Shown here: piece after piece, positions 1 to 64,000 of the stretch
Layout: every line of letters starts with the position of its first letter
How positions within the stretch are numbered: the stretch's first letter is position 1
Assembly: GCF_012999535.1 (NCBI RefSeq)
Contig: NZ_JABBWV010000001.1
Span: forward strand, 868,001 to 932,000
Length of the DNA: 64,000 bases
Origin: Microbispora sp. H11081
GTDB taxonomy: Bacteria > Actinomycetota > Actinomycetes > Streptosporangiales > Streptosporangiaceae
Direction of reading: 5' to 3'
Position numbers and translations under genes: made by a program
The notes under the pieces: generated by a model
Told to the model about the DNA's origin: nothing
The model's input: the letters and a program-made list of their open reading frames with translations, nothing else
Database searches by the model: none

Positions 1-1
1 G

Positions 2-238
2 CAGTCGCGCGGCAAGGCGCCGGTGCCCGGGCTCGCGTCCCGGGGCGCGGGCCAGCACGCGAAGGCGATCGCGGGGGAGATGCCCCGCGCCCAGCTCGAG
101 TCGTTGATCGAGTCGCTGACCGAGCAGATGCACAGCGCCGCCGCCGATCTGCAGTTCGAGGTGGCGGCCCGGCTGCGCGACGAGATCAAGGAGCTCAAGC
201 GGGAGGTCCGCGACATGCGCGAGGCCGGCGTGAAGTGA
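2..238 (+). CDS. uvrB: UvrABC system protein B, C-terminal fragment
   Basis: This is the 3' end of a gene that enters from the left edge, so no start is visible. The last ~50 residues form a UVR domain: a helical hairpin with alternating acidic and basic residues ([16 protein letters not shown], then [18 protein letters not shown]). In UvrB this domain contacts UvrC during nucleotide excision repair of DNA damage. UvrC carries a similar hairpin internally, but here it sits at the very C-terminus, which fits UvrB. The upstream linker ([15 protein letters not shown] region) is typical of actinobacterial UvrB. The gene ends in TGA and is followed by a hairpin that could terminate it. Confidence 0.8.
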
Positions 239-304
239 CGGCGCCCGACCACGGGAACACGCGCCGACTTCGCCGGGCATTCGATTCTTTTACCTCGCCC
301 GAAT

Positions 305-348
305 GAGCGAACGCCGCCGAATTGGCGGCAATCGCGGCTTATTCGCTC
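305..348 (+). terminator. Candidate terminator hairpin after uvrB
   Basis: Two nested inverted repeats lie 67 bases past the uvrB stop: an outer pair GAGCGAA (305-311) / TTCGCTC (342-348) and an inner perfect stem GCCGCC (313-318) / GGCGGC (324-329) with a five-base loop. No long T tract follows, which is usual in high-GC actinomycetes. The terminator role is inferred from position and folding only. Confidence 0.45.
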
Positions 349-494
349 TTTGGCGAATGCGCGCCTGCGATTGAGCCCGCCGACCATGGGGAAGGCATTC
401 GTCCGCGTGCGGATTCGCATCCGCGCGCTCGGGAAACGGTCGGCTTCGCGCCGTTCCCGACCGGTGAATCCAACCTGTGGTCTACGGGGAAATC

Positions 495-1007
495 ATGCGT
501 TCTACAAACACCGTGTCCATTTCCGCCGGCCGTATCGCGCTCGCCGCCGCCTCGATCGCCGTGCTCGTCTCCGCCTGCGGCGTGAGCCTGGCACGGCCGC
601 TCGCCGCGGTGCCGGGCAGACCGCAGCCCTCGCCGGCGGCGTCTCCCAGCCCTTCGCCGACTCCTGGCGAGTCCGGTCTCGGCGCCTGCCGGGACGGCGA
701 CTGCGAGGCGCGGGTGCGCCAGGGCGATTCCATCGCGGTCGACGCGAGTTTCGGCGTGACCGAGATCGGCGTCGTGGGCATCAGGGGAAACGAGGCGCGG
801 CTGTCCTTCACGGGCACCTCGACGGCCGTCGACGGCCGCAACGTCAGCATCAACCGGACGTGCTACAACGACGGCTGCCAGGTCAGGGGAGCGGTGACGA
901 TCGGCACCGGCACGCCGGGCCGCATCGGCGGGGTCGCCATACGGCTCGCGCGGGTCGAGGGCGACCAGATCGTGCTGGTGCTCGAGCCCGTCTCCCAGGA
1001 CGGCTGA
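495..1007 (+). CDS. Hypothetical secreted lipoprotein
   Basis: This is a 170-residue protein I cannot assign to a family. The N-terminus MRSTNTVSISAGRIALAAAS is a signal peptide ending in the lipobox VSAC, so the mature protein should be acylated at that Cys and anchored outside the membrane. A Pro/Ser linker (PSPAASPSPSPTPG) follows, then a compact domain with four cysteines (GACRDGDCEA and NRTCYNDGCQ) that could form two disulfides. ATG 495 is preferred over the in-frame GTG at 477 because it begins the signal peptide cleanly. It stands alone between uvrB and ligA on the same strand, with no operon partner evident. Confidence 0.7.
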   Translation: MRSTNTVSISAGRIALAAASIAVLVSACGVSLARPLAAVPGRPQPSPAASPSPSPTPGESGLGACRDGDCEARVRQGDSIAVDASFGVTEIGVVGIRGNEARLSFTGTSTAVDGRNVSINRTCYNDGCQVRGAVTIGTGTPGRIGGVAIRLARVEGDQIVLVLEPVSQDG

Positions 1008-1257
1008 TCCCGCGTACCCGGCCGTGGGCGGGATGGAGGTCGCGGGCGTTTCCGAGCCGGGCTCGTGGAAGTCATTTCGCGGGATTTCGTCGCGTTTGAA
1101 ATGTGCGACGTGAAATGGGCGTGCTGCTTTCGTCTCCGGCAGGCCGCGGTCCGGATCATCCCGGAAAGTGGAATCACGCGAAACGGAAGTGGCGGTTCCT
1201 GGGCCATCGGCTCGTCAGTGGGGCGTTTTTGTCAGACCCGGCAGGCACGATGGTCAC

Positions 1258-3390
1258 ATGACCGAAGCGCCCCCCATCGACGCGATCCCCGACGAGACGG
1301 CCTACGCCGAGGCGGTCCAATTGGCGGCCGACGCGGCCGCGGCCTACTACGGTGACGGCACCTCCCCGCTGGACGACGACGCCTACGACCGGCTCGTCCG
1401 CGGCATCGCCGCCTACGAGAAGGCCAACCCCGAGCAGGTGCTTGAGGACTCGCCGACGGGCAGGGTCGCCGGAGTCGTGGGCGATGTCCCGCACACCGTG
1501 CCCATGCTCAGCCTGGACAACGTGTTCGGCCCCGAGGAGCTGGCCGCCTGGGCCGCCTCGCTGGAGCGCCGCCTCGGCCACCCGGTGACCGCGTGGTCCG
1601 TGGAGCCGAAGCTGGACGGGCTGGCGATCGCCGCCCGCTACCGTGACGGCCGCCTCGTCCAGCTGGTCACCCGCGGCGACGGGAGCGCGGGCGAGGACGT
1701 CTCCCACGCGATCGGCACGATCGCCGGTCTCCCCGGGCGGCTGGCCTCCCCGGTCACCGTCGAGCTGCGTGGCGAGGTGATGATGACCACCAGCCAGTTC
1801 GAGGAGGCGTGCGCGAAACGGCAGGCGCATGACGGGACCACGTTCGCCAACCCGCGCAGCGCCGCCGCGGGCACGCTGCGGGCGCAGGACCGGCCGTACG
1901 TGTGCGAGCTGACGTTCTTCGGGTACGGCGCGCTGCCGCTGCCCGACGACACCTCCGACTTCGCGACGTGGCTGCGGGAGTCGCCGCACAGCCAGGTGAT
2001 GGAGTGGGTCGCCGGGCAGGGGGTGTGGACCACGGCCGGCACCCCGGTCGCCGGGGTCGTCGCGACGACCGTGGAGCAGGTGCGGCAACGGATCGAGGAG
2101 ATCGCGGCCGCGCGGCCGGATCTGCCGTTCGGGATCGACGGCATCGTGGTCAAGGCGGACGACGCGGCGGATCAGGCGCTGGCCGGGTTCAGCTCGCGGG
2201 CGCCGCGGTGGGCGATCGCCTACAAGCTGCCCGCCACGCAGAAGATCACGAAGCTTCTCGCGGTGGAGTGGAACACCGGCAGGACCGGGGTGATCGCCCC
2301 GCGGGCGGTGCTGGAACCGGTGGAGCTGGACGGCTCCGTCGTGACGTACGCGACGCTGCACAACCCCGCCGACATCGGGCGTCGCGGGCTGATGGTGGGG
2401 GACAGCGTCGTCGTCTACAAGGCCGGCGACGTGATCCCTCGGGTGGAGTCGCCGGTGGTGCACCTGCGCACCGGAGACGAGCAGCCCATCGTGTTCCCCG
2501 AGGTGTGCCCGGTCTGCGGCGACGAGATCGACACCTCGCAGGAGCGGTGGAGATGCGTGCGCGGCCGGAACTGCCGCGCGATCGCCTCGATCCGCTACGC
2601 GGTCGGCCGCGACCAGCTGGACGTGGAGGGGCTGGCCGACAACCGCGTTCGGCAACTGCTGGACGCCGCCTTGATCGCCGACTTCGGCGACCTGTTCTTC
2701 CTCACCCGCGAGCAGCTACTCGGCCTGGAACGGATGGGGGAGGTGTCCACCGACAACCTCCTGTCCGCCATTGGCAGGGCCAGGACCCGGCCGCTGAGCC
2801 GGGTGTTCTGCGCGCTCGGGGTCAGGGGGACGGGGAGGTCGATGAGCCGCCGCATCGCCCGGCACTTCGGCACCATGGAGGCCATCCGCGCGGCCGACGC
2901 CGAGGCGTTCCAGCGGGTGGACGGCATCGGCCCGGAGAAGGCCCCCGTGATCGTCGCCGAGCTGGCGGAGCTGAGCGGCCTGATCGACAAGCTGGTCCGC
3001 GCCGGGGTGAACATGGCCGAGCCCGGTGTGGTGCCGGTGGCCGTTGACGAGGGCGGCACGATCGCCCCGGCGCCGGGCGCAGCTGAGCTGGGTGCAGATG
3101 GGCAGGGTGCAGATGGGCAGGGTGCCGATGGTCCGGGTGCTCTGCCGCTGACGGGGATGACGGTCGTGGTCACCGGCGCGATGAGCGGGCGGCTGGCGGC
3201 GTTGTCCCGCAACGAGATGAACGAGCTCGTCGAGCGGGCCGGAGGAAGGGCGTCGTCCAGCGTCTCGGCGAAGACCTCGCTGGTCGTCGCGGGAGACAAC
3301 GCGGGGTCCAAGCGGGCCAAGGCCGAATCCCTCGGTGTGCGGGTCGTCTCCCCGGAGGAGTTCGCCGAGATGGTCGCGCGGCTGCTCTAG
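1258..3390 (+). CDS. ligA: NAD-dependent DNA ligase LigA
   Basis: This 710-residue enzyme seals nicks in duplex DNA using NAD+. The order of domains is clear. A domain Ia carries the NMN-binding pattern [17 protein letters not shown]. The adenylation domain has active-site Lys118 in KLDG. An OB fold follows, then a four-Cys zinc finger (Cys417, Cys420, Cys433, Cys439), helix-hairpin-helix motifs (e.g. [15 protein letters not shown]) and a C-terminal BRCT domain from about residue 632. ATG 1258 begins just before the Ia domain; upstream in-frame codons encode nothing conserved. The Ia domain is divergent from typical LigA, and the HhH-BRCT linker holds a five-residue tandem repeat, so this may be a second LigA copy rather than the sole replicative ligase. 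That cannot be settled from this window. Confidence 0.9.
3091..3135 (+). repeat. 15-bp tandem repeat inside ligA
   Basis: There are three head-to-tail 15-base units (3091-3105, 3106-3120, 3121-3135). The first two are identical (GGTGCAGATGGGCAG) and the third differs at a few bases. They encode [15 protein letters not shown] in the flexible linker between the HhH and BRCT domains. A unit is in frame, so copy-number change would not disrupt the enzyme. Confidence 0.85.
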
Positions 3391-3540
3391 GAGACCACCG
3401 GGCCGAACATGGCACTCGGTCATGTTCGACGGCGTGCGGGGTGTCGTGAGCCCGCTGCGCGGTAGTGGACGGGGACACGCGGCCTGGGTTGTCCGTTGTG
3501 GGGAAGGCGGGACTCTCCCGCCGGCCGGAGGAGGTTGTGC

Positions 3541-4146
3541 ATGTTCGCGGCGCTCACCGGGCTCGGCCTGTCGACCGCGGCCGGGCTCAACGCCTACATC
3601 CCGTTGCTGCTCGTCGGCGTGCTCGCGCGGCTCACCGACGCGGTGCGGCTGCCGCACGAGTACGCGTGGCTGTCCGACACCTGGGTCCTGGCGATCATCG
3701 CCGTGCTGCTGGTCGCCGAGTTCGTCCTCGACAAGGTGCCGGTGGTCGACCACGTCAACGACATGATCCAGACCGCGGTGCGCCCCGCGGCGGGCGGCGT
3801 GGTGTTCAGCGCCACGGCCGCGGCCGAGCGGCTGGACGAGTCGGCGTGGCTGGCGGAGCATCCGGCCGTCGGCTGGCTGCTGGGCATCGCGGTCGCCCTC
3901 GCCGTACACGTGATCAAGGCCTCGGCCCGGCCGGTGGTGAACGCCACGACCGCGGGTGTGGGGGCACCGGTCGTCAGCACGGCCGAGGACGTGGGCTCGC
4001 TCGGTATGAGCCTGATCGCGATCTTCCTGCCCGTCCTGGTGGTGGTGGCGCTGGCCGTGCTGGCGTTCACGGCCTGGCGGCTCGTCCGCAGGGTGCGCCG
4101 CTACCGGGCGGCCCGGCGCGGCGGGGCCGCCGCGCCGCCAGGCTGA
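3541..4146 (+). CDS. DUF4126 family membrane protein
   Basis: This is a 201-residue integral membrane protein. The opening MFAALTGLGLSTAAGLNAYI, the LDKVPVVDHVNDMIQT segment after the second helix, and the later GVGAPVVSTAEDVGS segment match the DUF4126 family, whose function is not known to me. Four or more hydrophobic helices are visible, and the tail is Arg-rich (RLVRRVRRYRAARR) and probably cytoplasmic. The start is decided by a strong ribosome site GGAGGAGG at 3527-3534, six bases before ATG 3541. The gene lies downstream of ligA on the same strand after a 150-base gap and is followed by a convergent gene. Confidence 0.8.
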   Translation: MFAALTGLGLSTAAGLNAYIPLLLVGVLARLTDAVRLPHEYAWLSDTWVLAIIAVLLVAEFVLDKVPVVDHVNDMIQTAVRPAAGGVVFSATAAAERLDESAWLAEHPAVGWLLGIAVALAVHVIKASARPVVNATTAGVGAPVVSTAEDVGSLGMSLIAIFLPVLVVVALAVLAFTAWRLVRRVRRYRAARRGGAAAPPG

Positions 4147-4229
4147 CCGCGGGACCGAACCGATCGGGAGAGCCCCGGTTCTCCCTGGGCGATCGCCGAT
4201 CCCGCCGGTGGCCGAGGGCCGGAGCGCGG

Positions 4230-7361
<3,132 letters not shown>

Positions 7362-7396
7362 GTCCGTAGGGGGACGTCCTGAGCGAGCCCGAGGCG

Positions 7397-8341
7397 GTGC
7401 TGTCCAGCTACCTCGCCCATCTGGCGGTGGAGCGGGGGCTGTCTGCCAACACGCTCGCGTCCTACCGCCGCGACCTGCGCCGATACGTCGAGCACCTGCG
7501 GGCGCGCGGGCTCGACACCTTCGGGCAGGTCGCCGAGGCGGACGTCGTCGCCTTCCTCGCCGCGCTGCGGGAGGGCGACGAGGAGCACCCGGCGCTGGTG
7601 GCGAGCTCCGCCGCCCGCGCCGTGTCCGCCGTACGCGGTCTGCACCGCTTCGCCCTGCGCGAGGGCGTGGCGGGCCACGACCCCGCGCACGAGGTGCGCC
7701 CGCCGCGCCAGTTGCGGCGGCTGCCCAAGGCGATCACCGTCGCGGAGGTCGAGCGGCTCATCGCCGCCTGCGGCCCGGAGGACTCGCCGCTCGCCCTGCG
7801 CAACCGCGCGCTGCTGGAGGTCCTGTACGGCACGGGCGCCCGGATCTCCGAGGCGGTCGGGCTCGCGGTGGACGACGTGCCCACGGACCCGGCGTACGAC
7901 GCCGGTGGCCGCCACGACGGGGACCAGGACCAGGACCAGGTGCGGCTGCGCGGCAAGGGCGGCCGCACCAGGATCGTGCCCCTCGGCCGCTTCGCCCGCC
8001 AGGCCCTCGACGCGTACCTGGTCAGGGCCAGGCCGAGGCTGGCGGCGCACGGGCGGGGGACGCCCGCGCTGTTCCTCAACGCGCGGGGCGGGCGGCTGAC
8101 GCGGCAGGGCGCCTGGGAGGTGCTGCAGGCGGCGGCGGAACGAGCCGGACTGTGCGGTGTATCGCCCCATATGTTGCGGCATTCGTTCGCAACCCACCTC
8201 CTGGACGGAGGCGCCGACGTTAGGGTTGTCCAGGAACTGCTCGGCCACGCCTCGGTGACCACCACCCAGGTGTACACGCTGGTGACGGTCGACAAGCTCC
8301 GGGAGGTCTACGCGGCGGCGCATCCCCGCGCCCTGCACTGA
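7397..8341 (+). CDS. xerD: Tyrosine site-specific recombinase XerD
   Basis: This 314-residue recombinase resolves chromosome dimers at dif sites, together with XerC where that exists. The N-terminal SAM-like core-binding domain ([20 protein letters not shown]) is followed by the catalytic domain. All six catalytic residues are seen: Arg149, Lys187, His258, Arg261, His284 and the nucleophile Tyr293. The coordinates use GTG 7397. However, an in-frame CTG at 7379 sits four bases after AGGGGGA and would give [12 protein letters not shown], so the true start may be six codons earlier. The gene is followed by ParA and ScpAB, all acting on chromosome segregation. Confidence 0.92.
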
Positions 8342-8375
8342 ACGGGTGTGTCTCGGCGGCCATTGGCGCGCCGCC

Positions 8376-8404
8376 TTGCCGACCACGTGCCGACCCTTTA
8401 GATT
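8376..8404 (+). promoter_or_regulatory. Predicted promoter of the parA-scpAB cluster
   Basis: A -35-like TTGCCG (8376-8381) and a -10-like TAGATT (8399-8404) are separated by 17 bases, ahead of the parA GTG start at 8441. GGGAGG about 8428 would be the ribosome site. This is inferred from sequence match only. Confidence 0.5.
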
Positions 8405-8440
8405 CGATCAGGTTCGAGGGCCGTCAGGGAGGACCAACAG

Positions 8441-9328
8441 GTGACTGCGACCACAGAGGGGACGTGGGTGGGGGCTCCCAGCGCGATCGGGCCCACCGGC
8501 CGTCCCCGGCCGGTGTTCCCCGACCCCGTACCGCCGGAGTCCCATGGCCCCGCGCGCATCGTCGCGATGGTGAACCAGAAGGGCGGCGTCGGCAAGACCA
8601 CGACCACGATCAACCTGGGCGCCGCGCTCGCCGAGGTCGGTCAGCGGGTGCTGCTCGTCGACTTCGACCCGCAGGGCGCGCTGTCGGTCGGTCTCGGCAT
8701 CGATCCACGGCCGCTGGAGGCGACGGTCTACGAGCTCCTCATGGAGGAGCCCGACGTCACCGTCGAGGACGTCCTGCTCGACACCACCGTCGACGGGATG
8801 GCGCTGCTACCGAGCAACATCTTCCTGTCCGGCGCGGAGATCCGGCTCGTCAACGAGGTGGCCAGGGAGTACGCGCTCCAGCGGGTGCTGGAGCCCCTGC
8901 TGCCGCACTACGACATCTGCCTGATCGACTGCCAGCCGTCCCTCGGCCTGCTCACGGTCAACGCGCTGACCTGCGCGCACAGTGTGATCATCCCGCTGGA
9001 GTGCGAGTTCTTCGCGCTGCGCGGCGTCGCGCTGCTGATGGAGTCCATCGGCAAGGTCCAGGAGCGGCTCAACAAGAGCCTGGAGATCGACGGCCTGCTC
9101 GCCACCATGTACGACCCCCGCACGCTGCACGCCCGCGAGGTGCTGCAGACGATCATGCAGGGCTTCGGCGACAAGGTGTTCCACACCGTCATCAACCGAA
9201 CGGTCCGCTTCCCCGACGCCACCCTCGCGGGGGAGCCCATCACCCAGTTCGACCCCGGCTCGATGGGCGCGACCGCCTACCGCGAGCTGGCGCGGGAGCT
9301 GCTGGCCAGGTGGCCCGCCCGCGTCTGA
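8441..9328 (+). CDS. ParA/Soj family chromosome-partitioning ATPase
   Basis: This is a 295-residue ParA-type ATPase. After a Pro-rich ~38-residue N-terminal tail comes a deviant Walker A, KGGVGKTTTT (residues 47-56), then VDFDPQG (Walker A') and the Walker B-like ICLIDCQPSLG. These ATPases form DNA-bound gradients that move cargo such as ParB-parS complexes. No ParB is adjacent, and the gene sits just before scpA and scpB. It is therefore the ParA paralogue commonly encoded with the segregation-condensation proteins rather than the oriC-linked parA. The GTG start at 8441 has GGGAGG upstream. A 28-base gap to scpA suggests one transcript. Confidence 0.92.
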   Translation: MTATTEGTWVGAPSAIGPTGRPRPVFPDPVPPESHGPARIVAMVNQKGGVGKTTTTINLGAALAEVGQRVLLVDFDPQGALSVGLGIDPRPLEATVYELLMEEPDVTVEDVLLDTTVDGMALLPSNIFLSGAEIRLVNEVAREYALQRVLEPLLPHYDICLIDCQPSLGLLTVNALTCAHSVIIPLECEFFALRGVALLMESIGKVQERLNKSLEIDGLLATMYDPRTLHAREVLQTIMQGFGDKVFHTVINRTVRFPDATLAGEPITQFDPGSMGATAYRELARELLARWPARV

Positions 9329-9356
9329 CCCCGCGGGGCCGCGGCGGTAAGGGACA

Positions 9357-10232
9357 ATGGCAGGCGTGACGACCGGCGAGGAGAACGACCAGGGGAGCGA
9401 GGACGGCGAGCCGGCCGGCTTCCAGGTGCACCTGGACGTCTTCGAAGGGCCGTTCGACCTGCTGCTCGGGCTGATCTCCAAGCACAAGCTGGACATCACC
9501 GAGGTGTCCCTGCACAAGGTCACCGACGAGTTCATCGCCTACATCCGGTCGCGCGGCCCGGAGTGGGACCTCGACCAGACCAGCCACTTCCTGCTCGTCG
9601 CGGCGACCCTGCTCGACCTCAAGGCGGCCAGGCTGCTGCCCACCGGAGAGGTGGAGGACGAGGAGGACCTCGCCCTGCTGGAGGCCCGCGACCTGCTGTT
9701 CGCGCGGCTGCTGCAGTATCGGGCGTACAAGGAGGTCGCGAAGATCTTCTCCGGCCGGATGGCCGAGGAGGCGCTGCGCTTCCCGCGCGAGGTGCCGATG
9801 GAGAAGCGCTTCGCCGACCTGCTGCCGGAACTCGTGCTCGGCATCGGCCCCGAGCAGCTCGCCAAGATCGCCGCACGGGCCTTCACGCCGAAGGCCCCGC
9901 CGTCGGTTTCGGTCACCCACATCTATCAACCGCTGGCCAGCGTCAGGGAGCAAGCCGCTATCCTTGTCGAGCGGCTGAGGCGGCTGCACACGGCGACCTT
10001 CCGCGCGCTGACCGCCGACTGCGCGGGGACGTTCGAGGTCGTCGCCCGCTTCCTGGCCGTCCTGGAACTGTTCCGGGAGTCCGCGGTCTCCTTCGAGCAG
10101 GTCGAACCGCTCGGCGATCTGTACGTCACCTGGACGGGCGCGGACGACGGCGACGTCACGGTCGGCGACGACTACGACGAGGGCCGGCCCGAGGAGCGGC
10201 CCGCCGAGGCGGCCGCGGCGCGGGACGAGTGA
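9357..10232 (+). CDS. scpA: Segregation and condensation protein A
   Basis: This 291-residue kleisin bridges the SMC heads in the SMC-ScpAB condensin complex. The N-terminal family signature FQVHLDVFEGPFDLLLGLI and the following ISKHKLDITEVSLHKVTDEF are clear. The C-terminal winged-helix part (TFRALTADCAGTFEVVARFLAVLELFRE) would bind the SMC head. The acidic tail (DDGDVTVGDDYDEGRPEE) is variable. ATG 9357 is used; a GTG four codons on is possible. It is cotranscribed with parA upstream and scpB downstream, whose start lies 104 bases beyond the stop. Confidence 0.93.
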   Translation: MAGVTTGEENDQGSEDGEPAGFQVHLDVFEGPFDLLLGLISKHKLDITEVSLHKVTDEFIAYIRSRGPEWDLDQTSHFLLVAATLLDLKAARLLPTGEVEDEEDLALLEARDLLFARLLQYRAYKEVAKIFSGRMAEEALRFPREVPMEKRFADLLPELVLGIGPEQLAKIAARAFTPKAPPSVSVTHIYQPLASVREQAAILVERLRRLHTATFRALTADCAGTFEVVARFLAVLELFRESAVSFEQVEPLGDLYVTWTGADDGDVTVGDDYDEGRPEERPAEAAAARDE

Positions 10233-10336
10233 GGCGGGGCCGCCCCGCCCCACCCGCGAGCGGCGCCGGGCCGACGGCGTCGGCAGAGACGGAACCGTCG
10301 GCAGAGACGGAACCACCGCACGACGAGCGAGGAGCG

Positions 10337-10990
10337 ATGGAAGCGAGCGACATCTCCCGTTCCGGCGACGACCCCGCCGCCGGTACGCCCGCCGGGCGGC
10401 GGGACCGGGAGCCCTCGTCCGTAGACCCCGGTGAGGGCGGGCCTGCGGAGGGGCCCTCGCTCACCGCGTCGCTCGAAGCGATCCTGATGGTGGTGGACGA
10501 GCCGGTCGCCGAGGTGACACTCGCCCAGGTGCTCGAACGCCCGACGGCGGAGATCACCGCGGCCCTTCGCGCGCTGTCCGGGGAATACACGGCCTCCGGC
10601 CGGGGTTTCGACCTGCGGGAGGTGGCCGGAGGCTGGCGCTTCTACACCCGCGCGGACTACGCCGCGGTGGTGGAGAGGTTCGTCAGGGACGGCCAGCAGG
10701 CGCGGCTGACACAGGCCGCGCTGGAGACCCTCGCCGTGGTCGCCTACCGGCAGCCGGTCAGCCGGGCCCGGGTGGCGGCGGTGCGCGGCGTGAGCAGCGA
10801 CGGCGTCATGCGGACGCTGGTCGCACGCGGCCTCGTGGAAGAGGCCGGAACCGACCCGGAGAGCCAGGCCGTGCTCTACCGGACGACGAGTTACTTCCTG
10901 GAGAGACTGGGGCTGCGGAGCCTCGACGAGCTACCCGAACTCGCCCCGTTCCTCCCGGACGACGTGGAAATTCTTGAGGAGCAGAAGTAG
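10337..10990 (+). CDS. scpB: Segregation and condensation protein B
   Basis: This 217-residue partner of ScpA forms a winged-helix dimer on the kleisin. Family hallmarks are LTASLEAILMVVDEPV, GRGFDLREVAGGWRFYTR, and the strongly conserved QAALETLAVVAYRQPVSRA. About 45 residues at the N-terminus are low-complexity and variable. The start at ATG 10337 is set by the ribosome site GAGGAG a few bases upstream; the longer open frame upstream overlaps scpA and is a shadow. The TAG stop overlaps the GTG of the pseudouridine synthase by one base, so the two genes are probably coupled. Confidence 0.92.
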   Translation: MEASDISRSGDDPAAGTPAGRRDREPSSVDPGEGGPAEGPSLTASLEAILMVVDEPVAEVTLAQVLERPTAEITAALRALSGEYTASGRGFDLREVAGGWRFYTRADYAAVVERFVRDGQQARLTQAALETLAVVAYRQPVSRARVAAVRGVSSDGVMRTLVARGLVEEAGTDPESQAVLYRTTSYFLERLGLRSLDELPELAPFLPDDVEILEEQK

Positions 10991-12999
10991 TGGACAACAG
11001 GCGTGGCACCCCGTCCGGTGAGGGACGCGGTCGGAGCCGGAGCACCGGTCAGCAGGGCGCGAGCGCGCGTGGATCCCGCGGTGGATCCGGCGGCTTCCGT
11101 CCCCAGGGCGACCGGCGCGGCGGCTCCCGCGTCCCTGGTTCCCGGCCCGGGTACGGTTCCGACTCCAGGTCCGACAGGTCCGACAGGTTCAGCGCATCCG
11201 ACAGGGCCGACAGACCCGGCGGGTTCGGCAGGTCCGACAGGCCCGACTCCAGGCGGTTCCGCGACGAGGACGCCCCGCGCGGCGGCCGGTTCGGCGAGCG
11301 CCGCGCCGGCGACAGCCGCGACGACCGTCCCCGCGGCCGTCAGGGCGACCCCGGCAGCCGGGGCGACACAGGTAGCAGGGGCTACACAGGCCGGCGCGAC
11401 GACAGGCCCGGCGGCGAGCGCTATCGCGACGACCGCGCGCCCTTCAGGGCCGAGGGCGGTTCACGCGGCCGTTACGGCAGGCCGGAGGGCGGCCAGTCCG
11501 GTGGTCGCGGCTTCGGCCGCGAGGGTGATCGCGGGTTCGAGCGTGGTTTCGGGCGCGGCTCCGACGGCGAGCGTGGTTTCGGCCGCGAGGGCGGCCGTGG
11601 GTTCGAGCGTGGTTCCGAGCGCGGTTCCGAGCGCGGTTCCGAGCGTGGTTCCGAGCGCGGCTTCGACCGTGAGCGCGGCTCCGGCCGCGAGCGTGACACG
11701 CGGGACGGCTACTCCGCCGACCGGTCGTCGTACCGCACCGACGGGGCCGGTTCCCGCGGCCGTTACGGCAGGCCCGAGGGCGGCCGGGACCGGTCGCGCG
11801 ACGGCGGCTACGGGGCGTCCCGCGAGGGGCGTCCGGCCGACCGGCCGGCGTTCCGCGACGAGGAGCGCGGCGGCAGGACCGGCGACCGCGACAGGTACGG
11901 CAGCGGCCGGAGCTTCGGCGGCGAGCGTGGTGACCGTGGTGACCGGGGCCCCCGCCGTGACGACCGCGCGGCGGGCGGCGACCGCGAGGCGCGCGGTGCG
12001 CGGACCGGGCGCGGCGACTTCCGCGCCGGGCGCGCCGCCGGCCGGGGCCGTTCGGGCCGCGACGAGGTGCAGACGATCGGCCGCCTGGGCGGCGACACGC
12101 GCGGCAGGTCCGGCGGCGCGGGCCCGCGGAGCGCGGCCCGGCCCACGGCAGGCGCCAAGCGGGCAGGCGCGGGCGCCCCGTCGGCCAACCCGTTCAAGAC
12201 GGCACGACAGCCGCTGCGCGACCCGGACTTCTACGACGAGAACTACACCGACGAGCGTGACACGACCGAGGTGCCGGGCGGCGATCGGCTGCAGAAGGTG
12301 CTCGCCCAGGCCGGGGTGGCCAGCCGCCGCGCCTGCGAGGAGATGATCGGCGACGGCCGGGTCAGCGTGGACGGCCAGACGGTGCGCCGCTTCGGCGCCC
12401 GCGTCGACCCCGCCAAGCAGATCATCCGGGTCGACGGCAAGCGCATCCCGACGTCCGCCGAGACCGTCTACTACGCGATCAACAAGCCGATCGGCGTGGT
12501 CAGCACGATGGACGACCCCGAGGGCCGGCCCTGCCTGAACGACTACGTGCAGGATCTCGCGCCCCGGCTGTTCCACGTGGGGCGGCTCGACACCGAGACC
12601 GAGGGCCTGCTGCTGCTGACCAACGACGGCGAACTCGCCCACCGGCTGACCCACCCGAGCTACGGCGTGAAGAAGAAGTACTGGGCCAAGGTGCCCGGTC
12701 CCGTCGCGCGCGACCTGCACCGGGTGCTGCGCAAGGGCGTGGAGCTGGAGGACGGGCTCGCCAAGGTGGACGAGTTCCGCGTGGTGCAGGAGCACGGTCA
12801 GCAGGCGCTGGTCGAGATCGTCCTGCACGAGGGCCGCAAGCACATCGTCCGGCGGCTCATGGAGACGGTCGGGCACCGGGTGATCGACCTGGCCCGCATC
12901 GAGTTCGGCCCGGTCAAGCTCGGCCGGCTCAAGCCGGGGACCGTGCGCACGCTCACCGTGCAGGAGATCGGCGAGCTGTACGCCGCTGTCGGCCTGTAG
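10990..12999 (+). CDS. RluB-type pseudouridine synthase with long Arg/Gly-rich N-terminus
   Basis: This is a 669-residue protein. The last ~240 residues are a standard RsuA/RluB-family pseudouridine synthase. An S4 RNA-binding domain (DRLQKVLAQAGVASRRACEE) is followed by the catalytic domain with the active-site Asp in FHVGRLDTETEGLLLLTNDG. It should isomerise a uridine in 23S (or 16S) rRNA. The first ~420 residues are disordered, built from Arg, Gly, Ser and Asp, with motifs such as RGRYGRPEGG (twice), GFGREG and four GSER units. This extension is far larger than the family norm and resembles RNA-binding RGG regions. The GTG start overlaps the scpB stop by one base and no closer start has a better ribosome site, so the extension appears to be translated. 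Confidence 0.88.
   Translation: MDNRRGTPSGEGRGRSRSTGQQGASARGSRGGSGGFRPQGDRRGGSRVPGSRPGYGSDSRSDRSDRFSASDRADRPGGFGRSDRPDSRRFRDEDAPRGGRFGERRAGDSRDDRPRGRQGDPGSRGDTGSRGYTGRRDDRPGGERYRDDRAPFRAEGGSRGRYGRPEGGQSGGRGFGREGDRGFERGFGRGSDGERGFGREGGRGFERGSERGSERGSERGSERGFDRERGSGRERDTRDGYSADRSSYRTDGAGSRGRYGRPEGGRDRSRDGGYGASREGRPADRPAFRDEERGGRTGDRDRYGSGRSFGGERGDRGDRGPRRDDRAAGGDREARGARTGRGDFRAGRAAGRGRSGRDEVQTIGRLGGDTRGRSGGAGPRSAARPTAGAKRAGAGAPSANPFKTARQPLRDPDFYDENYTDERDTTEVPGGDRLQKVLAQAGVASRRACEEMIGDGRVSVDGQTVRRFGARVDPAKQIIRVDGKRIPTSAETVYYAINKPIGVVSTMDDPEGRPCLNDYVQDLAPRLFHVGRLDTETEGLLLLTNDGELAHRLTHPSYGVKKKYWAKVPGPVARDLHRVLRKGVELEDGLAKVDEFRVVQEHGQQALVEIVLHEGRKHIVRRLMETVGHRVIDLARIEFGPVKLGRLKPGTVRTLTVQEIGELYAAVGL
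11611..11658 (+). repeat. 12-bp tandem repeat encoding GSER
   Basis: Four contiguous 12-base units of consensus GGTTCCGAGCGC lie at 11611-11658, with a degenerate unit just before. They encode (Gly-Ser-Glu-Arg)x4 in the disordered part of the pseudouridine synthase. Units are in frame, so slippage would only change linker length. Confidence 0.88.
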
Positions 13000-13056
13000 C
13001 CTCCCCGCGCGGCGGCGAAAGCTGCAAGTCGGGCAGAATTGGCTAGAAGGCATGTA

Positions 13057-13097
13057 GACGGGCCGGGCTCGCCCCCCGAGGGAGAGGCCGGCCCGTC
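13057..13097 (+). promoter_or_regulatory. Structured leader before aroH
   Basis: The perfect 10-base arms GACGGGCCGG (13057-13066) and CCGGCCCGTC (13088-13097) enclose a 21-base loop that itself contains CTCG/CGAG. The hairpin ends 18 bases before the aroH ATG. It may be the terminator of the upstream gene or a leader element controlling aroH; no leader peptide rich in aromatic codons is visible. Confidence 0.45.
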
Positions 13098-13115
13098 CCA
13101 GCGAGAGGGAACGAC

Positions 13116-13475
13116 ATGGTGCGGGCGGTTCGCGGAGCCATCCAGGTCGACGGCAACGATCGTGACGCGATCCTCGCCGGGACGACCGAGCTGGTGACCG
13201 AGGTGATGGGGCGCAACGCCCTCACGACCGACGACGTCATCAGCGTGATCTTCACGTGCACGCCCGACCTGACCGCCGAGTTCCCGGCGCTGGCCGCGCG
13301 CAAGCTCGGGTTCCACGACGTGCCACTGCTGTGCGCGACCGAGATCGACGTGCCGGGCGCGCTCCCGCGCGTGGTGCGGCTGATGGCCCACGTGCAGACC
13401 GACCGCCCCCGGCAGGAGATCCAGCACGTGTACCTGCGCGGCGCGATCGCGCTGCGCGTGGACATCGCCCAGTAG
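13116..13475 (+). CDS. aroH: Chorismate mutase, AroH type
   Basis: This 119-residue cytoplasmic enzyme rearranges chorismate to prephenate in phenylalanine and tyrosine synthesis. The length and motifs match the AroH class of pseudo-alpha/beta-barrel trimers: VRAVRGAIQVDGNDRD at the N-terminus, ISVIFTCTPDLTAEFPALAAR, a Cys in VPLLCATEIDVPGALPR, and IQHVYLRGAIALR at the C-terminus, with the catalytic arginines expected in these segments. ATG 13116 has GAGAGGG just upstream. tyrA, which uses the product prephenate, begins 134 bases further on the same strand, so the two genes form a pathway pair. Confidence 0.93.
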   Translation: MVRAVRGAIQVDGNDRDAILAGTTELVTEVMGRNALTTDDVISVIFTCTPDLTAEFPALAARKLGFHDVPLLCATEIDVPGALPRVVRLMAHVQTDRPRQEIQHVYLRGAIALRVDIAQ

Positions 13476-13609
13476 GCGTCCCCCTCAGGAGGACGCGGGA
13501 AGACGCAGGGAAGGCGCCGGGACGACGGGCCTCGGCGCCATCACCATCCACCCACGACACATCCGTCGCAGGGCATCGTGTGCGAGCACGGCGACGGCAG
13601 GAAGAGACG

Positions 13610-14704
13610 ATGACTCCCATCGAGGACGCCGGGATCGGCAGTGTGGTCGTTGTCGGGACGGGCCTCATCGGCACGTCGATCGCACTGGCCCTGCGGCAGC
13701 GGGACGTGCGGGTCTTCCTGGCCGACCGGGACGCGGGAGCCGTACGGCTGGCGCGTGAGCTGGGCGCGGGGGAGGACTGGACCGGCGAGGAGCGGGCGGA
13801 CCTCGCGGTCGTCGCGGTGCCGCCCCAGTTCGTCGCGCAGCAACTGCTGGACCTGCAGAAGCGCGACAGCGCCCGCTTCTACACCGACGTGGCCAGCGTG
13901 AAGGCGCTGCCGCTCGCCCAGGCCGCCCAGCTCGGCTGCGACCTGTCGTCGTACGTCGCCGGGCATCCGCTCGCGGGCCGTGAGAGGTCCGGCCCCGCGG
14001 CGGCCCGCGCGGACCTGTTCCTCGGCCGTCCCTGGGCGTACTGCCCGACGGGCGAGGCGTCTCCCCGGGCGGTGGCCACGGTGGAGCGACTGATCGCGTT
14101 GTGCGGCGGCAACGCCGTCCGGGTGGACGCCGCCGAGCACGACCGCGCCGTCGCGGTCGTCTCGCACGCCCCGCACGTGACGGCCGCCGCGGTGGCCGCC
14201 CGGCTGGCGGAGGCGTCGGAGACGGCGCTCGGGCTGTCCGGGCAGGGCGTGCGCGACGTGACCCGCATCGCCGCGAGCGACCCGTCGCTGTGGACCGGCA
14301 TCCTCGCGGGCAACGCGCTGCCCGTCGCCGAGGTGCTGGAGGCGGTCGTGTCCGACCTGAGCGCCGCCGCCCGGTCGCTGCGCGCGCTGGCGGGCGACGG
14401 CGCGGCCATGGGGGAGGTCACCGACCTCCTGTCGCGGGGCGTGCTAGGGACCGGCAGGATCCCCGGCAAGCACGGCGGTCCCGCGCGGACGTACGCGGTG
14501 GTCCAGGTGCTCATCGGCGACCGTCCCGGCGAGCTGGCCCGGCTGGTCCAGGCGGCCGGCGAGACGGGCGTCAACATCGAGGACATCCGCCTTGAGCACG
14601 CCACCGGGCTTGAGCTCGGCGCGGCCGAGCTGTACGTCCAGCCGGAGGCGGCCGAGACGCTCACTGAAGGCCTGCGCGAGCGCGGCTGGCAGGTCCCGAG
14701 CTGA
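13610..14704 (+). CDS. tyrA: Prephenate dehydrogenase with ACT domain
   Basis: This 364-residue enzyme oxidatively decarboxylates prephenate to 4-hydroxyphenylpyruvate for tyrosine. The N-terminal Rossmann motif VVVGTGLIGTSIAL binds NAD(P). The catalytic region has the conserved YVAGHPLAGRERSGP and SHAPHVTAAAVA. The last ~60 residues (VQVLIGDRPGELARLVQAAGETGVNIEDI) form an ACT domain, the usual site of feedback inhibition by tyrosine. ATG 13610 follows GGCAGGAAGAG. The upstream open frame overlaps aroH and is not used. Its 3' end overlaps the convergent MFS gene by 44 bases. Confidence 0.93.
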   Translation: MTPIEDAGIGSVVVVGTGLIGTSIALALRQRDVRVFLADRDAGAVRLARELGAGEDWTGEERADLAVVAVPPQFVAQQLLDLQKRDSARFYTDVASVKALPLAQAAQLGCDLSSYVAGHPLAGRERSGPAAARADLFLGRPWAYCPTGEASPRAVATVERLIALCGGNAVRVDAAEHDRAVAVVSHAPHVTAAAVAARLAEASETALGLSGQGVRDVTRIAASDPSLWTGILAGNALPVAEVLEAVVSDLSAAARSLRALAGDGAAMGEVTDLLSRGVLGTGRIPGKHGGPARTYAVVQVLIGDRPGELARLVQAAGETGVNIEDIRLEHATGLELGAAELYVQPEAAETLTEGLRERGWQVPS

Positions 14705-16067
14705 CCCGGGCCCCCGCCGCTCCGGTCACCCTCCGGGTCTGCGGCGGCGGCGGGGCGGGAGCGAGGTGGCGCCGCAGCACGGGGACAGCCCAGACGATCG
14801 CCCCGACGGTGAGCACGGTGAGCAGCCCGCCTGCGAAGATCACGACGCACGGGCCGTACAGCGAGCCGGCCACACCGTGAAGCAGGTTCGCGATCTGCGG
14901 CCCTCCGACCAGCACGACGGTGAGCGCGCCCTGGACGCGCCCACGTACGGCGTCGGCGGTGTGCGTCTGGGTGATCGTGGTGCGGAAGGTGCTCAGCACG
15001 AAGTTCACCGCGCCGCCGAGCGCGAGCGCGGCCAGCGCGATCCACAACTCGGCTGCCAGGCCGACGACCATGACCGCGAGCCCCCACGCGATGGCGGCGC
15101 CCGCCACGAGGGCACCGTGGCGGCGGGCGCGGGTGAAGGAGCCCGACAGCAGTCCGGCCGCGAAGACCCCGGCGGGGTAGGCCGCGTAGAGCAGCCCGGT
15201 CTCCGGGCCGCCTCCGGCCGTGCCGCCGAACAGATGGCGGGCCAGTTCGGGGAACAGCGCCGACGGCATGCCGAAGACCATGGCCGCGAGGTCCACGGCC
15301 AGCACGGAGGCCAGCAGCCGGCTGCCCGCCAGACGGCGGAATCCGGCCAGCGCCCGGACGGAGCCCGAGGACGCAGAGCCACTGGGCTCGTCGTGGGTCC
15401 GGTCCGCGGCGGCGGGCGGGGGCAGCGGCGGCAGCGGGGGCAGCATAGCGACGGCCCACACCACCGCGAGCAGCGCGACGGCGTCGAACAGGTACAGCGT
15501 GCCGAGCCCGAGAACCGGGATCAGGACCCCGGCGAGCATCGGCCCCAGGATCGACCCTCCGTACCTGACCAGTGAGTTGAGGCTGTTCGCCGCGGGCAGG
15601 AGTTCTGGCGGGACGAGGCGCGGAACCGCCGCCCCGGCCGTCGTCAGGACCGTCCCGTACGCCAGCCCTTGAAAGGCCACCGCCGCCAGCAGGGCGGGGA
15701 GGGAGCGGCCGCCCAGGACCGCCTGCACCCACAGAGCCGCGTACGTCAGCGCCAGGCCGAGATCGGCGGCGAGCAGTATCGTCCGCCGGTCCATCACGTC
15801 GGCGAGCGCGCCGCCGCACACCGCCGCGGTGACGAGGGCGGCGAGCGACACCCCCGCCGCGGCTCCCACGGCCGCCGACGAGCCGGTCGTCGCGAACAGT
15901 TGCGTCGGCACCGCGACCACGCTGAACGACCCGCCCAGGGCGCAGATCACCGAGGCGGTCCACATCCGCCGGAACGCCGGGATCGCCAGCGGGCGCGGGT
16001 CGATCGTGAACGCGAGCGCGGAGGTCCTCGCGGAAGGACGGGACGGGCGATCCGCCGCGGCGCTCAT
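14661..16067 (-). CDS. MFS transporter
   Basis: This is a 468-residue major facilitator. Roughly 10-12 hydrophobic helices are visible, with the MFS loop motif GGALADVMDRRTILLAADLG between helices 2 and 3 and a Pro-rich central loop (LPPLPPLPPPAAADR). It resembles the enterobactin-exporter/macrolide-exporter branch, so an efflux role is likely, but the substrate is unknown. Its ATG overlaps the stop of the upstream MerR-PP2C gene by four bases (ATGA), so the two form a coupled operon and the regulator probably controls this pump. The C-terminal end overlaps tyrA on the other strand. Confidence 0.85.
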   Translation of the reverse strand: MSAAADRPSRPSARTSALAFTIDPRPLAIPAFRRMWTASVICALGGSFSVVAVPTQLFATTGSSAAVGAAAGVSLAALVTAAVCGGALADVMDRRTILLAADLGLALTYAALWVQAVLGGRSLPALLAAVAFQGLAYGTVLTTAGAAVPRLVPPELLPAANSLNSLVRYGGSILGPMLAGVLIPVLGLGTLYLFDAVALLAVVWAVAMLPPLPPLPPPAAADRTHDEPSGSASSGSVRALAGFRRLAGSRLLASVLAVDLAAMVFGMPSALFPELARHLFGGTAGGGPETGLLYAAYPAGVFAAGLLSGSFTRARRHGALVAGAAIAWGLAVMVVGLAAELWIALAALALGGAVNFVLSTFRTTITQTHTADAVRGRVQGALTVVLVGGPQIANLLHGVAGSLYGPCVVIFAGGLLTVLTVGAIVWAVPVLRRHLAPAPPPPQTRRVTGAAGARVSSGPASRARAGLQ

Positions 16068-17179
16068 CGCGCGCTCCCGGCGTCGCCGCCGGCCTCGGGG
16101 CCGTCCGCCGTGGTCACGTCGGCGACCGCGCAGGCGACGTTGTCGGGGGCGCTCGCCGCGTACGCCAGATCGATCAGCTCGTCGACCACCTGCCGCGGGC
16201 CGCCGGGACCGGCGAGCGTCTCGCGCAGCACGCGGTCCGGCACGACGGCAGGAAGCCCGTCCGAGCAGAGCAGGTACCGATCACCGGGAACGGCCTCGTG
16301 CAGCGACAGGTCGGGCGGGCAGGCCCCGGCGCCGGTCAGCGCGCGGACCAGAAGCGGGCGCCGCGGGTGCGTGGCGGCCTCCTCGGGGGTGAGCCGGCCC
16401 TCGTCGACCAGAGACTGCACATAGGTGTGGTCGTGGGTGAGCCGGAACAGCCCTCCGTCGCGGAAGAGGTAGGCCCGGCAGTCGCCGATGTGCGCCAGGG
16501 CGAACCGCGACCCCGACCACACGAGAGCGGTCAGCGTGGTGACCGTCTGTCCTGATGGGGTCGAGGCGGCGATGTCCCGGATCGCCCGCTCGGCGTCGCC
16601 GACGGCGTCGGCGATCGCGCCGAGCAGGTCCTCGGCGGGCGCTGGCAGGGTCTGCAGGCGCTTGAGCGCGTCGACGGCCGCCGCGCTCGCGCGGTCGCCG
16701 CCAGGGCCGCGCATCCCGTCGGCCACCGCGAGCAACCGCTCGCCGGCGTACGCGACGTCCTCGTTGCTCGTGCGCACCGCCCCCGGCTCCGACCGGGCGG
16801 CGTAACGGATCTCCGGCATGGTCGTGCTGGTCTCCACGGCGCCGTCCCTTCCCGTCAGGTGGCCGACGAGGAGGGCGGCGAGCCGGCCGCGGGCCGCGGT
16901 CTCGGCCGTGACCTGCCGCCAGTAGGCGGCCACCTCCTCGGCGGCATCCGGCGCGGGCAGGTCGCACACCTGCCGTACGCGCGCCAGCGGCATGCCGAGC
17001 CGCCGCAGTGAGGCGATCAGGCGGGCCCGCTCCAGCTGGTCGGGGCCGTAGTAGCGGTATCCCGACTCGCCGTCCACCGCGGCCGGCCGCAGCAGCCCGA
17101 GCTCGTCGTACAGACGCAGCGCCTTGGGCGACAACCGGGCGGCCCGCGCGAAGGCGCCGATGGTCAGCAGCTCACGCAC
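16064..17179 (-). CDS. MerR-type DNA-binding domain fused to PP2C phosphatase
   Basis: This is a 371-residue fusion. Residues 4-73 are a MerR winged helix-turn-helix (LTIGAFARAARLSPKALRLY, then GYRYYGPDQLERARLIASLRRLGMPL). Residues ~122-355 are a PP2C-family Ser/Thr phosphatase with the metal-site motifs RTSNED (136-141), VADGM (152-156), HIGDCRAYLFRDG, SDG (Asp306) and APDN (Asp346). It would bind a promoter and dephosphorylate a partner, or use the phosphatase fold as a sensor. The start is set by GAGGAG five bases before GTG 17179. The gene is translationally coupled to the MFS exporter downstream. A Ser/Thr kinase partner is not in the window. Confidence 0.88.
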   Translation of the reverse strand: MRELLTIGAFARAARLSPKALRLYDELGLLRPAAVDGESGYRYYGPDQLERARLIASLRRLGMPLARVRQVCDLPAPDAAEEVAAYWRQVTAETAARGRLAALLVGHLTGRDGAVETSTTMPEIRYAARSEPGAVRTSNEDVAYAGERLLAVADGMRGPGGDRASAAAVDALKRLQTLPAPAEDLLGAIADAVGDAERAIRDIAASTPSGQTVTTLTALVWSGSRFALAHIGDCRAYLFRDGGLFRLTHDHTYVQSLVDEGRLTPEEAATHPRRPLLVRALTGAGACPPDLSLHEAVPGDRYLLCSDGLPAVVPDRVLRETLAGPGGPRQVVDELIDLAYAASAPDNVACAVADVTTADGPEAGGDAGSAR

Positions 17180-17352
17180 CACTCCTCCTCGTCCCGGCCG
17201 TCCCGGCCGGTGCCGTCGATGCTGGGGCTTCACCCAGGGGCAAGGTCAACCCGCGAGGCCTGCGGCGCCTTCGCCCCGGCCGCCGATGCACGCTTTCCCG
17301 CGGTATCCCGGTAGCCTCGGGGACGACGATTCCGAAGGAGAAGGAGAGACCG

Positions 17353-18021
17353 GTGTCGGGTCTGGTCGTCGCGATGGACGGTCCCTCGGGGTCGGGCAAG
17401 TCGAGCGCGTCGCGGGGCGTCGCGCGGGCGCTCGGCCTGCGCTACCTCGACACGGGCGCCATGTACCGGGCGGTCACCTGGTGGATGCTCCAGCGGGGCG
17501 TCGACCTGGACGATCCGGCGGCGATCGCCGCGAGGTCGGCGGAGCCCGCGCTGACGATGACCACCGACCCGGACGCGCCGGGTGTCGCCGTCGACGGCGT
17601 CGACGTCAACGGGCCGATCCGCGGCGCGGAGGTCACCGGCGCGGTGTCGGCCGTGAGCGCGGTGCCCGAGGTGCGCCGCCGGCTCGTGGCCCTGCAGCGG
17701 GAGATCATCGCCGACTCCCTGCCCGGCGGGGGGATCGTGGTCGAGGGACGCGACATCGGCACCGTGGTCGCGCCGGACGCGCCGGTCAAGATCTACCTCA
17801 CCGCCAGCGCGGAGGCCCGCGCGCTGCGCCGTACGGCGGAGCTGGAGGGGACGAGCGTGGAGGCGCAGCGGGCCGCGATGGCCCGCCGCGACACTCTCGA
17901 CTCGACGCGCAAGGCCGACCCGCTGGCGATGGCCGCGGACGCGGTCGAACTGGACACGACGCCGCTGGACCTCGACGAAGTGATCGCCGAGGTGCTGCGG
18001 CTGGTCAAGGAGCGGGTCTGA
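17353..18021 (+). CDS. cmk: Cytidylate kinase
   Basis: This 222-residue P-loop kinase phosphorylates CMP and dCMP. The Walker A is GPSGSGKSS at residues 10-18. The substrate-site motifs [16 protein letters not shown] and [20 protein letters not shown] are typical. The LID-region arginines are in [13 protein letters not shown]. The start is GTG 17353, preceded by AAGGAGAG; the longer upstream frame runs back into the divergent regulator gene and is rejected. der follows on the same strand after about 110 bases, the usual cmk-der pairing in actinomycetes. Confidence 0.95.
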
Positions 18022-18133
18022 CGCCCGCCCGCATCGCCTGACCGCCTCCCGCGCCGCGTCTGCCGGGCCGGGTGGTCACGCGGTGCGACGTACGAACGAG
18101 CCCGGCTCCGCGAGCGGTACGCCGGGAGGCCTC

Positions 18134-19597
18134 ATGGGAGGCCGGGGAGAACGGGAAGAGCAGCCGATGAGGCAGGGTATGGACGTGACGGGGGAGTACG
18201 ACGAGGACGAGGGCGGCTGGATCGAGGCCGAGCTCGCCGAGCTTTCCGACGAGGAGGCGGAGGGCGAGCAGGACTCGGGCCCGCTGCCGGTCGTCGCCGT
18301 GGTGGGGCGCCCCAACGTCGGCAAGTCGACGCTGGTCAACCGCATCATCGGCCGTCGTGAGGCGGTCGTGGAGGATGTGCCGGGAGTGACCCGCGACCGG
18401 GTCACGTACGAGGCCACCTGGCGGGGCCGCCGGTTCACGCTGGTCGACACCGGCGGCTGGGACCCGGACGCGACCGGCATGGCCCTGCGCATCGCGGAGC
18501 AGGCGCAGATCGCGGCCGAACTGGCCGACGTGATCCTCTTCGTGGTGGACGCGAGCGTCGGGGTCACCGACTCCGACGAGGCCGTCGGCGCGGTCCTGCG
18601 CCGGGCGGGCAAGCCGGTTGTGCTGGCCGCCAACAAGGTCGACAACCAGCAGATGGAGCTGGAGGCGAGCGGGCTGTGGTCGCTCGGCCTGGGCGAGCCG
18701 CACCCCGTCTCTGCCCTGCACGGCCGGTCCAGCGGCGACCTGCTCGACGTGGTGCTCGACGCGCTGCCCGAGACGCCGCCGCAGACGTTCGGCACCCGGC
18801 GGGGCCCGCGCAGGATCGCGCTGCTGGGCAAGCCCAACGTGGGCAAGTCGTCGCTGCTGAACAAGCTCGCCGGCGAGGAGCGGGTGCTGGTCGACCCGAT
18901 GGCCGGGACCACCCGCGACCCGGTGGACGAGCTGGTCGAGCTGGCCGGCACGACGTACCGGTTCATCGACACCGCGGGCATCCGGCGGCGTGACCGCGAG
19001 CTGAAGGGCGCCGACTTCTACGCGGCGATGCGCACCCGCGCCGCGCTGGAGCGGGCGGAGGTCGCGGTCGTGCTGATCGACGCCTCCGATGTGCTCACCG
19101 AGCAGGACCTGCGGATCATCGGCCTGGTCATCGAGTCGGGCCGGGCGATGGTGGTGGCGTTCAACAAGTGGGACCTGGTCGACGAGGACCGGCGTTACTA
19201 CCTGGAGAAGGAGATCGACCGGCAGCTCGTCCGCACGCCCTGGGCGCTGCGGGTGAACATCTCGGCGAAGACCGGTCGCCACGTGGAGAAGCTCGCGCCG
19301 GCCATCGAGCGGGCGCTGGAGTCGTGGGGCACCCGGGTGCCGACGGCCCGGCTCAACCAGTTCTTCACCGAGCTGGTGCAGGCCACCCCGCCGCCGGTGC
19401 GCGGGGGGCGGCAGCCCAAGATCCTGTTCGCCACCCAGGCGTCCACGGAGCCGCCGAAGTTCGTGCTGTTCACCTCGGCGTTCCTGGAGGAGACCTACCG
19501 CCGCTTCCTGGAGCGGCGCATCCGGGAGGAGTTCGGCTTCGCGGGCTCCCCGATCGACGTGACGATGAAGATCCGCGAGAAGCGGAAGAAGAAGTAA
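18134..19597 (+). CDS. der: Ribosome biogenesis GTPase Der
   Basis: This 487-residue double GTPase acts in 50S subunit assembly. The first G domain has GRPNVGKS (58-65) and DTGGW. The second has GKPNVGKS (232-239), DTAGIRRR and FNKWDLV. A KH-like C-terminal domain follows ([30 protein letters not shown]) with a basic tail REKRKKK. The first ~50 residues are an acidic actinobacterial extension. Start choice: ATG 18134 has GGGAGG four bases upstream; ATG 18167 and ATG 18179 also lie in frame and cannot be excluded. Confidence 0.94.
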
Positions 19598-19616
19598 ACC
19601 CGGTCCCGGGGCTCAT

Positions 19617-19634
19617 GGTAGGGAATGCCCTACC
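19617..19634. promoter_or_regulatory. Perfect palindrome upstream of the histidine-kinase operon
   Basis: GGTAGGG (19617-19623) and CCCTACC (19628-19634) are exact inverted repeats around the spacer AATG. The site lies between der and the kinase gene, 59 bases before the kinase ATG. This is where an autoregulating LuxR-type response regulator would bind. Confidence 0.5.
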
Positions 19635-19692
19635 CCCGGGACTGCCGTCCGCCGGATCGATCCCCGGCGGGCGGCTCAATAGCGTTGAGGAC

Positions 19693-20940
19693 ATGCGCCG
19701 ACTTCTCTCCCGCCTCGGCGGCGACACGGTATACATCCTCGTCGGGTTCCCTCTCGCGACGGTCACGTTCTGCCTCACGGTGGTCGGCCTCTCGGCCGGC
19801 GCCGGGCTGCTGGTCGTCTGGCTCGGTGTCCCCATCCTCGCCCTCACCCTCCTCCTGGCCAGGGGGATGGGGGACGTCGAACGGCTGCGCATGCGGCCGG
19901 TGCTGGGCCGGGAGCTGCCCCGGCCGCGTTATCCGCGCACGCCGGAGGGCGCCGGCGTCCTGCGCCGCACGGTCACCCCGCTCGCCGGGGGCCAGCCCTG
20001 GCTCGACGTGCTGCACGCCCTGCTGGCCTTCCCGGTCGCGATCGCCGCGTTCTGCGTGACCGTCACCTGGTGGGCCACGGCGGTCTTCGGGCTGACCTAT
20101 CCGCTGTACGGATGGATCTTCTCGAACATCCCGGGCAACCACGGCCTTCCGGAACTGCTCGGGCTCGGCCGCGGCTACGTGGTGGACAGCGTCTTCTACC
20201 TGGCCCTCGGCGTGCTGTTCGCGCTCACGCTCTATCCGGTCGTCCGGTCCTGCGCGCTGATCAAGGCGTCGCTCGGCCGGTCGCTGCTGACCGGCGTCGC
20301 CGAGTTGCAGGAGCGCATCGACGACCTGACCGAGGGCCGCCAGGCCGCCGCCCACGCGGAGGCGAACGCGCTGCGCCGCCTGGAGCGCGACATCCACGAC
20401 GGACCCCAGCAGCGCCTGGTCCACCTCGCGATGGAGCTGTCGCGGGCGCAGCGGGAGCTGAAGCGGGACGCGACCGCCGCCCACGACACGATCGGCAAGG
20501 CCATCAGCGCCACCCGCGAGACCCTGGACGAGCTGCGGGCGCTGTCGCGCGGCATCGCCCCGCCGATCCTCGCCGACCGGGGTCTCGCCCCGGCGCTGGC
20601 CGCCCTGGCCGGCCGCTGCACCGTCCCAGTGGAGTTGGACGTCCAGACGGCCGAGCGGTATCCCGCGCTCGTCGAGAACACGGTCTACTTCGTGACGGCC
20701 GAGGCGCTCACCAACGTGGCCAAGCACAGCAGGGCGACGTCCTGCTCGGTCGGGCTGACCAGGATCGGCGACACGCTCATCCTCACGATCGGGGATGATG
20801 GGGTCGGCGGCGCCCATGTCGCCAAGGGACACGGTCTGTCCGGCCTGGCGGACCGGCTGCGGGCGGTCGACGGAGAGCTGTCGGTGCGGTCGCCGGCCGG
20901 CGGGCCGACACTGATCACGGCGGAGGTTCCGTGCGCGTAG
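19693..20940 (+). CDS. Two-component sensor histidine kinase (DesK/NarX-like)
   Basis: This is a 415-residue membrane kinase. The N-terminal half is a sensor domain with two pairs of hydrophobic helices (e.g. VYILVGFPLATVTFCLTVVG and AFPVAIAAFCVTVTWWATAV). A short coiled linker leads to a HisKA_3 dimerisation domain with the phospho-acceptor His235 in ERDIHDGPQQR, then a HATPase domain (EALTNVAKHS, GDDGVGG, GHGLSGLADRL). The start at ATG 19693 follows TTGAGGAC. The stop overlaps the response-regulator start by ten bases, so both are made together. The signal sensed is unknown. The palindrome at 19617-19634 suggests autoregulation. Confidence 0.9.
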   Translation: MRRLLSRLGGDTVYILVGFPLATVTFCLTVVGLSAGAGLLVVWLGVPILALTLLLARGMGDVERLRMRPVLGRELPRPRYPRTPEGAGVLRRTVTPLAGGQPWLDVLHALLAFPVAIAAFCVTVTWWATAVFGLTYPLYGWIFSNIPGNHGLPELLGLGRGYVVDSVFYLALGVLFALTLYPVVRSCALIKASLGRSLLTGVAELQERIDDLTEGRQAAAHAEANALRRLERDIHDGPQQRLVHLAMELSRAQRELKRDATAAHDTIGKAISATRETLDELRALSRGIAPPILADRGLAPALAALAGRCTVPVELDVQTAERYPALVENTVYFVTAEALTNVAKHSRATSCSVGLTRIGDTLILTIGDDGVGGAHVAKGHGLSGLADRLRAVDGELSVRSPAGGPTLITAEVPCA

Positions 20941-21578
20941 TGGTGGCCGACGATGCCGTCCTCATCCGGGAGGGGCTGGTCCGCCTGCTGGAGGAGTTCG
21001 GCTGCGAGGTCGTCCGGGCCGTGGGCACGGGAGAGGCCCTGGTCGAGGCCGTGGCCGACCTCCGGCCCGACGTGTCGGTGGTCGACGTGCGGATGCCGCC
21101 GACGTTCACCGACGAGGGCCTGCGCGCCGCCGTCGAGGCGCGGGAGAAGGTGCCGGGCGCGCCCATCCTGATCCTGTCGCAGTACGTCGAGGTGTCGTAC
21201 GCCGACGATCTGCTGGCCGACGCTCGCGGCGCGGTCGGCTACCTGCTGAAGGACCGCGTGGTCGACGTCGAGGAGTTCATGGACGGTCTGCGGCGCGTCG
21301 CCGCGGGGGGCACCGTCTTCGACCCCCAGGTCGTCGCCCAGTTGATGGTGCGGCGGCGGCGGGACGACCCGCTGGCCTCGCTGACGCCGCGGGAGCGCGA
21401 GGTCCTCGGACTGATGGCCGAGGGCAGGTCGAACCCGGCGATCGCCCGCCGCCTCGTCGTCACAGAGGGCGCGGTGGAAAAGCACATCCGCGGCATCTTC
21501 GCCAAGCTCGGGCTGTACGCCGAGGACGGCGACCAGCACCGCCGCGTCCTCGCGGTGCTGGCCTACCTGCGCTCCTGA
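20931..21578 (+). CDS. LuxR/NarL-family response regulator
   Basis: This 215-residue regulator is the cognate partner of the histidine kinase it overlaps. The receiver domain has the acidic pair Asp7/Asp8 and the phospho-acceptor Asp52 (VVDVRMPP), plus a Lys in YLLKDR. The C-terminal LuxR-type HTH is LTPREREVLGLMAEGRSNPAIARRLVVTEGAVEKHI (about residues 147-185). GTG 20931 is inside the kinase gene. A convergent cupin gene follows its stop after 31 bases. Confidence 0.92.
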   Translation: MRVVVADDAVLIREGLVRLLEEFGCEVVRAVGTGEALVEAVADLRPDVSVVDVRMPPTFTDEGLRAAVEAREKVPGAPILILSQYVEVSYADDLLADARGAVGYLLKDRVVDVEEFMDGLRRVAAGGTVFDPQVVAQLMVRRRRDDPLASLTPREREVLGLMAEGRSNPAIARRLVVTEGAVEKHIRGIFAKLGLYAEDGDQHRRVLAVLAYLRS

Positions 21579-21609
21579 TCGCACGCGCCGTGGGCGGGCG
21601 GACGGAGGG

Positions 21610-21987
21610 TCAGGCGATCCACGGCGGCACGCCGTGCACGGTGCCGTCGGGCAGGACGGCCTTGGCCCCGGCGGGCGCCGTGACGACGGCGGTGAAGCCC
21701 GCGCCGTCGCCCGCCGTGACGCGGCGCGGGGTCGAGGGCGGCATGACCACGGTGTCGCCGGTGGCGACCGCGAACGTCTCGCCGCCGAGTTCGACCGTGG
21801 CGCTCCCGGCGAGGAACGTCCAGATCTGTTCCGCGTCGAAGTCGTGCAGGGGCCCGCTCATTCCGGGGGTCGCGTCGACGCGCCACACGGCGCGTGAGGC
21901 GCCGCCGAGGGTGGGCGACGCGAAGGTGGTCATGACCCCGGCGGGGGTCTCGGATCTGCGGCACTGGGCATGACGGATGACAGGCAT
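21610..21987 (-). CDS. Cupin-domain protein
   Basis: This 125-residue single-domain cupin is built of the two conserved strands-and-loop motifs (PLHDFDAEQIWTFLAGSATVELGG and GDTVVMPPSTPRRVTAG). The first motif retains a His and a Glu, although not the full HxH(x)nE set. Small cupins of this type act as metal-binding enzymes or ligand binders; no specific reaction can be named. ATG 21987 is preceded by AGGAGAC. It is divergent from a MarR-type repressor, with a 62-base intergenic region that holds nested palindromes, so it is very likely the target of that repressor. Confidence 0.8.
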   Translation of the reverse strand: MPVIRHAQCRRSETPAGVMTTFASPTLGGASRAVWRVDATPGMSGPLHDFDAEQIWTFLAGSATVELGGETFAVATGDTVVMPPSTPRRVTAGDGAGFTAVVTAPAGAKAVLPDGTVHGVPPWIA

Positions 21988-22002
21988 CGTCGGCGTCTCC
22001 TA

Positions 22003-22049
22003 AGATAGACAACGTCGTTGTCGTTAATAGTGAACCTGGTTGTCTATCT
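22003..22049. promoter_or_regulatory. Nested palindromic operator between cupin and marR
   Basis: AGATAGACAAC (22003-22013) is repeated exactly inverted as GTTGTCTATCT (22039-22049). In addition GACAAC-GTC-GTTGTC (22008-22022) is a perfect 15-base palindrome sharing the first arm. So there are three GTTGTC half-sites. The right arm touches the marR start codon. Binding by the divergent MarR protein would block both genes. Confidence 0.75.
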
Positions 22050-22517
22050 GTGTCAAACGACCCGCCCGGCTTCGAGCTGCCCCTGCGGCTCTTCCTGGGA
22101 TTCCGCGTCCTGATCGACGAACTGCACGCCGAGCTCGCCCGCCAGGGGCACCCGCACGCCCGGCCCATGCACGGGTTCGTCCTGCAGGCGATCGGCGCCG
22201 AGGGCACGACCGCGGTTGACCTGGGCCGCACGCTCGGCGTCAGCAAGCAGGCGGCGGGCAAGACCATCGAGGCGCTCGAACGCCTCGGCTACGTGGAGCG
22301 GGCCCGCGACCCCCGGGACACCCGCCGCAAGATCGTACGGCTCACGCCGTCGGGGACGGACGTCCTGGCGCGCTCCGCCCGGATCTTCGACGAGCTGCGC
22401 GGGCGCTGGGCCGCCGTCATCGGGGACGAGCGGCTGGCGGAGCTGGAGGCCGACCTGCGGAAGGTCACGCCGCCCGACGTCTTCCGCCTCGACGTGCCCG
22501 GCTGGTTCGGCGCCTGA
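22050..22517 (+). CDS. MarR-family transcriptional regulator
   Basis: This is a 155-residue winged-helix repressor. The HTH region is TAVDLGRTLGVSKQAAGKTIEALERLGYVERARDP (about residues 56-90), and the wing is DTRRKIVRLTPSG. The helices at both ends would form the dimer interface. The GTG start has no ribosome site, and the preceding base is the end of the operator arm, suggesting a leaderless or very short-leader transcript. It is divergent from the cupin gene and probably autoregulated through the palindromes at 22003-22049. Confidence 0.88.
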   Translation: MSNDPPGFELPLRLFLGFRVLIDELHAELARQGHPHARPMHGFVLQAIGAEGTTAVDLGRTLGVSKQAAGKTIEALERLGYVERARDPRDTRRKIVRLTPSGTDVLARSARIFDELRGRWAAVIGDERLAELEADLRKVTPPDVFRLDVPGWFGA

Positions 22518-22538
22518 CCCAGGCCCCCGGCGGGCGGA

Positions 22539-24095
22539 TCAGGCGCGGCGGCCGGGCAGGGCGAGGGAGGCGGCGGCGCCGAGCGCGCAGAGCACGCAGG
22601 TGATCAGGAAGATCTCGGTGTACTCCGTGTGCAGCGCCGCCTGGACCTTCGCCGTGTAGTCCGCGATCCTGCGGGCGTACTCGGCCGCGTCCACCCCGAA
22701 CGGCAGCGGCGTGTCCAGGTGCGCGGTGAGCGACTGGAACCGGTGGAAACCCCAGGCCGACAGCGCGGCCACGCCAAGCAGCATGCCCATCATCCTGGCC
22801 ACCACGACCGCCGCCGACGCCACGCCGTGCTGCGCCGCCGGCACCAGGCGCAGCACCGCCGACGAGACGGGGGCGATCACCAGCCCGAGGCCGAGGCCGG
22901 CCACGACGAGGTCGACGTCCATCCGCACCCCGGCCGATGCCAAATCCACCGGCCACCGGGAGATCATCCAGTAGCCGGCGGCGGCCACCGCCATCCCCGC
23001 CACCGCCACCGCGCGCTCGCCGAACCGGCGCACCAGGATCCCGCCGAGGAAGGCCGCGACCGCCAGCGCGGCGAGGAACCGCGTGAGCACCAGGGCGCCG
23101 CCCACCGCGTCCCTGCCGAGCAGCGTCTGCGCGGCGAGTTGCACATCGACCAGCGTGACCAGCAGCGCCGCCCCCGCCAGCAGGCTCACCGCCAGCGTGG
23201 CGAGCAGCGGCCGCCTGCGCACGCCCGTCAGGTCGAGCAGCCGGACCGGCGAGCGGATCTCCCACAGTACGAACAGCACCCCAACGACCGCCCCCGCGAC
23301 CACGCACGGCAGTCCCCACGGCGGCAGCACGGAGGCGCCGGGGGAGGGGTTGTAGAGTCCGGCGACCAGCAGGCCGAGCGCCAGCGCGAGCAGGGCGCCG
23401 CCGCCCATGTCCACCTTCGCCGCGCTCGCCTTCCCGGGGCCCACCCCGCCGGAGTCACGGCCGTACGGCTCCCGCCCGCCGGGCACGGCCATCTGCACGG
23501 CCACGGCGGCCAGCAGGGCGAGCGGCAGGTTGACCCAGAAGATGCCGCGCCAGCCCACGAGCGCGGCCAGCCCGGCGCCGTACAGCGGGCCGAGCACGCT
23601 GCCGAGCTCCTGCGCCGCGCCCACCGCGCCGAGCGCCAGCGGGCGGGCGCGCTCGTCCCACAGGTCGCTGATGAGGGCCATGGTGATCGGCAGCAGCGCG
23701 CCGCCCGCGACGCCCTGGAGCGCACGCCCCGCGACCAGCGCGGGGACGCCTCCCGCCAGGGCGGTGAGGAGCGAACCGGCGGCGAAGCCGGCCAGGCACG
23801 CGTGGATCAGCGCCCGCCTGCCGTACCGGTCGGACAGGCGGCCGAGCAGCGGCATCGCCGCGACGTAGCCGAGCAGGAACCCGGTCACGACGGGGGTCAC
23901 CCGCTCCAGGCGGTTCAGCGGCACGCCGACGTCGGCGGCCACGTCCACGAGCACGGTGACGACGACGTACGCGTCGAGCGCGGCGAGCAGCACGGCGGCC
24001 CCGCCGACGCCGAGCGCGAGACGGCGGCGCCCCGTGGCTGGCCCGGCCGGCCGGGCCGTGCCGGTGGCGTCGGCGGCGTCGGCGGCGCCGGTCAC
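22539..24095 (-). CDS. DHA2-family MFS efflux protein (P55-like)
   Basis: This is a 518-residue, ~14-helix drug:H+ antiporter-type protein. Seen are the first helix with [16 protein letters not shown] (motif D1 region), the loop [20 protein letters not shown] (motif A), and the motif C-like [19 protein letters not shown]. Its GTG overlaps the stop of the upstream LppX/LprG-type lipoprotein by four bases (GTGA). This lipoprotein plus MFS arrangement is that of the mycobacterial lprG-Rv1410c (P55) operon, where the pair exports triacylglycerol and lipoglycan components and affects drug resistance. A similar lipid-export role is inferred here. Confidence 0.87.
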
Positions 24096-24739
24096 GACGC
24101 GGGCGGGGCGACGGTCACGGGCGCGTCGTAGTCGCCCAGGGTCACGGCCACGGAGCCGCCGGTGAGCGGCAGGTCGAGCTTGAGCAGGCGGCCGGAGGCC
24201 TTGTCGATCCAGAGTGTGCCGGTGACGTTCTGCTGGACACCGGGGACCAGCTTGGCCAGCGCCTGCTGCGTCAGCGTGGCCGTCAGCCGGTAGGCGGTGG
24301 CGTCGCCGAGCTTCTCCTCAGCCTGCGGCTGGGCGTCCTGGGCGGTGGACAGCAGGCCGGGCACGCCGGTCAGCACGGCGGAGGGGTCGTAGAGCGCCAC
24401 GAGCTGCTGCCGGGTCATCGTCTGGAAGCCGCCGGTGGGTCCCTTGAAGTAGACCTTGTCGCCGACGAGCACGAACTCGATCTCCTGCAGCCCCACGATC
24501 TCGATCTGCAGCGTGCCCTTGGCGTCGCCCGCCCTGGTGAGGCTGCCCTCGGCATGCCGGACCGGCACGGCGGGCTTGTCCTTGGTCTCGATCGTGAAGG
24601 CGACCGTTTTGACCGTCCCCATGGCCTCGGCCGAGCGCTTCAGCAACGCGGGACCGTCCGGCAGGGCCGTCTCGCTCTTCGCGCTGCAGGCGGTCACCAG
24701 CAGCAGGCAGGCCACGACGAGTCCGAGGATTGTTCGCAC
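24092..24739 (-). CDS. LppX/LprAFG-family lipoprotein
   Basis: This 215-residue lipoprotein begins [19 protein letters not shown], a signal peptide with lipobox VTAC. The body ([59 protein letters not shown]) matches the LppX_LprAFG fold, a half-barrel with a hydrophobic pocket that carries triacylated lipids across the cell wall. GTG 24739 is chosen because it starts the signal peptide; the longer frame upstream is a shadow. It is translationally coupled to the DHA2 exporter downstream, as lprG is to P55 in mycobacteria. Confidence 0.88.
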
Positions 24740-24863
24740 AGCCGGATCGTAGCGAGCGGGAGGAGACGGCACGCGCCCGCCGCGGAATCGGTTTGCCCCT
24801 GCCCGCCGGGGGAAGGCGGGACCGGTGCTCAGCCCCCGCCGTCCCGCCACCGCCGGCGTCCTC

Positions 24864-25343
24864 TCACCGGGCCCCGCGGACCGCCTGGAGATGGTCGATG
24901 ATCGGGCTGTAGGTCCGCTCGAGGGCCGACACCTGCTCCGGGGTCATCAGGCCGATGAAGTGCCGCCGTACGCTCGCGACGTGGTCCGGCGCCACCCGCT
25001 GGATCGTCTCCCAGCCGTGGTCGGTCAGCACCGCGAACGTGCCGCGCCTGTCGTCCTCGCAGTCCTCGCGGGTCACGAGGCCGGCGGCCTCCATCCGGGA
25101 GATCTGGTGGGACAGCCGGCTGCGCGACTGGATGGTGGCGTCGGCCAGCTCACTCATGCGCATTCGGCGGCCGGGGCTCTCGGAGAGGTTCACGAGGATT
25201 TCGTAGTCGTTCAGAGACAGCCCGGTGTCCTGCAACTCCCGGTCGAGCTGGAGGAAGAGCAGGCGGTGGGCCGCCAGATGAGCCCGCCAGGCGCGTTGCT
25301 CCTGCGGGGTGAGCCATTGGGGGACGTCCATGACGACCAGCAT
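24864..25343 (-). CDS. MarR-family transcriptional regulator
   Basis: This is a 159-residue MarR protein. The N-terminus LTPQEQRAWRAHLAAHRLLFLQLDRELQ is typical of an actinobacterial subgroup. The HTH is RMRMSELADATIQSRSRLSHQISRMEAAGLV and the wing is DDRRGTFAVLT. Two starts are possible, ATG 25343 and ATG 25331; neither has a ribosome site, so leaderless translation is likely. It is divergent from a cation-efflux gene with only 26 bases between starts. TCAATTGA (25348-25355) in that gap is a palindrome of the kind MarR proteins bind, so control of itself and of the transporter is inferred. Confidence 0.86.
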   Translation of the reverse strand: MLVVMDVPQWLTPQEQRAWRAHLAAHRLLFLQLDRELQDTGLSLNDYEILVNLSESPGRRMRMSELADATIQSRSRLSHQISRMEAAGLVTREDCEDDRRGTFAVLTDHGWETIQRVAPDHVASVRRHFIGLMTPEQVSALERTYSPIIDHLQAVRGAR

Positions 25344-25369
25344 AAGATCAATTGAACGGGCGGAGCGGT

Positions 25370-26311
25370 ATGCCTGACAGCGAGAACGCGGAGAGCCTCG
25401 GCACCGTTGTGGTCGCGGGCGCGGCCAACCTGGCGATCGCGCTGGCCAAGCTGGTGGCCGGCCTGATCAGCTCCTCCTCGGCGATGCTGTCGGAGGCCGC
25501 CCACTCGGCGGCGGACACGGCCACCGAGGTCGTCCTTTTCGCCGCGATCAGGCACGGCGAACGGCCTCCGCACCCACGCCATCCCCTCGGTCACGGGCGG
25601 GCCGCCTACCTGTGGGCGATCGTCGCGGCCTGCTTCACGCTCGTCGTGGGAGCCGGGTTCTCCCTGACGCACGGCTGGCACACGATCGCGGAGGGGGAGA
25701 GCCTGGGCGACGTCCGCGTGTCGTACGCGGTGCTCGCGGTGTCCTTCGCGATCGAGTCGGTCTCCCTGTGGCGGGCCCTGCACCAGTTGCGCGGCGAGGC
25801 CCGCCGCTGGCGGGTGAGCCCCGGGCGGCTCTTCCGGCGCACCTCCGACACCGTGCTCAAGGCCGTCGTGCTGGAGGACGCCGCCGCGCTGATCGGCATC
25901 GCGACAGCCGCCCTCGGCCTGCTGCTTTCGCAGCTCACCGGCTCGGTCACCTGGGACGGCGTCGCGTCGATCGCCATCGGGCTGCTGCTGCTCGGCGTGG
26001 CGCTGACCCTGATCAGGACCAACGCCTCACTGCTGATCGGCGAGGCGGCGCCGCCCGGGCTGCAGGAGAAGATCCGCGGTGAATTGGCCGCGCAGCCCGA
26101 GGTCGAGGCCGTCGTCGAACTGGTCACCGTCATGATGGGCCCCGGTCAGGTCATGGTCGCCGCCAAGGTCGACTTCCGGGACGAGATGTCCGCGGAGCGG
26201 CTCGAACTCGCCTCCGACCAGGTGGAGCGCCGGCTCACCGAGCGGTTCCCGGAGATCCGCCAGGTCTTCCTCGACCCCACCCCGGGCCGGTCAGCCGCCG
26301 ATGAGGCGTAG
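25370..26311 (+). CDS. Cation diffusion facilitator transporter
   Basis: This 313-residue CDF-family membrane protein exports divalent metals such as Zn, Fe or Mn by proton antiport. The signature LISSSSAMLSEAAHSAADTATEV carries the His/Asp metal site of helix 2, and a second site would be in VLEDAAALIGIATAALG of helix 5. About six helices are visible, followed by a cytoplasmic ferredoxin-like domain (LAAQPEVEAVVELVTVMMGPGQVMVAAKVDF). ATG 25370 has GGAG five bases upstream; the TTG at 25352 is rejected. Its end overlaps the convergent phosphopantetheinyl transferase by 21 bases. Confidence 0.9.
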   Translation: MPDSENAESLGTVVVAGAANLAIALAKLVAGLISSSSAMLSEAAHSAADTATEVVLFAAIRHGERPPHPRHPLGHGRAAYLWAIVAACFTLVVGAGFSLTHGWHTIAEGESLGDVRVSYAVLAVSFAIESVSLWRALHQLRGEARRWRVSPGRLFRRTSDTVLKAVVLEDAAALIGIATAALGLLLSQLTGSVTWDGVASIAIGLLLLGVALTLIRTNASLLIGEAAPPGLQEKIRGELAAQPEVEAVVELVTVMMGPGQVMVAAKVDFRDEMSAERLELASDQVERRLTERFPEIRQVFLDPTPGRSAADEA

Positions 26312-27016
26312 CTTCGCGGGCTCGTCGGTGACCGCGGAGGCGATGACCGTGCCTGCCGTCCACTCCAGGAAGTGGCGGCCCTGCCACTCCAGCGTGACCG
26401 ACAGCCCGTCGTCGAGCGGCAGCGCCGACAGGTCGGCCTCGCGCAGCCGGTCGAGGGTGAGCTCTCCCCGCTTGACCAGCGCCTCCTTGCGCACCCACTG
26501 CCGGATCAGCCCGCGGTTGTCGTCGCCGACCAGCGTGGCCTCCGCGGGGGTCAGCGCGAGCGCCGCCAGCCTCTCGTCGGCGGGGCCTTCCGTGGCGTGC
26601 TCGGCGTCCACGCCCACCCGCCCGAGCCCGGCGACCGCGCAGACGTAGCCCGAGGTGTGCGCCAGGCTGATCGACACCTCGGGGGCCTCGGCGAGCCAGG
26701 GCCGTCCGTGTGCCTGGCCGCAGCCGTCGCAGCGCTGCACCACGGTCAGCATGCACGCGCGGGTGCCCAGCAGCTCCGCGGCGCAGTGCCGTACGAGCAG
26801 GTGGGCGGCGACGAAGTCGAGGCGGTCCTGCTTGCGCGTGAAGCGCTCGGCGCGCTCGCGCTCGGCCGCGCTCAGGCTGCCGCCGACCATCTCCAGCACG
26901 TCGTCGGTGTGGCCGGCCACGGCCAGTGGAGGGCGCACGAGACCACTGTAGGGAAGCGATGTGACGATCAAGTGAACTGTCCGTGCCGGTCCGGGCCGCG
27001 CGGCCCGGACCGGCAC
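26291..27016 (-). CDS. 4'-phosphopantetheinyl transferase (Sfp type)
   Basis: This ~241-residue enzyme moves the phosphopantetheine arm from coenzyme A onto carrier proteins of fatty-acid, polyketide or peptide synthases. The two hallmark motifs are seen: GVDAEHATEGPADERL (metal-binding Asp/Glu) and RQWVRKEALVKRGELTLD. SISLAHTSGYVCAVAGLG matches the substrate region. A Cys pair CDGCGQAHG lies before it. The start is uncertain: GTG 27016 lacks a ribosome site, and TTG 26971 or a GTG near 26938 could be used. No synthase genes are nearby, so it may serve the cell's carrier proteins at large. Confidence 0.83.
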   Translation of the reverse strand: MPVRAARPGPARTVHLIVTSLPYSGLVRPPLAVAGHTDDVLEMVGGSLSAAERERAERFTRKQDRLDFVAAHLLVRHCAAELLGTRACMLTVVQRCDGCGQAHGRPWLAEAPEVSISLAHTSGYVCAVAGLGRVGVDAEHATEGPADERLAALALTPAEATLVGDDNRGLIRQWVRKEALVKRGELTLDRLREADLSALPLDDGLSVTLEWQGRHFLEWTAGTVIASAVTDEPAKLRLIGG

Positions 27017-27025
27017 GGGGCGTGG

Positions 27026-28420
27026 TCAACCGGCCAGCGCGGCCATCCACGACTCGATCTCGTCAGGCCTGCGGGGCAGCGCGGCCGACATCAGCCGGGC
27101 GCCGTCGGCCGTGATCACGAGGTCGTCCTCGATGCGGACGCCGATCCCGCGCAGCTCCGGCGGCAGTGTCAGGTCGTCGGGCTGGAGGTAGAGCCCCGGC
27201 TCCACCGTCAGCACCTGACCCTCTTCGAGCACGCCGTCCAGGTAGGCATCCGCCCTGGCCCGGGCGCAGTCGTGCACGTCCAGGCCCAGCATGTGACCGC
27301 TGCTGCACAGTGTGTAGCGCCGGTGGAGGCCGGCGTCCGCCTGCGCCCGGGACAGCAGGCCCCACTCGCGCAGCCCATCGGAGATCACCCGCATCGCGGT
27401 CTCGTGGAACTCCCGGAAGCGCGCCCCCGGCCGCAGCACCGCGATCGCGGCCGTCTGCGCCTCGCAGACCAGCTCGTACACCTGCCGCTGGACCGGGCTG
27501 AACCGTCCCGACAGCGGGAGCGTGCGGGTCACGTCGGCCGTGTAGAGGTTGTCGCCCTCGACCCCGGCGTCCAGCAGCAGCATCTCGGCGGGGTCGAGCC
27601 GCCCGTCGTTGCGGATCCAGTGCAGCACGCACGCGTGCGCACCGGAGGCCACGATGGACTGGTAGCCCACCGCGTTGCCCTCCAGCCGGGAGCGCAGGCC
27701 GAAGACGCCCTCGACGTACCGCTCACCGCGCGGATGCGCGAGGGCCGCGGGCAGCGCGCGCGCGACGTCCTCGAACCCGCGCACGGTCGCGTCCACCGCC
27801 TGCTGCAGCTCCGCGATCTCCCACTCGTCCTTGACCAGCCGCAGCTCCGACAGAACCGTGGCCAACTCGGCGTCGCGGTCGTCGCCGGAGGGGGAGACGA
27901 GCGCGTCCACCGAGGCGTCCACCCCCCGCAGCACGCGCGCCGGTCCGCTCAGCGCCGCCGGCAGCGTCTCGATGTGCGCGCACTCGATCTGGTACGCCGA
28001 CTCGGCCTCCGCGAGGTCGAGACGGCGGCCCACCCAGAACTCGCCGTACCGCCGGTCACGGTAGAACTCCTGCGACTCGGCACGGGACGGGCGGGGACGC
28101 AGGAACAGCCGCGCCTCACCCGACGGCTCGATCACCAGGACGTCGTCCGGCTGCTGGCCACCCGTCAGGTACGCGAACGCGCTGTGCGTGCGGAACCGGT
28201 GGTCGTCGTCGTTGCTGCGGGCCCGCAGCGTGCCCGAGGGGATGACGAGCCGCTCGCTCGGCAGGCGCTCCGCGAGCCGCGCCCGCCGCTTGGCCGCGTA
28301 CGCCGCGACCGGCAGCGGCGCCACGTTCTCGCGGTCGCCGGCCCAGCCGCCGCGCATGAACTCCGCGAGCGCGTCGGAGATCGGGAGGTCGTGACTCCCG
28401 GTGTTGAGCTTCTCGGCCAT
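27026..28420 (-). CDS. pepP: Xaa-Pro aminopeptidase (M24B)
   Basis: This 464-residue cytoplasmic metallopeptidase removes an N-terminal residue preceding proline. An aminopeptidase-P N-terminal domain (about residues 40-180, with THSAFAYLTGGQQPDDVLVI) is followed by the pita-bread catalytic domain. The metal ligands are visible in LLLDAGVEGDNLYTADVTRT (two Asp), SSGHMLGLDVHD (His), LTVEPGLYL (Glu) and GIGVRIEDD (Glu). ATG 28420 starts the conserved sequence MAEKLNTGSHD; the longer frame upstream is not conserved. It is divergent from the CBS-domain gene. Confidence 0.93.
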   Translation of the reverse strand: MAEKLNTGSHDLPISDALAEFMRGGWAGDRENVAPLPVAAYAAKRRARLAERLPSERLVIPSGTLRARSNDDDHRFRTHSAFAYLTGGQQPDDVLVIEPSGEARLFLRPRPSRAESQEFYRDRRYGEFWVGRRLDLAEAESAYQIECAHIETLPAALSGPARVLRGVDASVDALVSPSGDDRDAELATVLSELRLVKDEWEIAELQQAVDATVRGFEDVARALPAALAHPRGERYVEGVFGLRSRLEGNAVGYQSIVASGAHACVLHWIRNDGRLDPAEMLLLDAGVEGDNLYTADVTRTLPLSGRFSPVQRQVYELVCEAQTAAIAVLRPGARFREFHETAMRVISDGLREWGLLSRAQADAGLHRRYTLCSSGHMLGLDVHDCARARADAYLDGVLEEGQVLTVEPGLYLQPDDLTLPPELRGIGVRIEDDLVITADGARLMSAALPRRPDEIESWMAALAG

Positions 28421-28583
28421 CCAGTGCCCCCAGGGTGCGGTGATATTTCGACATCGTAGAGGTGAGGCACTTGACGGGGCAGGACGGCCGCTGTTGCCTG
28501 GGGAAACAGGATTGGCCGCTCCGGCCGCCGGCGGGAGCGGAAGCGGGGACGTGTCCCCCGGATGCCCCTGAGAGGCGGTGCCC

Positions 28584-29012
28584 ATGCTCATCGGGACGAT
28601 CTTGCAGAGTAAGGGAACAGGCGTGGCGACCGTTCCTCCGCACGCCACGGTGTCCGAGCTCCTCGCCCGGCTGGCCGAGCTCAACATCGGCGCGGTCGTG
28701 GTCTCGGAGGACGGTCTGTCCATCGCGGGCATCGTGTCGGAACGCGACGTCGTGCGGCGGCTGCACGAGGAAGGCGCCGCGCTGCTCGCCATGCCCGTCT
28801 CGTCGATCATGACGGCGGATGTGCGCACCTGCGGCCCCGACGCCAACGTCGACGACCTGCGCCGCACCATGACCAACCACCGCATCAGGCACGTGCCGGT
28901 GGTCCGTGACGGCCGCCTGGCCGGCATCGTCAGCATCGGCGACGTCGTCAAGACCTCCATCCAGGAACTGGAGAGCGAGAAGGAGGCCCTGGTCGGCTAC
29001 ATCAACGGCTGA
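28584..29012 (+). CDS. CBS-domain pair protein
   Basis: This is a 142-residue protein of two tandem CBS domains (Bateman module). Residues ~1-62 run from MLIGTILQSKGTGVATVPP to GIVSERDVVRRLHEEG, and ~70-130 from VSSIMTADVRTCGPDANVDD to AGIVSIGDVVKTS. Such stand-alone modules bind adenosine nucleotides and regulate partners. ATG 28584 is preferred; GTG 28578 two codons earlier is closer to GAGAGG and is possible. The gene is divergent from pepP and 87 bases upstream of the smr gene. Confidence 0.88.
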   Translation: MLIGTILQSKGTGVATVPPHATVSELLARLAELNIGAVVVSEDGLSIAGIVSERDVVRRLHEEGAALLAMPVSSIMTADVRTCGPDANVDDLRRTMTNHRIRHVPVVRDGRLAGIVSIGDVVKTSIQELESEKEALVGYING

Positions 29013-29086
29013 CGGGAGCGCCGACGCGGGCGCGGCCACCGCCGTGCCCCGCTCTGTGCGGCCTGTGTTCACGGCGGGCGGCGATT

Positions 29087-29092
29087 TAGACT
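29087..29092 (+). promoter_or_regulatory. Predicted leaderless promoter -10 of smr
   Basis: TAGACT is a good -10 hexamer ending seven bases before the GTG start at 29100, so transcription would begin on the start codon itself. No ribosome site is present, consistent with a leaderless message. Confidence 0.5.
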
Positions 29093-29099
29093 CGCTGAC

Positions 29100-29354
29100 G
29101 TGAAGCTGAAGCTGGACCTCCACGACATCTACAACAAGGGCAGCGAGATCGACAAGGCGCTGCACGGCATCATCCAGGAGGCCGTACGCAAGAAGGCGAC
29201 GCAGGTGGAGATCATCCCTGGCAAGGGGTCCGGCCAGCTCAAGAAGAAGGTGCTGCGCTTCCTCGAACAGAAGGAGATCAAGGCGCTCTACCACCGGATC
29301 GACAAGGACTCCAAGAACCACGGCCGTCTGTTCGTCTACTTCCAGTGGAAGTAA
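29100..29354 (+). CDS. Small Smr-domain protein
   Basis: This 84-residue protein is an isolated Smr (small MutS-related) domain, as found at the C-terminus of MutS2. Its motifs are KLDLHDIYNKG (LDLH), VEIIPGKGSGQLKKKVLRFL (GxGxG-like loop) and HGRLFVYFQWK at the end. Smr domains nick or bind branched DNA or RNA. In many actinomycetes such a tiny gene stands alone. The TAA stop lies within the 29339-29369 direct repeat, showing that the 3' end of this gene is the chromosomal target of the adjacent island and is restored intact by it. Confidence 0.85.
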   Translation: MKLKLDLHDIYNKGSEIDKALHGIIQEAVRKKATQVEIIPGKGSGQLKKKVLRFLEQKEIKALYHRIDKDSKNHGRLFVYFQWK

Positions 29355-29369
29355 GGGCACCGCGCGTCT
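29339..29369 (+). repeat. att-like direct repeat A (smr 3' end)
   Basis: This is the left copy, containing the last codons and stop of smr. The core CTTCCAGTGGAAG is itself a 13-base palindrome (CTTCCA-G-TGGAAG). The copy is identical over 31 bases to copy C, and over the 22-base core to copy B. Confidence 0.85.
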
Positions 29370-29382
29370 ACCAGGGTAAACG

Positions 29383-29592
29383 TCATATTGATCTTCCCGA
29401 GGGCACAACCAGGGCACTCGGCTCGGTTTGCTCTTGAGTGAAGAACGCGTCCATGGCCTTACGCGCCCGGTCGGCTGCGTTCGGCATGAGGTGGGTGTAC
29501 GTCCGGAGCGTGAAACCAGGGTCGGAGTGACCTAGATACTCGGCGCGGTTCAAGTAAGACAGGACCGACGTCCGACACTCCGCCGGGCAGGA
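29383..29592 (-). pseudogene. Tyrosine integrase, C-terminal relic
   Basis: Reading the minus strand, an open frame ends at a TGA (29383-29385) and encodes EYLGHSDPGFTLRTYTHLMP followed by NAADRARKAMDAFF. This is the unmistakable C-terminal part of an actinophage-type tyrosine recombinase: the LGH histidine and the TYTH tyrosine nucleophile are both present. About 20 residues upstream the frame loses similarity and meets a stop at 29593-29595, so the Arg-Lys-HxxR part and the N-terminus are gone. Its position beside repeat A matches an integrase next to its attachment site. No start codon is available, so it should be inactive. Confidence 0.85.
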
Positions 29593-29747
29593 TCAGTTCG
29601 CGCCGGGGAGTGCCGCTCTGCCGCAGTCTTGGCTCAAGCTATCGATCGGTGTTCGGTCTCGGTGCCCGCGTGACAGATCCGGCTCGGGAGGTGGGCGACA
29701 CTCCGACTAGATGACCTATCGTCCTTCTTTCCCAGATGGAGATGATC

Positions 29748-30320
29748 GTGACGGAAGATGAGGTGGAGTCGCTCACCACTGCGTGGCGCGCGCGGTGGGG
29801 GAGAAACCCGATCGCCTATCAACTCCGCGGCTGGAATGCCGACCGCTGGGTCCGCTTCCACAGTCTTCCGGAGTCCAAGCGGTATGCCGAGACGGAAGAC
29901 GAGTACCAGATCATCCTTGATCGTCATCACCGGGTGCTCACCGAGCTCGGGGCAGCAGAGGAGGGCCTCTATGTGATCGCCGTCTACTTCGAGGACGAGC
30001 AGGGGAGAATCTCATCCGATCCGCGTCATCCGGACGCCGTCCCATGGCTGACGATCGAGCCTGGCGACGACTCGCCATTCGAGGTCGCAGCGAGCCTCTA
30101 TGTCAGCATGACCTCCTTCGACCGGCAGACCTTGGATCCGCTGCTGCGGGGCGCGGCCGACGAGGAACTGATCGACGTGATCATCGCTTCTTTGCATCTC
30201 CGGTGGCTCTACCACCCCTACGACGGCGGAGCCGACGTCATCGCGCCCACCGCCCACGACCGTGACGTCTTGAAGAACCGCCACGCAGACTGGCTGTCTA
30301 CGCACCCAGCCGGACTGTAG
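29748..30320 (+). CDS. DUF3885-like protein (island cargo)
   Basis: This is a ~190-residue soluble protein. It shows the pattern I associate with DUF3885: WGRNPIAYQLRGWNADRWVRFHS near the start, EYQIILDRHHRVLTELG, and RWLYHPYDGGADVIAPT close to the end. Function is unknown to me; the family is mostly encoded in variable regions. Three starts lie close together (ATG 29736, ATG 29742, GTG 29748); GTG 29748 has GGAG six bases before it and is chosen. Base composition is lower in GC than the flanks. The nearest genes are the integrase relic and, 660 bases on, the opposing HTH/repeat protein. Confidence 0.68.
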   Translation: MTEDEVESLTTAWRARWGRNPIAYQLRGWNADRWVRFHSLPESKRYAETEDEYQIILDRHHRVLTELGAAEEGLYVIAVYFEDEQGRISSDPRHPDAVPWLTIEPGDDSPFEVAASLYVSMTSFDRQTLDPLLRGAADEELIDVIIASLHLRWLYHPYDGGADVIAPTAHDRDVLKNRHADWLSTHPAGL

Positions 30321-30977
30321 AGGCAGGCAAGCTGCGCTCGCATTCACGATCCCGCAGCACCTCAGCACGCCTGGTGTGATCATCGCAGCCAAGCTGTCGT
30401 TCGGCCCTGTGAGAAGTTTCTGTACGTCTTCAAGGCGGCCCGAAGCCGGGCCGCACGCGCCGCCGTCACGGCAACGCCGCCGCCTCCCGCTGGCGCTCCC
30501 GGCGGCCGGCTAAGAGCACCGCCGGACGGCTGGCGCGGACGAGTCGAGGCGGGCCGCCGCGCGACAGTACAGGTCTGATCATGAGCGGCGGGCTGAGCTG
30601 GAACAGCCGCCAAGTGCCGCGCAGCGCGTGGTGGCGCCTCCGGCGGGGGGCGCTCCGGCTCCGGGATGGCCTCGAACGCACGTGCGGGTTGTGGGGTGGC
30701 TGAGGTGGGAGCCATCCCGCCCGCCATCGACCCCAGGCAAGCCCAGCAGCCCGCCTCCTCCGCCGCAAGCCCGGCTGTGACCGTTGGCATCCGACGACCG
30801 TGGAAGGTGCCCAGGCGAAGGGACACGTCAAGCCGGGCTTGCACCTCCGTCGCCGGCCCGCTGCCGCTCCGCGGTGGGGTCGACGGCAGACGGGATGGGC
30901 AAATGAGTGGTGCCGGACATCCGACGCGGGCCGATCCCCCCTGCCTAGTAGTACGGGTCGAGCTGCCCCCCAGTCAC
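30321..30977. other. 657-base stretch without a recognisable gene
   Basis: Short open frames exist on both strands, but their translations are low-complexity Arg/Pro/Ala-rich and none resembles a protein family. A perfect hairpin GCGGCCCG-AAGC-CGGGCCGC lies at 30435-30454 and may end transcription from the DUF3885-like gene. The rest could be decayed element sequence; nothing further is supported. Confidence 0.5.
30435..30454 (+). terminator. Candidate terminator hairpin
   Basis: An eight-base perfect stem (30435-30442 / 30447-30454) with loop AAGC lies 115 bases past the DUF3885-like stop. No T run follows. Confidence 0.35.
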
Positions 30978-32618
30978 TCAGGCGTCGAGGGCTGCGCGGC
31001 CCGAACCTGGACCCTTAGCTAGTGCAAGCCGCTCGGCCAGCACTTTAGCTGGCGCGCCAGCCCCCAATATTTGCATAATCTGCACCAGATCGCTTACGCC
31101 CTGCTCGTGGCGAACAGGCACGGCTCTTGAGGCACGTTCAGCTAGTGCCGCCACCTGCTCATCGGCTCCTGCCCAATTCAAATCACGCAACAATTCGGCG
31201 ACACTACGGGGGCTAATTACGTCGACGTCAGCGGCGATACTTTCAGCCATGGCCATGATCTGCGCCTTAGCTCCTATTTGTCGCAGGATATACACTAGCT
31301 TGACCATGACGTGCAGAAAGCTGACAGGGAGGTCGGGAACCTTCTTAATCACCATATCGATCTGTTCCTTCGCTCCCACCTTCTGAAGCGCCTCCAGCAC
31401 CTCGACCGCTTCAGAGACGTCACGCAAAGGGAGATCAGGGATGCGCTTAACTACCGTCGCGATTTGCTCCTTAGCTCCTACCCGGCGAAGAGCATTCAGC
31501 ATCCTAACTATCCCGTACCAGTGGTCAAGGGGGAACTCGGGTAGCTGTTTAGTCAGTATCGCGATTTGTTCCTGCGCTCCTACCCTACGAAGAGCGTCGA
31601 GCAGCTCAACTGCGCCGCTATGATCTTTCAGGTTGGGATAGAGGTCGGGGATACGCTCAACTAATACAGCAATCTGTTCCTTGGCCTCGGCACGCCTAAG
31701 GACATCTAGCAGCTTGGCCATGGTGTATGGGCTGCGAAGAGAGAGATCAGGAACACGCTCGGCCAATACCGTGATTTGCTCCTTAGCTCCTACCCTGCGA
31801 AGAGCGTCCAACAGTCCGGCAACGTCGTACGGGTCTCTTAGATCGAGAGGAAGGTCGGGGATGCGTTCAACCAACATCGCGATCTGCCCCTCGGCTCCGG
31901 CCCGCCGCAAAGAGTCCAACAGGCCGGCCACAGCTCTTGTGTCCTCGGGATTGATATCAGCGCCGAACTGTTCCTGAGCCGGTTGCTGCGTCTCCAACTG
32001 ATCAAGGAGTTCTTCGAGTACCTGCACACGCTGTTCTGCTTGGCGAACCCGATCTCGAGCTAGTTCAAGTTGCTGGGTCAGATAGATGATTTCTTGCTCG
32101 TGTCGAACGCGGTCCTCATCCCAAGCGGCGCGGAGACGTTCGGCCTCACTTAGCAAATCCTGTAACACGCGAGTGCGTTCTGTCAGCTCTTGTTCGAGGG
32201 TCTGAGCGTAGCGCTCGGCCTCCTTCCAGCTAGTGACAGCTATCTCCAGTTGGTCACTGACTTTTCGTACTCGGTACTCATGCGGATGAGCAACCTTGAG
32301 AGCAGCCATCTGCAAGTTAACCAGGTGTGCGCGAACCTCATCAGTAACGGGAGTGCCAGCACTTACGCGTAGGGCCATAATTTGATCAAGAAACCACCGG
32401 TCGGCGGGCACACGTTTGCCGTTCAAGTACCGCGACACAGTGCCCTTATCGATGGGATGAAGCCGACAGAACAGGCTGATCGACATGCCTAGGGCGACGA
32501 ACTGAGCCCGTAGCTCTGCCGCCCAGGCCATTACCTCTGGGCTGAGCTCCGGGCTCAATGGTGCCAACTCGACTGGACGACGGACGATCTCACTCACCTG
32601 CCCATCATCACCGTCCAT
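30978..32618 (-). CDS. HTH / coiled-coil / nine-repeat helical protein (island cargo)
   Basis: This is a 546-residue protein I cannot name. Residues ~33-80 are a Cro/C1-type HTH (SISLFCRLHPIDKGTVSRYL followed by NGKRVPADRWFLDQIMAL). Residues ~118-215 are a long Glu/Arg/Gln-rich coiled coil. Residues ~229-535 are nine tandem ~35-residue helical repeats (starts near 229, 265, 300, 335, 370, 404, 437, 472, 507) of the form (A)VAxLLDALRRVGAKEQIAxLVERIPDLPL, which should stack as a solenoid. ATG 32618 has GGAAAG upstream; the longer frame is a shadow. GC is clearly below the window norm. The layout suggests a DNA-binding regulator with a large protein- or ligand-sensing scaffold. It is divergent from a two-helix membrane protein. 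Confidence 0.75.
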   Translation of the reverse strand: MDGDDGQVSEIVRRPVELAPLSPELSPEVMAWAAELRAQFVALGMSISLFCRLHPIDKGTVSRYLNGKRVPADRWFLDQIMALRVSAGTPVTDEVRAHLVNLQMAALKVAHPHEYRVRKVSDQLEIAVTSWKEAERYAQTLEQELTERTRVLQDLLSEAERLRAAWDEDRVRHEQEIIYLTQQLELARDRVRQAEQRVQVLEELLDQLETQQPAQEQFGADINPEDTRAVAGLLDSLRRAGAEGQIAMLVERIPDLPLDLRDPYDVAGLLDALRRVGAKEQITVLAERVPDLSLRSPYTMAKLLDVLRRAEAKEQIAVLVERIPDLYPNLKDHSGAVELLDALRRVGAQEQIAILTKQLPEFPLDHWYGIVRMLNALRRVGAKEQIATVVKRIPDLPLRDVSEAVEVLEALQKVGAKEQIDMVIKKVPDLPVSFLHVMVKLVYILRQIGAKAQIMAMAESIAADVDVISPRSVAELLRDLNWAGADEQVAALAERASRAVPVRHEQGVSDLVQIMQILGAGAPAKVLAERLALAKGPGSGRAALDA

Positions 32619-32667
32619 GGCAGCTTTCCGCGAGGAACCGCAGCCCTTACGAGCGTTGCCAAATGTC

Positions 32668-32694
32668 TGCAACCCCCCACCTGTGGTCGTTGCA
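32668..32694. promoter_or_regulatory. Inverted repeat between the HTH-repeat gene and the small membrane gene
   Basis: TGCAAC (32668-32673) and GTTGCA (32689-32694) are inverted repeats. GCAACCCCC also occurs twice as a direct repeat in the same 60 bases. The site lies in the 173-base divergent promoter region and is a plausible operator for the HTH protein. Confidence 0.4.
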
Positions 32695-32791
32695 GTGCGG
32701 CGCAACCCCCTCGGGTTCTGGCTTTGTAGTACCGAGCAATCGCGCCTCGCCTCGCGACCGCGTGGCGATACCGGCATGAGAGAGGAATCCT

Positions 32792-33010
32792 GTGTCCCGC
32801 CCGGTTCACTCAACCTCCCCCCTTCTGACCGTTCGAGCTGCCTTGATCCTGGGGTTGTCCCTGATCTTCGGTGCCGTCGCCGGCGCCCTCACTTACTGGG
32901 CCACCCGCTCGGCCCCCGGGGCGATCCTGGGCGCTGGCGCTGCTACCGCTGGCGCAATCGGGCTGCTGAACCAGATCATCAGCAGCACGGTTGAGGACAA
33001 CGCCGACTAA
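32792..33010 (+). CDS. Small two-helix membrane protein (island cargo)
   Basis: This is a 72-residue protein with two hydrophobic helices (LLTVRAALILGLSLIFGAVA and, after TYWATRSAP, GAILGAGAATAGAIGLLNQI) and a short acidic tail SSTVEDNAD. No family is recognised. GTG 32792 has a strong ribosome site GAGAGGAA at 32780-32787. It is divergent from the HTH/coiled-coil/repeat protein and 193 bases before repeat B. Pairing of a sensing regulator with a small membrane hairpin protein is seen in toxin and defence loci, but here that role is only a hypothesis. Confidence 0.65.
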   Translation: MSRPVHSTSPLLTVRAALILGLSLIFGAVAGALTYWATRSAPGAILGAGAATAGAIGLLNQIISSTVEDNAD

Positions 33011-33174
33011 TATCTCTAGATCATGCCGGTCCTCCGTGAAGCTCAATCAAGGTCGTCCGAAGCGAACTGGGCGATGGCCGAGGGCACAACGAGGGCACAT
33101 GACATCAAGATCAGCCGTGAAACGTCGAGAACCACCGAGACAACCCTTGCAGGTCATCGAGGTGGTTCTCAGAC

Positions 33175-33459
33175 TTACTGCAGGCCAGGACGGCGGCCGA
33201 TCACTTCCAGTGGAAGTAAGGGCACTGCACGTCTACCAGGCCAAACGTCCTGTGAGGTGACGTGCGTTCCGCGTCGGCCGATCGACATCCGCTTCTCTGC
33301 GGTGGCGCTCTCCGGCATGGTCAACGCAACGTTGATCTTGACGCCCTGCTTCTCGGTCACGCCATGGGCGGTGTATTCGTACTCCACGACCTCGGTGGCC
33401 ACGCGCAAGCTCCGCTCCATGCCGAGCGGCGATTCTGGCGGACCATCCACCGCGTTCAT
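33175..33459 (-). CDS. Hypothetical protein or fragment reading across repeat B
   Basis: This is an open frame of 94 residues starting MNAVDGPPESPLGMERSLRV, with a protein-like middle (EVVEYEYTAHGVTEKQGVKI). Its C-terminal 25 residues are simply the translation of repeat B, so the natural C-terminus has probably been replaced by the insertion. There is no clear ribosome site, and its start is 13 bases from the divergent VOC gene. It may be a remnant of another element gene. Confidence 0.3.
   Translation of the reverse strand: MNAVDGPPESPLGMERSLRVATEVVEYEYTAHGVTEKQGVKINVALTMPESATAEKRMSIGRRGTHVTSQDVWPGRRAVPLLPLEVIGRRPGLQ
33204..33249 (+). repeat. att-like direct repeat B
   Basis: This is the internal copy. 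The first 22 bases equal copies A and C, then two substitutions separate it from A. Similarity to A continues through GTCTACCAGG and AAACGTC, i.e. further than for C. It marks the junction of two insertion units. Confidence 0.8.
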
Positions 33460-33472
33460 AGGATCGACTTTC

Positions 33473-33883
33473 ATGGAACCGATACGGACCGTGGTCGTGT
33501 TCGACGCTGCTGACCTGCACGCCGAAAGTGCGTTCTGGGCAGGGATGCTAGGTGGGCATGCCTTTGAGGACGAGACGTTCCACAGCGTCATCGACGCGGC
33601 CGGTGAGTGGCGCATCGGCGTCCAGCTCGCGCCGAAGCATGTTCCTCCCGACTGGCCGGACGGCGCGCCTCAGCAGGTACACATGGACCTCCACGTTGAG
33701 GACCCCAGGCCGGCGCACGAACAGGCGATGAAGCTCGGTGCCCGATTGCTTCGAGCCGGTGATCTGGAAAGCGACGAGGGGCACCAGGTGTACGCCGACC
33801 CAGCCGGCCACCCGTTCTGCATCGGCTGGGGTCAACCGTCCCGAGAGGCGCTGGCAACGTTTGTCCGCGAGAGGTTGGGATAG
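33473..33883 (+). CDS. VOC-family (glyoxalase-like) protein
   Basis: This is a 136-residue single VOC domain. Its features are IRTVVVFDAADLHAESAFWAGML at the start, RIGVQLAPKHVPPDWPDG, QVHMDLHVEDPRPAHEQAM and the final DPAGHPFCIGWGQ. It matches the Glyoxalase_6-like group common in actinomycetes, some members of which are metal-dependent enzymes and others bind small molecules; the substrate is not deducible. ATG 33473 has AGGATCG upstream. It occupies the second, ~0.7-kb unit of the island, between repeats B and C. Confidence 0.78.
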   Translation: MEPIRTVVVFDAADLHAESAFWAGMLGGHAFEDETFHSVIDAAGEWRIGVQLAPKHVPPDWPDGAPQQVHMDLHVEDPRPAHEQAMKLGARLLRAGDLESDEGHQVYADPAGHPFCIGWGQPSREALATFVRERLG

Positions 33884-33912
33884 GCGAACCTCGCCTCAGC
33901 GGCGCTCAATCG

Positions 33913-33943
33913 CTTCCAGTGGAAGTAAGGGCACCGCGCGTCT
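33913..33943 (+). repeat. att-like direct repeat C (right end)
   Basis: This is identical over 31 bases to copy A, then a one-base deletion (TCTCCAGG versus TCTACCAGG) ends the similarity. It marks the right boundary of the island. Confidence 0.85.
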
Positions 33944-34019
33944 CCAGGCGCCTCATTCAGGCGGCTCGCAAAGCGTGAGGTCCGGCAGGCCCAGGACCCG
34001 AAGGGGTACCGGGGGCACT

Positions 34020-34247
34020 TCATTCACCAGCAGTGGGTCGGCAGACGGGCTCCTCGCCAGGCTCGGCGCCGTCGCAATAGTCAGCCGGATCGCCGGAGCG
34101 AGCATGGGCCCGCAGCGATGAGATAAGCCCGTGCCCGTAGATCATCAGCGAGTCCACCCTGCGCCACCCTTCGCATTGGGGATCACAACTACCCCAGCCG
34201 ATCGTAATCACACAAACACAATCTGTCACCAGTGCATGTGTTCGCAT
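34020..34247 (-). CDS. Small hypothetical protein
   Basis: This 75-residue open frame contains the segment CDPQCEGWRRVDSLMIYGHG followed by LISSLRAHARSGDPADYCDG. It looks protein-like (Cys pair, amphipathic helix) and has lower GC than its surroundings. I do not recognise it. The start could be ATG 34247 or a later GTG. It lies just outside the right end of the island and could be a remnant of older insertions. Confidence 0.35.
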   Translation of the reverse strand: MRTHALVTDCVCVITIGWGSCDPQCEGWRRVDSLMIYGHGLISSLRAHARSGDPADYCDGAEPGEEPVCRPTAGE

Positions 34248-34341
34248 CGTTCGGTCAGTAGGAGCAGCGGTGATGGTGGGATTGTGCGCGGGAATCCCGG
34301 CGCTGGTCGGCCCGGCCGTTCGACCGGCGTGCTGGGGAGGG

Positions 34342-34977
34342 TCACCGGGCGGGGGTCAGCCGGGACGACCACGCGCGGGCCTCCTCCTCGGAGAGCACGC
34401 GGTCGAGGGTGATCGACGGTCGCATCATCGGAAAGGTACGGCCGATGTTCCACGTCCGGCGGCACGACGGCCTGTCGAGGACCACCACACGATGCCCGTC
34501 GAGGAGCGGGATCTCGGCGGGGCGCCCGGCGCTGCGGATCAGCTCGCCCGTCGCGTCGCGTACGTCGAACCGATCCACGATCGGCCCCGCCTCGGGCTGG
34601 ACAGGCCCGTCCGTGGCGGCCTCGGCCCACGAGGGATGGGGGATGGTCACCGGCACGTGCTCGCTGAGGATGTGCGACAGCAGCGTGGAGAGCTGGAAGT
34701 TGTCCCCGATGCCACCGATGGTCAGTGCGTACGCGCGCCCGGTCGGCCGGTGCAGGACGATCAGCGGCTCGTCGTCGAGTACCGCCAGGAGCCTCCGCAG
34801 GCACCACAGGTCGGGGCGGTCATTCTCCACCGCGGCGACCGCCGCGGTGAGACGCGGACGCCGGGAGAGGTCCGCGCGGATGGCCGCCGACCGCTGGAGC
34901 AGGGTGGTCGCGGCGGTGCTCCAGTCGTCGGCGGTCGACCAGCCGGCGGACAGATCGACGGCGCGGGGAAAAGGCAG
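34342..34977 (-). CDS. Conserved-looking actinobacterial protein with unresolved 5' end
   Basis: The C-terminal ~200 residues look like a genuine protein: RPDLWCLRRLLAVLDDEPLI, TIGGIGDNFQLSTLLSHILS, PAEIPLLDGHRVVVLDRPSC and RTWNIGRTFPMMRPSITLDR. No family name can be given. Upstream of about 34977 the frame becomes low-complexity, and between there and the end of the MBL gene (35205) there is no in-frame ATG, GTG or TTG. Either the start is an internal GTG around 34820, a CTG is used, or the gene has lost its 5' end. The only standard upstream start (GTG 35280) lies inside the MBL gene in another frame and is not credible. Confidence 0.5.
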   Translation of the reverse strand: MPFPRAVDLSAGWSTADDWSTAATTLLQRSAAIRADLSRRPRLTAAVAAVENDRPDLWCLRRLLAVLDDEPLIVLHRPTGRAYALTIGGIGDNFQLSTLLSHILSEHVPVTIPHPSWAEAATDGPVQPEAGPIVDRFDVRDATGELIRSAGRPAEIPLLDGHRVVVLDRPSCRRTWNIGRTFPMMRPSITLDRVLSEEEARAWSSRLTPAR

Positions 34978-35204
34978 GCGGCGGCCGAGCCGGAGCCGTC
35001 CGAGGAGGCCGAGGGGGCCTAGAGCACGCGGCAGGCCGGCCTGACCACGGGCGCGGTAATCGGTGTGGTGAACCGGCTCCGACGGGCGGGGTGCGCGCGC
35101 CGCCGACCCGACCCCGCCGACCCGACCCCGCAGACCGCCGCAGCGTCCGTCTACGAGCAGCCGGGCCTCGCGCCGATCCGCCGGGCCCGCGTGCGGAAAC
35201 AGGC

Positions 35205-36038
35205 CTAGCCGGGCGTCCCGTCGCGCTCGCTCATCCCGGCGAGGCGCTGGGCCTGCCCGTTGTGCACATCGCTCACCCACTCCCAGCCGGGCTTGGCCGG
35301 CGGGCCGATCCGCGGGTCATCGGGAACACGGCCCTCACGCAAGGCGAGCGTGTACGCCCGATCCCGCTCGATTCGTGCGTGTGTCTGATCGGCTCCGCCG
35401 ACTGAGCCGTGGCCGGGGACGAGGACGTCGGCGTCGCCCGCCACGCTCTCCAGCAGCCGCAGCGCCGCGAGGTAGTCCTCGACCGGGTCGGCGGCGTCAA
35501 GGTCGAGCATGGGAACCAAGACGTCGGAGAGCATGTCGCCGGCGACGAGAACCCCGCGTTCTTCGATCAACAGCGCCGCATGGCCCGGGGCGTGCGCCTG
35601 ATGTTCGATGATCCGCACCTCGGGGCCGTCCCAGGGGATCCGCGCGGTTCCGGCGGGCAGGCTGGTGATGAGGCCGAGCAGGTCCAACGGCACCTGCCCG
35701 GCGATCTCCGTCCCCTCCAGGTGGGCGGCGACGCGGGCCTTGGCGTCCGCGTCCGGCAACTGATCCCGGACGGTGGCCGCGCAGCGCGCCGTGCCGTAGC
35801 GGGGCGCCTCGCCCAGCCGGTTGTGCCAGAGCAGGTGATCCCAGTCGGGATGCGTGGAGAAGCCCGCCACGACGGGCCGGCCCAATTCGCGAAGGTCGTC
35901 GGCGAGGCAGTCGATCTCGGAGCCGGTCACCCCGGGGTCGATGAGCAACACCCCGGCCCGGCCCCGCACCGCGACGGCGTTGCTCCGCACGAACTCGCTC
36001 TCGTGGACCCACACACCTTCTGCGACCTGTTTCAGCAT
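35205..36038 (-). CDS. Metallo-beta-lactamase-fold hydrolase
   Basis: This is a 277-residue MBL-fold enzyme. The metal-binding signature is THPDWDH (His63, Asp65, Asp67, His68), a variant in which the usual second His is Asp. Further metal or scaffold motifs are HAPGHAALL, VAGDMLSD and VLVPGHGSVGG. MBL-fold proteins hydrolyse diverse esters, thioesters or lactams; nothing indicates the substrate here. ATG 36038 (MLKQVAEGVWVHESEFVRSN) begins the conserved fold. The upstream 120 bases contain two copies of a GGTTGC-AAC motif that may be an operator. Confidence 0.85.
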   Translation of the reverse strand: MLKQVAEGVWVHESEFVRSNAVAVRGRAGVLLIDPGVTGSEIDCLADDLRELGRPVVAGFSTHPDWDHLLWHNRLGEAPRYGTARCAATVRDQLPDADAKARVAAHLEGTEIAGQVPLDLLGLITSLPAGTARIPWDGPEVRIIEHQAHAPGHAALLIEERGVLVAGDMLSDVLVPMLDLDAADPVEDYLAALRLLESVAGDADVLVPGHGSVGGADQTHARIERDRAYTLALREGRVPDDPRIGPPAKPGWEWVSDVHNGQAQRLAGMSERDGTPG

Positions 36039-36056
36039 GGCCCACCCCTACCGATC

Positions 36057-36114
36057 GTGGTTCGCAACCGCCTGCGGGGGACCGTAGTCCTTAGTGGTGG
36101 TAGTTTGCAACCAC
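36057..36114 (-). promoter_or_regulatory. Paired operator-like sites upstream of the MBL gene
   Basis: GTGGTAGTTTGCAACCAC (36097-36114) is an interrupted palindrome with arms GTGGT/ACCAC. GTGGTTCGCAACC (36057-36069) carries a second, related site with a palindromic GGTT-CGC-AACC core. The two are 40 bases apart in the promoter region. The regulator is not evident. Confidence 0.45.
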
Positions 36115-36179
36115 TTGGGCGGAGGCGCCGTCCGCGATCGGGCGGCGCGGGAGAAAGCGGGAGAAAGCGGCTTCCGGAG

Positions 36180-36554
36180 TCAGAGCTTGCGGACGTGCCA
36201 CGCCTCCTCGGCCGCCGCCAGGACACCGTCGAGCGAGGCCCCGCCGCCCGCCGCGACGACCGCCGAGATGGCGCCCTCCACGAACGGCACGTCGGCGAGC
36301 ACGACGGCGCCCGGGGACTCCAGCAGCCGGGCGGTGAGCACGGAACTGCCGAGGTCGGGGATCAGCACGACGCCGTCCCCCCGGTCCACCTCCTCGATGG
36401 CGGCGGCCACCCGGTCGGGGCTGGTGCCTACGCCGCCGTCCTCGGTGCCGCCCGCCGCCGCCAGCGGCACGTGCGCGCCGCCGATCTGCCTGGCCAGCGC
36501 GGCCACCTCGGCGGCCAGGCCGCTGCTGTGTGAGACAAGTACGATGCCGACCAT
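36180..36554 (-). CDS. dhaM: Dihydroxyacetone kinase phosphotransfer subunit DhaM
   Basis: This 124-residue EIIA-like subunit carries phosphate from HPr of the PTS to the ADP held by DhaL. The active His is in VLVSHSSGLAAEVAAL, and the rest (GGTEDGGVGTSPDRVAAAIEEV, VLIPDLGSSVLTARLL) fits the family. It is the short single-domain form rather than the HPr/EI-fused form. ATG 36554 follows GGGACGG. It is third in the dhaK-dhaL-dhaM operon, 32 bases after dhaL. Phosphate supply depends on general PTS enzymes encoded elsewhere. Confidence 0.9.
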   Translation of the reverse strand: MVGIVLVSHSSGLAAEVAALARQIGGAHVPLAAAGGTEDGGVGTSPDRVAAAIEEVDRGDGVVLIPDLGSSVLTARLLESPGAVVLADVPFVEGAISAVVAAGGGASLDGVLAAAEEAWHVRKL

Positions 36555-36586
36555 TCGCCGTCCCTGTGACGTGTTCGCCACCCCCG

Positions 36587-37213
36587 TCATCGGGAGGCGG
36601 CGGCCTTCAACGCGCCGAGGACGAGCGCCGTCGAGGCGGCCCCCGGGTCCTCGTGCCCGATGCTGCGCGGCCCCAGGTAGCTGGCCCGCCCCTTGCGCGC
36701 CTGCAACGGGATCGTCGCCTCGGCCCCCTGCCCGGCCGCGGCGGCCGCCGCATCCAGCGCCTCCTCCGCCTTCAGCCCGTCCCGAACGGCCTGGGCCAGC
36801 GCCCGCGCGGCCGGGGCGAGGGCGTCGACCATGGTCTTGTCGCCTTCCGCGGCGCCGCCGAGGCGCCGTACGCCGGACAGGGCGGCGTCGAGGGCGGCGC
36901 TCAGCTCGGCCGGCGAGACCTCGGCGGCCTCGCCGAACGCCTTGCCCATCTCGCGGAAGGCGGTGCCGTACAGGGGGCCGGAGGCCCCGCCGACCTTGCG
37001 GATGAGCGTGGAGCCGACCAGGACGAGGAGCGCGCCGGGGGTCGGCGGGGAGGCGCCGGCCAGCGCCTCGCGCGCGGCGGTGAACCCGCGGTCGAGGTTG
37101 GCGCCGTGGTCGGCGTCGCCGATCGCGGCGTCCAGTTCTGTGAGGTGGTCGCGCCGCGCCCGCACGGTGGCGGCAATCTCGTCGATCCACGCGGCGAAGA
37201 ACTCGGTGTTCAC
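36587..37213 (-). CDS. dhaL: Dihydroxyacetone kinase subunit DhaL
   Basis: This 208-residue nucleotide-binding subunit holds ADP/ATP through Mg and transfers phosphate to dihydroxyacetone on DhaK. The metal-site motif is ELDAAIGDADHGANLDRGF (two Asp), followed by LIRKVGGASGPLYGTAF and GDKTMVDALAPA. SYLGPRSIGHEDPGAAS near the end is typical. ATG 37213 lies 28 bases past the dhaK stop. It is the middle gene of the operon. Confidence 0.93.
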   Translation of the reverse strand: MNTEFFAAWIDEIAATVRARRDHLTELDAAIGDADHGANLDRGFTAAREALAGASPPTPGALLVLVGSTLIRKVGGASGPLYGTAFREMGKAFGEAAEVSPAELSAALDAALSGVRRLGGAAEGDKTMVDALAPAARALAQAVRDGLKAEEALDAAAAAAGQGAEATIPLQARKGRASYLGPRSIGHEDPGAASTALVLGALKAAASR

Positions 37214-37241
37214 GGGTGGGCTCCAGATGTCAGGACGACGG

Positions 37242-38234
37242 TCAGCGGCCCCAGCGCAGCGCGGGCGTCTCCACGGGCGCGTCCCACAGGCGGGTGAGCT
37301 CCCCGGTCAGCGAGCACGTCGTCACCGAGAAGCCCTGCATGTCGAGGCTGGTCACATAGTTGCCGACGAGGCTGCGTACGGCCGTCGCGCCCTTCTCCCG
37401 CAGGTACGCCTCCACCTCGGCGAAGACGATGTAGAGCTCGATGAGCGGGGTCCCGCCCATGCCGTTGACCATGACGAGCGTCTCGCCGGACAGCGGCAGG
37501 TCGGCGTGGATCGCGTCCATGGCCGTACGGACGATCTCGCGGGCCTCGCGCATCGGGGCGCGGGTGCGGCCAGGCTCGCCGTGGATGCCGACGCCGAGCT
37601 CTATCTCGGCGTCGCTCAGCTCGAAGGTGGGTTTGCCCGCGGCGGGGACCGTGCAGGGGGTCAGCGCCACCCCGAAGGAGCGGCTGCGCTCGTTGACCTC
37701 CCGGGCGGCCCGCGCCACCTCGGCGAGGGGCGCGCCGGTCTCGGCCAGCGCTCCGGCGATCTTCTCCACGAACAGCGTGGCCCCGGTGCCGCGGCGGCCG
37801 GCCGTGAACAGCGAGTCGCGCACCGCCACGTCGTCGTCGACGAGCACGGTCGCCACCTCGACTCCCTCGTCGCCGGCGAGCTCCGCGGCCATCTCGAAGT
37901 TCAGCACGTCGCCGGTGTAGTTCTTCACGATCTGCAGCACGCCGGCGCCGCCGTCGACGCCCTTGGCGGCCTCGATGATCTGGTCGGGGACGGGAGAGGT
38001 GAAGACCTCGCCGGGGCAGGCAGCGTCGAGCATGCCGTACCCGACGAACCCGGCGTGCAGCGGTTCGTGGCCCGATCCGCCGCCGGAGACCAGGCCGACC
38101 TTGCCCGGGGTGGGGGCGTCCGCGCGGAAGACGACCCTGCCGGCGAGGTCCACACGGAGCGAGGGGTGCGCCGCGGCGATGCCGCGCAGCGCGTCGGTGA
38201 CGATGGAGTCGGCGTCGTTGATGAGCTTCTTCAC
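37242..38234 (-). CDS. dhaK: Dihydroxyacetone kinase subunit DhaK
   Basis: This 330-residue substrate-binding subunit binds dihydroxyacetone covalently through a His (GVGIHGEPGR) as a hemiaminal and passes it phosphate, giving dihydroxyacetone phosphate for glycolysis. Other family segments are GLVSGGGSGHEPLHAGFVG, LQIVKNYTGDVLNFEMAAE and MVNGMGGTPLIELYIV. ATG 38234 is the natural start (MKKLINDADSIVTDAL). It is first gene of dhaKLM, divergent from the cyclase gene. No glycerol uptake or dehydrogenase gene is beside it. Confidence 0.95.
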   Translation of the reverse strand: MKKLINDADSIVTDALRGIAAAHPSLRVDLAGRVVFRADAPTPGKVGLVSGGGSGHEPLHAGFVGYGMLDAACPGEVFTSPVPDQIIEAAKGVDGGAGVLQIVKNYTGDVLNFEMAAELAGDEGVEVATVLVDDDVAVRDSLFTAGRRGTGATLFVEKIAGALAETGAPLAEVARAAREVNERSRSFGVALTPCTVPAAGKPTFELSDAEIELGVGIHGEPGRTRAPMREAREIVRTAMDAIHADLPLSGETLVMVNGMGGTPLIELYIVFAEVEAYLREKGATAVRSLVGNYVTSLDMQGFSVTTCSLTGELTRLWDAPVETPALRWGR

Positions 38235-38427
38235 GATGCGTCCCTACTGCCGTTGTCGTGCTCTCCAGCTTGCCCGTTCCTCGCGAAGCCGCAAGGGTGC
38301 GGCTCACGGCCTCCCGGGGCGGCGTCGTCACGGCGATCCGTACGCGAGCGCATCGGGGCTCCCCGTATGGCGTTCCGGGGGGAGGGTGTAGGAGTATCGC
38401 AGGGATGTCCTGACTGTTGGAGGCGCT

Positions 38428-39201
38428 GTGTCGGTGTTGCGGGATTTGGTGGACGGCATCCGGAGCGGGGGGATCGAGGTGCTGGACCTCACCGCGCCGC
38501 TGAGCGACAAGACGCCGATCCTGTCGCTGCCGGAGCAGTTCGGGCAGACGGTGCCGTTCTCGCTGCAGGAGATCAGCCGGTACGACGACCGGGGCCCGGG
38601 CTGGTACTGGAACAACTTCACCACGGGCGAGCACACCGGCACGCACTTCGACGCCCCCAACCACTGGGTGACCGGGCGCGACGGCGAGGACGTGTCGCAG
38701 GTGCCCCCCGCCAAGCTCATCGCCCCCGCCGTGGTGCTCGACTTCAGCGCGCAGTCGGCCGAGAACCCCGACTTCCTGCTGGAGATCGACCACGTGAAGG
38801 CGTGGGAGGCCGAGCACGGGCCGCTGCCCGACGGAGGCTGGCTGCTCTACCGCACCGGCTGGGACGCGCGCGCCCACGACCAGGCGGAGTTCCTCAACGC
38901 CGACGAGACCGGTCCGCACACGCCCGGCATGTCGCCCGCCTGCGCCCGCTACCTGGCCGAGGAGACGCCGATCGCGGGCATCGGCGTGGAGACCGTGGGC
39001 ACCGACGCGGGTGCCGCCCACTCCTTCGACCCCGCGTTCCCGTGCCACTCGTACCTGCTCGGCGCGGGAAAGTACGGCCTGACCCAGTTGCGCAACCTCG
39101 ACCGGCTGCCGGTGACGGGAGCCGTGGTCGTCGCGGGGCCGCTGCCGATCGTCGGCGGCTCGGGCAGCCCGGTCCGCGTGCTGGCGCTGGTGGAGCGGTG
39201 A
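38428..39201 (+). CDS. Cyclase-family (kynurenine-formamidase-like) hydrolase
   Basis: This 257-residue metal-dependent hydrolase has the family signature TGEHTGTHFDAPNHWVTG (HxGTHxDxPxH type) for a divalent metal site, with FPCHSYLLGAGKYGLTQLRN near the C-terminus. Members hydrolyse amides such as N-formylkynurenine or isatin; the substrate here is not known. The GTG start is at 38428. The stop overlaps the next gene by four bases (GTGA), so the product is made together with a thiamine-diphosphate enzyme and the two probably share a pathway. Confidence 0.86.
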   Translation: MSVLRDLVDGIRSGGIEVLDLTAPLSDKTPILSLPEQFGQTVPFSLQEISRYDDRGPGWYWNNFTTGEHTGTHFDAPNHWVTGRDGEDVSQVPPAKLIAPAVVLDFSAQSAENPDFLLEIDHVKAWEAEHGPLPDGGWLLYRTGWDARAHDQAEFLNADETGPHTPGMSPACARYLAEETPIAGIGVETVGTDAGAAHSFDPAFPCHSYLLGAGKYGLTQLRNLDRLPVTGAVVVAGPLPIVGGSGSPVRVLALVER

Positions 39202-40934
39202 ACGTCGCCGAGGCCGTGGGCGCGGCCCTCGCCGCCCTCGGCGTGCGGGCGGCCTTCGGCGTCGTCGGCAGCGGCAACTTCCACGTGACCAACGCGCTCG
39301 CCGAGCACGGCGTGCGGTACGTCGCGGCGCGGCACGAGGGCGGGGCCGCGACGATGGCGGACGCCTACGCCCGGATGAGCGGCACGGTCGCCGTGCTCAC
39401 CGTCCACCAGGGGCCCGGCCTCACCAACGCGCTGACCGGGGTGACCGAGGCGGCCAAGAGCCGCACCCCGCTGCTCGTGCTCGCGCCGGAGGTGACCTCG
39501 CCCACCTCCAACTTCCGGGTCGACCAGGCCGCGCTCGCCGAGGCCGTGGGCGCGCACTGCGCCAGGGTCGGGTCGGCGGAGACGGCCGTGGACGACACGG
39601 TGATGGCCTTCCTCGCCGCGCTGCTCGGACGCCGGACCGTGGTGCTCAACCTGCCCCTGGACGTGCAGGCGGAGACGCTGCCCGAGGAGGCCGCCGAGGC
39701 CGTGCGCGAACTGCTGGCCGGACGCGGGCACCGTGACGTCGCGAGCCGCGTGCCGCCCGCGTGGGGGCTGACGTTCCCCGCCGATCGCGGCGAGGAGGAG
39801 GAGGGGCTCCCGGCGGAGCCGTCCGACGCGCTGACGCGGTTCGCGCGGATGCTGGCGGAGGCGGAGCGCCCGGTCTTCGTGGCGGGCAGGGGAGCCAGGG
39901 GCGCGCGGCGGGAGCTGGAGGCGCTCGGCGAGCGGGCGGGGGCGTTGTTCGCCACCTCGGCCGTGGCGAAGGGCCACTTCCACGGCAGCCCATGGGACCT
40001 CGACATAAGCGGCGGGTTCGCCACCCCGCTCGCCGCCGAGCTGATCCGCGGCGCCGACCTCGTCGTCGGCTGGGGCTGCTCGTTCACGATGTGGACCACC
40101 CGGCACGGCGCGCTGATCGGGCCGGAGACCAAGGTGGTCCAGGTGGACCTCGACTCCGACGCGCTCGGTGTGCACCGCGAGATCGACCTCGGCGTGGTCG
40201 GCGACGTACGCGAGACCGCGCGGGCGGTCGCCGCCCTGATAGGGGAGCCGGCGGGCGGCGGCGAGGCGGGCCCGCGCGGGTACCGCACCCCGCGGATCGC
40301 CGGGCGCATCGCCCGCGAGGGGCGCTGGCGCGACGTGCCGTACGAGGACCTGAGCGGCGGTGGCCGCATCGACCCCCGCACGCTGACCATCGGGCTCGAC
40401 GACCTGCTGCCGCGGGAGCGGCAGGTGGCCGTGGACTCGGGGAACTTCATGGGATATCCGTCGATGTTCCTCACGGTCCCCGACGGCGGCGCGTTCTGCT
40501 TCACCCAGGCGTTCCAGTCGATCGGGCTCGGCCTGGCCACCGCGATCGGCGCGGCCGTCGCCCGGCCCGACCGGCTGACGGTCGCCGCGCTCGGCGACGG
40601 CGGGGCCCTGATGGGCGCCGCCGAACTGGAGACGGTCGTGCGGCTCGGCCTGCCGATGGTGGTCGTGGTCTACGACGACGACGGGTACGGCGCGGAGGTC
40701 CACCATTTCGGCCCCGGCGGGTTCCCGCTCGGCACGGTCACCTTCCCGCCCGCCGACATCGCGGCGATCGCCCGTGGCTTCGGCTTCGAGGCGGTGACCG
40801 TGCAGGGGGAGGAGGACCTGTCCGGGGTCGCCGCGTGGCTGAAGGGGCCGCGCGACAGGCCGCTGCTCGTCCACGCGAAGGTCACCGCCGACCGCCCGTC
40901 GTGGTGGCTCGAGGAGGCTTTCCGCGGCCACTGA
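39198..40934 (+). CDS. Thiamine-diphosphate-dependent enzyme (acetolactate-synthase-like)
   Basis: This 578-residue enzyme has the three domains of the ALS/decarboxylase family: an N-terminal pyrimidine-binding domain with the catalytic Glu in AARHEGGAATMADAYARMSG, a central domain, and a C-terminal PP-binding domain with GDGGALMGAAELETVVRLG. The expected Asn of the metal motif is Asp here (YDDDGYG). It would act on a 2-oxo acid. Function beyond that is unknown; the overlap with the cyclase gene is the main clue. GTG 39198 is used; the far longer open frame upstream runs antisense through dhaKLM and is not coding. Confidence 0.86.
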   Translation: MNVAEAVGAALAALGVRAAFGVVGSGNFHVTNALAEHGVRYVAARHEGGAATMADAYARMSGTVAVLTVHQGPGLTNALTGVTEAAKSRTPLLVLAPEVTSPTSNFRVDQAALAEAVGAHCARVGSAETAVDDTVMAFLAALLGRRTVVLNLPLDVQAETLPEEAAEAVRELLAGRGHRDVASRVPPAWGLTFPADRGEEEEGLPAEPSDALTRFARMLAEAERPVFVAGRGARGARRELEALGERAGALFATSAVAKGHFHGSPWDLDISGGFATPLAAELIRGADLVVGWGCSFTMWTTRHGALIGPETKVVQVDLDSDALGVHREIDLGVVGDVRETARAVAALIGEPAGGGEAGPRGYRTPRIAGRIAREGRWRDVPYEDLSGGGRIDPRTLTIGLDDLLPRERQVAVDSGNFMGYPSMFLTVPDGGAFCFTQAFQSIGLGLATAIGAAVARPDRLTVAALGDGGALMGAAELETVVRLGLPMVVVVYDDDGYGAEVHHFGPGGFPLGTVTFPPADIAAIARGFGFEAVTVQGEEDLSGVAAWLKGPRDRPLLVHAKVTADRPSWWLEEAFRGH

Positions 40935-41006
40935 CGTCTCGGCGCGGGGAGGGAAGAGGACCTTCGGCCCCTGTATGTTACGGATGAGTAGGTTACGGTT
41001 TTCAGC

Positions 41007-41762
41007 ATGGCTGAGATCGTGTATCCGCCGGTCCTGAGGACCGCGCTGACCGCCTTCAAACTGCTCGACCTGCGGTTCCACCTGGAGGGCACGGAGCGGA
41101 TCCCCCGCGAGGGCGGCGCGGTGTTGGTGAGCAACCACGTCAGCTACCTCGACTTCATCTTCGCCGGCTTCGCCGCCCACCCCGCCGGGCGTCTGGTCCG
41201 ATTCATGGCGAAGAAAGAGGTCTTCGACCACCCGGTGTCGGGCCCGCTGATGCGCGGCATGCACCACATCCCGGTGGACCGGTCGGCGGGCGCGGGGGCC
41301 TACGACGCCGCCGTACGCGCACTCAAGGACGGCGAGATCGTCGGCAACTTCGCCGAGGCGACGATCAGCAGGTCGTTCACGATCAAGGAGATCAAGAACG
41401 GCCCGATCCGGATGGCGGTCGAGGCGGGGGTGCCCGTGATCCCGGTCGCCCTGTGGGGCGGCCAGCGGCTGTGGACCAAGGGCCGTCCGCGCAGGCTGCT
41501 CCAGCGGCACGTCCCGATCACGATCCTGGTCGGCGAGCCCATGCGGCCGACGCCGGGCGACGACATCGCCGCGGTCACCGACGACCTGCGGCGGCGGATG
41601 ACGGACCTGCTCGACGAGGCCCAGCGGACCTATCCCGACCAGCCGCGGGGCGTGTGGTGGCAGCCCCGCCACCTCGGCGGCACGGCGCCCACTCCTGAGG
41701 AGGCCGCCGCCCTCGACGCCGCCGACCGGTCCCGCCGCGCGGAGGAGCGGCCGGCCCGCTGA
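41007..41762 (+). CDS. 1-acyl-glycerol-3-phosphate acyltransferase (PlsC-like)
   Basis: This 251-residue membrane-associated acyltransferase acts in phospholipid synthesis. The catalytic HX4D motif is in SNHVSYLDFIFAG, the substrate-binding part in MHHIPVDRSAG and GNFAEATISRSF (in place of the common FPEGTRS), and the fourth block is VPVIPVALWGG. The ATG at 41007 is preceded by two direct repeats GTTACGG (within 40978-40999). The replacement at block III makes it an outlying family member. Confidence 0.86.
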   Translation: MAEIVYPPVLRTALTAFKLLDLRFHLEGTERIPREGGAVLVSNHVSYLDFIFAGFAAHPAGRLVRFMAKKEVFDHPVSGPLMRGMHHIPVDRSAGAGAYDAAVRALKDGEIVGNFAEATISRSFTIKEIKNGPIRMAVEAGVPVIPVALWGGQRLWTKGRPRRLLQRHVPITILVGEPMRPTPGDDIAAVTDDLRRRMTDLLDEAQRTYPDQPRGVWWQPRHLGGTAPTPEEAAALDAADRSRRAEERPAR

Positions 41763-41887
41763 CCGTCCGGGTGCGCACGAGACCACCGCGAGACCCGCCG
41801 CGAGACCCGCTGTGCTGCCGCCGCGAGCGGCGCCCGTGACGTCTGTCCGCTTCCGCAACACGGCCGTTACGCCGGAGGGTTGACCGC

Positions 41888-41914
41888 GGGTCAGGGGGCG
41901 GGGATAACTGACCC
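41888..41914. promoter_or_regulatory. Inverted repeat upstream of the LuxR-type regulator
   Basis: GGGTCAG (41888-41894) and CTGACCC (41908-41914) are exact inverted repeats with a 13-base spacer, 35 bases before the start of the large LuxR regulator. They could be its own binding site. Confidence 0.4.
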
Positions 41915-41948
41915 GGGGGCCCAGCAATTCCTCAGGTTGGAGCCGTGG

Positions 41949-44783
41949 ATGAGCATCGTGCCCTCGCCCCCGCTGGTCGGCCGCGTCACCGAGCTGCGGA
42001 CCCTCATCGACGCGGTGACCCGGCCGCCCGCGGTCGTGCTGGTGGAAGGCGAGGCGGGCATCGGCAAGACCCGGCTCGTCCGTGCCGCGCTCGACCGGCT
42101 GCCGTCCGGCCACCGGGCCGTCCTGCTCGGCTACTGCCACCAGATCCGCGAGCCGTTCCCGTACGGGCCGGTCATCGAGGCGCTGCGGGACATCAGGGGA
42201 CGGCTCCCCGCGGTGCACCGGCTCAACCCGGTCACCGGTGCGTTGCGCGGCCACCTGCCCGAACTCGCCGACGCGCTGCCGCCGTCGCCCCCGCCGCTGG
42301 ACGATCCCCGGGCCGAGCGCCACCGGGAGTTCCGCGCCATACGCGCGCTGCTGGCCGCCGTGGGACCGGCCGTGCTGGTCGTGGAGGACCTGCACTGGGC
42401 CGACGACGGCACGCTCGACCTGCTGCGTTTCCTCGCCGGTCAGCCGCCCCAGGGGCTGGCGGTGGTCGCGACCTGCCGGCGGGACGGCACGGCGGCTCCG
42501 CCGCTCGGCCGGGCCTACCGGCACCAGCCGGACACGGCCAACGTGCTGGTGCGGCTCGCGCCGCTGGACGTGCCGGACGTGGCCAGCCTCGCCGGGGCGC
42601 TGCTTGAGCGGGCCGACCTCGCTCCCGGGTTCGTCACGCGGCTGCACGAGCGCACGGCGGGCATCCCCTTCGTCGTGGAGGAGCTGGTACGGTCGCTGCC
42701 CCCCGGCCTGCCGGGCACCGACGACCCGGACTCGCTCGACCGTGCCGTCGACCGCGCCGGCGTCCCGCTGCTGCTGCGTGAGGCCACGGCCGAGCGGATG
42801 GCGGGGCTGTCCCAGGAGGCGGCGGGCGCGGTCCGGGCCGCGGCGGTGCTGCGGCTCCCCGCGGGCGAGCAGACGATCACCGCGGTCGCCGGGAGCTCCG
42901 CAGGGCTGGCCGAGGCGCTGCGCGCCGGGGTCCTGCACGAGCATCCAGGAGGAAGGTACGGCTTCCGCCACGCACTGGCCCAGCAGGCCGTCTACGACGC
43001 GGTCCCCGGCCCGGAACGCCGGTCGGCGCACGTCAGGGCGATGGCCGCGCTCGCGGAGACGGACGCGCCGCCGCTGGTGCAGCTGGCCTTCCACGCCCGG
43101 CGCGCGGGCGACATCGGCGCCTGGGTGCGCCACGGGACCGCCGCCGCCCGGCAGGCCGTCGCGCTCGGCGACACCGCCCTGGCCGTCGAGGTGATCGAGG
43201 GCATGCTCGACGATCCCGATCTCCCCGCGGCCGGCCGCGGCCCGCTCGTGCTGATGCTGAGCCGCCTCGCGGCGACGGGCCTGTCGCACCAGCGGGTGGT
43301 GCGGCTGCTGCGCCAGGTGCTGCGGGGCGACTTCCTGTCCAGGGACGTGCGCGGCGAGGTGCGGCTCAACCTGGGCGTCGTGCTGTCCAACCAGGCGGGC
43401 GACGCCGCCGCGGGCCGTCCGGAGATCCTGGCCGCCCTGGCCGAGCTGAGCGACCGGCCGACGCTGGCCGCCCGGGGCTGGGCCAGCATGGCGATGCCCG
43501 AATGGGGCACGGAGCCGCTGGCCGAGCACGCGGAGTGGATGGCCCGCGCCGAGGCGCTCGTCGCCACCGCGGACAACCCGGAGCTGTCGGCCGCCGTCCT
43601 GGCCAACCGGGCCTCCTTCGAGATGACGACGGGTTCTCCCGGCGCGTTCGAGGTCGCCGCCCGGCTTCCGGTCGCCGACCCGCGTCCGGGGGTGCGGCGT
43701 GAGGTCGCCAGGGCGTACTGCAACCTGCATGACTCGGCGACCACCGTGGGGCTCTACGCGGAGGCCGAGCGGTTCGCCAGGGAGGGCCGGCGGCTCGCCC
43801 TGGAGACCGGCGCGCAGTATCCCGCCTTCCTCCTCGACGCCTCCGTGATCCGCAGGGAGTGGCTGACGGGACGCTGGGACGGGCTCCGCGACCGGGCGGC
43901 GTTCCTGGGGGAGTCCGCCACGGAGACGCCGCTGATCGCGGTGGACCTCTGGCTGGTGCTCGGATCGCTCGCCCTGGCGAGGGGCGAGTGGGAGGAGGCG
44001 GTGAGGCAGCTCAACCGCGCGGGGCTGGACGCCCCGGACGCCCGCAACGTCCCGGTCGTGACGGCCGCCGCCGGAGGGCTCGTCGACCTGCACCTGGCCC
44101 GCGGCGCCGTGGACGAGGCGGCGGCGGAGGCCGCGCGGGCGGTCGCCCGGCTGCGCCGCAAGGGGGTGTGGGTGTGGGGGGCGAGCCTGGTCCCGTCCGC
44201 CGTCGCCGCGTTCACCCGGGCCGGCCGCGGCGCCGCGGCGGCCGAGCTCGCGGACGAGTACGCCGCGGGGATCGAGGGCCGGGTGGCCCCGGCGGCGCAC
44301 GCCGCGCTCGACGCGGCCCGGGGCGTGCTCGCCACCGCCGACCTGCGGCACGCCGACGCCGTCGCCTGCTTCGCCCGGGCCCGCGAGGCGTACGCCGCGC
44401 TGCCCCAGCCGTACGCGGCGGCGCGGGCGGCCGAGGGTGAGGCGCGGGCCGGGCTCGCGCTCGGGGACGCGGCCGCGGCGGCGGGCCTGCGGGAGGCCGC
44501 CCAGTGGTACGGCAGGCTCGGCGCCACCCATGACGCCGCCCGGTGCCGGCGGGCGCTGCGCGACATCGGGGTGGACGTCCCGCTGACGCACGGCGGGCGG
44601 CGGGGCGCCGGCGCGCTGTCGCAGCGGGAGCGGGAGGTGGCCAGGCTCGTGGCGCTCGGCCGGACCAACCGGGAGATCGCCGCAGTGCTCTTCCTTTCCA
44701 CGCGCACCGTCGAGACCCATGTCGCCACCGTGCTGCGCAAGCTCGGCGTGCGGTCGCGGACGCAGATCGCGCCGCCCTCCTGA
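41949..44783 (+). CDS. Large ATP-binding LuxR-family regulator (LAL)
   Basis: This is a 944-residue transcription regulator of the STAND class. The N-terminal AAA-type module has Walker A GEAGIGKT (34-41) and Walker B LVVEDLHWADD. A long helical/TPR-like middle follows, then a C-terminal LuxR HTH in the last ~60 residues (LSQREREVARLVALGRTNRE). LAL proteins typically switch on antibiotic or catabolic gene sets in actinomycetes after binding a signal; the signal and targets are unknown. ATG 41949 has TTGGAG upstream. The gene converges on the M4 protease gene across a hairpin. Confidence 0.9.
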   Translation: MSIVPSPPLVGRVTELRTLIDAVTRPPAVVLVEGEAGIGKTRLVRAALDRLPSGHRAVLLGYCHQIREPFPYGPVIEALRDIRGRLPAVHRLNPVTGALRGHLPELADALPPSPPPLDDPRAERHREFRAIRALLAAVGPAVLVVEDLHWADDGTLDLLRFLAGQPPQGLAVVATCRRDGTAAPPLGRAYRHQPDTANVLVRLAPLDVPDVASLAGALLERADLAPGFVTRLHERTAGIPFVVEELVRSLPPGLPGTDDPDSLDRAVDRAGVPLLLREATAERMAGLSQEAAGAVRAAAVLRLPAGEQTITAVAGSSAGLAEALRAGVLHEHPGGRYGFRHALAQQAVYDAVPGPERRSAHVRAMAALAETDAPPLVQLAFHARRAGDIGAWVRHGTAAARQAVALGDTALAVEVIEGMLDDPDLPAAGRGPLVLMLSRLAATGLSHQRVVRLLRQVLRGDFLSRDVRGEVRLNLGVVLSNQAGDAAAGRPEILAALAELSDRPTLAARGWASMAMPEWGTEPLAEHAEWMARAEALVATADNPELSAAVLANRASFEMTTGSPGAFEVAARLPVADPRPGVRREVARAYCNLHDSATTVGLYAEAERFAREGRRLALETGAQYPAFLLDASVIRREWLTGRWDGLRDRAAFLGESATETPLIAVDLWLVLGSLALARGEWEEAVRQLNRAGLDAPDARNVPVVTAAAGGLVDLHLARGAVDEAAAEAARAVARLRRKGVWVWGASLVPSAVAAFTRAGRGAAAAELADEYAAGIEGRVAPAAHAALDAARGVLATADLRHADAVACFARAREAYAALPQPYAAARAAEGEARAGLALGDAAAAAGLREAAQWYGRLGATHDAARCRRALRDIGVDVPLTHGGRRGAGALSQREREVARLVALGRTNREIAAVLFLSTRTVETHVATVLRKLGVRSRTQIAPPS

Positions 44784-44801
44784 CCGGCTCCGGGCACGGG
44801 A

Positions 44802-44831
44802 GATCCCCGGGACCGCGTGGCCCCGGGGATC
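44802..44831. terminator. Bidirectional terminator between convergent genes
   Basis: The perfect 10-base stem GATCCCCGGG (44802-44811) / CCCGGGGATC (44822-44831) with a 10-base loop lies between the LuxR regulator and protease stops, so it can serve both. Confidence 0.6.
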
Positions 44832-44845
44832 AGCGCCGCCGTCGC

Positions 44846-47071
44846 TCAGACCGTGATGGTCCACGAGTCGAGGTAGCCGGTGTCGAGGGTGTACTGGTCA
44901 CGGACCTCCAGGGTCCAGGTGCCCGCCGCCGTCTGGGTGACGGGGACGGAGTAGGTCCTGGTGCCGAAGGCGCCGCAGCTTCCGCCGGCGGACTTGACCG
45001 TGTAGTAGGTGCCGTTCGGGCCCCTGAGCCTGATCCGCAGGTCACCGGCGCAGGTGTGCGAGATCGTGATGCTCAGCTGCACAGGGGAGACCGCGGTGCC
45101 CGTGGCGGTCGAGGTGATCGGGCTGTTGATCGTGCTCAGGTCGTTGATCGTGTAGTCGGTGCCGTTGGTGAACGTGCGCGTGCCCGAGGTGCCCGACACG
45201 GTCAGCGTGTACGCCGCGGTGTGGCCGCCCGACGATCCGCTGCCGGTGACGGTGACGGTGTAGGTGCCCGCGGGTGTCGACCCGCTGGTGGAGATGGTCA
45301 GGGTGGAGGAGCCGCCCGAGGTCACCGACGACGGGCTGAAGCTCGCGGTGGCGCCGGAGGGAAGCCCGGAGGCGCTGAGGCTCACCGTCTGCGCGCTACC
45401 CGAGGTCGTGGCCGTCGCGACGGTGGTGGTGGCCGAACCGCCCGGTGTCACCGTGCCCGAGGTGGGGCTGAGCGACAGCGAGAAGTCGCTGCTCGAGGAG
45501 CCGCAGCTCGCCTCGCCCGACTGCGCGGGCACGCCGACCCCGTTCCACGCCGCCTTGGTGGCCGCGCACTCGGCGCTGCTCGCGCCGTACAGCTCGACGG
45601 CCGCCGCCAGCGACGCGGTCCTGATGTTGACGTACTTCCACGACGAGGTCTTGCGCATCAGCGCGCCCATGTAGATCTTGCCGGCCTTCTGGATGCCGAT
45701 GCCGCTCACGGAGGAGGGACCACCCGAGCAGATCGGGCTGCTCGGCTTGCCGCCGCCCGGCGCCGAGCCCTCGGCGAGCAGGTAGAACCAGTGGTTCAGC
45801 GGGCCGGCCGCGGCGTGCACCTCGGTGCTCGGGATCGAGCTGGAGTAGCAATTGGGGTCCCCGGCCAGGGACGGGTTGTACATGTAGCGGATGGGCCCGC
45901 CGCCGACCAGGTTGACCTCCTCGCCCACCTGGTAGTCCGGCGGGTCGTTGGGGTTGTTGGCGTACGCCTCGGTGAGCGCGCCGAAGATGTCGCCCGTGGC
46001 CTCGTTGATGCCGCCGTTCTCGTTGCCCGAGCCGGCGCCGCCCGGAGTGGTCTGGAAGATGGCGTGGCCGAACTCGTGCGCCACCACGTCCATCGGCGTG
46101 GCCTGGCGGGCGTTGTCCTGCGAGTGGCCGAAGTTGGTGTAGCTGCCGTTCCAGTACGCGTTGACGTCGTTGAGGCCCACCCGGGTGGGGAAGCCGCCGC
46201 CGCTGCCGTTGATGCCGTTGCGGCCGAGCCAGTCGCGCAGCATGTCCCACTCGCGCTGCACGCCGTACAGGGCGTCGACGCAGGCGGTCTCCAGGTTGGT
46301 GCCGCCGCCGTTGCCCCACGAGTCGTCGGTGCCGGTGTAGGCCGAGCCGTTCTGCCCGCCGCACCTGATGCCGCTGCGGGTGGAGTCGGTCATCGAGTAG
46401 GAGGTGCCGGAGCCGCTCGTGTTGATGGTGACCGTGCCGTAGTAGTAGCCGTTGCCGGTGCCGGCCTTCACCTGGTCGTAGGAGTCGGCTATCTCACCGG
46501 TCGTCGCGTCGACGAACACGTGCTGGATGCTGGGCTTGCCGCCGGCGATGCCGGAGACGACGGCCTCCCACGTCAGGCGCGGCTTCTGCCCCCAGGCCAG
46601 GATGACCAGGCGGGGGGCCGCGGTCTCGTCGACCCGGGACAGCACGGTCGACGCCGTCGCGGTGGCGGCCTCGGCGGTGACCGTCGGCGAGGTCGGCAGG
46701 CCCAGGGGGAGCGCGCCCGACGCGGCCTCGGTGTCGCGCACGCGCCCGTTCGTGTCGGTGACCACGACCGCGTCGCCGCCCATCATGGGCAGACCCTTGT
46801 ACGCCCGCTCGTAGGTGACGTAGTACATGCCGCCGGTGCCCGTCACGCCGGTGCGCCGGTAGCTCTCGTTGGGGGACACGCGCAGGTCGTCCAGGCCGCT
46901 CGCGACGGCCTGGTCGGCGGAGGCCGCCGCCCGCTGCGCCGGGTCGTCGGCGAGGGACCTCACCGCGGCCTCGCTGCCCGGCGGGGGTTTCGCCGCGGCG
47001 GCGGTGGGGGAGACCACCACGCCGGTCACGGCCAGCGCGGCGGACGCCGCGAGCAGTGCTGTGCGCCTCAT
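44846..47071 (-). CDS. Secreted M4 (thermolysin-like) metalloprotease
   Basis: This is a 741-residue pre-pro-enzyme. A signal peptide (MRRTALLAASAALAVTGVVV) and an FTP/PepSY-type propeptide to about residue 200 precede the catalytic domain. That domain has HEFGH at 332-336 (zinc His332/His336, Glu333 base), Glu357 in NEATGD as third ligand, and a C-terminal subdomain His in NHWFYLLAEG. A Ser/Thr-rich Ig-like domain (~545-640) and a P/homoB domain (FTNGTDYTINDLSTINSPI onward) complete it. ATG 47071 has AAAGGAAG upstream. It degrades extracellular protein, probably for nutrition. Confidence 0.93.
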   Translation of the reverse strand: MRRTALLAASAALAVTGVVVSPTAAAAKPPPGSEAAVRSLADDPAQRAAASADQAVASGLDDLRVSPNESYRRTGVTGTGGMYYVTYERAYKGLPMMGGDAVVVTDTNGRVRDTEAASGALPLGLPTSPTVTAEAATATASTVLSRVDETAAPRLVILAWGQKPRLTWEAVVSGIAGGKPSIQHVFVDATTGEIADSYDQVKAGTGNGYYYGTVTINTSGSGTSYSMTDSTRSGIRCGGQNGSAYTGTDDSWGNGGGTNLETACVDALYGVQREWDMLRDWLGRNGINGSGGGFPTRVGLNDVNAYWNGSYTNFGHSQDNARQATPMDVVAHEFGHAIFQTTPGGAGSGNENGGINEATGDIFGALTEAYANNPNDPPDYQVGEEVNLVGGGPIRYMYNPSLAGDPNCYSSSIPSTEVHAAAGPLNHWFYLLAEGSAPGGGKPSSPICSGGPSSVSGIGIQKAGKIYMGALMRKTSSWKYVNIRTASLAAAVELYGASSAECAATKAAWNGVGVPAQSGEASCGSSSSDFSLSLSPTSGTVTPGGSATTTVATATTSGSAQTVSLSASGLPSGATASFSPSSVTSGGSSTLTISTSGSTPAGTYTVTVTGSGSSGGHTAAYTLTVSGTSGTRTFTNGTDYTINDLSTINSPITSTATGTAVSPVQLSITISHTCAGDLRIRLRGPNGTYYTVKSAGGSCGAFGTRTYSVPVTQTAAGTWTLEVRDQYTLDTGYLDSWTITV

Positions 47072-47462
47072 GGGCGTCTTCCTTTCTCTGCCTCCCACGG
47101 GGCGTCCCGCCTTGTGGGCGGGCGCGGCGGCCGGCCACCGGAGCCTGGGACCCCGGGCGGCGGACACGGTGGGAGTTGGGGGGTGATGAGAGAAATGGAG
47201 GTGCTTTCCGCTGTGGCGGGCACGAGCGGACGCGTCTCTCCCATGGCGGAGGACGGCTGGGGGAAAGAGGACAGTTCTACGTCACGGGTTCCTCGCTTCG
47301 CCGGTCCGGCCGGGGGGAAACCGGCCCGTGGGCGACGTTAGAACCACGATCAGGACGCGAACATCCGTAGCGGTATCCGTACATCTACGGAAAAGCGACT
47401 GCCGGGATGCGTAGGGCGTAAGACGGCCGTCCCTTGGGGGAGGGGCGGCTAGGTTCGAGTGC
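47072..47462. promoter_or_regulatory. 390-base divergent promoter region with palindrome
   Basis: This region lies between the protease and PPOX genes. TCCGTA-CATC-TACGGA (47376-47391) is an exact inverted repeat, and ATCCGTA occurs again just upstream, so a regulator site is likely. TAGGTT (47450-47455) ends seven bases before the PPOX ATG and fits a leaderless -10. No gene is seen. Confidence 0.45.
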
Positions 47463-47888
47463 ATGGAGAGGATGACCGAGGCGGAGTGGCGGGAGTTCGC
47501 GACGAGCGGCACCAAGACCGGCAAACTCGCCATAACCAGGGCGGACGGACGGCCGCACGTGACCCCGATCTGGTTCACCGTGGACGGGGACGACGTGGTC
47601 TTCACCACGGACGAGAACAGTGTGAAGGGCCGCGAACTGCGGCGTGACCCGCGCGCGACCCTGTGCGTCGACGACCAGCGGCCGCCGTACTCGTACGTGA
47701 TGGTCGAGGGGGAGGCGGCCCTGTCGGACGACCCGGCGGAGCTGCGCCGCTGGGCGACGGTGCTCGGTGGCCGCTACATGGGGGAGCACAGGGCCGAGGA
47801 GTACGGCAGGCGCAACGGCGTCCCGGGAGAGCTCCTTGTGCGGCTGCGCGTCGGCAGGGTCGTCGCCTTCAAGGACGTCGCAGGCTGA
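47463..47888 (+). CDS. PPOX-class protein, probably F420-dependent
   Basis: This 141-residue split-barrel protein is of the pyridoxamine-phosphate-oxidase-like group that in actinomycetes uses coenzyme F420. Features are TKTGKLAITRADGRPHVTPIWF at the start, VFTTDENSVKGRELRRDPRA, and YVMVEGEAALSD. Members reduce diverse electrophiles; the substrate is unknown. ATG 47463 has no ribosome site but a well placed -10 (TAGGTT), so leaderless expression is likely; ATG 47472 is an alternative. Confidence 0.83.
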   Translation: MERMTEAEWREFATSGTKTGKLAITRADGRPHVTPIWFTVDGDDVVFTTDENSVKGRELRRDPRATLCVDDQRPPYSYVMVEGEAALSDDPAELRRWATVLGGRYMGEHRAEEYGRRNGVPGELLVRLRVGRVVAFKDVAG

Positions 47889-47995
47889 GGATGCCGGAAA
47901 TCGCCGCCGCGCAGGTCGGCGCGCAGGCCGGCCAGAGCACTAGCGGAGGTCAGCACAGCGCGGGCGCGCAGGTCAGCACAGCGCGGCCGCGCAGG

Positions 47996-49225
47996 TCAGC
48001 ACAGCGCGGCCGCCTTGCGCAGCAGCACAGAGCGTTCCCGCTGGTTTGCGCACAGCCGGGCCGCCAGCTCAAGCTCGGCGCGCGCCTCAGGCCGTCGTCC
48101 GAGCCGGGCCAGCAGCTCACCGCGTACGGCCGGAACCAGGTGCGAACCGGGGAGCCGGTCCGTGGCGATCAGCTCGTCCACGATGGCCAGGGCCTGCGCA
48201 GGGCCCGAGGCCATGGCGACGGCGACGGCCCGGTTGAGCTCGACCACCGGCGAGGGCGCGATCCGGCCGAGCGCCTCGTAGAGCACCACGATCCGGTCCC
48301 AGTCGGTCTCCTCGACCGAGGGCGCGCAGGCGTGGGTGGCGGCGATCGCGGCCTGCAGGCCGTAGGGGCCGAGGCCGTGAGCCGATGCCCTGGTCAGCGC
48401 GGCCAGCCCGCGGCGGATCGCCGAGAAGTCCCACCGCCGCCGGTCCTGGTCCTCCAGCAGGATCGGCGAACCGTCCGGGCCGGTCCTCGCGGGGAAACGC
48501 GCGGCGGTCAGCTCGCACAACGCCAGCAGGCCGTGCGCCTCCGGCTCGTCCGGCTGCAGCGCGGCCAGCGTGCGGGCCAGCCGGATCGCCTCGTACGCGA
48601 CCTCGGGGCGCAGCAGCCGGTCGCCCGACGTGGCCGTAGACCCCTCGGTGAAGATCACGTAGATGACGCTGAGCACGCCGCCCAGCCGCTCCCGGCGCTC
48701 GGCGGCCGAAGGGAGTTCGAACGGCACCCCGGCCGCCGCGATCGTCTTCTTGCCCCGGGTGATGCGGGCCCGCACGGTCGCCACGGGTATGAGGAACGCG
48801 CGGGCGATCTCCTCGCTGGACAGGCCGCCGACCACGCGCAGGGTCAGCGCCACCCGGGCCTCGGGGGAGAGCACCGGGTGGCAGCTGATGAACATCAACG
48901 CCAGGACATCGTCATCGATCCTGTCGGGATCGACTTCTGCCGAGTCGGTCGCCGAGTCGGTCGCCAGGTCGGCGGCCAGCAGGGCGTGCCGATCCCGGAG
49001 GGCGGCCCGGCGGCGGATCGCGTCGATCGCCCGCCGCCGGGCCGTGGCCATCAGCCAGCCGGCCGGATTGGCCGGAGGGGCGAGCGGCCACGACACCAGC
49101 GCCTCGGCCACCGCCTCCTGGGCCGCGTCCTCGGCCAGCCCGAAGTCTCCGGTGAACCGGGTCAGCGCGGCGACGATCCGCGCCGACTCGATCCGCCAGA
49201 CGGCCTCGACGTCGGCCGTGCCCAT
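47996..49225 (-). CDS. ECF42-type RNA polymerase sigma factor
   Basis: This is a 409-residue sigma factor. Sigma-2 (IVAALTRFTGDFGLAEDAAQEA, then NPAGWLMATARRRAIDAIRR) and sigma-4 (ARVALTLRVVGGLSSEEIARAFLIPVATVRARI) are followed by a ~230-residue C-terminal helical domain (GLLALCELTAARFPAR and onward) characteristic of the ECF42 group. That group has no anti-sigma factor and is encoded with a DGPF/YCII protein, exactly as here: the upstream gene's stop overlaps this ATG by one base (TGATG). The C-terminal domain is thought to control activity. Confidence 0.92.
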   Translation of the reverse strand: MGTADVEAVWRIESARIVAALTRFTGDFGLAEDAAQEAVAEALVSWPLAPPANPAGWLMATARRRAIDAIRRRAALRDRHALLAADLATDSATDSAEVDPDRIDDDVLALMFISCHPVLSPEARVALTLRVVGGLSSEEIARAFLIPVATVRARITRGKKTIAAAGVPFELPSAAERRERLGGVLSVIYVIFTEGSTATSGDRLLRPEVAYEAIRLARTLAALQPDEPEAHGLLALCELTAARFPARTGPDGSPILLEDQDRRRWDFSAIRRGLAALTRASAHGLGPYGLQAAIAATHACAPSVEETDWDRIVVLYEALGRIAPSPVVELNRAVAVAMASGPAQALAIVDELIATDRLPGSHLVPAVRGELLARLGRRPEARAELELAARLCANQRERSVLLRKAAALC

Positions 49226-49641
49226 CAGACCTGGCCGACGCTCTCGCGCCCGGCCCGCTCATCGAGGGACTCCGTCCCGCCCTGCGGCGTCTCGTCGTCT
49301 CCGGCCACCCGCCGGACCTCGATCTTGGATCCGGGGGCCGCCGGGACCCGCCTGGCCCACTCGACCGCCTCCTGCTTCGAGGCGACGTCGAGCAGGAAGT
49401 AGCCCCCGAACAGTTCCCTGGTCTCGCCGTACGGACCGTCCGTGACCACCGGGGCCTCACCGCTGAAGTCCACCACGACGCCCTGGTCCGGATGGTCCAG
49501 ACCCTCCGCCGCGAGGAGGACGCCGGCCTTGACCGTCTCCTCGATGAACCGGTGGGTGGCGGCCATCATCTCGTCGATGTCGGCCATCAGGGCAGCATTC
49601 GACTCGTCGGTGCCCCGCATGATCAGCATGTACTTCGGCAT
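49225..49641 (-). CDS. YCII/DGPF-family protein
   Basis: This 138-residue protein has the defining DGPF-type motif (VVTDGPYGETRELFGGYFLL) after MPKYMLIMRGTDESNAALM. The family consists of ferredoxin-like-fold proteins encoded with ECF42 sigma factors; it is their usual target or partner, but the chemistry is unknown. ATG 49641 is preceded by a strong ribosome site GGAGGAG. The gene is the first of a two-gene operon with the sigma factor, overlapping it by one base. Confidence 0.9.
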   Translation of the reverse strand: MPKYMLIMRGTDESNAALMADIDEMMAATHRFIEETVKAGVLLAAEGLDHPDQGVVVDFSGEAPVVTDGPYGETRELFGGYFLLDVASKQEAVEWARRVPAAPGSKIEVRRVAGDDETPQGGTESLDERAGRESVGQV

Positions 49642-49843
49642 CGTGTTCTCCTCCGGCCGGGCCGCCTCTCGGCCCTCGCACCCACACGTCGAACGAGCGG
49701 GCCGCGGATCGACACGGCCCCGGAAGAATTCTCCGCCGCGCCGTTCTCCGCCGCGGCGGATCCCGCCGACCGGGAGGAGGTGAAACGCCGCTACCCGTCC
49801 TTCCCGGACGCCTTGCCGGGTTCGGCCATACGCGTCGAGCGGC

Positions 49844-49926
49844 ATCGGATAGGAGCTCGCCAGGCAGCTCGCGCAGCACGGCTTCGACGTGGTCGTCACG
49901 GCGGAGGACGACGAACTCGTCAGCCC
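49844..49926 (+). pseudogene. Short-chain dehydrogenase relic
   Basis: In one frame the plus strand reads IG-stop-ELARQLAQHGFDVVVTAED, the cofactor-binding start of an SDR (GIGxELARxLAxHGFDLVVAAED) with an in-frame TAG at 49850-49852 and no continuation on either side. The rest of the 316-base gap between the YCII gene and the next CDS shows nothing else. Confidence 0.5.
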
Positions 49927-49957
49927 GTCACGAGCGCCAGCGGCCGTTCCTTCGTCG

Positions 49958-50431
49958 TCATCCGTTCTCCTTCACGTCGTGTCGTGTGTGCTTTCCGCGC
50001 ATGGCGCGGACCGCGAGCGCCAGCGTCGCGCCGTACACCACGTGCGCCGCGGCCATGACGACCGGGCGGCCGCGTGCGGGGTCACGCGAGGCGGGCGGCA
50101 GGATGTTCAGGGCGGGGACCCAGCCCTGGTAGGAGCCGAGCCAGATCAGCAGGGCGTAGCCGACGCCGGAGGGGACGCCGGCTCCGCGCCCGCGGGTGAG
50201 CAGCGAGAACGCCGCGCCGCTGGCGGCGCCGAAGCCCAGGTGCGCGGCGGCGCCGAGGACCTTCTCCCCGGGCTTCGGCCGGTGCTTGCGGCCCGGCAGG
50301 GTCGCTCTGACGATGTGCTTGGGAGGCTGGCCCGGCATCAGCCCGGTCTTCTGCCCGGCGAGCATCACCGCGCTCATCGCGACGGTGGACAGGGCGCCGG
50401 CGGCGGCGCCGCGTACGAGTTTTCTGATCAA
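49958..50431 (-). CDS. Four-helix membrane protein (YagU/DUF1440-like)
   Basis: This is a 157-residue membrane protein. Four hydrophobic segments are visible (GAAAGALSTVAMSAVMLAG, AAAHLGFGAASGAAFSLL, GVGYALLIWLGSYQGWVPAL, VVMAAAHVVYGATLALAV). The loop GQPPKHIVRATLP after helix 1 and the overall layout resemble the YagU/DUF1440 group. Function is unknown. ATG 50431 lies 22 bases after the stop of the gene before it, so the two are probably one transcript. Confidence 0.7.
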   Translation of the reverse strand: MIRKLVRGAAAGALSTVAMSAVMLAGQKTGLMPGQPPKHIVRATLPGRKHRPKPGEKVLGAAAHLGFGAASGAAFSLLTRGRGAGVPSGVGYALLIWLGSYQGWVPALNILPPASRDPARGRPVVMAAAHVVYGATLALAVRAMRGKHTRHDVKENG

Positions 50432-50453
50432 GGTTCTCCCTTCACAAGGTTCC

Positions 50454-50864
50454 CTACAGACGCCGGGAGAGCTTCTCGGCGAGCGCCGCGGGGTCGGCGA
50501 CCGTCACGGTCAGCCCGGAGTGACGCAGCAGCCCGAACGGCTCGCCGCCCCGGATCGGCTCGCGGAAGCGCACGCACAGGCCTCTGCGGGTGTTGGTGGC
50601 GAACGTCAGTCCCCGGTCGGCGAGCGACACGTGGACCCCGATCGCCCGCCACGGGGAGTAGGGGCCGGTCGTCTCCACGCCGGAGACGTTCGCCAGCGGG
50701 GTCTCCGTCACCCATGGCCCGAACCGGACCCGCAGGGTGCCGGGGCCGACCAGCACACCGGCGGTGTCCGGCCGGATGCCCAGGACCGACAGCAGCGGGG
50801 CGAATCGGGGATCGAAGTCGAACGCGTAGCGCTGCGGCTTTCCCGTGATGGTGTCGTCGGTCAT
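50454..50864 (-). CDS. Hypothetical conserved protein
   Basis: This is a 136-residue soluble protein that is beta-strand-rich (YAFDFDPRFAPLLSVLGI, TLRVRFGPWVTETPLANVSG, GVHVSLADRGLTFATNTRRG, LCVRFREPI). The strand pattern suggests a small PH-like or barrel fold, but this is a guess. ATG 50864 follows GGGAGGGGTGGCG; the longer upstream frame is a shadow. It is cotranscribed with the downstream four-helix membrane protein. Confidence 0.68.
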   Translation of the reverse strand: MTDDTITGKPQRYAFDFDPRFAPLLSVLGIRPDTAGVLVGPGTLRVRFGPWVTETPLANVSGVETTGPYSPWRAIGVHVSLADRGLTFATNTRRGLCVRFREPIRGGEPFGLLRHSGLTVTVADPAALAEKLSRRL

Positions 50865-51292
50865 CGCCACCCCTCCCGCGCCTCGGTTCGGGCCCGCGGG
50901 TCGAGGACGTGCGCCGCGGGCCTCGTCGTCGCGGCGCTGCCCCCGGTTCCCCGGTGGGCGGCGCGCCACAAGCCCGCCATACCCTCACGGCTGTGCTCAA
51001 ACGGGACGTCCCTGCCGTCCGCGCGGCTCACTGGCTCCGCTCCTCGCCGGGACGGGCACTTCTCCACCGCACGAGCGACTCGCTGACTAGACGGGGCCGA
51101 CTATTTCACTTTGGCCAGCAACTTTTGTTTGTAGCTAGCGAAAGTAGCTCGTGTCATTGACAAAGTTGCGTGGCGCACTTCACACTTCCGGAAGTCAACG
51201 CGTTATCCCCTGGATCATCACCTCACCTGCCGGCGCTCGTGGGGTCGGCGTCCGAGGCGCGATGCGCTTTCCGTCCCGACAAGAGGAGTGAC
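50865..51292. promoter_or_regulatory. 428-base divergent region with the ThuA-gene promoter
   Basis: The left part (to ~51060) shows nothing. Around 51090-51170 the sequence turns AT-rich. GCAACTTT (51118-51125) and AAAGTTGC (51162-51169) are inverted repeats. A consensus -35 TTGACA (51157-51162) abuts the right arm, with CACACT (51181-51186) as a weak -10 18 bases on. A repressor bound to the arms would cover the -35. Confidence 0.5.
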
Positions 51293-53689
51293 ATGCGATC
51301 CTCACGCACACGTACCGGGCTGCGGTCGCGATCGGCCCTTGCTTCCGCCGTGCTCGCGGTGCCGGCCTTGGTGCTCGGCTCCACCGGCCCGGCCGCCGCC
51401 GAGACGGGGGCCGCGCCCGTCCTCGACGTGGCCACGCTCTCGCCGGTAGCCGAGCCGAGCTACAACGGCGCGACGAACACCGCCTACACCCCGTCGACCA
51501 CGACCGGGGCGGGGGGCTGGTTCACCAACGGAGACGTGACGTTGAACCTGTCCGCCACGGACGACGAAGCCGTCGCCTCGTTCCAGGTCACGGTGGGATC
51601 CGAGCCGGTCGTCGAGGTGCCGGCCGTGCGGAACGGCACCCGGGGCACGGCCACCTACGTCATCACGGGCGACCGCAACAGCACCGTCCGCTACAGCGCG
51701 GTCGACGCCGCGGGCAACGTCTCGGCCGCCAGGACGATCAGCGTGCGGATCGACACCAAGCCGCCGGTCGCGGCATGGCCGGGCATCGCGAACGGCAAGG
51801 TGCCGCACAGCGCGGCGGCCTCCTCCATCACGCCGACCCGGACCGACCCGTCCCCCGGCTCGGGCGGCGTCGCCGTGCGCGACATGTGGATCGACGGCAA
51901 GTGGACCTATCCGGTGCCGCTCGACCCCGCCACCCTGTCCGTCGGCGCGCACACGTGGGCGGTCACGCTCGGCGACGCCGCGGGCAACGGAGCCACCTAC
52001 ACCCTGACCTTCGAGATCACCACCTCGGTCGCGGACGTCCGCGCCCTGGTCCAGCGCTACGTCACCGCGGGCAAGGTCTCGGCCTCCAACGGCGACCGGC
52101 TTCTGGCGCTGCTCACCGAGGCCGACGCCGGTGGCGACGCCGCCGTGTCCGCGCTGACGCGCTTCGGCGCGCTGGCCGCCCAGGTCGTGCCCGAGGGCCA
52201 CATGCGCGACTCCCTCGTGAAGGACGCCGCCCACCTGGTCGAGAAGCTCCAGGGGGTGCAGCACCCCGAGGTGGTCACCGGCGTCACCGTCAGCGCGGCG
52301 CGTGGCACCGAGCGCGCCCCGTTCCGGGTCCCCGGCGAGTCCGTGCGCAACAAGAAGCCGAAGTTCAAGGTGCTCGCCTTCGGCAACAAGCCCGGCGCCT
52401 TCCGGCACGAGCACATCCCGCTCACGATGGCCGTGATCCAGGACATGGGCCGGGCCAACAACTTCGACGTCGACGTGTACGACTACCTCAGCCCCGACGT
52501 CTCGGTCCCGAACCCCTTCGAGAGCATCGAGCGCCTGTCGCAGTACGACGTGATCATCGGCGTCTCCAGCGTCGGTAACGACACGTTCTCCACGGCCCGG
52601 CCCACCGAGGCCGACCCCAGCGTCACGGTGGACGAGCAGGCCGTTCTCAAGCAGTACATCAACAACGGCGGCGGCTTCGTCGCCCTGCACGGCGCCACCG
52701 ACTCCATGCACCGGTGGGACTGGTACAAGGGCCTCGCCGGCGGCGAGTTCGACAACCACGGCTCCAACGGCAGCGGCATCCAGAGCACCTGTGGAGCCTG
52801 CAACATCGCCGAACTGGTGACCGAGGACCGCACCAACCCGGCCACGCGCCAGTTCCCCGAGAAGCTGAAGATCGTCGACGAGCTCTACAACTGGACCTTC
52901 CTGCCGCGTGACAAGGTCCACGTCCTGCAGACGCTGAACGAGGCCACGTACGTCGGCAGCATCGGCGCCGGCGCGGGCCGCGTCGAGGGCGCCGACCACC
53001 CGATCTCGTGGTGCCAGAACTACGACGGCGGGCGCTCGTTCACCCAGGCGCTGCTGCACAACTGGGCGAACTCGCTCGACCCGTTGTTCCAGAAGAACAT
53101 CCTCGAGGGTGTCAAGTGGGCCGCCGGTCAGACCAAGGCGAACTGCGTCAGCCACGAGGAGCTGCGGACCCTCGTCGCCGCCGGTGTCGCGGACGGGTCG
53201 GTCGGCGCCGACCTGGCCGACCGCCTGAACCAGGCGCTCACCGCGTCGTACGACGCCTACCGGGTGAAGAACTACGCCGAGGCGCACGCGCAGGCGAAGG
53301 CGTTCCGCCAGGCGGCCGACTCCGGTCATCTGGGCGGACGCGCCCAGAGCACGATCCGGGACCGGGCCCACGAGCTCGTCGACTGGATGAAGGTGCTCGA
53401 CGACAAGAGCCTCCACCTGCGGTTCACGTCCCAGCCCAAGGCGAAGCCCGCGCGGGCCGGTGAGGACGTGGTCATCTCCGCCACCGCCGAGGGCCGCAAC
53501 GTCGCCTACCAGTGGCAGGTGAAGTCGCCGGGCTCGCCCGAGTGGACCGACGTGGCCGGCGAGACGTCGTTCGCGATCGTCGTCACGGCGACCCCGGAGC
53601 TGTCCGGCTCCGAGTACCGGGTCCGTGTGACCGACCCGAGCGGCGAGATCGTCTCCCGTCCGGCTCCGCTGAAGGTCAACGGGCGCTGA
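51293..53689 (+). CDS. Secreted ThuA-domain protein
   Basis: This is a 798-residue exported protein. A Sec/Tat-like signal (SRTRTGLRSRSALASAVLAV, cleavage after GPAAA) leads into Ig-like/Big repeats with AVDAAGNVSAARTISVRIDT (~60-270), then a helical FIMS-type spacer. A ThuA-like domain (~350-600) follows with VLAFGNKPGAFRHEHIPLT, NGGGFVALHGATDSMHRWDW and DHPISWCQNYDGGRSFTQAL. Another helical spacer and a C-terminal Ig-like domain (VAYQWQVKSPGSPEWTDVAG) complete it. ThuA-like domains act in sugar (trehalose or other glycan) metabolism. ATG 51293 follows AGAGGAG. The 5' region suggests carbohydrate-type repression. Confidence 0.87.
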   Translation: MRSSRTRTGLRSRSALASAVLAVPALVLGSTGPAAAETGAAPVLDVATLSPVAEPSYNGATNTAYTPSTTTGAGGWFTNGDVTLNLSATDDEAVASFQVTVGSEPVVEVPAVRNGTRGTATYVITGDRNSTVRYSAVDAAGNVSAARTISVRIDTKPPVAAWPGIANGKVPHSAAASSITPTRTDPSPGSGGVAVRDMWIDGKWTYPVPLDPATLSVGAHTWAVTLGDAAGNGATYTLTFEITTSVADVRALVQRYVTAGKVSASNGDRLLALLTEADAGGDAAVSALTRFGALAAQVVPEGHMRDSLVKDAAHLVEKLQGVQHPEVVTGVTVSAARGTERAPFRVPGESVRNKKPKFKVLAFGNKPGAFRHEHIPLTMAVIQDMGRANNFDVDVYDYLSPDVSVPNPFESIERLSQYDVIIGVSSVGNDTFSTARPTEADPSVTVDEQAVLKQYINNGGGFVALHGATDSMHRWDWYKGLAGGEFDNHGSNGSGIQSTCGACNIAELVTEDRTNPATRQFPEKLKIVDELYNWTFLPRDKVHVLQTLNEATYVGSIGAGAGRVEGADHPISWCQNYDGGRSFTQALLHNWANSLDPLFQKNILEGVKWAAGQTKANCVSHEELRTLVAAGVADGSVGADLADRLNQALTASYDAYRVKNYAEAHAQAKAFRQAADSGHLGGRAQSTIRDRAHELVDWMKVLDDKSLHLRFTSQPKAKPARAGEDVVISATAEGRNVAYQWQVKSPGSPEWTDVAGETSFAIVVTATPELSGSEYRVRVTDPSGEIVSRPAPLKVNGR

Positions 53690-53763
53690 CCCCGCCCCGG
53701 CCGCCCCGGCGCGCACCGCGCCGGGGCGGCCGGACCCCTCTCGCCGACACCAGGAGTGCACCG

Positions 53764-54273
53764 ATGCGCCAGACCCTCACCCGGGTCGCACTCGCCGTGG
53801 CGTCGCTCGCGTTCTGCGCCGGCTGCGGCGGGGACACGTCCGCCGCCTCTGCCGCCCCGTCGTCCGACGCGGCGGCTTCCCCCGCGGCCCCGGGGTCCCC
53901 GGTGACCTGCGACCTGCGGCCGCGCACGCCGCCCGGCGAGGCCGCCTCCTGGACGCACCCCGCGCAGTCCTTCTACAGCCCGTCCGACCCGGACATCCCC
54001 ACCGGGGCGAGCCTCGACCACCTGCTCGTCAAGGACGACGCGGTGGTCGTCGAGTACTCGACGCGGCTGCCCGCCGCGTCGGTGGACGCGCTGCGTGAGT
54101 GGACGTACCTGCAGACCGCGGCCGTGGCCGTGCCGGGGAAGGACGCACCCGCGCTGCGTGCCATGATCGCCTCCACCGAGCTGGTCTGCGACGGAGTGGA
54201 CACGATGCAGCTCTCCGAACTGGCCCGCAGCAGGACGCTCGGCCAGTCGGCCGGGCACGGCGACGCGGGATGA
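53764..54273 (+). CDS. Secreted protein, DUF3105-like
   Basis: This is a 169-residue protein. The signal peptide MRQTLTRVALAVASLAFCAG is followed by CGG, so it may be a lipoprotein with a poor lipobox. A Ser/Ala/Pro linker then leads to a small domain with LDHLLVKDDAVVVEYSTRLP and STELVCDGVDTMQLSELA, resembling DUF3105 (LEHGAVVVWY type) but divergent. ATG 53764 has AGGAG upstream. It follows the ThuA gene by 74 bases on the same strand and is probably cotranscribed. Confidence 0.68.
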   Translation: MRQTLTRVALAVASLAFCAGCGGDTSAASAAPSSDAAASPAAPGSPVTCDLRPRTPPGEAASWTHPAQSFYSPSDPDIPTGASLDHLLVKDDAVVVEYSTRLPAASVDALREWTYLQTAAVAVPGKDAPALRAMIASTELVCDGVDTMQLSELARSRTLGQSAGHGDAG

Positions 54274-54333
54274 GAGGCGCTCACGACGGGACCGGCCACG
54301 GCACGGCCGCGAGATGAGCCCCGAACGCGCGAA

Positions 54334-54354
54334 CCCCGGCCGCGAGGGCCGGGG
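54334..54354 (+). terminator. Terminator hairpin after the DUF3105-like gene
   Basis: CCCCGGCC (54334-54341) and GGCCGGGG (54347-54354) form a perfect eight-base stem with a five-base loop, 60 bases past the stop codon. Confidence 0.5.
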
Positions 54355-54386
54355 CTCGGAAACGACACGCCGGTAGGCGTCGGCGG

Positions 54387-54512
54387 TCAGTCGGTGCTGA
54401 TCGCGTCCACGAGGTCGCCCACCGGGCGGTCGGGCAGGGCCCGCGCCACGTCGGCCAGCGCGACGATCCCCACCAGCTTCTGGCCGTCGATCACGGGCAG
54501 GCGGCGCCTGGC
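54387..54512 (-). pseudogene. CBS-domain protein, C-terminal relic
   Basis: The minus strand encodes RRRLPVIDGQKLVGIVALAD followed by VARALPDRPVGDLVDAIS and a stop, the end of the second CBS domain of a Bateman-module protein. Directly upstream, in the same frame, is the stop codon of a DUF4383 relic, so the N-terminal part of the CBS gene has been deleted. No start codon is available. Confidence 0.7.
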
Positions 54513-54681
54513 TCACACCCTGTCGGCGGCCGTCCTGCGGGACAGCAGGAAACCGAGGGTGATCATCCCGAGGCCCAGGAACAGGTGCGGCCAGTTGTCG
54601 GCGTTGTTGACCGGGACGAAGTTGGCGGCGCTGTTGCGGCCGTCTGGACGGGCGTACGCGCGGTGGTCCTCGTGGGACTGG
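54513..54681 (-). pseudogene. DUF4383 membrane protein, C-terminal relic
   Basis: The minus strand encodes NSAANFVPVNNADNWPHLFL followed by GLGMITLGFLLSRRTAA and a TGA at 54513-54515. This is the characteristic C-terminal helix of DUF4383 proteins (ANFVPVNTADNWLH type). The N-terminal helices are missing and no start is in frame. It abuts the CBS relic, implying a deletion that removed the start of one gene and most of the other. Confidence 0.7.
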
Positions 54682-54700
54682 TGACCATGACGCCTCCAGG

Positions 54701-54717
54701 GGGAGTAGGGGACTCCC
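54701..54717. promoter_or_regulatory. Palindrome upstream of the orphan histidine kinase
   Basis: GGGAGT-AGGGG-ACTCCC is an exact six-base inverted repeat, about 180 bases before the kinase gene, in otherwise non-coding DNA. The AGTAGGGG core recalls the GTAGGG half-site before the other kinase gene at 19617. Confidence 0.35.
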
Positions 54718-54895
54718 GCCGCCTACCCCCGCGCGCGGCGCCTACACGACCAACCGGACTTCCCACTCCGAATCCCCGGCTGACCGCCCGCGTGGAGTAA
54801 CACCCCTGCCACAATCGCCGGGAAACGCGGCGTTCACGCCATTTGGCGGGCACCCTGAGGTCAGGCGGTAACGGGAGCCGGAGAACGGGGGCGCG

Positions 54896-56992
54896 ATGGC
54901 GTGGGCAGCCCGGGCGGCCGCTGTCGTCGCCGTGGTGTCCGCGATGCTCGTCGCCGCGGCACTGCTGATCCTCGCGGGGCTCCCGGCCCAGTGGCGGGTG
55001 CCGGGGATGGTCACGCCGCTGATGTCGGCGGGGGTGACCTTCCCCGTGGTCGGCGCGTTCCTCGTCGCCCACCGGCCCAGGCTCACGCTGGCGTGGCTGA
55101 TGTGCGCGGGCGGGTTCGCCGCCGCCGTCCACGATGTCTGCCAGATGGCGATGCTGGCGTCGATGGCGCGCGGGAACGTCGCGCTCGCGGAGGTCCTCCG
55201 GTTTCCGGCCCAGGTCGGCTGGGCGGTGAGCGGCATCACGCTGGAGACGCTGCTGCCGCTGTACTCCCCGGACGGCAAACTGCCCTCCCGGCGCTGGCGG
55301 GTGGTGGTGCTGCTCGGTGTGGCGTCCGTCGGGACCGAGACGGCACGCCAGTTCGTGCGGCCCGACCCGCCCCTCGACGGTTACCCGCTCCCCGCGGTCG
55401 TCCCAAATCCGCTGCAGATCCCGGCCCTGGCGCCGTACATGCCGGTGATCGGGACGCTGGCCTGGACGGCGATCGGCGTGTCGCTGGCGTTGGCGGCGCT
55501 GTCACTGCTGGTGCGCTTCCGCCGGGCAGACCCGGCGGGCAGGCGGCAGATCGGCTGGCCGCTGTTCGCGTTCGCCGGATACGTGGTGTTCTCGCTCGTG
55601 GGCTTGGCCTCGCCCGAGCTGGTCTGGCTGTCGATCGTCTGGGCGGCGCTGGTCCCCGTGGCGATCGTGTTCTCGGTGACGCGCTACCGGCTGTACGGCA
55701 TCGACACCGTCGTCAGCCGGACCTTCGTCGCCGCCGGGCTGCTCGTCGTGGTCGGCGGGGTCTACTTCGGTGTGGCCGCGCTGTCGAGCCTGGTCGTGTC
55801 GGGGTACGACCAGGTGGCCGGGCTCGCCGCCGCCCTGCTCACGGGCGCGTTCTTCCAGCCGTTGCGCCGGACGCTGCAACATGCCGTCGACCGCCTGCTG
55901 TACGGCCCGGTGGGCGATCCGCGGGTGCTGGCCGAGCGGCTGGTGCGGGAGGTGCGCCGGGCCGATCCGGCGCAGGCGCTGGAGCCGGTGATCGCCGTGC
56001 TGCGGGAGGGCCTGGCGGTGCGTGGCGTCGCGGTGGAGGTGACCGGCGGAGAATCGGGGCAGCGGGCCGAGTTGGCCACCGCGGTCGACGGTCAAGTCGG
56101 CGAGTCCCCGCGCGAGGTGCCGCTCGTCTGGCACGGCGAGCGGGTGGGACGGCTGCTGGTCGGCCCGCCCGCCCCTCGCCGTTTCCCCGCCGCGCACGAC
56201 GAACGGGTGCTGGCCACGCTGGTCCCGTACGCGGCCGACGTGGCGCACGCGGTGCGCCTGGCGGCCGACCTGCAGCGCTCCCGGGAGCGCATCCTGGCCG
56301 CCCGGGAGGAGGAGCGGCGGAGGCTGCGCCGCGACCTGCACGACGGCCTAGGCCGGACGCTCGGCGAGATGGCCGCGGCAGTCAGCGTGGCCCGCGCCAG
56401 CCTGACCAGCTCCCCGGAGACGGCGGACAGGCTGCTGCGCGAGCTGCGCTCCGGCATGGACACGGTCACCCACGACGTCCGGCAGCTCGTGTACGGCCTG
56501 CGCCCGCCCGCCCTCGACGACCTGGGCCTGGCCGGCGCCGTGCGGGCGCTCGCCGGGCCCGGCGAGGCCGGCGGCCCGGCGATCGTGGTGAAAGCCGAGG
56601 GAGACCTGGCCGGTCTGCCCGCCGCCGTCGAGGTGGCCGCCTACCGGATCGCGCAGGAGGCGCTGACCAACGCCCGGCGCCACGCGCGCGCCACCCGGGT
56701 CCTGGCCGAGCTGCGCCGCGAACCCGCGGCGCTGCGCCTGCTGGTCACCGACGACGGCGTGGGCTTTCCGCCGGAGCGCCGCACCGGCCTCGGCCTGACC
56801 TCCATGCGCGAGCGCACGGCCGAGCTGGGCGGGATCTGCCTCATCAGGAGCGAGCAGGGGACGGGCACGACGATCGAGGTCACGATCCCCCTGGCGGCGA
56901 ACGGAGCGCCGCAGGCCCGGAGCCACCCTGCCGATCCGCCCGCGGAGGCCGCCAGGCTGCCCGGCGGGGCGGCCGGCTTCCAGGTCTCCTGA
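54896..56992 (+). CDS. Orphan sensor histidine kinase
   Basis: This is a 698-residue membrane kinase. The N-terminal ~290 residues hold about eight hydrophobic helices, followed by a linker helix (PLRRTLQHAVDRLLYGPVGD) and a GAF-like region (~350-440). The HisKA_3 domain carries phospho-acceptor His482 in RRDLHDGLGRTLGEM. The HATPase domain has AQEALTNARRHARA, DDGVGFP and GLGLTSMRERTAELGG. ATG 54896 is the start. No response regulator is adjacent, so its partner is elsewhere. Confidence 0.88.
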   Translation: MAWAARAAAVVAVVSAMLVAAALLILAGLPAQWRVPGMVTPLMSAGVTFPVVGAFLVAHRPRLTLAWLMCAGGFAAAVHDVCQMAMLASMARGNVALAEVLRFPAQVGWAVSGITLETLLPLYSPDGKLPSRRWRVVVLLGVASVGTETARQFVRPDPPLDGYPLPAVVPNPLQIPALAPYMPVIGTLAWTAIGVSLALAALSLLVRFRRADPAGRRQIGWPLFAFAGYVVFSLVGLASPELVWLSIVWAALVPVAIVFSVTRYRLYGIDTVVSRTFVAAGLLVVVGGVYFGVAALSSLVVSGYDQVAGLAAALLTGAFFQPLRRTLQHAVDRLLYGPVGDPRVLAERLVREVRRADPAQALEPVIAVLREGLAVRGVAVEVTGGESGQRAELATAVDGQVGESPREVPLVWHGERVGRLLVGPPAPRRFPAAHDERVLATLVPYAADVAHAVRLAADLQRSRERILAAREEERRRLRRDLHDGLGRTLGEMAAAVSVARASLTSSPETADRLLRELRSGMDTVTHDVRQLVYGLRPPALDDLGLAGAVRALAGPGEAGGPAIVVKAEGDLAGLPAAVEVAAYRIAQEALTNARRHARATRVLAELRREPAALRLLVTDDGVGFPPERRTGLGLTSMRERTAELGGICLIRSEQGTGTTIEVTIPLAANGAPQARSHPADPPAEAARLPGGAAGFQVS

Positions 56993-57058
56993 AGCGGTCC
57001 GCCGCCCGGCTCGGACGGTCTAGTCGCGGCCACGACATCACGGGAAGGAGGGCCGGAG

Positions 57059-58126
57059 ATGACGGCACAGGTGGTGCGGGTCAGGGACGCGAGGGCCGCG
57101 GCGGCCCGATGGGTCGCCGAGGAGGCGGCCGCCGCCCCGAACTTCGCCGGGGCCTTCCTGACCGGCTCCACCGCCTGGGCGGACCCCGGCGCGGTGCTGC
57201 CGCCCACCTCGGACGTGGACGTGGCCGTCGTGGTCTCCGACCCCGTCGCGCCGCCCAAGCTCGGCAAGATCCCATGGGACGGCGTGCTCGTCGAGGTCAC
57301 GTACGTGTCCTGGGACCGGCTCGCCTCGGCGCGGGACGTGCTGGCCTCCTGTCACCTGGCCGGGGCCTTCCGCACCGACACCGTGATCGCCGACCCCACC
57401 GGGCGCCTGTCCCTGCTGCGGGCCGCCGTCGCGGCGGGCTTCGCGGAACGGCACTGGGTCCGCCTGCGCTGCGCGGACGCCGAGAGCCGCATCACCGGCG
57501 GTCTCGCGGCGCTCGACGCGCGGGCGCCCTTCCACGACCAGGTCACGGCCTGGCTGTTCCCCGCCGGGATCACGACCCATGTGCTCCTCACGGCGGGCCT
57601 GCGCAATCCCACCGTACGGCTGCGCTACCCGGCGGTCCGCGACCTCCTGCGCGCCTACGGCAGGATGGACGTCTACGAGGAGTTGCTCGGCCTGCTGGGC
57701 TGCGCGCACCTGTCCCGCGAACGGGTCGACGCCCACCTCGCCACGATGACGAGAGCGTTCGACGCGGCGGCCGCCGCGGCCCGCACCCCGTTCCCGTTCT
57801 CCTCCGACATCACCCGGGTGGCCCGGCCGGTGGCCGTCGACGGCGGCCACGACCTCGTCGCGGCGGGACTGCACCGCGAGGCCGTCTTCTGGATCGCCGC
57901 GACGTACGCCCGGTGCCTGAAGATCCTCGCCGCGGACGCGCCGGAGGAGACGGGCCACCGCGCCGGGTTCGCGGAACTCGCGGCCGATCTCGGCACCGGG
58001 TCGCCGGACGACCCGCCTCGGCGGGCGCGCGAGGTGAGCGCGTACCTGCCCCGCCTGCGCGCGGTCGCCGAGGAGATCATCGCCGCGAACCCCGAGATCC
58101 GGGGCGGGTCAGCCGCCGGTGGGTGA
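57059..58126 (+). CDS. Nucleotidyltransferase-like protein
   Basis: This is a 355-residue protein. The N-terminal part has the pol-beta-type signature: GS at 36-37 (LTGSTAWADPG) and the metal-binding DxD at 52-54 (TSDVDVAVVV). The remainder is helical (LHREAVFWIAATYARCLKIL). Such proteins transfer nucleotides to antibiotics, proteins or RNA; here the target is unknown. ATG 57059 is the start. Its 3' end overlaps the convergent lipoprotein gene by 18 bases. Confidence 0.78.
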   Translation: MTAQVVRVRDARAAAARWVAEEAAAAPNFAGAFLTGSTAWADPGAVLPPTSDVDVAVVVSDPVAPPKLGKIPWDGVLVEVTYVSWDRLASARDVLASCHLAGAFRTDTVIADPTGRLSLLRAAVAAGFAERHWVRLRCADAESRITGGLAALDARAPFHDQVTAWLFPAGITTHVLLTAGLRNPTVRLRYPAVRDLLRAYGRMDVYEELLGLLGCAHLSRERVDAHLATMTRAFDAAAAAARTPFPFSSDITRVARPVAVDGGHDLVAAGLHREAVFWIAATYARCLKILAADAPEETGHRAGFAELAADLGTGSPDDPPRRAREVSAYLPRLRAVAEEIIAANPEIRGGSAAGG

Positions 58127-58702
58127 CGGACTCGGCGAGACCGGCTGCGGCGGGCCGGGCGTCGTCGACGGAGAAGGGCTTGGCGAGACGGCCGGCGGCG
58201 GGCTGGGTGACGCGGCCGGCCAGGGGGAGTAGGTGCTCCGCCACTCCCCGGGCGGCAGGACCGGAACCTCGGCCCGGACCTGCCCCGCGTTCTGGAACCG
58301 GAACGTCACCGGGATCGTGCCGCCGCTGCCCAGCGGCCGGGTGAGACCGGCGAGCAGCACCTGGGGGAGGGCCGTTCCGCCGACGTACTTGCCGCCGGGG
58401 ATCTCCAGGCCGCCCGCGGGCAGCCGGGCCTCCCGGAACAGGCCTCCCGTGTCCACCGAGACCAGACGGTCGGTGCGGCCGCTCTCGTTGAGCAGCATCA
58501 TGTACATCGGCATGTCGCTTCCCGCCGGGGCGGGCTGCTGGGAGCCGATGACGAAGGCGTTGCGCAGCAGCAGGCCCGGCAGGTTCAGGTTCGCCCCCTC
58601 GTTCTGGGGCATCGTCTGCGTGTAGTAGTCCTGCTTGATGTCGCCGCAGGCGGCGGTGACGGCCGCGCCCGCGATGCAGAGAACCGCCAGGATCCTGCGC
58701 AT
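58109..58702 (-). CDS. Secreted lipoprotein
   Basis: This is a 197-residue lipoprotein. MRRILAVLCIAGAAVTAACG is a signal peptide with lipobox TAAC. The core (LNLPGLLLRNAFVIGSQQPA, then MYMMLLNESGRTDRLVSVDT, and LPGGKYV-like loops) resembles the actinobacterial lipoproteins related to PCu(A)C/DUF461 copper-binding domains, but the Met/His ligands are not clearly conserved. A Ser/Pro tail (SPSPPPAVSPSPSPSTTPG) would span the cell wall. ATG 58702 begins the signal peptide. Confidence 0.72.
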   Translation of the reverse strand: MRRILAVLCIAGAAVTAACGDIKQDYYTQTMPQNEGANLNLPGLLLRNAFVIGSQQPAPAGSDMPMYMMLLNESGRTDRLVSVDTGGLFREARLPAGGLEIPGGKYVGGTALPQVLLAGLTRPLGSGGTIPVTFRFQNAGQVRAEVPVLPPGEWRSTYSPWPAASPSPPPAVSPSPSPSTTPGPPQPVSPSPSPTGG

Positions 58703-58882
58703 GTCGACCTCGGTCCGCTCAGAAGGCGTCTTTGGGGCTCGGTACCCCCTCTCGCAGGCATCTACCGCCGGAGCGCCGGTCCCGGGCCTCCCCCTGGCCG
58801 TCGCCTTACGGATACAAACGGGGGTAGGGCCGCAGGGCGGTCCCCCACGACATCTCGCCGCGATCACATGAGGAGACGCCCG

Positions 58883-59218
58883 ATGATTTTCATCACCGCG
58901 AAGTTCCGGGTGCTGCCGCAGTACGCCGACCAGTGGCCGGAGATCACGCGTGATTTCACCGAGGCGACCCGCGCCGAACCGGGCTGCCTGTGGTTCGACT
59001 GGTCGCGGAGCCTGGACGATCCGGCCGAGTACGTCCTCGTCGAGGCGTTCCGCGACGACGAGGCCGGAGCGGCCCACGTCGGCTCCGAGCACTTCCGCAC
59101 GGCCCGGCGGACCCTGCCGCCCCACCTCGCGGAGACCCCGCGGATCGTCAACGTCACGGTCCCCCAGGACGACTGGTCCCTCCTCGGCGAGATGGCCGTA
59201 CCCGCCGCCGAGGACTGA
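58883..59218 (+). CDS. Antibiotic-biosynthesis-monooxygenase (ABM) domain protein
   Basis: This 111-residue dimeric ferredoxin-like ABM domain has IFITAKFRVLPQYADQWPEI, TRAEPGCLWFDWSRSLDDPA, and a final strand RIVNVTVPQDD. Some relatives oxygenate quinols or haem; many have no known role. ATG 58883 is chosen because GAGGAGA lies six bases before it; ATG 58868 is too close to that site. It is followed by a convergent HTH regulator. Confidence 0.82.
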   Translation: MIFITAKFRVLPQYADQWPEITRDFTEATRAEPGCLWFDWSRSLDDPAEYVLVEAFRDDEAGAAHVGSEHFRTARRTLPPHLAETPRIVNVTVPQDDWSLLGEMAVPAAED

Positions 59219-59225
59219 GACGCGC

Positions 59226-60149
59226 TCAGCGGGCGTCCAGAGGCCCCGCCCGTGACGCCGGAGGGACGCGCCGGGGCCGGCCGCGGCCGTCGTGGCGGGG
59301 GGTGGTGCCGAGCGTGCCGGCCCAGCCGGCGAGCAGGCGGAGTCTTTCCTCGGAGTCGCTGCCGGGTTCCGTGCCGTACGCGACCAGGGTCAGGTCGTCG
59401 GCGGTCAGTTCGAGGGACCCGCAGGTGAGGTGGAGGTCGCCGACGACGGGATGACGGAAGGGCCTGGCGCCGATGTGGTGCTGCCGGACGTCGTGGCGGG
59501 CCCACCGGGCGCGGAAGTCGTCGCTTCGGGTGGACAGCTCGCCGATGAGGTCGGCGAGGTCCTTGTCATAGGGGTCGCGGCCGGCCTGGGCGTGCAGGAG
59601 GGCGACGATGTCGTTGGCGGCGCGTTCCCAGTCGCCCCAGAACCGGTGGGAGCGGGGGTCGAGGAAGGTGAACCGGGAGTGGTTGGGGATGCCGCCGCGA
59701 GCCGCGTCGATCATGGGGGCGTACAGGGCGCGGCCGAGGGCGTTGGTGGCCAGCATGTCGCCGCGGCCGTTCATCACGAACGCGGGGGCCTCGGTAATGG
59801 CGTCCAGCAGCCGCTGCACAGTGGGCCGCACCTGCTGCGGGGTGGGGCGGCGACGGCGACGCCGGACGGGTCCCGCGGCCCGCGCGAGATCCTCCAGGTG
59901 CGTGCGTTCCGCGTCGTCGAGCCGCAGGGCGCGGGCCAGCGCGTCCAGGACTCTGTCGGACACGCCGGACAGGTCGCCGCGTTCCAGGCGGGAGTAGTAC
60001 TCCACGCTGATCCCGGCCAGCTGCGCGACCTCGGCGCGGCGCAGGCCGGGCACCCGGCGGGCGCCGTAGGAGGGCAGTCCGGCCTGCTGCGGGCTGATCC
60101 TGGCCCGGCGGGAGGTCAGGAACTCACGGACCTCGGTGCGGCTGTCCAC
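59226..60149 (-). CDS. XRE-family regulator with MmyB-like ligand domain
   Basis: This is a 307-residue regulator. The N-terminal HTH is VPGLRRAEVAQLAGISVEYYSRLERG (~33-58), and the C-terminal part (FVMNGRGDMLATNALGRALYAPM, WGDWERAANDIVALLHAQAGRDPYDKDL, then GDLHLTCGSLEL) matches the MmyB-like PAS-type ligand-binding domain that binds fatty acids in relatives. The GTG start is at 60149. It is divergent from an alcohol dehydrogenase gene, with 163 bases between the starts, and probably controls it, as is common for this family. Confidence 0.88.
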   Translation of the reverse strand: MDSRTEVREFLTSRRARISPQQAGLPSYGARRVPGLRRAEVAQLAGISVEYYSRLERGDLSGVSDRVLDALARALRLDDAERTHLEDLARAAGPVRRRRRRPTPQQVRPTVQRLLDAITEAPAFVMNGRGDMLATNALGRALYAPMIDAARGGIPNHSRFTFLDPRSHRFWGDWERAANDIVALLHAQAGRDPYDKDLADLIGELSTRSDDFRARWARHDVRQHHIGARPFRHPVVGDLHLTCGSLELTADDLTLVAYGTEPGSDSEERLRLLAGWAGTLGTTPRHDGRGRPRRVPPASRAGPLDAR

Positions 60150-60312
60150 GTCTTCAGGCTAGGTAACCGTCCGCATCGCAGAGGTGCCCTGCCGGTACAC
60201 CTTTCACCAGTACCTTCCTCCTCCTCTGACCAGCGCTTTCGATGGGTTCGCGACATCGCCCCGCCCAGCGGGCAGTTGGCGGGCGGGCCCTCACCGAAGG
60301 AGCGATCAGATC

Positions 60313-61353
60313 ATGCGGGTTCATGCCTACGCCGCGCCGGCCGCCGCCGAGCCGCTCACGCCCACGATGATCGAACGGCGTGACGTCGGCCCCGGCGACG
60401 TGCTCATCGAGATCGAGTACGCGGGCATCTGTCACTCCGACATCCATACCGTCAAAGGCGAATGGGGACCCCAGCCCTATCCGCTGGTCCCCGGCCACGA
60501 GATCGTCGGCAGCGTCACCGAGTCCGGCGCCGCCGTCACCAGGCACCGGGTGGGCGACCGCGTAGGAGTGGGCTGCATGGTCGACTCCTGCGGTGAGTGC
60601 GTCAACTGCCGGAACGGCGACGAGCAGTACTGCCTGGACGGGATGGTGTCCACCTACGGCGGCCTGGACCGGGACGGCACCGTCACCCAGGGCGGCTACA
60701 GCACGCACGTCGTCGTCGACGCCGGTTTCGTCGTGTCGGTGCCCGAGGGCATCGACCCGGCGGCCGCGGCGCCGCTGCTGTGCGCCGGCATCACCACCTA
60801 CTCGCCGCTGCGCCACTGGGCGGCCGGTCCCGGCAGGAAGGTCGCCGTCGTCGGACTCGGCGGCCTCGGGCACATGGCCGTGAAGATCGCCCATGCCATG
60901 GAGGCCGAGGTCACCGTGCTCTCGCAGTCCCTGAAGAAGCAGGAGGACGGCCTGCGGCTCGGAGCCGACCACTACCACGCCACCAGCGACCCCGACACCT
61001 TCGAGCGGCTCGCCGGCCGGTTCGACCTGATCGTGAACACGGTCAGCGCGGCCATCGACGTCGACGCCTACCTCGGCCTGCTGGCCGTCGACGGCACGCT
61101 GGTCAACGTCGGCGCTCCCCCCGAGCCGTTGAGCCTCAACGTGTTCTCCCTCATCAACGCCCGGCGCTCCTACGCCGGGTCGGTGATCGGCGGCATCGCA
61201 GAGACGCAGGAGATGCTGGACTTCTGCGCCGAGCACCGCATCGGCGCAGACATCGAGCTGATCTCGGCGGAGCAGATCAACGAGGCGTACGAGCGTGTCC
61301 TGGCCTCCGACGTCCGCTACCGGTTCGTCATCGACGCCGCCACCTTCCGCTGA
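60313..61353 (+). CDS. Zinc-dependent alcohol dehydrogenase (AdhP/YahK type)
   Basis: This 346-residue NAD(P)-dependent medium-chain dehydrogenase has a catalytic zinc site Cys40, His62, Glu63 and Cys156. The structural zinc site is Cys92, Cys95, Cys98 and Cys106, and the cofactor loop is GLGGLG (180-185). The family (cinnamyl-alcohol/YahK-like) reduces aldehydes. ATG 60313 is preceded by AAGGAG, ten bases away. The divergent XRE regulator is the likely controller. A perfect 26-base palindrome after the stop is the likely terminator. Confidence 0.92.
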
Positions 61354-61381
61354 CGCGCACGCCCTCCGCCTCGCGCTCGGA

Positions 61382-61440
61382 CGGTGTCCCCGGAACGCGC
61401 GCGCGTTCCGGGGGGCGCGGGGTTCCGGGGGATCCGTCAG
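61382..61440. repeat. Direct repeat 1 with perfect 26-base palindrome (adh terminator)
   Basis: CCCCGGAACGCGC / GCGCGTTCCGGGG (61388-61413) is an exact palindrome just past the adh stop, followed by GCGCGGGGTTCCGGGGGATC. The block is closely similar to direct repeat 2 at 62171-62242, which forms the end of pruA. Between the two copies lies the toxin-antitoxin pair. Confidence 0.75.
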
Positions 61441-61496
61441 GGTCGCCTGAGGTCGGGGCGGACGGCGTGCGGGAAGCTGCTGAGGACTGAAGCCGC

Positions 61497-61769
61497 TCAG
61501 AACCGGTAGGCATCCCGGCGGTGCTTGACCACCTGGATCGTGACGGCGTGCTTGTCCTCGTCGATGCGATAGGCCACGCGGTAGGTTCCGCGCCGGGCGA
61601 CGTGCAGCCCTTGGTACGGCTCCTGGAGGGGCTTTCCCACCCGCCACGGCTCTCGGGCTATCGCGCCGGTGATGAGCTCCCAGGCGGCGGCGGCCACTTC
61701 CTCCGGCAGACCGCCGCTAAGGGCACGGCGTGCCGGCGGCGCGAGGAGGACGCTGTATCGGTCGCTCAC
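61497..61769 (-). CDS. RelE/ParE-family toxin
   Basis: This 90-residue protein is the toxin of a type II pair. The RelE fold is seen in VLLAPPARRALSGGLPEEVA, then LQEPYQGLHVARRGTYRVAY and VKHRRDAYRF. Conserved Arg residues (RRGTYRVAYRI, HRRDAYR) and the terminal aromatic fit an mRNA interferase acting in the ribosome. Its GTG overlaps the antitoxin stop by four bases (GTGA), so it is translated after the antitoxin. Confidence 0.9.
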   Translation of the reverse strand: MSDRYSVLLAPPARRALSGGLPEEVAAAAWELITGAIAREPWRVGKPLQEPYQGLHVARRGTYRVAYRIDEDKHAVTIQVVKHRRDAYRF

Positions 61770-62053
61770 GCACTTGCCTTACCGAGACGAGCGGCCATGA
61801 TGGCGGCCATGTCGGCCTCTGTCGTCACATCTCCCCTCGCCTCGGCTGCGGCGGCCTCGACGAGATCAGCCCGCATTTCTGGATCGGCGAGTATTTCGAG
61901 GGTCTCCTGCAGAGATTCCCACTCCGCCACCGACACGATCATCGCGTGCGGGCGCCCGTTTCGCGTAAGAGTGAAGTGGTCGTGCTCACGGGCGGCCCGA
62001 TCGGCCAACTCGGTCAGCCGGTCTTTGGCCTCACTGATCGGGATTATCTCCAT
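61766..62053 (-). CDS. Phd/YefM-family antitoxin
   Basis: This 95-residue antitoxin begins MEIIPISEAKDRLTELADRA, the Phd/YefM DNA-binding part, with RNGRPHAMIVSVAEWESLQE next, and an acidic C-terminal helix (VTTEADMAAIMAARLG) that would wrap the toxin. ATG 62053 is preceded by TACTAT ending six bases upstream and by no ribosome site, suggesting a leaderless message. A perfect 18-base palindrome overlaps the promoter, the expected autorepression site. Confidence 0.9.
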   Translation of the reverse strand: MEIIPISEAKDRLTELADRAAREHDHFTLTRNGRPHAMIVSVAEWESLQETLEILADPEMRADLVEAAAAEARGDVTTEADMAAIMAARLGKASA

Positions 62054-62059
62054 AGGGCC

Positions 62060-62089
62060 ATAGTAATTGAGTGGCCGGAATTCCGGCCA
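62060..62089 (-). promoter_or_regulatory. TA-operon promoter and operator
   Basis: TACTAT (62065-62060, minus strand) is a -10 ending six bases before the antitoxin ATG. TGGCCGGAATTCCGGCCA (62072-62089) is a perfect 18-base palindrome just upstream and would overlap the -35 region. Confidence 0.65.
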
Positions 62090-62170
62090 GAACACCGGCC
62101 AGAAGCCCCGGGCACGCTTTTGTCGCTCGCCGGCCCACCGCTCTATAGCGGGCAGGTGAGGGCCGGACGG

Positions 62171-62239
62171 GCGGTGCCCCCGGAACGCGCGCCGTTCCGG
62201 GAGCGCGGGGTTCCGGGGGCACCGGGTTCCAGGGATCCG

Positions 62240-62242
<3 letters not shown>
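62171..62242. repeat. Direct repeat 2 (pruA terminator region)
   Basis: CCCGGAACGCGCGCCGTTCCGGG-type palindrome, then GCGCGGGGTTCCGGGGG and, after a 16-base insertion relative to copy 1, GGATCCGTCAG. The end includes the pruA stop codon. On the minus strand this is the terminator of pruA. Confidence 0.75.
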
Positions 62243-63912
<1,670 letters not shown>

Positions 63913-63916
<4 letters not shown>

Positions 63917-64000
63917 TTACCCCTCAGAGCGCGTAGGAAGAAGGCGACGTTGGCCGGGCGCTCGGCGAGGCGGCGCATGAAGTAGCCGTACCAGTCGTCG
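63913..64000 (-). CDS. Proline dehydrogenase, C-terminal fragment
   Basis: The last 28 residues before the TGA at 63913-63915 read DDWYGYFMRRLAERPANVAF and FLRALRGK, the C-terminus of the monofunctional proline dehydrogenase (PRODH) that precedes pruA. WYGYFMRRLAERPAN is highly characteristic. The gene continues beyond the right edge. It feeds pyrroline-5-carboxylate to PruA. Confidence 0.85.

Follow-up and report, generated by a model that had tools for sequence, protein, structure and literature searches.

The smr locus and its repeated 3′ end

The window, i.e. the whole 64,000-nt stretch of Microbispora sp. H11081 DNA that was analyzed, carries on its plus strand a small gene for an Smr-domain protein, smr (29100–29354; 84 aa; PF01713, E 1.8e-14), the 3′ end of which is a putative attachment site. 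The stop codon of smr ends at 29354 and its last codons read TAC TTC CAG TGG AAG TAA. This gene end recurs downstream: CTTCCAGTGGAAG is found exactly at 29339, 33204 and 33913, within copies referred to here as A (from 29338), B (from 33203) and C (from 33912), all in direct orientation. A search for CTTCCAGTGGAAG with up to two mismatches on both strands of the window gave seven matches, compared to a mean of 0.63 in 100 shuffled sequences (largest 3); six of the seven represent the same three places on both strands, and the seventh is a two-mismatch match at 53506. Throughout the genome from which the window was taken, a 71-base query derived from copy A matches only at A, B and C. The direct triplication of the smr 3′ end reported in an earlier note on this DNA is thus real, and alignment confirmed the identity of copies A and C that it had claimed over 31 bases (29339–29369 and 33913–33943). 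Its palindrome holds as well, comprising 17 bp that are symmetric about a single central nucleotide (TACTTCCA-G-TGGAAGTA). Copy B shares 91% identity with copy A over 47 bases.

On the minus strand, 28 bp past the smr stop, lies a C-terminal remnant of a tyrosine integrase (29383–29553; 56 aa when counted from its first start codon) that includes the LGHSDPGFTLRTYTHLMP tail. Pfam gave no match for this remnant; among the PHROG integrase families it matches PHROG 1 (E 5.9e-4), and it aligns to columns 373–422 of 425 of a clean integrase HMM (E 1.1e-21), which was built from 22 of 30 integrases, all in sense-strand frames and none adjacent to smr. The window contains no complete integrase gene.

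The place at which relatives retain a longer part of the integrase is occupied in the window by a DUF3885 gene (29736–30320, plus strand; 194 aa; PF13021, E 6.1e-39), and the integrase-adjacent DNA of M. rosea picks up again at position 30430. The DUF3885 gene is followed on the minus strand by a 611-aa ORF (30978–32813), a likely cargo gene with C-terminal repeats of about 34–36 residues (repeat spacing 102/108 nt), for which Pfam returned only sub-threshold coiled-coil matches. The only clear gene between copies B and C encodes a glyoxalase-like protein (33473–33883, plus strand; 136 aa; PF18029, E 9.1e-21). The hotspot is closed by a conserved minus-strand operon (36176–38295), presumably a dihydroxyacetone-kinase-like dhaMLK, which follows directly downstream of smr in element-free genomes. 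While the earlier note had placed the end of the island at 33943, the variable stretch instead runs to ~36176, where this neighboring operon resumes in relatives. A tRNA gene as the target was rejected, as no tRNA or tmRNA is found in the window.

Occupancy of the site in the Streptosporangiaceae

The smr gene is present in 14 of the 15 genomes of the genus and in 174 of 341 family genomes. We found the pattern CTTCCAGTGGAAGTARNGGC at 14 places in ten of the 341 genomes, all of a single genus and with one to three copies per genome; by their coordinates, all 14 lie at smr or in the island just downstream of it. An integrase remnant accompanies smr in nine of the 14 smr-carrying Microbispora genomes, the window included (clean HMM), and the DNA at this place in other Microbispora is 85–98% identical to the remnant described above. 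The point of truncation differs in each Microbispora lineage. M. siamensis retains an integrase frame of 361 codons. M. rosea and M. bryophytorum each carry two tandem integrase tails. In 12 of the 14 Microbispora loci, smr and the operon are 2.2 to 14.6 kb apart, the other two loci not allowing this measurement; in two element-free genomes of other genera, the interval is ~0.13 kb (L050) and ~0.56 kb (L052). An empty site in a close relative, which the earlier note had suggested looking for, is seen when M. hainanensis is set beside Microbispora G010: the DNA to the right of the degenerate second copy in M. hainanensis corresponds to the DNA directly after smr in G010 (94% over 2,410 bp), starting ~2 nt past the 21-bp core.

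Across 80 named loci that carry a relative of smr, the clean HMM detects an integrase or remnant at most 300 bp from the smr stop in 14, only farther away in one, and none in 65. The 14 loci belong to six Microbispora, Planobispora takensis (with an open integrase frame of 475 codons), P. siamensis, Streptosporangium subroseum, S. violaceochromogenes, Nonomuraea dietziae, two Planomonospora and Sphaerisporangium perillae. The measured distances between the end of the integrase frame and the smr stop are 32–45 bp, with the exceptions of S. violaceochromogenes (142 bp) and Planomonospora ID67723 (150 bp). The integrases of these two have a different core and group with a clade whose relatives adjoin a gene that we take, from translations, to be glnA-like; the end of a similar gene is found in the interval between smr and integrase in Planomonospora ID67723. 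Both were excluded as users of the smr core. The integrase tree also includes the frame of S. perillae, in which only the last ~85 residues are integrase, and the antisense-looking L080; as these are long or atypical rows, only starred forks among the remaining rows were used. No attR was found in the DNA examined for P. takensis and P. siamensis, whose contigs end early, or for N. dietziae and Planomonospora ID82291. Among 778 phage records, the best matches to this integrase stayed below 60% identity, giving no free phage that carries it, and viral contigs gave no match.

A complete element is present in Streptosporangium amethystogenes (G301, L186). Here, a perfect 40-bp direct repeat (TTCCGCTACAAGTAG...) is located at the smr end and again 14,658 bp downstream, so that the element measures 14.7 kb, and an intact integrase gene lies between the repeats (424 aa; PF00589, E 2.4e-17), with the R/HxxR/LGH/Y motifs presumably in place. 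This is the only one of the 341 genomes with a second, nearby copy of its site, and genome G313 harbors a single uninterrupted copy of the same site plus a weak partial match elsewhere. From the element, 24 ORFs were picked and 15 scanned (Pfam 10, PHROGs 14). Besides the integrase, these include HTH_17 excisionase-like, AAA_25/helicase-like, GntR and DUF2637 proteins, a terminase small subunit (phrog_1496, E 1e-14) and a tail tape measure protein of 1,171 aa (phrog_4197, E 2.9e-120); no head, portal or large terminase family and no transfer (FtsK/TraB-like) or Rep gene was found among the 15 of 24 scanned ORFs. This gene content fits a phage satellite or reduced prophage. The element would resemble phage satellites such as PICIs in combining an integrase, an excisionase-like HTH protein, an AAA/helicase-like protein and TerS within 14.7 kb, and would differ from them in its full-size tape-measure gene, next to which the 15 of 24 scanned ORFs revealed no other tail genes.

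Arms, junctions and a probable stack of elements

In the integrase-bearing genomes, the junction between smr and the element consists of the core, followed by GGGCACCGCGCGTCTACCAGGGTAAACGTC (arm P′) and then by the end of the integrase. According to the repeat alignments, copy A (29338–29384, plus strand) is attL-like, comprising the smr 3′ end, the core and arm P′ with the dyad TCTACC-AG-GGTAAA. Copy B (33203–33249, plus strand) lies between P, to its left, and P′, to its right. In M. hainanensis, M. rosea, M. siamensis and M. sp. H13382, the second copy is preceded by arms that share 79–92% identity with this left arm (33080–33202, plus strand). Copy C (33912–33948, plus strand) is likewise followed by P′, is preceded by 14 nt that are identical to the end of P in M. 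rosea and M. hainanensis, and is 97% identical over 37 nt to the junction of M. sp. H13382. Since B and C carry both P and P′, they look like junctions between tandem elements: B would be such an element-element junction, and C probably is one too, with a left arm recognized by its 14 remaining nucleotides. The longer right flank of copy B had been taken in the earlier note as a sign of two independent insertions. More than one insertion is indeed indicated, with the qualification that the flank appears to be the element's own arm and that B would mark the meeting of two elements, not an outer end.

To the right of copy C, positions 33951–34260 share 87–89% identity with relatives. In M. siamensis and M. 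sp. H13382 the counterpart of this segment lies between the two att copies, ~166 bp left of arm P, and in the window it would be what remains of the interior of a third element that has lost its right end. The window showed no outermost attR. Altogether, the window is best read as holding two or more elements, probably three, that are arranged in tandem and have decayed, with the outer right end gone; the simplest reading has three stacked elements, presumably with the newest beside smr and the oldest being the one without a right end.

The window thus combines end repeats, one of them in the target gene, with an integrase remnant beside the att site, and S. amethystogenes combines 40-bp end repeats with an intact integrase near the att site. 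We are confident, on the basis of these sequence comparisons, that the smr 3′ end serves as attB for a family of tyrosine-integrase elements in the Streptosporangiaceae and that the window holds a decayed tandem stack of them. The earlier proposal of a reusable attB at smr, with more than one insertion, is supported by the integrase remnant, the occupied/empty pair and the intact element in another genus. In the proposed mechanism, the integrase would bind inverted half-sites in the conserved last codons (putatively TACTT-N7-AAGTR), and strand exchange would take place in the 7-bp middle, the likely overlap. The incoming element would restore the last smr codons, so that the gene stays whole, and repeated insertion at the restored site would lead to tandem stacking. 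In the window, the stacked elements would since have decayed, leaving copy A as the boundary between smr and an element, next to the final portion of an integrase gene, and the outermost right junction would have been deleted.

The dyad that follows the core was also considered as a terminator of smr. However, elements located at other genes also have the dyad in the interval from the core to the integrase stop, and it is more likely part of the element arm. S. amethystogenes also has a true hairpin-like repeat to the right of its core.

Insertion orientation, precedents and age

The S. amethystogenes integrase reads towards the distal repeat, opposite to the integrases of Microbispora and Planobispora, and is 63% identical to that of M. 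siamensis over 346 aa and 62% identical to that of P. takensis over 425 aa. The reversed orientation seen in S. amethystogenes is shared by remnants in Sphaerisporangium perillae and in a Sphaerisporangium MAG. In S. perillae, it is the minus strand that aligns to the window junction and integrase tail (76% over 213 bp); in the MAG, arm P has its match on the minus strand directly after smr (73% over 134 bp). In the frame of the element, the cores read TACTT-CCAGTGG-AAGTA in Microbispora, TACTT-CCATCTG-AAGTA in S. perillae and TACTT-GTAGCGG-AAtTA in S. amethystogenes, indicating that the outer half-sites are retained while the 7-bp middle varies with the host. A core TACTT-N7-AAGTR with inverted half-sites results from the codons TAC TTC nnn nnn AAG TRA; in Microbispora this core amounts to the 17-bp palindrome, and its symmetry could allow insertion in both orientations. 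We tentatively suggest, as a possibility that falls short of being probable, that one integrase clade enters the smr site both ways and stacks in tandem, and that at least one active form is a phage satellite with its own terminase small subunit and tape-measure gene.

Alternatively, the reversed orientation in S. amethystogenes and Sphaerisporangium could stem from a later inversion of the integrated element. A palindromic core could let the integrase invert the segment between two sites, and inversion and reversed insertion need the same symmetry. However, the perfect 40-bp direct repeats that border the S. amethystogenes element both lie in smr orientation, which is what simple integration should produce, and we consider a later inversion rather unlikely.

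Insertion in two orientations has a partial precedent in Streptococcus, where, according to PMC4701971, tyrosine integrases of ICEs and islands target the 3′ ends of rplL, rpsI, lysS, rpmG and guaA. As described there, these elements resemble those at smr in using the 3′ end of a conserved gene, leaving the gene intact and being bordered by direct repeats at both ends; the target itself, smr, differs. For rpmG, two orientations are reported there, but with two integrases that are only 21% identical, compared to 62–63% for the oppositely oriented integrases at smr, so that this nearest precedent involves unrelated integrases. The earlier note had described tRNA 3′ ends as the usual sites of tyrosine-integrase islands. 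In general, protein genes are no rare targets: 43.4% of 1.75 million islands reside in protein genes versus 33.8% in tRNA/tmRNA genes (PMC12424338). For actinobacterial AICEs, tRNA 3′ ends do dominate as targets (PMC3218068). AICEs share with the smr elements a tyrosine integrase, an actinobacterial host and the restoration of a gene 3′ end, and differ in that smr is a protein gene and that no transfer or Rep gene was seen among the 15 of 24 scanned S. amethystogenes ORFs.

It is thus already established that elements insert into the 3′ ends of protein genes, form tandem arrays and use palindromic targets (PMC4701971, PMC3218068, PMC12424338). No report of smr as an integration target was found in the openly accessible literature searched, and what appears to be new is the choice of smr as target, its repeated use, and the occurrence of both orientations among closely related integrases. 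The finding adds a protein-gene attachment site common to several genera and would explain the hotspot between smr and the next operon. As closely related integrases use one site in opposite orientations, it becomes directly testable whether core symmetry sets the direction of insertion. The integrases could also be used as tools for integration in the Streptosporangiaceae, a family rich in natural products.

Regarding the age of the insertions, the divergence of the integrase tail in seven Microbispora genomes (21 pairs) correlates with the third-codon-position divergence of CBS+smr (r = 0.76), with similar ranges for the tail (0.085–0.166) and the third positions (0.067–0.154), which fits an insertion older than the seven species. 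These seven were chosen from ten aligned genomes, three being dropped because their tail or upstream DNA was not alignable; across all ten, the correlation of the tail with whole upstream divergence is −0.20. Moreover, comparison of the window with M. sp. H13382 shows differences at 2 of 132 bases of the tail versus 84 of 764 third positions, so close a match in the tail that the element would be younger than the backbone or have been exchanged. Both old inheritance and later turnover are likely. A single ancestral insertion in Microbispora followed by vertical decay, in which the three copies arose by later duplication and not by new insertions, would agree with the value of 0.76, but not with that of −0.20 or with the close tails of the window and H13382. 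Plain duplication of the smr end would also not give copies B and C with both arms, and related elements, one of them intact, occupy this site in other genera as well; we regard a single insertion as unlikely.

Finally, a dispersed or intergenic repeat unrelated to integration, e.g., a terminator or regulatory element, might be suspected from the palindromic core at a gene end, but the earlier note's concern about such an element unrelated to smr can be set aside with near certainty, as the motif, looked for in 341 family genomes, is confined to smr and its island, the copies sit exactly at the ends of foreign DNA with integrase tails, and the occupied/empty pair contradicts this reading.

Integrase neighbours and target genes

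The integrases of P. takensis (L073/L183) and P. rosea (L074) share 83% identity over 452 aa, yet the former adjoins smr and the latter the end of a glnA-like gene (...RYLPVL*), which suggests that the target gene was switched recently between them. In S. violaceochromogenes (L182) and Planomonospora ID67723 (L181), integrases of the glnA type lie 142–150 bp from the smr stop codon, and the core at these smr-adjacent integrases is glnA-like. Members of the wider integrase clade adjoin the 3′ ends of other conserved genes (loci L081–L083 and L087; L084, L089 and L090). The product of one such neighbour ends with VRGLGYKFEP and is presumably response-regulator-like, and that of a second type ends with RPHPHEFELYYDV, which we take to be glutamine-synthetase-like.

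Repeats and putative scars near smr

In Microtetraspora (L116, L123), the first 60 bp past an integrase-free smr contain a dyad resembling that of the P′ arm as well as a GAGGGCAC-ACCAGG stretch similar to the Microbispora integrase end. Both are probably scars of older insertions. Planotetraspora (L113–L115) carries CGTGATCATGCACAGGTTCGG repeats in 53-bp steps at two places, directly 3′ of smr and ∼5.5 kb downstream. Within the island of the window, a 611-aa ORF (30978–32813) encodes repeats of ∼34–36 residues with a DNA spacing of 102/108.

Cargo of the S. amethystogenes element

The 14.7-kb element of S. amethystogenes (L186; G301:C24, 391–15088 with smr turned forward) harbors both a terminase small subunit gene and a full-size tape-measure gene. 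No head or portal families were found among its scanned ORFs (15/24 picked). It is possible that this element represents a new type of phage satellite.
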